From positions 1 through 26,312 of IMG/VR virus record IMGVR_UViG_3300033153_011138: a stretch of DNA of 26,312 bases; one strand, given 5' to 3'. Positions 1-26,312 of this stretch are shown here, in pieces (the first letter of the stretch is position 1; every line of letters starts with the position of its first letter). The stretch comes from a virus. A program made the position numbers and the translations under genes. Under the pieces are notes generated by a model that was not told the DNA's origin, did no database searches, and saw only the letters and a list, made by a program, of their open reading frames with translations.

Positions 1-1
1 A

Positions 2-79
2 GACAAAAAAATGATATCATCTGTACCTTATGAAGTTGTACCAAAAAACTGGAATCTTGAATCAATTACGATTTTTTAG
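2..79 (+). CDS. 3' end of an upstream gene (partial)
   Basis: This frame is open from the first bases of the window and stops at TAG (77-79), encoding about 25 residues that end in SITIF. It could be the C-terminus of a gene starting outside the window, or a short peptide starting at the ATG at 11. No strong ribosome binding site precedes that ATG, so a truncated upstream gene is more likely. No function can be assigned. Confidence 0.45.
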   Translation, partial: DKKMISSVPYEVVPKNWNLESITIF

Positions 80-93
80 GAAGTGGGAATGTT

Positions 94-462
94 ATGAAAC
101 TAAATATAATATCTGCAGAAGTTCAAAAGCATTGGGCAGAGAATTTGATTAATGCTATTAAAGCGTACAGACGAAAAGATTACATACTTTTACAGTGTAT
201 TAGTGTGATTAGTGGTGATTGTGCTTATTGTAGAACATACGATGATTACACCATGGTTACTAATAGAGTTTGTTGTGGTTGCCCTGTGGCAGAAATAACA
301 GGTTGTAAAAAATGTTGCAACACACCTTATAGAAGCGTTGTTGATATTCTAAATAATTTAATTTGTGACAGAAAATATTTTAATTTTAAAGATTTGGTTA
401 AAGCTGTTTGGAAAGAATACCTATTCCTTAAAAAAACTTACAAAGGTGCAAATGATGAATAA
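94..462 (+). CDS. Cysteine-rich small phage protein, unknown function
   Basis: This is a 122-aa protein with a basic, helical-looking N-terminus and a dense cysteine cluster in its middle: DCAYC, then VCCGCP, then GCKKCC followed by NTPY. The spacing suggests a small metal-binding or disulfide-knotted fold. Cysteine-rich proteins of this general look occur among phage early genes, but I cannot name a family. The ATG at 94 follows a purine-rich GGAAGTGGG. The 3' end overlaps the next small ORF by 11 nt, consistent with one polycistronic early transcript. The call as a gene is firm; the function is unknown. Confidence 0.75.
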   Translation: MKLNIISAEVQKHWAENLINAIKAYRRKDYILLQCISVISGDCAYCRTYDDYTMVTNRVCCGCPVAEITGCKKCCNTPYRSVVDILNNLICDRKYFNFKDLVKAVWKEYLFLKKTYKGANDE

Positions 463-547
463 AACATTTAATTATATACTAAAATTTGGAATAATAGTTT
501 TTATGTATACTTTTCCCTTTGGAATATTTTGGTTGTCATTAATTTAA
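452..547 (+). CDS. 31-aa single-pass membrane peptide
   Basis: A short ORF starts at tandem ATG codons (452 and 455) and overlaps the end of the preceding gene. It has AAAGGTG just upstream. The product is mostly hydrophobic (YILKFGIIVFMYTFPFG), consistent with one transmembrane helix after a short basic N-terminus. It belongs to a set of very small membrane proteins in this arm. The evidence is a ribosome binding site, hydrophobicity and tight packing; homology is unknown. Confidence 0.5.
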   Translation: MMNKTFNYILKFGIIVFMYTFPFGIFWLSLI

Positions 548-561
548 AAAGAGGTGGACAC

Positions 562-648
562 ATGTTAAATAAAATAGCGTGGGCTTTAGCAATTACCCTT
601 TTGATTTTTTATTATTATTGGTGGTGGTTGTACAACCTTGCGTATTAA
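562..648 (+). CDS. 28-aa aromatic-rich membrane peptide
   Basis: The ORF starts at ATG 562 behind a clear GAGGTGG ribosome binding site. It encodes a 28-residue peptide with one hydrophobic helix and an aromatic run (FYYYWWWLY) that would sit at the membrane interface. It fills the space between its neighbours, with the next gene's ribosome binding site directly after it. A function in membrane modulation or superinfection exclusion would be guesswork. Confidence 0.5.
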   Translation: MLNKIAWALAITLLIFYYYWWWLYNLAY

Positions 649-668
649 CATTTTAATTAGGAGGTTTT

Positions 669-1094
669 GTGGAAAATAATATGTTTTATGTCGTATTAAC
701 AATAGTTATAGCAATATTCTTTCTTGCTGCTTATTTTGTTGGATATCTAGGAGCTGAATTTATATACAGAATTCACAAATGGTTCAAAAAAAAGAAACAT
801 TATCAAAAAGTTATAGAACAAGCAAGAAAGGAAGGACAGAAGGAAATCGAAAAAGAGTCATTTAATAGGAAAGAAGATATTAAAATAATTGGAAGTGAAC
901 CTAAACCAGATATTGATACTTTTATAACAAAAATGCAGGAAAACCAACAAAAATTTAAAGAACGTATGCAAGAAGCGTTAGATAAAAAAAACCGAATCTT
1001 AAGCCAAAAGCAAAGAGAAGGTATTAAATATAAACTAAAAGTTAGAATGGAAATTGACCAAATAGAAAGAGATCTTAATAAACCAAAGGAGTGA
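669..1094 (+). CDS. Membrane-anchored coiled-coil protein
   Basis: The start is GTG at 669, five bases after TTAGGAGG. The 141-aa product has one N-terminal transmembrane segment (about residues 5-28), a strongly basic stretch (KWFKKKKHYQK) that would lie on the cytoplasmic side, and a long charged, probably coiled-coil region rich in K, E and Q to the C-terminus. The layout suggests a cytoplasmic helical domain tethered to the inner membrane. No family is recognised. The TGA at 1092-1094 precedes the next gene closely, and the ribosome binding site of that gene lies inside this gene's last codons. Confidence 0.65.
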   Translation: MENNMFYVVLTIVIAIFFLAAYFVGYLGAEFIYRIHKWFKKKKHYQKVIEQARKEGQKEIEKESFNRKEDIKIIGSEPKPDIDTFITKMQENQQKFKERMQEALDKKNRILSQKQREGIKYKLKVRMEIDQIERDLNKPKE

Positions 1095-1099
1095 ATAGA

Positions 1100-1393
1100 A
1101 TGCAACTTAAAGAAATAATCGAATTACTTGACAAAGAAATTAAAGAATCTAATGCAGTCCGTACAAAAGATATGGATATTTTAAAAATTGCTTCAAAAGA
1201 AGGGTTTAAAAACGGTAACCAATTAATTGAATCAAACGTACTCCTTAGTGCCGTTGAATTACTTAAAGCAAGTGGTGACCCAAACTTGAAAGATACTGTT
1301 TTTTTAAGTGGATTAAGATTTAAAATAATATATTTACACAGTGAAATTAAAGTTTACAATCACATGATAAAACTAGTAGAAAGTGTAAAATAA
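1100..1393 (+). CDS. Small helical protein, unknown function
   Basis: This 97-aa protein is predicted mostly helical, with charged and leucine-rich amphipathic segments (LKEIIELLDKEIKE near the start). I chose ATG 1100 because AAGGAGTG (1086-1092) lies seven bases upstream. The alternative GTG at 1091 would overlap that ribosome binding site. No motif or membrane segment is visible. The gene closes the first packed cluster; about 200 nt of mainly non-coding sequence follow. Confidence 0.65.
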   Translation: MQLKEIIELLDKEIKESNAVRTKDMDILKIASKEGFKNGNQLIESNVLLSAVELLKASGDPNLKDTVFLSGLRFKIIYLHSEIKVYNHMIKLVESVK

Positions 1394-1428
1394 TCCAGAA
1401 TGTTGTCGAGAATCTTTACAAGCCGTAA

Positions 1429-1569
1429 GTGTAGTAAGTACAACGGAAAGGAGCAATTAAACATGTATCGTGTCGGATATTTTAACTAACTAATACATTA
1501 ACCTGTGTGAGTGTGCTTAAAACTGTGTCCAGTAAGTGGCACGATATATGCTCTATTGTATAGTAAGTA
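1429..1569 (+). repeat. Duplicated 12-nt leader element (GTRTAGTAAGTA)
   Basis: The 12-mer GTGTAGTAAGTA (1429-1440) recurs as GTATAGTAAGTA (1558-1569), differing at one base. Each copy is followed within about 10-20 bases by an AAGGAG-type ribosome binding site and an ATG (1463 and 1596). GTAAGT occurs four times in the interval (1425, 1434, 1532, 1563). The arrangement suggests a duplicated translational leader or a protein- or RNA-binding site. The rest of 1394-1595 contains no gene longer than the mini-cistron described separately. Confidence 0.5.
1463..1489 (+). CDS. 8-codon mini-cistron or leader peptide
   Basis: A strong ribosome binding site (GGAAAGGAG, 1445-1453) sits ten bases before ATG 1463, yet the frame stops after MYRVGYFN at TAA 1487-1489. 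All three frames close soon afterwards, so a single frameshift would not restore a gene. It may be a leader peptide controlling the gene at 1596, or the remnant of a duplicated small gene, since the same 12-nt element precedes both. Translation is plausible but unproven. Confidence 0.3.
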   Translation: MYRVGYFN

Positions 1570-1595
1570 ACTGGTAACTCAAAAAGGAGTTGGAA

Positions 1596-1775
1596 ATGAC
1601 AGTAATAATAACAATTGATGCACACGAAGCAGTAGAATTTGAATTATGGTTAGAATCAAAAGGCTATAATGTGGAATATGGAATAGAGAGCGCTATTGAC
1701 GGTGTTGGATGTTCTTGTGATGAGGATGCAAATAATATACACAACGAATTGTGGAATAATTATTGTACTCAGTAA
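1596..1775 (+). CDS. Small acidic protein, unknown function
   Basis: A 59-aa product starts at ATG 1596, six bases after AAAAAGGAG. A TTG at 1590 is in frame but overlaps the ribosome binding site. The protein begins with a beta-like hydrophobic stretch (TVIITIDAHEAVEFELWLE), continues through GYNVEYGIE and ends with an acidic Cys-containing tail (GCSCDED). It could be a small alpha/beta fold. No family is recognised. Confidence 0.6.
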   Translation: MTVIITIDAHEAVEFELWLESKGYNVEYGIESAIDGVGCSCDEDANNIHNELWNNYCTQ

Positions 1776-1787
1776 TTAATTAGAGAG

Positions 1788-1806
1788 GTGTAAAAGCCTT
1801 TTACAC
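1788..1806 (+). promoter_or_regulatory. Perfect inverted repeat before a start codon
   Basis: GTGTAAAAG and CTTTTACAC form a perfect 9-nt inverted repeat around a single C; a realistic hairpin has 8 bp and a GCC loop. Eight A residues follow, then AAGGAG and the ATG at 1825. There is no T-tract on either strand in the exit direction, so it is not a normal intrinsic terminator. It could be an operator, an RNA stability element or a translational control hairpin. Confidence 0.4.
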
Positions 1807-1824
1807 AAAAAAAAGGAGCCATTA

Positions 1825-1980
1825 ATGGTTGACCAAACTAAAAAAGAACTACAAGAGCAATTAATCAAGGTAACAGCTAAGTATTATGATTTATTATTGT
1901 GTGCTCCAAGATCTAAACACGCAACTCAACACACAACAGCAAAACAAGCAATCGTAGAAAGGTATCATGGCAAAAATTAA
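1825..1980 (+). CDS. 51-aa helical protein, unknown function
   Basis: ATG 1825 lies six bases after AAAAAGGAG. The 51-aa product begins MVDQTKKELQEQLIKVTAKYY, a likely amphipathic helix, then becomes rich in His, Thr, Gln and Ala (HATQHTTAKQA). The stop codon overlaps the start of the zinc-ribbon gene at 1967 by 14 nt, which suggests coupled translation. No family is recognised. Confidence 0.55.
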   Translation: MVDQTKKELQEQLIKVTAKYYDLLLCAPRSKHATQHTTAKQAIVERYHGKN

Positions 1981-2308
1981 GATTAAATTCTGCCCACTGT
2001 GTGGTGGTGATTACTTCCAAGATGGGAATAAAGATTTTTACCATCCATGGGATACTGATAAAGAAAAAACGTGCCCAATAGCAAAGCATGAGTTGTACTT
2101 TGGGCAACTTGTAGAAATTGATGGAAAAGTAATAGAAAGATTTAATACATTACTAACAAAAGGGGGTGAAATGAACAAAAAAGAATCAAAGAGTGATAGT
2201 GAGAAAATAATAAATACATTAAAGGGTATTTCTTGGTTGTTGTTTGCTCTTGGACTTTACATAGTACTAATCACACCATTCATTATACATATGATAGGAA
2301 CAAAATAA
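1967..2308 (+). CDS. Zinc-ribbon protein with C-terminal membrane helix
   Basis: A 113-aa protein. Its N-terminal half looks like the small Lar-type zinc ribbons of phages: C9-x2-C12 in FCPLCGG, then H26, C36 and H41. The C-terminal half has one transmembrane helix (about residues 85-108, SWLLFALGLYIVLITPF). Known Lar proteins are soluble and alleviate restriction, so the membrane tail is odd. A second in-frame ATG at 2171 has its own strong site (AGGGGGTGAA) and would yield the 45-aa membrane part alone. The gene may therefore make two products, or be a fusion of two small genes. The Lar link is tentative. Confidence 0.6.
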   Translation: MAKIKIKFCPLCGGDYFQDGNKDFYHPWDTDKEKTCPIAKHELYFGQLVEIDGKVIERFNTLLTKGGEMNKKESKSDSEKIINTLKGISWLLFALGLYIVLITPFIIHMIGTK

Positions 2309-2309
2309 A

Positions 2310-2576
2310 ATGAAACAAAAATTTAGTCAATTGTCGTTTGTGAAAGTTAATTGTGACAGAGATATTAAAAATGGAATTGTTGCAGCTACTTATTCTCAGC
2401 TGTACGGTGGGAAAAACATAGGAAGTTACTCTGTGTATAAGCTGGTAAGAGGTGTAGTAGTAGACCAATATAGTTGGATTGATGAAAACGAATTAGTTCT
2501 TGCAGATACACAAGATAGAATGTTGGCAGAAAATTTAATAGAGAATTACAATTTAAAAGGACAAGAAGAGGATTGA
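2310..2576 (+). CDS. Conserved-looking small protein, unknown function
   Basis: An 88-aa soluble protein starts at ATG 2310, one base after the preceding stop codon. It has alternating beta-like segments (SFVKVNCD, VYKLVRGVVVDQYSWI) and a terminal helix (RMLAENLIENYNL). No catalytic motif or cysteine cluster stands out. The compact alpha/beta look and the tight spacing support a real gene in the same operon. Confidence 0.55.
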   Translation: MKQKFSQLSFVKVNCDRDIKNGIVAATYSQLYGGKNIGSYSVYKLVRGVVVDQYSWIDENELVLADTQDRMLAENLIENYNLKGQEED

Positions 2577-2578
2577 AA

Positions 2579-3001
2579 ATGGAAGCACTACTACTATACA
2601 TTAAAAGCTTTACATTTACTTACTCTTTAATTTTTGGGTTTGTAACTTCAGAAACCAACTTATATTATGATGGGGTTGAAGATTTTCTATATTATCACGA
2701 GAACCAACACAATTTAATATATAACAATCTAGAATTGTATATTAACAGTCCAAAAGGTCACTTTTCTCTTGGTGGTGGTAGTGAGATTGATTTTAAACAC
2801 GCAAGGAAGGTGTATTTTCAACCACTCAACGCTCTATATACTGTTAAGGCTGTTGCTAGATATGGAAAATTAGAGCTGTCTGTGTTGCATGAATGTGGCC
2901 ATCCTGTTGGAACAATTGACAAAGAAAAAACCGCATTGTCTAATAAGTATAGTGCTAAAACTGGAATTTATTTAAAATTTACAGGAGGCAAAAAGTTATG
3001 A
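2579..3001 (+). CDS. Small protein with a metzincin-like HExxHxxGxxD motif
   Basis: A 140-aa protein starts at ATG 2579 after GAAGAGG; an upstream in-frame TTG at 2573 is less likely. Residues 1-23 are hydrophobic and could be a signal peptide or membrane anchor. Residues 104-114 read HECGHPVGTID, which fits the metzincin zinc-site pattern HExxHxxGxxD (His104, Glu105, His108, Asp114); bacterial snapalysins use Asp as third ligand. Against a peptidase call: Pro109 follows the second His, no clear Met-turn is visible downstream, and the protein is small. It may be an exported protease or a chance match. Confidence 0.55.
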   Translation: MEALLLYIKSFTFTYSLIFGFVTSETNLYYDGVEDFLYYHENQHNLIYNNLELYINSPKGHFSLGGGSEIDFKHARKVYFQPLNALYTVKAVARYGKLELSVLHECGHPVGTIDKEKTALSNKYSAKTGIYLKFTGGKKL

Positions 3002-3375
3002 ATATTGTTAAGATTAATCTTGGGTGGGGGTGGCTTGTAGTAGCTGTACCTATAGTAGTTGTTGTTCTTGTAATGGTATCATCGCAAATACCGGACAACA
3101 GAGATAAAGAAGATGTTGAAATGGAAATGGTGACAGTACACGACGTGACGGTAATAAATACATATATACCAGATTTACCGGATAATATTTATAAAATTAA
3201 AAACACTGACTTTGTTTTGATAAAAGTTTGTCCACATCTTAGAGGGGCTAGGATAGGTAAAAGTTTGAAAAATGGTAGTTTTGAATTGTGCATTGAAGAT
3301 TTGAAAGAACAAGGATATATTTGGACAGGTGGGATAATTTGTCATCACTTAGTATGTAAGGAGATAGAGAAATGA
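2998..3375 (+). CDS. Membrane-anchored protein, unknown function
   Basis: This 125-aa protein overlaps the previous stop codon (GTTATGA) and has ACAGGAGGC upstream of ATG 2998. A transmembrane segment spans about residues 10-28 (WGWLVVAVPIVVVVLVMV). A roughly 95-residue domain follows, with cysteines and histidines in KVCPHLRG, FELCIEDL and IICHHLVCKE. The C-terminal CHHxxC could bind metal with the earlier Cys-x-His. No family is recognised. Confidence 0.6.
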   Translation: MNIVKINLGWGWLVVAVPIVVVVLVMVSSQIPDNRDKEDVEMEMVTVHDVTVINTYIPDLPDNIYKIKNTDFVLIKVCPHLRGARIGKSLKNGSFELCIEDLKEQGYIWTGGIICHHLVCKEIEK

Positions 3376-3593
3376 GCTTTATATATGTAATACAAAGAAA
3401 AGGTGTTTACTATCAAGGGATATCTGGAGTGTACACAGATGAGAAAAGCGCTCTTGAGCAAATAAGAAAAATAAAAAGTTTTGAAGAGGATGATTATCAC
3501 GACTTTTTTGTTTACAGATTCAAACTAAACGAAACTATAAATTTGAACATTGAAAAAATGGTACCTATCCATTCTTTTATCGGGGAGAATTAA
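3372..3593 (+). CDS. Small soluble protein, DUF7336-like (tentative)
   Basis: A 73-aa protein starts at an ATGA overlap with the preceding gene and has TAAGGAG upstream. It opens with a beta strand (FIYVIQRKGVYYQGI), then GVYTDEKSALEQIRKI, then a second strand (DFFVYRFKLNE). This strand, helix, strand layout with 'YTDEKSA' resembles small phage proteins of the DUF7336 kind, but the match is from memory and weak. Role unknown. Confidence 0.55.
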   Translation: MSFIYVIQRKGVYYQGISGVYTDEKSALEQIRKIKSFEEDDYHDFFVYRFKLNETINLNIEKMVPIHSFIGEN

Positions 3594-3599
3594 AAAAAT

Positions 3600-4010
3600 A
3601 TGATAACAAGACTAGGAATTAAAACACCGGATACAATAAAACAATGCATGTACATATCCAGATTAGTTGTTGATCAAGTATACAAAGAGTTTGGAAAAAA
3701 AGCCGTTTTGACTAGCGCAACAGGTGGTAATCACAGGTCACGGTCATTGCATTTTGTGGGGCAAGCGGAAGACTATAGAACTTATTATTTTACGCCTAGG
3801 CAGAAGCTCAAAATGCTCGAAATGGTACAAAAACGTTTAGCAGTATACTCAAAATATTTCCAGCCGATGTTGTCAAAAAACTGTTTACATATTGAATATG
3901 ACGACCGTCGAAGATGGAGTTTTTATGAGAACAAAGATAACTATCAATTACAAATAAAGGGAAAAAATGACACCACTAACAAACCAAAGATTGAAAACTA
4001 TCCCATCTAG
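3600..4010 (+). CDS. Peptidase M15-like endolysin or carboxypeptidase
   Basis: A 136-aa protein with the signature of M15 zinc peptidases (D-Ala-D-Ala carboxypeptidases and phage endopeptidase endolysins). SLHFVGQAED at residues 49-58 matches SxHxxGxAxD, giving ligands His51 and Asp58. A third ligand, His97, lies in CLHIEYD. The known role of the family is cleaving peptidoglycan stem peptides, so this is the only lysis enzyme recognised in the window. It has no signal peptide, so a holin-type partner would be expected. It is unusual that it sits in the early arm, far from the terminase. Its last 44 nt overlap the HTH gene. Confidence 0.75.
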   Translation: MITRLGIKTPDTIKQCMYISRLVVDQVYKEFGKKAVLTSATGGNHRSRSLHFVGQAEDYRTYYFTPRQKLKMLEMVQKRLAVYSKYFQPMLSKNCLHIEYDDRRRWSFYENKDNYQLQIKGKNDTTNKPKIENYPI

Positions 4011-4257
4011 AATGGGAGTACAGCACAGAACAATTTTTCAATATCTTGGAATATCAAGAGCGACCTGGACAAAAATTATAAATGGGAAAAGGGATTTGTA
4101 TGCACAAGAAATAATTAAGTTGGAATATTTAGGTGTTAGACCGGAATGGCTTTTAGGTTTTTCTGATAAAGCATTTGTTACTGTAAAGATTTGGGACTAT
4201 GCACACAGAAGGTTAGAAAAATACAATAGAAAGGTAAAGAGAAATGAAAAAAAATGA
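3967..4257 (+). CDS. XRE/Cro-type helix-turn-helix protein
   Basis: A 96-aa protein with an HTH in its first half. TIFQYLGIS (about residues 23-31) fits helices 2 and the turn, and RATWTKIINGKR (32-43) fits the recognition helix. LEYLGVRPEWLLG (52-64) then resembles the typical end of an XRE domain, 'LGVSPDWLL'. The C-terminal third is basic (RRLEKYNRKVKRNEKK) and may add DNA contacts. It is probably a phage transcription regulator. It starts 44 nt inside the peptidase gene, so the two should be co-expressed. No operator was identified. Confidence 0.65.
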   Translation: MTPLTNQRLKTIPSRMGVQHRTIFQYLGISRATWTKIINGKRDLYAQEIIKLEYLGVRPEWLLGFSDKAFVTVKIWDYAHRRLEKYNRKVKRNEKK

Positions 4258-4702
4258 CTTTGTTAAAAGAATCCAAAAGTTTACGCCCTGTAGCAGCGGT
4301 GAAGATTGGATTGTTGGTAGTTGCGGCCAAAACACATATAATTTGTACCGTATTTGTAATCGTGGAGATTGGTTGTTATGGCTAGCTGTAAGACTTGAAA
4401 TTGATAGAAAAAAAATAGTAGAAGCTGCTTGTGATTGTGCTGAACAAACGATGAAATATGTAAATGATCCTCAAAAGCGCCCACAAAACGCTATCCGTGT
4501 TGCCAGGCTTTGGTTGCTAGACAAAGCTACCTTGGAGGAAGTAAAAGTTGCTGCTGCTGCTGCTGCTGCTGCTTATGCTGCTGGTGCTGGTGCAAGAAAA
4601 AAAAGTCTACTAAAAAGTGCGCAGATAGTTAGAAAAGTTATACCGTATAAAATATTCAAGGAGGCTCTTGAAAATGAAAAGATTAACTACAAAACAGCTT
4701 AA
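4244..4702 (+). CDS. Alanine-rich Imm5-like helical protein
   Basis: A 152-aa protein. GDWLLWLAVRLEIDRKK (about residues 41-57), then AACDCAEQTMKYV, RPQNAIRVARLWL and an alanine-rich run, then a final SAQIVRKVIP, follow a pattern I know from many phage and bacterial proteins labelled putative immunity protein (Imm5-like). That label is from family resemblance only; no toxin gene is nearby. Residues 103-110 are eight Ala encoded by eight consecutive GCT codons. The protein is probably an all-helical repeat scaffold. It starts within the end of the HTH gene. Confidence 0.6.
   Translation: MKKNDFVKRIQKFTPCSSGEDWIVGSCGQNTYNLYRICNRGDWLLWLAVRLEIDRKKIVEAACDCAEQTMKYVNDPQKRPQNAIRVARLWLLDKATLEEVKVAAAAAAAAYAAGAGARKKSLLKSAQIVRKVIPYKIFKEALENEKINYKTA
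4550..4573 (+). repeat. (GCT)8 trinucleotide tract inside a gene
   Basis: Eight perfect GCT units encode an alanine run in the Imm5-like protein. Further GCT and GGT codons follow to about 4591. Perfect triplet tracts can change length by replication slippage in frame, so the number of alanines may vary between related phages. Confidence 0.85.
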
Positions 4703-4868
4703 AATGATTGCCATAGCAAAGAAAAAGCATGGTGAAATATTCCCAATGCCTGGAAGAAAGACAATTGAAGATGGGTTTTGTGATCTTGGTGGGGGTATGG
4801 GTACAGCTTTTTGGTACAATTGCAAAAAAGACTCGTCTCATATAGTTACAGAAGATGAAATAAAATGA
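4674..4868 (+). CDS. Small protein, unknown function
   Basis: A 64-aa protein. ATG 4674 is chosen over the in-frame TTG at 4668 because AAGGAGG (4659-4665) is then eight to nine bases away. It has a basic N-terminus (MKRLTTKQLKMIAIAKKKHG), a Pro-Gly segment (IFPMPGRK) and a glycine-rich middle (CDLGGGMGTAFWYN). It overlaps the preceding gene by 29 nt. Phage proteins with a similar 'FPxxGRKTxxDCF' look exist but have no known role. Confidence 0.55.
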   Translation: MKRLTTKQLKMIAIAKKKHGEIFPMPGRKTIEDGFCDLGGGMGTAFWYNCKKDSSHIVTEDEIK

Positions 4869-4946
4869 AATTATTGTAGAAAAAATGTGTAATTAATTAA
4901 AAAAGTATTATATTAATTTTCACCCCCTAAAAATTAAGGAATATTT

Positions 4947-5030
4947 ATGGCTAAAGGCGCAATGATTTTAGTAACAGTGTTGAGTTTCTTTTATTTAATT
5001 GGTTGTATTTTAATAAGAGTTGGAGGATAA
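4947..5030 (+). CDS. 27-aa single-pass membrane peptide
   Basis: ATG 4947 follows TTAAGGAA. The peptide is hydrophobic (AMILVTVLSFFYLIGCILI) and ends in RVGG before TAA 5028-5030. The ribosome binding site of the next gene (TTGGAGG) lies in its last codons. The preceding 4869-4946 is AT-rich and holds no other gene; no convincing promoter was seen in it. Confidence 0.45.
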   Translation: MAKGAMILVTVLSFFYLIGCILIRVGG

Positions 5031-5031
5031 T

Positions 5032-5214
5032 ATGAAATATGTTGGTGATGTGGATGATATTGCAGAAAAGATTTTTTATAAACTTGAGGAGATCAGTGAA
5101 GGTACAGAAGGCCATGCTGTGGAAGTGGAGGCAGAGGATAAAAAAGAGGCTGCTGTTAAAATATGTGCTGAACTGGTATCGTTTATTGAAGAAAACTTAC
5201 AGGAGGTGGATTGA
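5032..5214 (+). CDS. Small acidic helical protein
   Basis: A 60-aa acidic protein starts at ATG 5032, five bases after TTGGAGG. It appears helical throughout (DDIAEKIFYKLEEI; EAAVKICAELVSFIEENL). The stop codon overlaps the next start as TTGATG. The small size, charge and packing are typical of phage accessory proteins; no family is recognised. Confidence 0.55.
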   Translation: MKYVGDVDDIAEKIFYKLEEISEGTEGHAVEVEAEDKKEAAVKICAELVSFIEENLQEVD

Positions 5215-5453
5215 TGTTTTATAAAACTGTTGAAAAAACTATAAAAGCCACAATGGCTAAATCTGAAGCAGAAGCAGAAGCAGAATTAAAATTTTTAAAA
5301 ACTCTAGAACTGCGCCCCTTGTGTCCTGTGTGGCGTGATCGCTGCAAGATGGATAAATGTGTTTGTTATCAATTAGGGTTTAACACTGAGATATATGAGG
5401 ACACGTGGACACCCTATTGTAAAAAGTATAGAAAGGAAATAACTCATGTCTGA
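5214..5453 (+). CDS. Cysteine-rich small protein
   Basis: A 79-aa protein starts at ATG 5214, overlapping the previous TGA, with AGGAGGTGG upstream. A helical N-terminus includes a Glu-Ala run (SEAEAEAELKFL). The C-terminal half has six cysteines: LCPVW, RCKMDKCVC, and YC near the end. The C-terminal part could be a small zinc-binding or disulfide domain. It overlaps the following Lar-like gene by 8 nt. Confidence 0.55.
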   Translation: MFYKTVEKTIKATMAKSEAEAEAELKFLKTLELRPLCPVWRDRCKMDKCVCYQLGFNTEIYEDTWTPYCKKYRKEITHV

Positions 5454-5943
5454 AATTAATCCTTGTCCGATATGTAAGGGGGAAGTTAACGCTGTAAGTT
5501 GGATGGTTGATATAAGTATGTATTGCGATGTGTGTGATATGCATTTTTATTTTGGAGCCTCTTTTACCTCTGTGGAAAAGGTTACGAAGAAATGGAACAA
5601 ATTGGTTCCTGCTCGTGAATCAGTTACATGGAAAAAAGACTTTGCTGAATATAAAAAAATGGCTGAAGCTGCGAGAATTGAATTGTTAGCAGATGGAAAA
5701 TTTATGGACATTCTGTCACAGGTACTAGATTCAAGATGTGATGTTGTTGCATCCCTTAATAAATCTTTTAACGTTTTTTGGTCTACAGAGGATGGTTGGA
5801 AAAATAAAAAAAGAAGACGCAATAAGGGTATTGATTGGAGAAGTACGATAAGGAAAACCATATACACTTCACGTGTTTTTATTCCTTGGGATCAACAAAA
5901 AAATAATTCTAACAATAACGAAGATCATGGATTGGTGATGTAA
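5446..5943 (+). CDS. Lar-like zinc-ribbon protein
   Basis: A 165-aa protein whose first 55 residues match the Lar-type zinc-ribbon layout: C7-x2-C10 (PCPICKGE), C27-x2-C30 (YCDVCD) and a closing VEKVTKKWNK, comparable to 'EAIxxWN' in that family. Lar of the Rac prophage alleviates type I restriction, but most phage relatives are uncharacterised. The extra C-terminal 110 residues are unusual for the family and basic (KNKKRRRNKG). A nucleic-acid role next to the helicase is possible. It ends one base into the helicase start codon (TAATG). Confidence 0.6.
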   Translation: MSEINPCPICKGEVNAVSWMVDISMYCDVCDMHFYFGASFTSVEKVTKKWNKLVPARESVTWKKDFAEYKKMAEAARIELLADGKFMDILSQVLDSRCDVVASLNKSFNVFWSTEDGWKNKKRRRNKGIDWRSTIRKTIYTSRVFIPWDQQKNNSNNNEDHGLVM

Positions 5944-7346
5944 TGGGTATGATACAACCAAATTCAATGGATGCGGAAAACTCAATTATTGGTTCATTGT
6001 TAATAGATCCTGATTTAATTGAGAAGACTTTGCAGAAAATAACCAGTAAGGATTTTTACAATACTGTTAATATTTCAATTATGGCTGCAATGGAGACCCT
6101 TTTTGAGGAGGAAAAGGACGTAGATATCTCTTTGGTGACTAATTATCTTGTAGCGATTCCTGAAGTTCCAGGACGCATTGCTGAATGTCTTGAAGGTACA
6201 TCTACAACTTCCAACCCTCAAAACATAATTGATATTGTTTTGGAGAAGTCTGCTAGAAGAAAAATTATCAAGGCGTCTCATAATATAATTGCTCAATCAT
6301 CTAATCAAGATACTCAAATAGGTGATAGTATCAATGCAGTTGAAAAACTTAACGAGGAGCTGGAAAGGTATTCAAATGATGCTGGTATTAAACGAAGGAG
6401 GAGGGGGAGATTAATTAGAGTGAATGATGTTGCTGCAGGAGTAGAAAAATACTATAATGAGGGCAGAGAATTGCAAGGTTTAGGGTTTTCTGAATGGCCT
6501 GAATTTTCGAAACATTACAGATTGGTCAAGGGTCTTTTGAATGTTTTTAATGGTATTCCTTCTCACGGCAAAACTACTATTGTGGATGCAATTATTATTA
6601 ATAGTGTCTTGGAGCATGGTTGGAAGTGGGCTATATTTTCCCCTGAAAATAAACCGTATTATATGCATATACACCCAATGGTACAGAAGTTGGTGGGTAT
6701 GAATTTTTTTGGTAAAAATAGAATGAACAAGGCACAACTGAGCAGTGCTATGGAAAAATTAAATGATCATATATTGTTTCTAGAACCTGACCAGGAAAAT
6801 GTTACTCACAAATCTTTACAGAGACTTATAAAGGATGCCTCTGAACATTATAAAATTGATGCTGCTTTAATTGATCCATGGAACAAAGTGGAGGTTAATT
6901 TAAAAAAGAATGAAAACGATATGAAGGCAGTTGGTAGACTGTTGAGAGAATACCAAGCTTTTGGTAGAACCAACAATGTCTGGATGGGTATTTGTGCTCA
7001 TCCTACTAAGATGCTCAAAGAAAGGGGAGCTGCTGTGTACCCAGTCCCAACACTATACAATCTTGAGGGTAGTTCTCACTGGTACAATGGTGTTGATATG
7101 GGGATTACATTTTATAGGGATTTTGCAAAAAATTTAGTACAGTGCCATATTCAAAAAGTAAAGTTTAAAACTCATGGTAAAGTTGGATTAACTTGGATGA
7201 GGTACAATGAAGAAAACAGTAGAATGTTTGAGCTAGATTACAATAAAGATGTTAAAAAACAACAGCCAGAATCTAAACCAGTGCTGCCAGCTCAAACTAC
7301 TATGTGGCAGAACAGGAACAATAACGAAAGCGGAGAAAGGTTTTAA
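5943..7346 (+). CDS. DnaB-type replicative helicase
   Basis: A 467-aa protein with the DnaB architecture. The N-terminal helical domain (about 1-110) opens with a SMDAENSIIGSLLIDP segment comparable to DnaB 'SxEAExxVLGxLLxDP'. After a basic linker (KRRRRGR) comes a RecA-like motor: Walker A GIPSHGKT (204-211), SPEN with catalytic Glu235, Walker B AALID (307-311), His353, and EGSSHWYNGVDMGI near the end. The family unwinds the fork 5' to 3' as a hexamer. No primase domain is present, and no primase or loader was recognised nearby. The start is ATG 5943 or 5949, neither with a strong ribosome binding site, so coupling to the upstream stop is likely. Confidence 0.9.
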   Translation: MGMIQPNSMDAENSIIGSLLIDPDLIEKTLQKITSKDFYNTVNISIMAAMETLFEEEKDVDISLVTNYLVAIPEVPGRIAECLEGTSTTSNPQNIIDIVLEKSARRKIIKASHNIIAQSSNQDTQIGDSINAVEKLNEELERYSNDAGIKRRRRGRLIRVNDVAAGVEKYYNEGRELQGLGFSEWPEFSKHYRLVKGLLNVFNGIPSHGKTTIVDAIIINSVLEHGWKWAIFSPENKPYYMHIHPMVQKLVGMNFFGKNRMNKAQLSSAMEKLNDHILFLEPDQENVTHKSLQRLIKDASEHYKIDAALIDPWNKVEVNLKKNENDMKAVGRLLREYQAFGRTNNVWMGICAHPTKMLKERGAAVYPVPTLYNLEGSSHWYNGVDMGITFYRDFAKNLVQCHIQKVKFKTHGKVGLTWMRYNEENSRMFELDYNKDVKKQQPESKPVLPAQTTMWQNRNNNESGERF

Positions 7347-7348
7347 TT

Positions 7349-7570
7349 ATGGAAGGTGATATTAGTTTAAAAGATGCAGTGGTTGAACGTGGCGTGAAAA
7401 GATCAAGAGGTTATTCCCCACCCTTACCGGATGTGATTTATGAAAAAAGTTGTGTGTGCTGTGGAAGAACGTTTTTGCCTAAGCCAGTAGTGAATGCTGT
7501 AGGGGTGATAGTGGAAAATATAAACAGAGATACATGTGTTAGCTGTCTCTTTAGATATAATCAAATTTAA
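7349..7570 (+). CDS. Small zinc-ribbon protein
   Basis: A 73-aa protein with CVCCGRTF and, about 28 residues later, CVSC: two Cys-x2-Cys knuckles that should form a zinc ribbon. The N-terminal 30 residues are likely flexible (KRSRGYSPPLPD). It begins two bases after the helicase stop codon with AAAGG upstream. A nucleic-acid or protein-binding accessory role is likely, but no family is identified. Confidence 0.6.
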   Translation: MEGDISLKDAVVERGVKRSRGYSPPLPDVIYEKSCVCCGRTFLPKPVVNAVGVIVENINRDTCVSCLFRYNQI

Positions 7571-7583
7571 CAAAAGGAGTTAT

Positions 7584-8711
7584 ATGAACGATTTACAGAC
7601 TACAAACAATGGCGAGTTGGCACACTGGGAAAAACCAGAAGTGTTAACAGCTCGCATTGGTAGAATGCTTGAGATACAAAGTAGTGTTATGAAGAGTGAT
7701 ATTGATTATGGGGTTATTCCTGGTTGCAAAAAACCAACCCTGTATAAGCCAGGAGCTGAAATGTTAATGGTTACTTTTCAACTTAACGATAAGCCTTATA
7801 TTGAAGATCTTTCTGATTATGAAGCTGGTTATGTAAAGTATAGAATTACTTCGAATATGCACAGTAACCAGACCGGAGCGTACCTTGGGTACGGTATAGG
7901 CGAATGTTCTTCATTGGAAGAAAAATATCACTGGAAAAAAGCAGTTTGTCAAGAAGAGTTTGATTCTTTACCAGAGGACAAAAGGCGTCTTAAATGGATC
8001 AAGCCTTATAATAAAGATGCTTACTCTGTAATACAAGTACAGGTTAACCCTGCAGATATTGCTAATACTATTTTAAAAATGGCCAAGAAAAGATCCAAAG
8101 TTGATGGTGTCATGTCTGTGCTTGGTGCATCTAGAATATACACCCAAGATATTGAAGATTTTGACGAGGAAATGAGAGGAGTTGTTTCTGGTGCAAAAAA
8201 ATCCACTTCATCTAAACCAAAAATTTCAAGACCTACTGTTGTAAAAAAGAGTGGGGGAGAAATTACGGATGAAATGAGAAAAGAAAATAAGTGGATCTCT
8301 TCAAAGCAGGTTGGTTTGATCCATGGCAAATGTAAAGACTCTGGTATGGATGTGGAGCAGCTCAAAGCGTATCTTGTCGCAAAAAAGAATATTGTAAAAC
8401 TTGACCATATATCTTGGGTGAATGACGAATTTAAAAAACTACTAACATTTATTGCAGATAAAAAAATGGTCAAAAAGGTTAATGAGTTTCAAGCTGTTGT
8501 TGAGGATGCTCCACTTGCATTTGGTGCAGAAGAATTTAAAGCTGCTTTGCTTGGCACAGGTATTATTGGTGGAATGACTGAGCAGGATATTAACAATGTT
8601 CTTAGCGCTGAATTGTCAATTAAGAATATTGACTCTATTACGACAGAACAGCAAGATGCTGCAATTGATTTAATTACTAGAGAAGCAGAATCTAGAGCAA
8701 AGGTAAAATAG
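7584..8711 (+). CDS. Phage recombination or annealing protein (putative)
   Basis: A 375-aa protein; ATG 7584 follows AAAAGGAG, and upstream in-frame starts are rejected. Residues 41-60 (DYGVIPG, KPTLYKPGAE) carry a motif I associate with a widespread phage family. After a basic Ser-Lys linker (about 205-225), residues 237-290 (KWISSKQVGLIHGK, then DVEQLKAYL) resemble the C-terminal helical module of phage single-strand annealing proteins. The RecB-like nuclease gene follows at once, the usual exonuclease-annealing pairing. No catalytic motif is visible. The family is common; the recombination role is inferred from context. Confidence 0.6.
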   Translation: MNDLQTTNNGELAHWEKPEVLTARIGRMLEIQSSVMKSDIDYGVIPGCKKPTLYKPGAEMLMVTFQLNDKPYIEDLSDYEAGYVKYRITSNMHSNQTGAYLGYGIGECSSLEEKYHWKKAVCQEEFDSLPEDKRRLKWIKPYNKDAYSVIQVQVNPADIANTILKMAKKRSKVDGVMSVLGASRIYTQDIEDFDEEMRGVVSGAKKSTSSKPKISRPTVVKKSGGEITDEMRKENKWISSKQVGLIHGKCKDSGMDVEQLKAYLVAKKNIVKLDHISWVNDEFKKLLTFIADKKMVKKVNEFQAVVEDAPLAFGAEEFKAALLGTGIIGGMTEQDINNVLSAELSIKNIDSITTEQQDAAIDLITREAESRAKVK

Positions 8712-8712
8712 C

Positions 8713-9345
8713 ATGCTTGTTTACAATGATGAAAAACACTTGTACACTTGGAATGGCTTGGAAACTCCATCCGTTACTCAAGTACTAAGTAGAGTTGCTG
8801 TTAAAAATGGTGAACATTGGAATTCTATTTCTGGTAGCGAATTCATTACAGACCACACAGCAGCCGAATTTGGGACGGCTTTTCATGAGGTTGCTCATTG
8901 TATCATTAGAAATGTTAAGTGTGAATATGACCCTGTTCTTGAGCCATGGGTTAGAGGTTTTAAGAAGTTCATGAAAGAGAATGGAATACATCCACACAAT
9001 TTTTGGATGTATGAAAATGTTGTTACAGAAAAACCTTTGTACAGCAAGAAGTATAGATATGCTGGAACTGCCGATTTGTACCTTGGTATTTCAACTGAAT
9101 TTTGTAACAGTTCTGTTGTTTATGATTGGAAAACCTCAGTCCAATTTCAAGACCATTTCAGGATGCAATTAGCTGCTTACGATCAATTGATCAAAGAAAA
9201 CTATGGGGTGAGAAAACACATTGGGAGAAAATGTGTTCGTATATTTAAGGATGGATATGAAGTAAAAGATTACAAAAAAACCAGGGCAGCGGATTGGAAT
9301 GATTTTCTGTCGATCCTGAATGTTTATAAAAAATTTTCAAAGTAA
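8713..9345 (+). CDS. PD-(D/E)XK nuclease, RecB/Cas4-like
   Basis: A 210-aa protein with the ordered motifs of RecB-type nucleases: His58 in GTAFHEVAH, Glu101, Asp121 in YAGTADLYL, Asp138 and Lys140 in VVYDWKTS, then Gln152 and Tyr156 in QLAAYDQL. These support a metal-dependent DNA exonuclease with D121, D138 and K140 as the active site. There is no cysteine cluster like the Cas4 iron-sulfur site. It starts one base after the putative annealing protein, and together they probably process and anneal phage DNA ends. Confidence 0.85.
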   Translation: MLVYNDEKHLYTWNGLETPSVTQVLSRVAVKNGEHWNSISGSEFITDHTAAEFGTAFHEVAHCIIRNVKCEYDPVLEPWVRGFKKFMKENGIHPHNFWMYENVVTEKPLYSKKYRYAGTADLYLGISTEFCNSSVVYDWKTSVQFQDHFRMQLAAYDQLIKENYGVRKHIGRKCVRIFKDGYEVKDYKKTRAADWNDFLSILNVYKKFSK

Positions 9346-9355
9346 AGGAGTTTTT

Positions 9356-9574
9356 ATGGAAAAGATTATTGGGGCAGTTATAATTTGTCTTGGTGGAGTT
9401 GGTCTTGTTGTTGGTATTAGCACTTTTATGGCTTTCCCTATAATGTGGTGTTGGAACTATGTGATGCCTTACTTGTTCGAATTCAAATGTGTAACATGGG
9501 GCCAAGCATGGTGTTTAAGTTTTTTATGTGGCTATTTGATTAAATCAAGCAACACTAATAACAATAAAGAATAG
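9356..9574 (+). CDS. Two-helix small membrane protein
   Basis: A 72-aa protein at ATG 9356 after AAAGGAG. It has two hydrophobic segments, about residues 5-30 (GAVIICLGGVGLVVGI) and 48-62 (WGQAWCLSFLCGYLI), joined by PIMWCWNYVMPYLF. Small phage membrane proteins with a similar 'MWxWNYVMP...FWQAW' pattern occur beside recombination genes in other phages, as I recall. The role is unknown; a holin function cannot be claimed from location. Confidence 0.6.
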   Translation: MEKIIGAVIICLGGVGLVVGISTFMAFPIMWCWNYVMPYLFEFKCVTWGQAWCLSFLCGYLIKSSNTNNNKE

Positions 9575-9588
9575 AAAGAGGTGTAAAA

Positions 9589-10314
9589 TTGTCAGAAGTT
9601 AAAAAAGAATTAATCCCTACAGAAGCCCTTAACTTGCTAAGCAAGTCAATGGAATATCTCAACAGTATTATTGATGTGCAAATTACCAATGAAGAAGAAT
9701 TTTCAAATGCAGGCCCCTTTGTTGGTGAATTGAAAAAACATAAAAAAAAGCTAGATGATACAAAGCTTGGTATCACAAAAGACTGGAGAACAAAAACAGG
9801 TACAGTTAATGCTCGTTTCAAAGCAGTAGTGACTTCTTTGGATAATGGTATTAATAAAATTTCTAGATCACTTTCAGATTTCCAAATTAAACTTGAGAAT
9901 CAGAAAAGAATTGCTCAGCAAAAACTTGATGCAGATGCAGCGGAAAAAAGACGTCTTGCAGATGAAAAAGCACAAAATGCAATTAAGAAAGCTGAAGAAT
10001 TTGAAGCACAAGGCAAAACTCTGCAAGCTGAGAAAGCTACTATTGATGCTGAGAAGTTTCAAGAGCAAGCAGATACAACAGTTGCTCAAGCTGTATTTGT
10101 GCCTAAACCAGCAGGAACTTCCTTTTCTTCAAAGTGGGAAGCTCGTGTTACAAATATTGAAGATTGTATTTTGGGCTTGTTGGAAGCTCCAGACACAAAA
10201 CATTTAGTAACTATTGATATTAAAAAAATTGAAGCATTGCAAAAAGCTTCCAAAGGTATGAGAAGATTTGAGGGTATAGTATTCACAGAACGTAAAACCA
10301 TTATCAATAGATAG
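9589..10314 (+). CDS. DUF1351-like coiled-coil protein
   Basis: A 241-aa protein starting at TTG 9589, six bases after AAAGAGGTG. It is helical, with a long coiled coil (about 95-165) rich in A, E, K and Q. Near the end SSKWEARVTN and a final GMRRFEGIVFTERK resemble the C-terminal pattern of phage DUF1351-type proteins ('W..KVTD...VPGV.F.E'). Such proteins commonly sit with annealing proteins and nucleases in phage recombination cassettes. The molecular function is not established. Confidence 0.6.
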   Translation: MSEVKKELIPTEALNLLSKSMEYLNSIIDVQITNEEEFSNAGPFVGELKKHKKKLDDTKLGITKDWRTKTGTVNARFKAVVTSLDNGINKISRSLSDFQIKLENQKRIAQQKLDADAAEKRRLADEKAQNAIKKAEEFEAQGKTLQAEKATIDAEKFQEQADTTVAQAVFVPKPAGTSFSSKWEARVTNIEDCILGLLEAPDTKHLVTIDIKKIEALQKASKGMRRFEGIVFTERKTIINR

Positions 10315-10324
10315 GAGTTGTATA

Positions 10325-10897
10325 GTGAAAGTTTTATATTTTGATACTGAAACTACTGGATTAGATCCGGTAAAAAATGACATTGTACAATTATCTGGTG
10401 CAATAGAAGTTGATGGTAAAATTAAAGAGTCCTTTGATATTAAAATGCAGCCTCATTCATATAACAATGTGTCCAAGGAAGCACTTGAAGTACATGACAT
10501 GAGCTTGGATACAATCAAAACTTTCCAACCACCATTAAAAGGGTATTATGAATTTACTGGTATTTTGAAAAAGTATATTGAGAAGTTTAATAAAGAGGAT
10601 AAGCTTTATCCGGCTGGTTACAATGTTGGATTTGATGTTAATGTGCTTGCAGAATTTTTCAAAAAATGCAATGATAAATACCTTGGATCTTGGTGGAATT
10701 GGAAAGCTATTGACCCTCTACCAGTTTTAAGGTGGATGGATATGAAAGGTGTGTTATCACTAGAAAACTATAAGCTTGAAACTGTATGTAAACATTTTGG
10801 GATTCCGATTACAGCTCATGACGCAATGTCTGATATTATGGCAACTATCAAAGTAATCAAAACAGTAGATGCCTTGTATCTCAAGGAGGGAAAGTGA
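10325..10897 (+). CDS. DEDDh 3'-5' exonuclease (DnaQ-like)
   Basis: A 190-aa protein from GTG 10325, after AGGAG. All DEDDh motifs are present: FDTETTG with Asp7 and Glu9, YNVGFDVNVL with Asp104, and AHDAMSD with His165 and Asp170. The length fits a stand-alone exonuclease domain without a polymerase. The family removes nucleotides from 3' ends with two metal ions; in phages it can proofread, trim ends or degrade host DNA. It overlaps the RusA gene by four bases (GTGA). Confidence 0.88.
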   Translation: MKVLYFDTETTGLDPVKNDIVQLSGAIEVDGKIKESFDIKMQPHSYNNVSKEALEVHDMSLDTIKTFQPPLKGYYEFTGILKKYIEKFNKEDKLYPAGYNVGFDVNVLAEFFKKCNDKYLGSWWNWKAIDPLPVLRWMDMKGVLSLENYKLETVCKHFGIPITAHDAMSDIMATIKVIKTVDALYLKEGK

Positions 10898-11337
10898 AAG
10901 AGGTCACAATTACTATCCCAGGTACTCCACATGCAAAAGGGAGGCCACGTTTTCGAAATGTTAATATGAAGGATGGCAATAGTTTTGTACAAACATATAC
11001 AGACAAGGATACTGTTAACTATGAAAATCTTGTCAAAGTTGCTGGACAAGTTGCGATGAAAGGAGCTGTGCCATTCAAGGGGTCAATAAAAGTATCCATG
11101 TCTTTTTGTTATCCACCCTTAAAGTCATGGTCAAAGAAGAAAGTTAAAATGTTGGAAGAAGTTACTTTTTTCCCAAAGCTTACAAAACCAGATATTGACA
11201 ATTGTGTTAAATCAATACTGGACGGTTTGAACGAAATTGTTTTTGATGATGACAAGCAAGTGTATCAAATTAATGCAAGAAAAGTATTTTTTAAAAAAGC
11301 CCAAACAATTGTTAAGATAACAGAAATGGAGGAATAG
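10894..11337 (+). CDS. rusA: RusA-type Holliday junction resolvase
   Basis: A 147-aa protein (GTG 10894) near the usual RusA length. GRPRF (residues 16-20) is the typical N-terminal basic element. KPDIDNCVKSILDGLN (99-113) carries the paired aspartates Asp100 and Asp102, and FDDDKQV adds the third acidic site at Asp119 or Asp120. RusA dimers cut four-way DNA junctions symmetrically, here presumably resolving recombination or replication intermediates before packaging. The overlap with the exonuclease implies co-expression. Confidence 0.88.
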   Translation: MKEVTITIPGTPHAKGRPRFRNVNMKDGNSFVQTYTDKDTVNYENLVKVAGQVAMKGAVPFKGSIKVSMSFCYPPLKSWSKKKVKMLEEVTFFPKLTKPDIDNCVKSILDGLNEIVFDDDKQVYQINARKVFFKKAQTIVKITEMEE

Positions 11338-11338
11338 A

Positions 11339-11818
11339 ATGTCTGTAGAAATTGATCAGAATGTGCTGTGTGATGCTTGTAAAGATCACCACGATTCAAG
11401 TATGGATATGTGTGAAGGGTCTCAGTGTGAAAAAATGAAAGATATCTACCTTGACAACCTTGGTATTGTGGATGAGGGTAAAGAGGATGTGTGCTTTAAA
11501 AATATCAAGCTTGGAGACAAGTTGTATCTTGTTCAAGAGGGGGTGCCTGGGAGTTTTGTAATTGCTAAATGCAGTGGAATGGTAATCGCAAACCCACGTC
11601 TTGAAATTCATAATAACTCAAGTTACTGCTTAACTATTGATAAAGATGACTTTGATAAAGCTTGTGTAGAAAAAAAGTTAAATAGTTCACGTGCGTTCTG
11701 GCTTCTGAAGTACAGTGACGCCGTAAAGAAGTATGAAGAAATATGCACAGAAAATATAATTACCTTGAGCAAAGCAATTGGCAACCCACCCGTTAGAAAT
11801 CTAACAAAGGAGAAGTAG
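11339..11818 (+). CDS. Protein with Cys-rich N-terminus, unknown function
   Basis: A 159-aa protein starting at ATG 11339 after GGAGG. The N-terminal 32 residues hold CDACKDHH and CEGSQCEKM, a possible zinc site. A middle beta-rich part (FKNIKLGDKLYLVQEG; SFVIAKCSG) looks like a small barrel, followed by a helical C-terminus. No family is recognised. The final codon run contains AAAGGAG for the next gene, which begins at a GTG overlapping the stop codon. Confidence 0.55.
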   Translation: MSVEIDQNVLCDACKDHHDSSMDMCEGSQCEKMKDIYLDNLGIVDEGKEDVCFKNIKLGDKLYLVQEGVPGSFVIAKCSGMVIANPRLEIHNNSSYCLTIDKDDFDKACVEKKLNSSRAFWLLKYSDAVKKYEEICTENIITLSKAIGNPPVRNLTKEK

Positions 11819-12561
11819 TGAAATTTTATGATAACGAAGGAAGAACTATAGAGGCAAGAGAAGAGCTTGAAGGTGGAGTTCCAAGATTTGGAATCTTCAT
11901 AGGTACCGATTTATATGAAGGTTGTGAGTATTCCACCAGTCGTATGAAGACAGATGAGAAAATTATGAAACTTGCAAAGGAAAAAAGATGGATACCAGTT
12001 GCTATTCAAGATGCTGTAAACAGTAAAGAAAAAATTGGTTTGCAAGGAGAAGCTTATGATACTAAAACTTTTATTGTTCTCGATCAAGATGAGGTGTTAA
12101 ATGCGTACAGGCAGTATGTTAGTGCTGATATAGAAATTACCACCCTTGAAGATGATTTGAAAGTTGAAGTTGACGGGCTCAAAGCAGAGTGTAAAGCTGA
12201 AGTTGCAAAGCAGCAAAAAATTAAAGATGAGTACAGTGAAGCAGTTAGTAATGGAACCAAAGTTGTGCATGTAATGGCTTCTTGGGAAAGATCTCCAGAT
12301 GATGAATTGATGTTCAAGGTTGACAATGACACGTTAGCTGTTCTGGATGTTCGTGACATGACTGCTGAAGAGAAGAACCCTGTCTTGTTTGATAGTACCC
12401 AGGAGGATGTTGTGGAGGAAGAGGTTGATTTGGATGCTGTTGATGAAGAACAAGAGTTTGATTACCAAGAAGCAGATGTTGATGCTGAACTAGATGTTGC
12501 AAATAATGAAGCAGAAGATTTGCTTCCAGATGATGAGGGGTTTGAAGATGAAACCAATTAA
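11818..12561 (+). CDS. Protein with long acidic C-terminal tail
   Basis: A 247-aa protein from GTG 11818, after AAAGGAG. The first 100 residues look alpha/beta, a coiled coil follows (about 103-140, TTLEDDLKVEVDGLKAE), then a beta segment. The last 50 residues are almost all acidic (EDVVEEEVDLDAVDEEQEF and onward). Acidic tails are typical of phage single-strand binding proteins and DNA mimics, but no OB-fold signature is clear here. With no SSB recognised in the window, an SSB-like or DNA-mimic role is possible but unsupported by homology. Confidence 0.55.
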   Translation: MKFYDNEGRTIEAREELEGGVPRFGIFIGTDLYEGCEYSTSRMKTDEKIMKLAKEKRWIPVAIQDAVNSKEKIGLQGEAYDTKTFIVLDQDEVLNAYRQYVSADIEITTLEDDLKVEVDGLKAECKAEVAKQQKIKDEYSEAVSNGTKVVHVMASWERSPDDELMFKVDNDTLAVLDVRDMTAEEKNPVLFDSTQEDVVEEEVDLDAVDEEQEFDYQEADVDAELDVANNEAEDLLPDDEGFEDETN

Positions 12562-13009
12562 AATTAAAGTTGATCATTATTATTCTAAATTTGCAGGACA
12601 AACAAAAGGAAAGTTGGTTGGTGTAGAGCTTGTTTCAAGCACTGAATTGTCAGAAGAATCTAAGATGTATCATTCTTCGTATTATTGCAATTCAACGTTA
12701 AAGCATAAGCAGCCTTACCACAACACAATACCAAATGGAACTCTTATTCTTGCAACTTTTATTGGTGAAGACCATGTGCCTTTTTCAACATTAACCCCTT
12801 TGAGAGCTGCTACTTGGACTGCTATGAAAAATAATCTAGGTGCTGAATACTCCTTTGAAGTTAAAAGGAAAAGTGCCCACAAAGACACTTTGCAAGACCC
12901 TGAAGTTTGGAATGGGCCGGTACTTTCTGGGAAAGTCCCAGACCCCGAAAAAGGTGAAGTTCCAGGAACTCCTATTAATGCAGGCCAATACTCTTCACAT
13001 GACCAGTAA
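12548..13009 (+). CDS. Last + strand protein, unknown function
   Basis: A 153-aa protein; ATG 12548 overlaps the previous gene by 14 nt and has GAGGGG upstream. It is beta-rich (IKIKVDHYY; GKLVGVELVSS; GTLILATFIGE), then helical (LTPLRAATWTAMKNNLG), with a Pro-Gly-rich tail (GKVPDPEKGEVPGTP). No family is recognised. It could be the small DNA-binding partner of the recombination block, given its position. The last 35 nt overlap the opposite-strand terminase gene, so both reading frames are under constraint there. Confidence 0.55.
   Translation: MKPIKIKVDHYYSKFAGQTKGKLVGVELVSSTELSEESKMYHSSYYCNSTLKHKQPYHNTIPNGTLILATFIGEDHVPFSTLTPLRAATWTAMKNNLGAEYSFEVKRKSAHKDTLQDPEVWNGPVLSGKVPDPEKGEVPGTPINAGQYSSHDQ
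12926..12942 (+). repeat. 7-bp hairpin near the convergent junction
   Basis: TCTGGGA and TCCCAGA pair perfectly around an AAG loop. The hairpin lies in the last + strand gene, just past the terminase stop in the leftward direction. It has no T-tract on the exit side in either direction, so termination there would have to be factor-dependent. Confidence 0.4.
12958..12970 (+). repeat. Short inverted repeat beside the terminase stop
   Basis: AGTTCC and GGAACT flank a single A, five bases outside the terminase stop codon. It is one of three inverted repeats within 165 bp at the point where the two gene arms converge. It may be no more than a coincidental palindrome. Confidence 0.3.
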
Positions 13010-14636
13010 ATTTGTCTAAGTGAGATTTTGCTTTTGCCATCAAACCACCACCATTTCTTTTCTTGGGGGCCTGTCTGACAGGTTCCCAAGGTTTATTAGC
13101 AACAAATGCTCTGTACATTCTAGCACAATCACAAGGATCTTTGAATGTTTCAGATTCAACTTCTTTTCCATCTTCCCAGTAATGCCTTTCGAATGCTCTT
13201 ATTGAATTTAAACAATGTGGCATAATAAACATATCAGGTTCATTAAATTTTGAAACAGGTAATTCTATATTGTACTTAAATGACTTTCTTATGTTGTCTC
13301 TCTGGACTTGAATCTTTTCCAAAGGAGGATAGTTAAAAATAATTCCATGTCTTTGATACTCCATTACAATCCCATCTGATTTTTTGGAATAATCAGAAGT
13401 GTGATTTTTTGCAAATTGAGGATCTATAATTCTACCAACTACATTCAATCCAAATTCTTGTCCATCTAAAAGCTTAATTATGCTGGAAACATCTTCTGGA
13501 CCAAGTTTGCATACCAATCTATTTCTTAATTCGTCATAATTACCACGTAGGGAAGCGTATGTTGGCCATTCGTTATATAAGACATGCTTTGATATGCCTA
13601 AATCATTTGGAGGCGTTATAGCCCACCATTGGATGAATGGGTAATATTTATCATGAGGGTCCATCACAGTATAACAATTCCACAACTTTGTACTTGGAGC
13701 ATTTAAATCAAAATCTCTTACATGAACTAATTTATCAAAATTCGGATAAAGCTTACCAGACTTTCCAAGACTTTTACCATAAACACGAGCTTCCACTTCA
13801 TCCAGGGGAACCAAGGATATATAATCCTTAATTGCTTCTGGAGTCATCAAACCCCTTTTAGTTCCCTTGGAATTTAATTTTCCAGTCTTGATACAATTGT
13901 CATGAAGTGTAGCTGTAACAGTGATTACGGTAGCACCCTTTTCTTGGAAATCTTTTAACACATCTATCATTGGTCCTGCATTAAGAGGGGTCTGTGTAAA
14001 TAATAAAACTCCACCATGCATATGTCTAGAAGTAAAAGCTCCTACTAATTGTGGTTTTGGTGGTTCATCTATCCAGTGAAAGGATATTAGTGGACCCTCG
14101 AATTCATCTGGATCTTGGTTAAAAGTCAACACATCTCCATCCCATCCAGTATCAGTTTCGTATATTCTATCGTAACCTTTTCCACCTTTCATACAATTGT
14201 ATCTAGATGTAGGCCACCACTTACTTATTTCTGTTTTGATAGGTCCAGAATTATCTGTGTTTTGAGCAGTACCAACAATGCGAAATCTTTTTACAGGTTC
14301 ACCAATTTTAACCAGTTCACCATTCTCATCATATTCATTTGCAGTGAATGGCCATTTTTTGTAAACAGGATAATCAAAATATTCTGGATCATTATCCCAA
14401 ACAATATTCCTGGCAATCACAGCAGCTATTGCAGTTTTCCCTAATTTATTAGCACACTGCAAATTTATAATTAAAGTTTTCCCTGGCTTATTAAACTCAC
14501 CAATTTTTATTATAGCATCTTCCAATGCTCCAGTTGGTACAAATGGGGTTACTTCTGATTCTTTCACACCTTCATTAACATCTGCATGGAATTGTGCTAA
14601 TAATTCAGATATCTTATTCTTCGGTTGCTTCAACAT
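12975..14636 (-). CDS. terL: Terminase large subunit
   Basis: A 553-aa protein with both terminase domains. The ATPase has Walker A ANKLGKT (62-68), close to the 'NxxGKT' of phage terminases, and Walker B ISFHWIDE (184-191) followed by PP, with TQTP (about 214-217) as the coupling motif. The nuclease domain has Asp326 in VMDPHDK, Asp405 in RIIDPQ and Asp503 in DCARMY. It cuts concatemers and drives DNA into the prohead through the portal. ATG 14636 is chosen: GGGGAGG lies nine bases upstream, and the in-frame TTG at 14654 would overlap it. It overlaps the TerS gene by 23 nt. Confidence 0.92.
   Translation of the reverse strand: MLKQPKNKISELLAQFHADVNEGVKESEVTPFVPTGALEDAIIKIGEFNKPGKTLIINLQCANKLGKTAIAAVIARNIVWDNDPEYFDYPVYKKWPFTANEYDENGELVKIGEPVKRFRIVGTAQNTDNSGPIKTEISKWWPTSRYNCMKGGKGYDRIYETDTGWDGDVLTFNQDPDEFEGPLISFHWIDEPPKPQLVGAFTSRHMHGGVLLFTQTPLNAGPMIDVLKDFQEKGATVITVTATLHDNCIKTGKLNSKGTKRGLMTPEAIKDYISLVPLDEVEARVYGKSLGKSGKLYPNFDKLVHVRDFDLNAPSTKLWNCYTVMDPHDKYYPFIQWWAITPPNDLGISKHVLYNEWPTYASLRGNYDELRNRLVCKLGPEDVSSIIKLLDGQEFGLNVVGRIIDPQFAKNHTSDYSKKSDGIVMEYQRHGIIFNYPPLEKIQVQRDNIRKSFKYNIELPVSKFNEPDMFIMPHCLNSIRAFERHYWEDGKEVESETFKDPCDCARMYRAFVANKPWEPVRQAPKKRNGGGLMAKAKSHLDKFTGHVKSIGLH
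13062..13096 (+). terminator. Candidate terminator of the + strand arm
   Basis: Bases 13062-13075 pair with 13077-13090 in a near-continuous stem: CTTGGG with CCCAAG, two G-U pairs, then CCTGTC with GACAGG. The two wobble pairs exist only in + strand RNA; in - strand RNA they become C-A mismatches, so the fold favours rightward transcripts. GTTTATT follows, a poor but present T-rich exit. It lies about 50 bases past the last + strand stop and inside the terminase gene. Confidence 0.45.
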
Positions 14637-15246
14637 AATCAATAGCCTCCCCAATTGCCAAATTAAATTCTGCCAACGCTAAATCTTTTTGATTTGCAGG
14701 AATATACTTGCTTATAATGTAAATTGTTTGTTGGGTAATTTTTTTAAGGGTAATGTTCACATTAACATCTTGAGTGATGGCTGCTAAGTTTGGTGCAAAT
14801 TTATCCATTAACTTTGCAAGCATGGTGACACTATTTTTTTCGAGTTGAGCAGAAGGCATTTCTATTTCATGGGTATTGCCGCATTCTGGGTTATCGCATA
14901 CTATAGCATGCATCCTCTTACATTTAGGGCATTTAACTTGCCAAACATTTACAACTGGATTTCTCATTGCAATCTTGTAAGCATTGTTAAACACTGAGAC
15001 GTGAAATGTAGATACACCGCTTTTAACTAAACCAGGAGTAGCTTTTTCAATATCTGCATTAACACAGGCTATAACTTTTTTAAAATCAGTGTGGCTTTTT
15101 GGAAGGACTTTGTTCCAGTTTGCGTAGTCTCCAGTAGTTGCTTCCAACTCTTGTTTATTGCCAAAATTTTTTACATTCACATCTCTAGCTTTTTGGGCAT
15201 TAGTCCTTGGCCCCTTCTTGTACTGCTTTGATACTTTGTGCTGCAC
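14614..15246 (-). CDS. Probable terminase small subunit with zinc ribbon
   Basis: A 210-aa protein directly upstream of and overlapping the large subunit. It starts at GTG 15246, five bases after AGAAGG. The N-terminus is basic (QHKVSKQYKKGPRTNAQKAR) and could bind DNA. A zinc-ribbon-like insert occupies the middle: C106-x2-C109 (KCPKCK) and C117-x4-C122 (CDNPEC). The C-terminal part is helical and fits oligomerisation. TerS identity rests on position, size and the basic N-terminus, not on sequence similarity I can name. A zinc ribbon is not a usual TerS feature. Confidence 0.6.
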   Translation of the reverse strand: MQHKVSKQYKKGPRTNAQKARDVNVKNFGNKQELEATTGDYANWNKVLPKSHTDFKKVIACVNADIEKATPGLVKSGVSTFHVSVFNNAYKIAMRNPVVNVWQVKCPKCKRMHAIVCDNPECGNTHEIEMPSAQLEKNSVTMLAKLMDKFAPNLAAITQDVNVNITLKKITQQTIYIISKYIPANQKDLALAEFNLAIGEAIDYVEATEE

Positions 15247-15298
15247 ATTTGCCTTCTTTCATTTTAACTCAATTAGAGTTGCTACATATATAATATAA

Positions 15299-15496
15299 TT
15301 AACGAAACGAACTATATCTAAACGAATTGCTGTGATAACTTTTGTGGTAAGTTGCAGGCTTTGCAAGTGAACCATTTGTTACAGGTCCGTACCCACACAC
15401 ACCATCGCCAAGCGCATATTCACCTAGTGGTTTGTATGACAACGCAAAAACCAATACAGCTACAGCAAATATAATTGCACATATTTTCTTAAACAT
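15299..15496 (-). CDS. Small membrane or exported protein in holin position
   Basis: A 65-aa protein starting at ATG 15496, six bases after GAGGAGG. One hydrophobic segment (about residues 4-22, KICAIIFAVAVLVFALS) follows a Lys-Lys start and could be a signal anchor or cleavable signal peptide. The remainder is short, Gly/Tyr/Ser-rich and ends SFRYSSFR. It lies between the fibre-like gene and TerS, where T7 encodes its holin, so a lysis role is possible by synteny only. Downstream, 15247-15298 is AT-rich and has no gene. Confidence 0.55.
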   Translation of the reverse strand: MFKKICAIIFAVAVLVFALSYKPLGEYALGDGVCGYGPVTNGSLAKPATYHKSYHSNSFRYSSFR

Positions 15497-15510
15497 AATC
15501 CCCTCCTCTA

Positions 15511-16791
15511 TTAATGTACCACACAAACTAAATCAGGATCTCCGCCTGTGCGGTAGAAGTCACCAACTGCCAAACCGCCGCCTGCTGCTGCAGCATTATT
15601 TGCATGAGCTGGTAGTCCTATAACAGCCATTGCGCCATTTACTTTTGTATCACCATTGATATACAACTTTTCGCTAGTTTGAGAAACACCATCACCAATG
15701 GCAACATTACCAGCACTAGACATATTCATCTTTATGCCGGTACTCAAGTTGTACCAAGTGAATTGGCCAGCATTCCAAACACCTACCGACTGATCCCAAG
15801 TATCTACATCAGCATTCCTACCAGAGCCAATATCTTTTATCCTAAATCCATATTTATTACTTGAGTTATGTTTAACCATTAAGTTTGCTACTTGGTCGGT
15901 AATTCCGCCAACCCCTACAGGGTTTGCAAAATATGTGTTATCACCATACATAATTGCGCTTATCGTTGGCGAGCTACCCGGCACTGTATCAGTAGTGTAA
16001 AAGTTAAACGCCGAACCTCTTGTTGAGTCCGTGAACCCTTGTGTTGCAACGGCTATGAATTGTGCACTAACATTATAACTACTATCACCATATCCATAAA
16101 ATGCAAATTGTCCTAATGGGTCTGAGCTATTGATATTAGTCGGGCTTGATAATGAACCTCTTGATTTATACATTGCAGCTAAACTCGAAATTGCGTTATT
16201 AGAAGGAGCGTATAACTTAAACCCCTTTGCAGCATTGTAACAAAGAAATTCACCATTTCCAGGACTAATACCATTTGCATCAACATGCATACACTCAGTC
16301 ATACCGAGCGCACCTGTTGGTGTTAGATACATTTGATAATTACACCCTTGTGTAGAGTCTGTCCAATCTTCAGTCGGTACAACAGCTATTTCGGAACCCA
16401 ATCCATACGCAGAACCATTCCAGCCCCAAGATCTATAATTCCAGAAGTCATCAGCAGAAGTCCCAAGCGCACCATAAGCCTGTATTGGTAATGGGTTGTC
16501 ATACGTCCCCCTGGATCTATAAAAATTCATATGGTTTACGTCGTCTGTTTTTTCGGAATTTCCATACATACTAAAATTGACACTATTAGGATTGCTAGGT
16601 GCTCTAATAGTAAAAGTGTCTTGCCCTATGGTAAGCTTGCTTGCGTAAGCTGACAGAATAGAGTCGTAAGAATCAGCCCAATTCCTAACTCCATTTGGTG
16701 CATCTCCTCTTTCTGGAATGTACCATCCATTAATTTGTTTTTCTCCAATTGCCAATGTTACGATTAAAAATAATAGTAGAAAACTTTTCAT
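15511..16791 (-). CDS. Fibre-like protein with signal peptide
   Basis: A 426-aa protein with three fibre hallmarks: two copies of a roughly 80-residue repeat beginning YRSRG or YKSRG (about 90-171 and 208-283, each with a TDST segment), then AGNVAIGDG and EKLYINGDTKVNG (about 360-386), and a terminal AAAAGGGLAVGDFYRTG as in many phage fibre tips. Residues 1-16 (MKSFLLLFLIVTLAIG) look like a cleavable signal peptide with an A-x-G site, unusual for a virion protein. It could be a receptor-binding fibre, or a fibre-derived protein exported to the periplasm or surface. It starts at an ATGA overlap with the receiver gene, behind AAAGGAG. Confidence 0.75.
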   Translation of the reverse strand: MKSFLLLFLIVTLAIGEKQINGWYIPERGDAPNGVRNWADSYDSILSAYASKLTIGQDTFTIRAPSNPNSVNFSMYGNSEKTDDVNHMNFYRSRGTYDNPLPIQAYGALGTSADDFWNYRSWGWNGSAYGLGSEIAVVPTEDWTDSTQGCNYQMYLTPTGALGMTECMHVDANGISPGNGEFLCYNAAKGFKLYAPSNNAISSLAAMYKSRGSLSSPTNINSSDPLGQFAFYGYGDSSYNVSAQFIAVATQGFTDSTRGSAFNFYTTDTVPGSSPTISAIMYGDNTYFANPVGVGGITDQVANLMVKHNSSNKYGFRIKDIGSGRNADVDTWDQSVGVWNAGQFTWYNLSTGIKMNMSSAGNVAIGDGVSQTSEKLYINGDTKVNGAMAVIGLPAHANNAAAAGGGLAVGDFYRTGGDPDLVCVVH

Positions 16792-17402
16792 ACATACTCC
16801 TTTAACTTTTCAATTTCTATTGATTTATTAAAATAAGACCCTGTATACTCTTCTGGCTTGTCAGATGCACTGTAAAGATGGAACGGTATATCAATAGATT
16901 GATCCTTGCAAAAGTTGCACAGATCTATTCCTAATGGCTTACGATTATGCATAAGATCGCTAAATATTATATCAGGATTAGAATACAACAGCTCATACTT
17001 TGCATTAACAAAACTTTTAGCAACTCTGAAAGACAAATCCTCGTCGCATCTAAGTAATTTTCTTTTAATAAGATCAATACTGCTATCTTCATCATCATAT
17101 ATCAACACTGTTCTTTTTTTTCTTCTAGCAACTTTAAAATGGGTAACAATGTCATTTTGATAATCTTCAGCTTTTTGAATATGATTATCCATTTTTGAAC
17201 TCAAATGTTTTAGACTGTTTCCAAGTATTTCGAAATCTTTACTATTCCCAACTTCCCATAATTTAAACTCTGCCTTTGACAACATAGTATCATGCTTTTT
17301 ACAAGTCTTTTCGGACATTGTTGTTTTAAGCCACCACACAGCCACAAGACAAAATAAAGTTTTGGTAACTTCTGATGCTGTAATATCTGTAAACCATTCC
17401 AT
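16788..17402 (-). CDS. Membrane-anchored response-regulator receiver protein
   Basis: A 204-aa protein with three parts. A transmembrane helix (about 12-26, VTKTLFCLVAVWWL) is followed by a charged, probably coiled-coil linker (35-95) ending RRKKR. The C-terminal REC domain (97-204) has VLIYDDED (acidic pocket Asp103-Asp104), IIFSDLM with phosphoacceptor Asp149, PFHLYSAS with Ser178 at the Thr/Ser switch site, and FNKS with Lys193. All CheY key positions are filled, though Lys is followed by Ser instead of Pro and the last stretch is short. The basic residues after the helix place REC in the cytoplasm. No kinase or output domain is present. It is coupled to the fibre-like gene by ATGA. Confidence 0.75.
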   Translation of the reverse strand: MEWFTDITASEVTKTLFCLVAVWWLKTTMSEKTCKKHDTMLSKAEFKLWEVGNSKDFEILGNSLKHLSSKMDNHIQKAEDYQNDIVTHFKVARRKKRTVLIYDDEDSSIDLIKRKLLRCDEDLSFRVAKSFVNAKYELLYSNPDIIFSDLMHNRKPLGIDLCNFCKDQSIDIPFHLYSASDKPEEYTGSYFNKSIEIEKLKEYV

Positions 17403-17414
17403 CCAGGTGTCCTT

Positions 17415-17474
17415 TTAATGTATGATCGATAGTAAAATAGTAAGCACAGCTAGTAAGGTAATTATCTTGTTCAT
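17415..17474 (-). CDS. 19-aa hydrophobic micropeptide
   Basis: ATG 17474 follows AAAGGA by five bases. The peptide MNKIITLLAVLTILLSIIH is a basic start plus one hydrophobic helix. It fills the 81-bp gap between two genes, and the ribosome binding site of the next gene overlaps its end. Its start resembles the MNKIF signal sequence of the gene just upstream, so it may be a decayed copy of that signal peptide or a true membrane peptide. Confidence 0.4.
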   Translation of the reverse strand: MNKIITLLAVLTILLSIIH

Positions 17475-17483
17475 AGTTATCCT

Positions 17484-18059
17484 TTATTGTAATTTTACAG
17501 GTTTAGCAGTTCTTTGGTCGAATTGAAATATTAATTTGAGTGGTGCACCATCTTTGTTGAGTCCGCCAAGACTTTTCGCCCAAGGTCTAATTAGCACATC
17601 CCATTCAGGAGAGAATTGCCTTCGTTGAATTGCGTAACCAATTATTTGTGATGTATCGGATGCTTGATTCCATGATCTAGTAAGCGTACCACTTGAATTA
17701 ATACTACCAGCAGTGCCAACTCCAAAACTATCAGCACACATAGTGTCTACTATAAACCTGTCCTCTTTTGCAAAAATAGTATCTCTTTTTCCAGCACTGT
17801 CTTTTGAAAATGTCCCAGTCTGGAAACCCCATTCGAAATTTACGCTATCATTTTTAAACCCAGCTTCAGCAGTGTCATTGCATTTAACTGTAATTTTAAG
17901 ATTCTCATATCTAGACATTGGGAGGAATCCACCATAATAAATTGTAGCAGAATCCAGCGTATCAGTTATAATACTGGTGTCACCATATCCATTCCAATTC
18001 AAATCTATTGAATAGCTCATTGAGATTAACATGGCGAAGATTAAAAATATTTTATTCAC
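17484..18059 (-). CDS. Exported beta-rich protein, unknown function
   Basis: A 191-aa protein. GTG 18059 is chosen because AAAGGTGG then lies about six bases upstream; an in-frame GTG at 18068 is inside that site. Residues 1-17 (MNKIFLIFAMLISMSYS) look like a cleavable signal peptide. The mature part is rich in Asp, Ser and Thr and probably beta-structured (YGDTSIITDTLDSATIYYGG; LKITVKCND). Four further cysteine or tryptophan-bearing segments show no catalytic pattern. Location among virion genes suggests a structural or host-envelope role. It overlaps the preceding gene by 8 nt. Confidence 0.6.
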   Translation of the reverse strand: MNKIFLIFAMLISMSYSIDLNWNGYGDTSIITDTLDSATIYYGGFLPMSRYENLKITVKCNDTAEAGFKNDSVNFEWGFQTGTFSKDSAGKRDTIFAKEDRFIVDTMCADSFGVGTAGSINSSGTLTRSWNQASDTSQIIGYAIQRRQFSPEWDVLIRPWAKSLGGLNKDGAPLKLIFQFDQRTAKPVKLQ

Positions 18060-18258
18060 TTTTACCACCTTTAAAAAGTTTAAAAAATCGTTTTCCAGTA
18101 TTTATAAAAGGCTCTACAACAAGATCCATAAAAAGATCATCAATAGGCCACTTAGAAGCTTTGCAGCAAAAATTAAATATTAAGTAAAAAAGGTAAGCTG
18201 CAATAATAATCCAATTCCCCATAAAAACATTAATTATCAAATCGTTTGTATCTGGCAT
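18052..18258 (-). CDS. Small single-pass membrane protein
   Basis: A 68-aa protein starting at ATG 18258 in a TAATG overlap, with a GGGGGG ribosome binding site. One transmembrane helix (about 14-33, GNWIIIAAYLFYLIFNFCC) is followed by a basic amphipathic tail (NTGKRFFKLFKGGK). It is small enough for a holin or pinholin, but no family is recognised. It is the first gene of a run of six membrane or exported products. Confidence 0.55.
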   Translation of the reverse strand: MPDTNDLIINVFMGNWIIIAAYLFYLIFNFCCKASKWPIDDLFMDLVVEPFINTGKRFFKLFKGGKSE

Positions 18259-20114
18259 TATTGCCCCCCTTGAGCTTTGTTGTAAAAATTAATTAATTCA
18301 TCTAACTCGCTACCTCTTTTTATATCAATAGCCTTGTCACCAATTTTTTTAAGAAGCCCTATTTTACCACCAGTGCTACCAGCTTTTTCAATTAAACTCA
18401 TACCCCTTGCGTCGCCAACAGCTCTTGTTGCTATTTCAGCATATTTAGCTTCTTTGAATAGATCAACTCCAGTTAACTCTTTTACTCTTTTAAATGTAGC
18501 TTTCATGCCTTTATCACTATTTGACTGTACAGCGGTTTTGAATAAAGACGCACCACGTTCAACGGCACCACTTTTTGGATCAACAACTTGACCAAGCTTC
18601 TTGTTAAAAAAGCTAATCAAATCTTTAAGCTCTCCATATTCTTTGCTAACTTCTTTATACCCTTTTCCAAGTCTAGTCTCTAGCATATCATCTATGTGAC
18701 CTTTTGCGTTCATTACTATTGCTTCTGCCATTGCAACATTAGGCTTAACAGCATTACCTTTGGCGTCTGCTATAAAACTTCCTAATGCAGACTTGGCAAT
18801 ATTTAATTGCTCTACAGTAGGACTATCTCCAAGACCTTTTAATATTTTATATGATTTTTCAACAAGTTCATTTTGACCAGGAGCCTTGCTTACTCCTTTG
18901 ATAATTCCCCTTTTTTTCCCTTTTTTCCCAACTTCTGTAATTCCTATCCCCAGTACTTCTTTTGTTTTTTTATTAAACATAGAGAGTAAATCAGAAGCAT
19001 CCACAGTCTCACTCTTAGCAGTACCTAACACTTCCTTAACCTTTGTACCAAGATTTTTTTTCAGTTGAGCTAACTTATCCATAGCTTCAACACCTTTGGT
19101 ATTATAGGCATAGTCTAGTGCTGGTATGTTTTGTGGATTATCACTAACAGACTGTGCAACTTTTGCGTAATTAGTAAAAGGAGTATCACCAGCTTTTAAA
19201 GGTTCCGACAGTATTGACCTGTCACCTTCTTTAATTCTTCCAAATACTTTTTCGCCCAATGTTTTTTTAGGAGCAGCAGAAGGAAGGAATTCTTGTTCAC
19301 CAATTTTAAATCCTTTTTCAACAGAGCTTTTAACCTCTTTAGCACTAACTTGTTGAAAGGCTTCCTTGGCCATGTTTTCAGCAACTTCTTCAGTCACATC
19401 TTTTCCAAATTTTTTAAGAATTGCCTGTTTTATTCCAGGGATTGCTTTTGAAGCTCCAAGAGTAGCAAGGTCTATAGCAGTGTTTAGAGCTATGTCTTTT
19501 ATGGCCCCCTCAACTCCACCCTCTTCAAATGCTTGTGGAATAAACGGAACGTTTGCGAGTGCTCCCTGCCCAAGTGTTGCGAGTACTCCAGACCCAGGTG
19601 CTAAAGTGCTAGCCACTCCACCAGCAACAGCTTTTACTCCAAATTCGCCTACAGGTTTTGATCTTTCAAATTGTTCTTTTGCTTCTGGAGTCATAGGCCT
19701 TGGTTCAGATGGTTTTTCAAAATCTCTTGGAATATCTACTTGTGGTTTTTCTGGAATACCTAATCTTTCACCACCCATTCCAGGAACCTTTCCTAATGTC
19801 CGAGCTCCAAATTTACCGATACCTTCGGCAACACCAGTTGCAAGACCTCCAGCAGTTGCAATAGGCTCCTTGAAAGCTCCACCAACAAAGTCTTGAGTTT
19901 TTCCGACAAATGATTCTTTGGCTTGAGCTTCAACTTCTGAACGAGGCATCTCTATTCCACCAATATTAATAGTATCTTCTTTTTCTTCAGGAGCAGCTTC
20001 CGGGACTATATCACTAAAATCTCCAGCAGCTTCAAGTTGTTTGAATTTACGAAAAGTAGATTCTTTGTCCATGCCACGTTTTTTGGCTTCTCTTATAAAT
20101 TCTTCTTTAGTCAT
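18258..20114 (-). CDS. Large putative internal virion protein
   Basis: A 618-aa protein from ATG 20114, which overlaps the previous stop codon; further-upstream starts lie inside that gene without a ribosome binding site. It opens with a short charged helical domain (MTKEEFIREAKKRG) and an acidic linker. Gly/Ala-rich hydrophobic stretches follow (about 75-120 and 155-230, e.g. GGVASTLAPGSGVLATLG), then a long helical, lysine-rich C-terminal half. The mixture of membrane-active-looking segments and helices resembles ejected internal proteins of podoviruses (T7 gp15 and gp16 by role). No lytic transglycosylase motif is seen. The assignment is by context. Confidence 0.55.
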   Translation of the reverse strand: MTKEEFIREAKKRGMDKESTFRKFKQLEAAGDFSDIVPEAAPEEKEDTINIGGIEMPRSEVEAQAKESFVGKTQDFVGGAFKEPIATAGGLATGVAEGIGKFGARTLGKVPGMGGERLGIPEKPQVDIPRDFEKPSEPRPMTPEAKEQFERSKPVGEFGVKAVAGGVASTLAPGSGVLATLGQGALANVPFIPQAFEEGGVEGAIKDIALNTAIDLATLGASKAIPGIKQAILKKFGKDVTEEVAENMAKEAFQQVSAKEVKSSVEKGFKIGEQEFLPSAAPKKTLGEKVFGRIKEGDRSILSEPLKAGDTPFTNYAKVAQSVSDNPQNIPALDYAYNTKGVEAMDKLAQLKKNLGTKVKEVLGTAKSETVDASDLLSMFNKKTKEVLGIGITEVGKKGKKRGIIKGVSKAPGQNELVEKSYKILKGLGDSPTVEQLNIAKSALGSFIADAKGNAVKPNVAMAEAIVMNAKGHIDDMLETRLGKGYKEVSKEYGELKDLISFFNKKLGQVVDPKSGAVERGASLFKTAVQSNSDKGMKATFKRVKELTGVDLFKEAKYAEIATRAVGDARGMSLIEKAGSTGGKIGLLKKIGDKAIDIKRGSELDELINFYNKAQGGQ

Positions 20115-21231
20115 ATTTTTTCCAAAGGTCGTCAAATTCATTAGTTTCAGAAACAGCACCATCTTCACCTTTTTTCTCTACAGGAACTGCACCAGGGTCG
20201 TCACCACCAGAATCATTAAATCTTTTGATTCTCCATGCAACTAAATTCTCAATACTAGTTTTAATTTCTTCAAACTGTTTGTCTGTGTGCATATCCTTTG
20301 GAACCATCTTGTTATAAAAAGTCATGTCTATATCAGACATTCTAGCACCTTCAAAACTTCTTGCTATAGTTTTTAACACCAAAGCTCTTGTTGCATTGAA
20401 TTTTGCTCTATCGGTACCTATAACATTTGCACGACCAATAAAACCACCAACTGGTCCAGACCATATAGCTTTGTGTTCTTCTTGCAATTGATCAAATGCT
20501 ACCCCCAAATCCATCAATCCTTTGACATCTTTAGCAACTTTACCCTTTTGAGCTTTGGTCTTTATATCTGCTGCAAGTTCTTTTTCGGCTAATCTGGCTT
20601 TATTTTTAATATTGTCCAATTCAATCCTGTTTTGATGCTTAATTTCTTCCATATCTTTGTCTCTGCCAAACCCTCTTTCTTCAGCAGCAACATCAGATTC
20701 CTCATCCCTTTTAAACTTTGCCTGTTCACGAATTGGATCAAGGATTCCTTTTACTTCTGGTCTATCTGCATATCCAGCCAAACCGATTTCTTGGGCTTTT
20801 TGCAGTTTTTGGTTTGGAGTCAAAGTTCTAGGAGCAGTAGGTACATTTTCAGTTGGAGCTTCACTTTGACGAGAAGGTGCTTCTGCTCCTCCTAATCCTC
20901 TCATAAGTGCTTGCTTGAACTCTGGACGGTCCAACACCTTTTCCTTCATTATAGGGTCGCTAACTAAGGTTACGAAGGTTTTGATTTTTTGCTTAACTTC
21001 AGCATCTTCAGTTTTCTTTGCTTCAGCAGCACCCAACTTTAATTCATTTAAATCAATATTCTGCTCTGTTAAAGCTTTTTGAAGAGTAGCATTTTCGAGC
21101 CTAAGATTTTTAAAAGGAGCTTCATCTTCTCTTTTTTGCTTTTCTTTCATACCACTAGTGATGGCACGAGCACCACCCATAATGCCTTCAGATATATATT
21201 GAGCTGCATTAAATCTTGATCCAGCACTCAT
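20107..21231 (-). CDS. Putative virion protein, helical
   Basis: A 374-aa protein starting in a TAATG overlap with GGGGGTG upstream. The N-terminus (SAGSRFNAAQYISEGIMGGARAI) is Gly/Ala-rich, followed by helical charged sequence, a Pro/Thr linker (about 115-140) and a long coiled coil (about 175-235). The last third (IARSFEGARMSDIDMTFYNKMVP and the helix after it) resembles a recurring segment of phage internal or ejection proteins. The tail is acidic. Its position between small virion proteins and the 618-aa protein supports a structural or ejection role. Confidence 0.55.
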   Translation of the reverse strand: MSAGSRFNAAQYISEGIMGGARAITSGMKEKQKREDEAPFKNLRLENATLQKALTEQNIDLNELKLGAAEAKKTEDAEVKQKIKTFVTLVSDPIMKEKVLDRPEFKQALMRGLGGAEAPSRQSEAPTENVPTAPRTLTPNQKLQKAQEIGLAGYADRPEVKGILDPIREQAKFKRDEESDVAAEERGFGRDKDMEEIKHQNRIELDNIKNKARLAEKELAADIKTKAQKGKVAKDVKGLMDLGVAFDQLQEEHKAIWSGPVGGFIGRANVIGTDRAKFNATRALVLKTIARSFEGARMSDIDMTFYNKMVPKDMHTDKQFEEIKTSIENLVAWRIKRFNDSGGDDPGAVPVEKKGEDGAVSETNEFDDLWKKYD

Positions 21232-21659
21232 TAGGCACCCCCAAATCTTTTAGTACCCAGACCAGGAGCGATTGGCATATTTGAAAATGAAGCTGGTCTA
21301 ATTCGGTTTGCACCACCAGTAATATTTTTTCTCATAGTATTTTGAAAGTTTTGACCTTGCATATTAACATCTCTTTTCATGCTACCTAATTTCCTTTGAA
21401 ATTCTTCTTCATCGTATTGAGCAAGTTGGGTTTCTGTTTTTTCGGTACCCCTTTGATCTTTAGCAGCAACACCAGCACCTATAGCACCAGCAGCAAGAGA
21501 AGAAATTAAATCAATCGCAGTAGTAGAAAGATTGGTTTTTTGTGCATCACCCATTCGACTCTTCGGGGCAATCGATTGTTCAGGCAATGGATTTTGCATT
21601 GCTTTGTCCATAGAAAAACCAGGAGGTTGATATTTATTCGTATAAGATTGAAAAGCCAT
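21231..21659 (-). CDS. Small virion-associated protein (putative)
   Basis: A 142-aa protein, TAATG-coupled on both sides, with a GGGGGT ribosome binding site. It has a Pro/Gln-rich start (SYTNKYQPPGFS), a short hydrophobic Ala/Gly helix (about 48-66, IDLISSLAAGAIGAGVAA), a charged Q-rich middle and a Gly-rich end (APGLGTKRFGGA). The layout is like that of the neighbouring 113-aa protein, and both may be small internal virion components. No family is identified. Confidence 0.5.
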   Translation of the reverse strand: MAFQSYTNKYQPPGFSMDKAMQNPLPEQSIAPKSRMGDAQKTNLSTTAIDLISSLAAGAIGAGVAAKDQRGTEKTETQLAQYDEEEFQRKLGSMKRDVNMQGQNFQNTMRKNITGGANRIRPASFSNMPIAPGLGTKRFGGA

Positions 21660-22000
21660 TAGTTGACCCCCATCAGTTGAGGTTGAGGAGGTGCATTTGG
21701 AATTCCTCCAGGCGGTTTGTATTTGGATTGAGAATAATTCCTAACAAAACCTCTATTAAAACTTTTAGTTCTTGCTCTTTTTTGAGCACCCATCCTTTGT
21801 TCTGCTAATTGCTCCAACTGACTAAGATTGGCACTTCTGTCTTGTTGCTGCATTTGATCTTCAAAACGCTTATGCCCAAGTTTGCGAAAAGCTCGAGTTT
21901 TTTCCTCTTGCTCCTTGTTTGCTTGACTAGCAGATACACCTTTATAAATACCTGTACCTATTGAAGTGACACCCATTATAATCGCAGCCGCAATACCCAT
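21659..22000 (-). CDS. Small internal virion-like protein
   Basis: A 113-aa protein starting at a TAATG overlap after GGGGAT. The N-terminal MGIAAAIIMGVTSIGTGIYKG is a Gly/Ala hydrophobic helix, followed by a long charged and Gln-rich helix (about 28-80) and a Pro-rich tail (KPPGGIPNAPPQPQ). T7-like small internal proteins (gp14 class) show a similar N-terminal amphipathic helix followed by coiled coil, but that is only a resemblance in layout. Confidence 0.5.
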   Translation of the reverse strand: MGIAAAIIMGVTSIGTGIYKGVSASQANKEQEEKTRAFRKLGHKRFEDQMQQQDRSANLSQLEQLAEQRMGAQKRARTKSFNRGFVRNYSQSKYKPPGGIPNAPPQPQLMGVN

Positions 22001-22533
22001 TATATCCCCACGTTTTCCACAGCTTGTTTAATATCAGTTTTAACTTTTAAAAATTTTGTAATTCTTTCTATTTCACCTTTTGGATCTCTCATCATATCAT
22101 TGTAATCCACATCAATATAAGGTATTTTGTTTTCATCCAAGTATCTTTTAGTATACTCTCTACCAACATCAAATAACTCATCACATACTTTTCTAGTTGC
22201 TGGTACACCACATTCTGGGGAATGAGCTAATAATTTTTGATAGCTCTTTGAAGCTTCTCCTCTGTACCTACAACACCTAATAGCTCTAGATATTAACTTG
22301 GGATTAGTTCTTGTCAATTGCTGCACAAACAGCTTCACACCTTTTCCTTCGTATCTATTATCTTGTATACCGTCAATAGTAGCTGAAACAGGAAGTTCCC
22401 AATACCCTTTTTTATTATACTCTTCAACATTGTATTTATCAAATTTTTCACCAGTTATACCAATTCCCAATTTTTCCAAAGTTTGCATAACTAATGAAGT
22501 TCCACTTCTTGCTGTTCCAGTTACAACTATCAT
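22000..22533 (-). CDS. Sulfotransferase-like P-loop protein
   Basis: A 177-aa protein. VTGTARSGTSLVMQTLEKLG (residues 4-23) matches the 5'-phosphosulfate-binding loop of sulfotransferases ('GxPRSGTSLLxxxL'). IRCCRYRGEASKSY (about 85-98) could supply the Arg and Ser that hold the 3'-phosphate, and IDVDYNDMMRDPKGEIERITKFL fits the family's 'YEDLxxDP...L..FL' C-terminal element. The family transfers sulfate from PAPS to sugars, tyrosine or small molecules. It is shorter than most members. It sits between virion genes, TAATG-coupled downstream and with AAGGAA upstream of ATG 22533. The target could be host surface glycan or a virion protein; unknown. Confidence 0.72.
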   Translation of the reverse strand: MIVVTGTARSGTSLVMQTLEKLGIGITGEKFDKYNVEEYNKKGYWELPVSATIDGIQDNRYEGKGVKLFVQQLTRTNPKLISRAIRCCRYRGEASKSYQKLLAHSPECGVPATRKVCDELFDVGREYTKRYLDENKIPYIDVDYNDMMRDPKGEIERITKFLKVKTDIKQAVENVGI

Positions 22534-22555
22534 AATCTTTTCCTTGCTTTAAGGT

Positions 22556-24985
22556 TTATTCGAAACTTGCAGCCCAATCATTAAGACCACTCACACTTCT
22601 ATCACTTTTCTTCTTACCATCAAAAGTACGTCTTGTACCGGATGATACGTCCATAATTTCAAAAGCATCACTATTTCTACCAGAATCATCTCTATGTTTG
22701 CCTTTAGTTACCATCATTAATCTACCACCAACATTAACCATTGCTCCTTGTATTGGAACGTCTGACAAAGTGTTTTTGCGAGGACTGTCAATTCTTATAT
22801 CTGGAGCTGGAGCGGACGCCAACATGTCATTGTAAATTCGATTGTTTTGACTTAGAACATTTGCAGACCCAGCCATTATTTCACTTACCCTCGTTGGGTC
22901 GTTAACCACACTCCCGTTTTCCCTAAACCTCATAAAGCGATCATTTCCATCTATATCGACAGTATAATTGTCTTCAGTTATTTTCTCACCAGACTGAGCA
23001 ACTCCACCAGCCTCGTTGTATATCGTAGTATTAAGATGGTGGTTAAATTTTTCAAGATGCTCGTCAGCTAAACCTAAGAAATTTCCATTTGCATCATATT
23101 TTCCAGCAGCAAGTGTTCCATCTGGATTGTTACCTTGAATAAGAGCATATTGATATTGTTGATTTTTCCAATCCTCATCAAGTGCCTTTTGTACTGCCAT
23201 TGGGTCAGGAGTAGTTATAGCAAAACCAGGAAATTGGTGTTGAATAAGTCGTACCGCTTCGGAAGGATCTAAGTTTCCAGCTTCTATCTGTTTTTGAATC
23301 GCATCTCCTTTGGCACCAAATTTAGCAAGGTCAGCATAAACTTGTTCCATTGCCTGATCATCCAAATGAATTTGCCACTGTTGATCATTGTTTATTTTCT
23401 GCATCACAAGAGCGTTGTCGTAACCACCTTGGTTGAGCTCTTGTTGAATGTCACCTTGAAGATTAGCTAAGGCCTCATCAATTCTACCCTGCTCTGCCAT
23501 AACTTTAATTCTTTCTTCTGTAGCCATTCCAATGAGAATTTTTTCTCTATCAAAATCTTCAGCACTTGCAGCTTTATCTATTTCAGCATTAATATGTGCC
23601 ATTTTTTCATTATGCTCCATATTCTGAGTTAACACATGCAATTCAAATTTTTGTATATTTTCATTCATTCTATCTGCATGTTCTTGATCATTATTCTGAA
23701 GAGCTAAGTCGTGTTCTATGTTTAACAACTGCATACCTTTTTTGTATTCACGATCAGTAACATTTTCACCTGTTTGGTATGCCTGTATCGCTTGTCTTTC
23801 AGCGGTATTGTACTCTCTATCTGCCTCAGCCTTGAGTGTGCTAAATGCATTCTGTGCTTCTTGCAGAGCAAAGGTAGCGTCAATACTCTTGTTTGCTATT
23901 GCTTCTTTTGAAAGTCTTTCCAATTCACCTTCAGCAGCAGCTAAGTCTGCACTAGTAATTAACATATCTTTATCAATTTTAGCTTTTAATCCAAGAAATT
24001 CTCTTCGTGAATCAACATCAAGATGGGCTAAACTAGATTTTAATGCATTGTTGATTGCATTTTGACCAGCAGTAAATTCTCTGCCTAACTCAGCTTGCTT
24101 ATCTTCAAATGCTAATTGTTTTTCAAGGACCTTGTCTGCTTGCTCGAAATTACCAGACTGCACTAAAAGATCATGTTCTCTAGTTAGTCCATCTCTGGTT
24201 TTGTTGTAATCCAATTCAGAAAGAGCAATATTCTCTCTCATTGCTAAATCAGCAAAACCAAGAGCTCCACCAGCAGCATTAATCATATTATCAATATCAC
24301 CAGTTTGAATAGCACTTTGCATTTGCACGTTTTGAGATCCAGCAGCAAGAGCGTCAAACATATCTTTTCTTTTTAATTCTTGTTCCTCAAGCTCCATTTT
24401 GCGCTCAAGTTCTGTGCGACCTTCAGCAGCTTCAAGGTTTTTTGCGAGAAGCATTTCATCTATATTTCCAGATCCAGCTATATTTCCGGTTTGTTGCCTA
24501 AATGCTTCAATTGCTTGAGCTTGATTCTTGTTGTATTCATCCAGTGCAATTTGTTTTGCAAGTTCTGGATTTCTTCCCAATGATGGATCTTGTAGTAATT
24601 CATTAACTCTTTGATTAAGTAAATTGTACTCTTCACTCTGAAACCCTCCCAGAGCTTTTTCTTGAGCACCTTGAACAACATCTGCTGTTTGTATCGGATC
24701 AACTATTTTATTAGCATCTGGAGTCTGCGGCACAGGTTGAGCTGCTAATGCTGCTGCTTGTTCTGGTGAAAAAGAAGGTGGTTTTGGAGCTTGTGGTTGT
24801 AATGGTGGTTGTTGAGTTGGTGCAGCCTGTTGCATAGGTTGTGGCGCTTGTTGTTGAGCTGGAGGGGCAGGTTGCTGTATAGCACTTGGATGCATTGGTA
24901 AAAGCTGTCCAGGTTGAACCATTGGAAGGTTAACTGTTGGAGCTTTTGGTTTTACTTGCTGCTGAGAATTAACTGGAACTGCCAT
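22556..24985 (-). CDS. Large Pro/Gln-rich, helical virion protein (putative)
   Basis: An 809-aa protein from ATG 24985, after AAAGGGAT. Residues 1-90 are low-complexity, rich in Pro, Gln and Ala (APPAQQQAPQPMQQAAP). Then almost 500 residues of charged helices follow (about 95-600), with recurring DxxYN or DREY-type motifs (ALDEYNKN, SELDYNKT, EADREYNTAE, TDREYKKG), which suggests a repeated helical unit. The C-terminal 200 residues look more globular and beta-rich (GAMVNVGGRLMMVTKG). Its size, composition and place in the late arm suggest an internal or tail-tube-associated virion protein. No enzymatic motif is seen. Confidence 0.55.
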   Translation of the reverse strand: MAVPVNSQQQVKPKAPTVNLPMVQPGQLLPMHPSAIQQPAPPAQQQAPQPMQQAAPTQQPPLQPQAPKPPSFSPEQAAALAAQPVPQTPDANKIVDPIQTADVVQGAQEKALGGFQSEEYNLLNQRVNELLQDPSLGRNPELAKQIALDEYNKNQAQAIEAFRQQTGNIAGSGNIDEMLLAKNLEAAEGRTELERKMELEEQELKRKDMFDALAAGSQNVQMQSAIQTGDIDNMINAAGGALGFADLAMRENIALSELDYNKTRDGLTREHDLLVQSGNFEQADKVLEKQLAFEDKQAELGREFTAGQNAINNALKSSLAHLDVDSRREFLGLKAKIDKDMLITSADLAAAEGELERLSKEAIANKSIDATFALQEAQNAFSTLKAEADREYNTAERQAIQAYQTGENVTDREYKKGMQLLNIEHDLALQNNDQEHADRMNENIQKFELHVLTQNMEHNEKMAHINAEIDKAASAEDFDREKILIGMATEERIKVMAEQGRIDEALANLQGDIQQELNQGGYDNALVMQKINNDQQWQIHLDDQAMEQVYADLAKFGAKGDAIQKQIEAGNLDPSEAVRLIQHQFPGFAITTPDPMAVQKALDEDWKNQQYQYALIQGNNPDGTLAAGKYDANGNFLGLADEHLEKFNHHLNTTIYNEAGGVAQSGEKITEDNYTVDIDGNDRFMRFRENGSVVNDPTRVSEIMAGSANVLSQNNRIYNDMLASAPAPDIRIDSPRKNTLSDVPIQGAMVNVGGRLMMVTKGKHRDDSGRNSDAFEIMDVSSGTRRTFDGKKKSDRSVSGLNDWAASFE

Positions 24986-24998
24986 ATTCTTATCCCTT

Positions 24999-26312
24999 TT
25001 AGTTATCTTCTAATACTAAGTCAAAACCGCCTGAAACAGAAGCACCCGTTGCACCTGTTGCGGTTAAACTGCACCTTAATTCTAGATCTGTACCACCTGA
25101 AAAAACTTCTGGCTCTATATATTCATGCTGTACATAACTCATTCCATTGTCTGCAAGTGCGCTCTTGTGCTTTAACTGAAAGACACCACCTTTTGGCCTT
25201 GCTCTTAACTCAATAATATAATTGCTTGTTTTATTGGCTCCTGCTGTTGATGCATACCATGAGCGCATATATCCGGTTTTGTTTACTGGTACAGTATAAA
25301 CAGCCATTTCTGTCTGGTTGTTCCCTGGTTGCATTACAACACGCACACTATCAGCATCTGTAGGCACCCCAGAAGACAAACCGCAATCAACAAACCCATA
25401 AACATGCCCAACATTGTCCGCACTATTTATATTTCTCATCCTGAAAACTCTATAAAAAGAGCTGTCTGAAACAACTTTGTTTTGTCCGTTTAAAGTAACC
25501 GTGTCCAATATCAATAAAGTATCTGAGTTCAAGCCTTGTATTTCCATTACAAAAGCATCGCTGCCGCTACTAGAAGAAAATGAATTTATGTTTGAAGTGT
25601 CTGAATACGAATAGGCCATTGCATTTATATCGCCATCGTCTGCACCATCCCAAATTGTAACAATACCATCGCCAAAATCAAAATCTGGAGCGTTCCCAAA
25701 TTTGTGTATAAAACTTACATTTGAAACATTACCTTGTGCGATTGCTAAACCGCTAGAGTTATTTGATATTGTAAGGTTGCCGTCTCTGGTAATTTTTACA
25801 TTTTGGAAAATACCATCTTGATCTTCTCCAGTAATTACACTTTTCATCAATACTGCATCATCATCACCGACAATACTGTCTTGTATTCTGTGTGAGCTAG
25901 ATTGTATATTTGTGCGTTTAAGAATTGTTTGCAAGTCAAAATCAGATTGTGCAACGCTTCCGTTTGTGTATTTCACTCTGAAGTATTTTGTAACTGGAAA
26001 AAAAGTGAAAACTTTCCCTTTGTTTGCTGTAATATTAAATTTGTCTGTTTCGCATACCGTAGCACTGTCTGTGCTCCATTGCAATTCTAAACCATCAATA
26101 GCACTATTTTGATCAGCGCACACCAAAACTGTCATAGCAGCAAAGTTTAAGATGTTTTCAAACCCACCAGTAAAAATACTGTCTATACCCAAAGTGTCAG
26201 AGGAAGAATTTGCTGTTGATAAATGCCCTGGCAAAACAACCTTTAAAGCTGAATCACCATTAAAAGACATACTAGTATTGGTTACATTCAAGGCGCTACC
26301 AGTAACCCCAAC
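24999..26312 (-). CDS. Virion structural protein (5' end outside window)
   Basis: The frame is open to the window edge, so the first in-frame start-like codon (TTG at 26291) is internal and the N-terminus is missing; 437 codons plus the stop are visible. The protein is beta-rich and Ser/Thr/Asp-rich. The order GDGIVTIWDG, then ILDTVTLNGQ, YRVFRMRNI, VGHVYGF, MAVYTVPVNKTGYMRSW and LRARPKGGVFQLKH follows a pattern I recall from a widespread phage virion family. The exact role (capsid decoration or tail) is not established. It is the most upstream visible late gene, 13 nt before the 809-aa gene. Confidence 0.7.
   Translation of the reverse strand, partial: VGVTGSALNVTNTSMSFNGDSALKVVLPGHLSTANSSSDTLGIDSIFTGGFENILNFAAMTVLVCADQNSAIDGLELQWSTDSATVCETDKFNITANKGKVFTFFPVTKYFRVKYTNGSVAQSDFDLQTILKRTNIQSSSHRIQDSIVGDDDAVLMKSVITGEDQDGIFQNVKITRDGNLTISNNSSGLAIAQGNVSNVSFIHKFGNAPDFDFGDGIVTIWDGADDGDINAMAYSYSDTSNINSFSSSSGSDAFVMEIQGLNSDTLLILDTVTLNGQNKVVSDSSFYRVFRMRNINSADNVGHVYGFVDCGLSSGVPTDADSVRVVMQPGNNQTEMAVYTVPVNKTGYMRSWYASTAGANKTSNYIIELRARPKGGVFQLKHKSALADNGMSYVQHEYIEPEVFSGGTDLELRCSLTATGATGASVSGGFDLVLEDN

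Follow-up and report, generated by a model that had tools for sequence, protein, structure and literature searches.

A phage gene joining a likely membrane anchor to a divergent CheY-like receiver, and similar gene pairs, mostly among lysis genes, in other phages

The virus record analysed here (26,312 bases, the window) carries on its minus strand an uninterrupted open reading frame that begins with ATG and runs for 204 codons (16788..17402), encoding a putative membrane segment, a coiled coil and a CheY-like receiver domain in one 204-aa chain. In seven other phage genomes (V22, R9Y1-3, R8W and H4/4 counted as one, A5, PB15, V19 and L046), a stand-alone receiver gene lies directly after a short membrane/coiled-coil gene, the anchor, among the late genes, and in six of the seven recognised lysis genes adjoin the pair (holin, GH108 lysozyme, amidase, M15 peptidase, spanin, endolysin). 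The window gene comprises these two parts, anchor and receiver, in a single chain near the terminase genes. What is new is this setting of the receiver, that is, its pairing with an anchor, mostly among lysis genes. The architecture is well supported, and we put at about even the chance that the receiver works on the host membrane in a late lysis module, where it would adjust the timing of lysis via host phosphodonors.

Residues ~96-204 (16791..17117, minus strand) are a genuine receiver domain. A Pfam search, which the preliminary description had proposed as a check, does return Response_reg as the best family for the protein (E 0.01), but at 16.4 bits it falls short of the gathering score of 30.2 bits. 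The best NCBIfam model is PhoB (E 0.0035), and the best chain in a PDB sequence search with the receiver domain is PhoP 1mvo (E 0.0022). With an HMM of 14 receivers taken from other virus contigs, the window row excluded, residues 95-204 score 26.4 bits versus a maximum of 9.4 bits over 20,000 shuffles. The five catalytic residues D103, D104, D149, S178 and K193, correctly numbered in the preliminary description, are all kept; they align with the catalytic positions of PhoP, Spo0F and CovR-like receivers and with those of the 14 virus-contig receivers. In addition, Y190 occupies the K-3 aromatic position of 'Y-T coupling' (PMC12632262). By the definition of a receiver as five catalytic residues, DD, D, T/S and K (PMC12632262), the domain reads, from its sequence, as a receiver and not a pseudo-receiver.

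An AlphaFold2 model from a 15-row alignment (pLDDT 91.2, pTM 0.82) has an alternating beta/alpha fold on a five-stranded sheet and superposes on CheY (3chy) with Z 16.1 and an rmsd of 1.8 A over 109 residues, bearing out the overlay that had been suggested. Because the model superposes on CheY, D149 and K193 are predicted to lie close together. Foldseek against the PDB gave hundreds of matches at E <= 0.001, and among the 50 matches listed almost all are receivers. An alignment made up only of receivers biases AlphaFold2 toward the receiver fold, so the shuffle test provides the independent leg; a single-sequence AlphaFold model reached pLDDT 37 and was discarded.

The domain is a divergent receiver and not a canonical PF00072 member, with alpha4 absent; the preliminary description was right about the fold and missed both this loss and the A8 run at the anchor/receiver junction. 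Between S178 and K193 (16824..16871, minus strand), ~8 residues are missing in both the alignment and the model, the two residues lying 15 positions apart compared with 22 in CheY. The model runs from beta4 to beta5 without a helix, alpha5 is short, and the chain ends at alpha5 with residue 204. Receivers customarily use the alpha4-beta5-alpha5 face for output and dimerisation, and not all five helices of a CheY-like receiver are present here, alpha4 of this face being the one absent. Without it the usual output face is incomplete, so any phosphorylation must be read out otherwise.

Residues 9-26 (17325..17378, minus strand) form a short, marginal membrane helix with a 17-residue hydropathy of 1.3 and a rough insertion energy of about 0, versus +3 to +5 in two soluble controls; the membrane helices of the V22 and A5 anchors are as weak. 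They are followed by a charged helical arm (residues 45-93, 17124..17270, minus strand) with a heptad bias (a/d hydrophobic 0.71 versus 0.52 in shuffles, p 0.016). We judge the tethering of the receiver by a transmembrane helix and coiled coil, as given in the preliminary description, likely but borderline. The charges flanking the helix predict an N-out/C-in orientation, which would place the coil and receiver in the cytoplasm. This charge pattern is common to the window anchor and those of R8W, R9Y3, V22, A5, V19 and L046, whereas that of the adjoining spanins is unlike it. By the charge rule only, the window anchor is opposite to the Rz-like proteins of V22 and A5, and a two-component i-spanin (Rz-like, N-in, with a periplasmic coil) was rejected on that rule. 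The membrane/coil part has no match to phrog_937 (XhlA/hemolysin), and the whole protein matches only phrog_731 at E up to 0.1.

In transcription order, a 636-aa internal-virion-like protein, a 68-aa single-membrane-helix protein (18052..18258), a 194-aa protein with a signal-like start and the anchor-receiver are followed by a tail-fibre-like gene (15511..16791), a 75-aa protein, a candidate terminase small subunit (TerS, 14614..15246) and the terminase large subunit (TerL, 12975..14654), the features with coordinates all lying on the minus strand. As described previously, the anchor-receiver gene runs into the fibre-like gene, its end and the start of the latter sharing 4 bases (ATGA, 16788-16791); the fibre call comes from the sequence pattern of this gene, which has a signal-like N-terminal stretch and gave no match in a Pfam scan. 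The TerS candidate is conserved in two related contigs, L004 and L008, directly upstream of TerL, and TerL matches an annotated large terminase at 27%. The sole candidate for a lysis gene near the anchor-receiver is the 68-aa protein, holin-like by size and position; it is related to a 65-aa protein adjoining TerS in L008 (0/1000 shuffles) and found no convincing match in a PHROG search. The window is probably incomplete, as an open frame is cut at its right end and the closest relative measures 38.6 kb, and no endolysin or other lysin was recognised within this fragment. The preliminary description of a receiver with neither kinase nor output domain is correct for the protein; for its surroundings it extends to the 21 window proteins scanned in Pfam, in which no kinase was found, the contig being a fragment. 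A TerL search of GTDB genomes for the host gave no match.

Several other genes of the window are of separate interest. Signal-peptide-like starts are unusual in tailed-phage structural proteins; here they occur in fibre-/virion-like late genes of the window (15511-16791, 17484-18068 and 15299-15526) and of its relatives (L007 1604-3133 and 3412-4392; L004 570-1970). A short sulfotransferase/P-loop-like late protein (22000-22533, Pfam Sulfotransfer_3 E 6e-8) is common to three related phages (L007 6512-7057, L008 654-1190). Two early-region proteins (4244-4702 and 5446-5943) have matches to Imm-5-like (Pfam E 6e-6, just above the cut-off) and Lar restriction alleviation (weak, E 0.004, under the cut-off).

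We reached the other anchor-receiver phages through a structure search of viral proteins, which led to Alteromonas phage V22. There, gp28-gp32 encode a papain-like amidase, anchor, receiver, Rz-like spanin and small two-helix membrane protein, and in A5 the order is anchor, receiver, Rz-like spanin, membrane protein and endolysin; V22 and A5 share the block (PMC10579305) and are not independent cases. The pair is preceded by a class II holin and followed by a membrane protein, TerS and TerL in R8W and H4/4, and is followed by a GH108 lysozyme in R9Y1-3, by an M15 peptidase in PB15, where the anchor is of the XhlA-type hemolysin family, and by an Amidase_3 endolysin in L046, an IMG/VR contig. 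In V19 no recognised lysin adjoins the pair. Between the anchor and receiver genes there is either an overlap of a few bases or a gap of no more than 20. Anchor-like genes, liberally defined, make up 4% of 266 genes in five module genomes, and one directly precedes the receiver in every module genome. The receivers measure 125-153 aa, those of R9Y, R8W and L046 being 42-48% alike to that of R9Y3, and the seven genomes represent about five independent receiver groups at most, mostly from Alteromonas phages. The V19 receiver (L038 3498-3950) no longer has the acceptor Asp or the Lys and by its sequence classes as a phage pseudo-receiver. Four further viral receivers (L022, L024, L030, L049) are single-domain proteins found elsewhere, without anchor or lysis context. 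As a side observation, an unannotated lipoprotein-like frame with a lipobox-like LLSLVSC (L048 5714-6046) overlaps the Rz-like gene in another frame, which makes it a candidate for the o-spanin in the A5-type lysis module.

The window receiver scores 13.8 bits with an HMM of the module receivers versus 26.4 bits with the general-receiver HMM, so common descent of the window pair and the module pairs is not established; by these scores it appears not to be specifically related to the lysis-module/Alteromonas receivers and may have been recruited separately. The search for homologues advised in the preliminary description yielded no direct relative of the window protein in IMG/VR, INPHARED or GTDB genomes, and a scan led by the window receiver no confirmed one; a PF00072 genome profile search missed the window receiver itself, so nothing follows from its failure to list relatives. 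Several apparent matches were rejected: in two IMG/VR contigs (L001/L002) the match is an out-of-frame part of an unrelated ORF, Rhizobium phage matches (E 3) lie on the strand opposite an annotated gene and are ascribed to chance, and a match in Pseudomonas phage Komp_PAO1_1 is antisense to an annotated gene, with stops in the translated frame. Many INPHARED 'phage' records with response regulators look like bacterial contamination and were left out. IMG/VR contigs also encode hybrid kinases and full-length regulators of the OmpR/NarL type, which are of a different kind.

By TerL, the relatives of the window phage are L004/L006/L007 (50%) and L008 (48%). The closest, L004/L006/L007, is a contig of 38.6 kb whose ends overlap by 82 bases; in its comparable slot lies a 109-aa membrane-helix/coil protein without a receiver, which has weak similarity to the window anchor (p 0.014) and the opposite charge pattern. 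Upstream of this protein are a YkuD domain protein and a papain-like protein, the latter related to V22 gp28 (E 1.8e-4, two-sequence comparison). L008 has a weakly XhlA-like protein (phrog_937) near the comparable position, and no receiver was seen among the ORFs listed for the distant TerL relatives L009 and L013. In these related phages, then, the anchor slot forms part of a region of envelope/lysis type, although homology among the anchors themselves is not established. Among unrelated features of these contigs, a multi-membrane-helix protein of lycopene-cyclase-like appearance (L008 4602-5246) and a second, shorter TerL-like copy (L008 5261-6013) sit between the coiled-coil gene and TerS, and the C-terminal part (FHGTSQKFDIFD...) of a 916-aa internal virion protein (L007 8703-11453) resembles an ADP-ribosyltransferase-like domain.

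Three roles had been suggested for the receiver: titration of phosphate, sensing of host state and timing of lysis. None is proved, and the comparative context favours lysis timing, because receivers follow the same kind of anchor inside the lysis modules of other phages. In such a mechanism, the N-terminal segment would insert into the inner membrane in an N-out/C-in orientation and the coiled coil would oligomerise in the cytoplasm, keeping the receiver on that side. The phosphoryl donors for D149 would be host histidine kinases or acetyl phosphate, and the phospho-state would alter the contacts of the receiver and, through them, the assembly state of the anchor; carried to the membrane, this change would shift holin firing or lysin action, in one direction or the other. 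In most known relatives two adjacent genes encode anchor and receiver, whereas in the window the two form a single polypeptide. We give control of lysis by the receiver roughly even chances. Against it count the lack of a recognised endolysin in the window fragment, the absence of any specific closeness between the window receiver and those of the lysis modules, the loss of acceptor and Lys in V19, the existence of single-domain viral receivers elsewhere, the alpha4 loss, the opposite charges and only weak similarity of the L004 slot protein, and the origin of most examples in phages of one host genus.

The alpha4 deletion and the V19 relative without acceptor Asp and Lys would suit a phosphorylation-independent scaffold, in which the receiver fold caps a lysis or membrane protein and binds other proteins, its catalysis being vestigial; we think this unlikely, since all five catalytic residues, like the K-3 aromatic, have been retained in the window at an overall identity of ~25%, which suggests selection on catalysis. 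It is less probable still that the protein is a decoy that, at the membrane, drains phosphoryl groups from a host kinase and so dampens a late-infection envelope or stress response. A receiver without an output domain that is predicted to face the cytoplasm fits such a sink, but it would not account for the repeated occurrence of receiver and anchor gene side by side among the lysis genes of six other phages, and a late operon is poor timing for a blocker of host responses. An auxiliary metabolic gene (AMG) or PhoB-type regulator tuning host transcription, for example under phosphate limitation, has precedent in the publications on R8W, whose receiver is described as PhoB-like (PMC8228385), and V22, where it is described as a class II AMG (PMC7289586), and PhoP is the best PDB match; yet the chain ends at alpha5 in the window protein and measures 125-153 aa in the relatives, so the C-terminal DNA-binding domain is absent. 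We rejected the PhoB-type role on this ground and hold the wider proposal to be very improbable.

A further alternative concerns the gene itself. An A8 homopolymer (17114..17121, minus strand) lies exactly at the anchor/receiver junction, and the gain or loss of a single base there would leave an anchor of 99 or 102 aa, in the size range of stand-alone anchors (93-125 aa), as each of the other two frames meets a stop after a few codons. The site may be a real fusion, an indel or a slippage site. If the run hides an indel, the single frame is non-native and anchor and receiver are two overlapping genes, as the pair is overlapping or adjacent in other phages; the function would be that of the membrane-tethered lysis-timing explanation. 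We consider this quite improbable: the junction residues in the fused frame (KKRTVLIYDD) resemble the start of an ordinary receiver (KKILIVDD), a point in favour of a genuine fusion, the only in-frame starts of a separate receiver are GTG/TTG inside beta1, and A/T runs of 8 are common (9 within the window). Only a little less remote, in our estimate, is a bolder version of the lysis-timing explanation, in which anchor-receiver pairs are an unrecognised, widespread lysis-clock device and slippage at A8 here yields both a free anchor (99/102 aa) and a receiver-bearing form, a two-product timer comparable in logic to the lambda holin/antiholin pair.

Phage lysis timing is known in detail for few systems, among them holin clocks and lysis inhibition in T4 and N4. 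Were receiver-based lysis timing correct, the lysis machinery of unrelated phages would read the host's signalling state directly, and Alteromonas-phage genes published as PhoB-like or auxiliary metabolic would call for a different reading, one that cultured Alteromonas phages make testable. In the literature searched, which left most subscription journals outside its scope, a lysis role for receivers is not proposed.

Among known systems, the OmpR-family receivers PhoP (1mvo) and VicR (8fk2) are closest in sequence (E 0.0022 and 0.16) and top by Foldseek. They share the catalytic residues of the window receiver but have alpha4 and a DNA-binding output domain, where the window protein has neither and carries an N-terminal membrane anchor instead. 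XhlA/hemolysin proteins (phrog_937), of which the PB15 anchor is a strong member (E 1.8e-16), resemble the anchor as short single-membrane-helix coiled-coil proteins beside lysis genes; however, their membrane helix is C-terminal and they have no receiver, and the window N-terminus lacks a match to their profile. The cREC of jumbo phages (PMC7824862) is likewise a phage-encoded, divergent receiver outside ordinary two-component systems, but lies with NAD/ADP-ribose enzymes (PMC7824862), of which none was recognised among the 21 window proteins scanned, and Pfam at E up to 10 lists no cREC profile for the window protein. The order of anchor-receiver, TerS and TerL in the window resembles that of Foturvirus. 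Finally, the receivers of Alteromonas phages V22 (gp30), A5 (gp11), R9Y3 (_12), R8W (gp48), H4/4 (gp44) and PB15 are output-less as in the window, but they are encoded by a separate gene after the anchor gene, close to recognised lysis genes, whereas the window receiver, without alpha4 and not specifically related to them in sequence, shares one polypeptide with its anchor.
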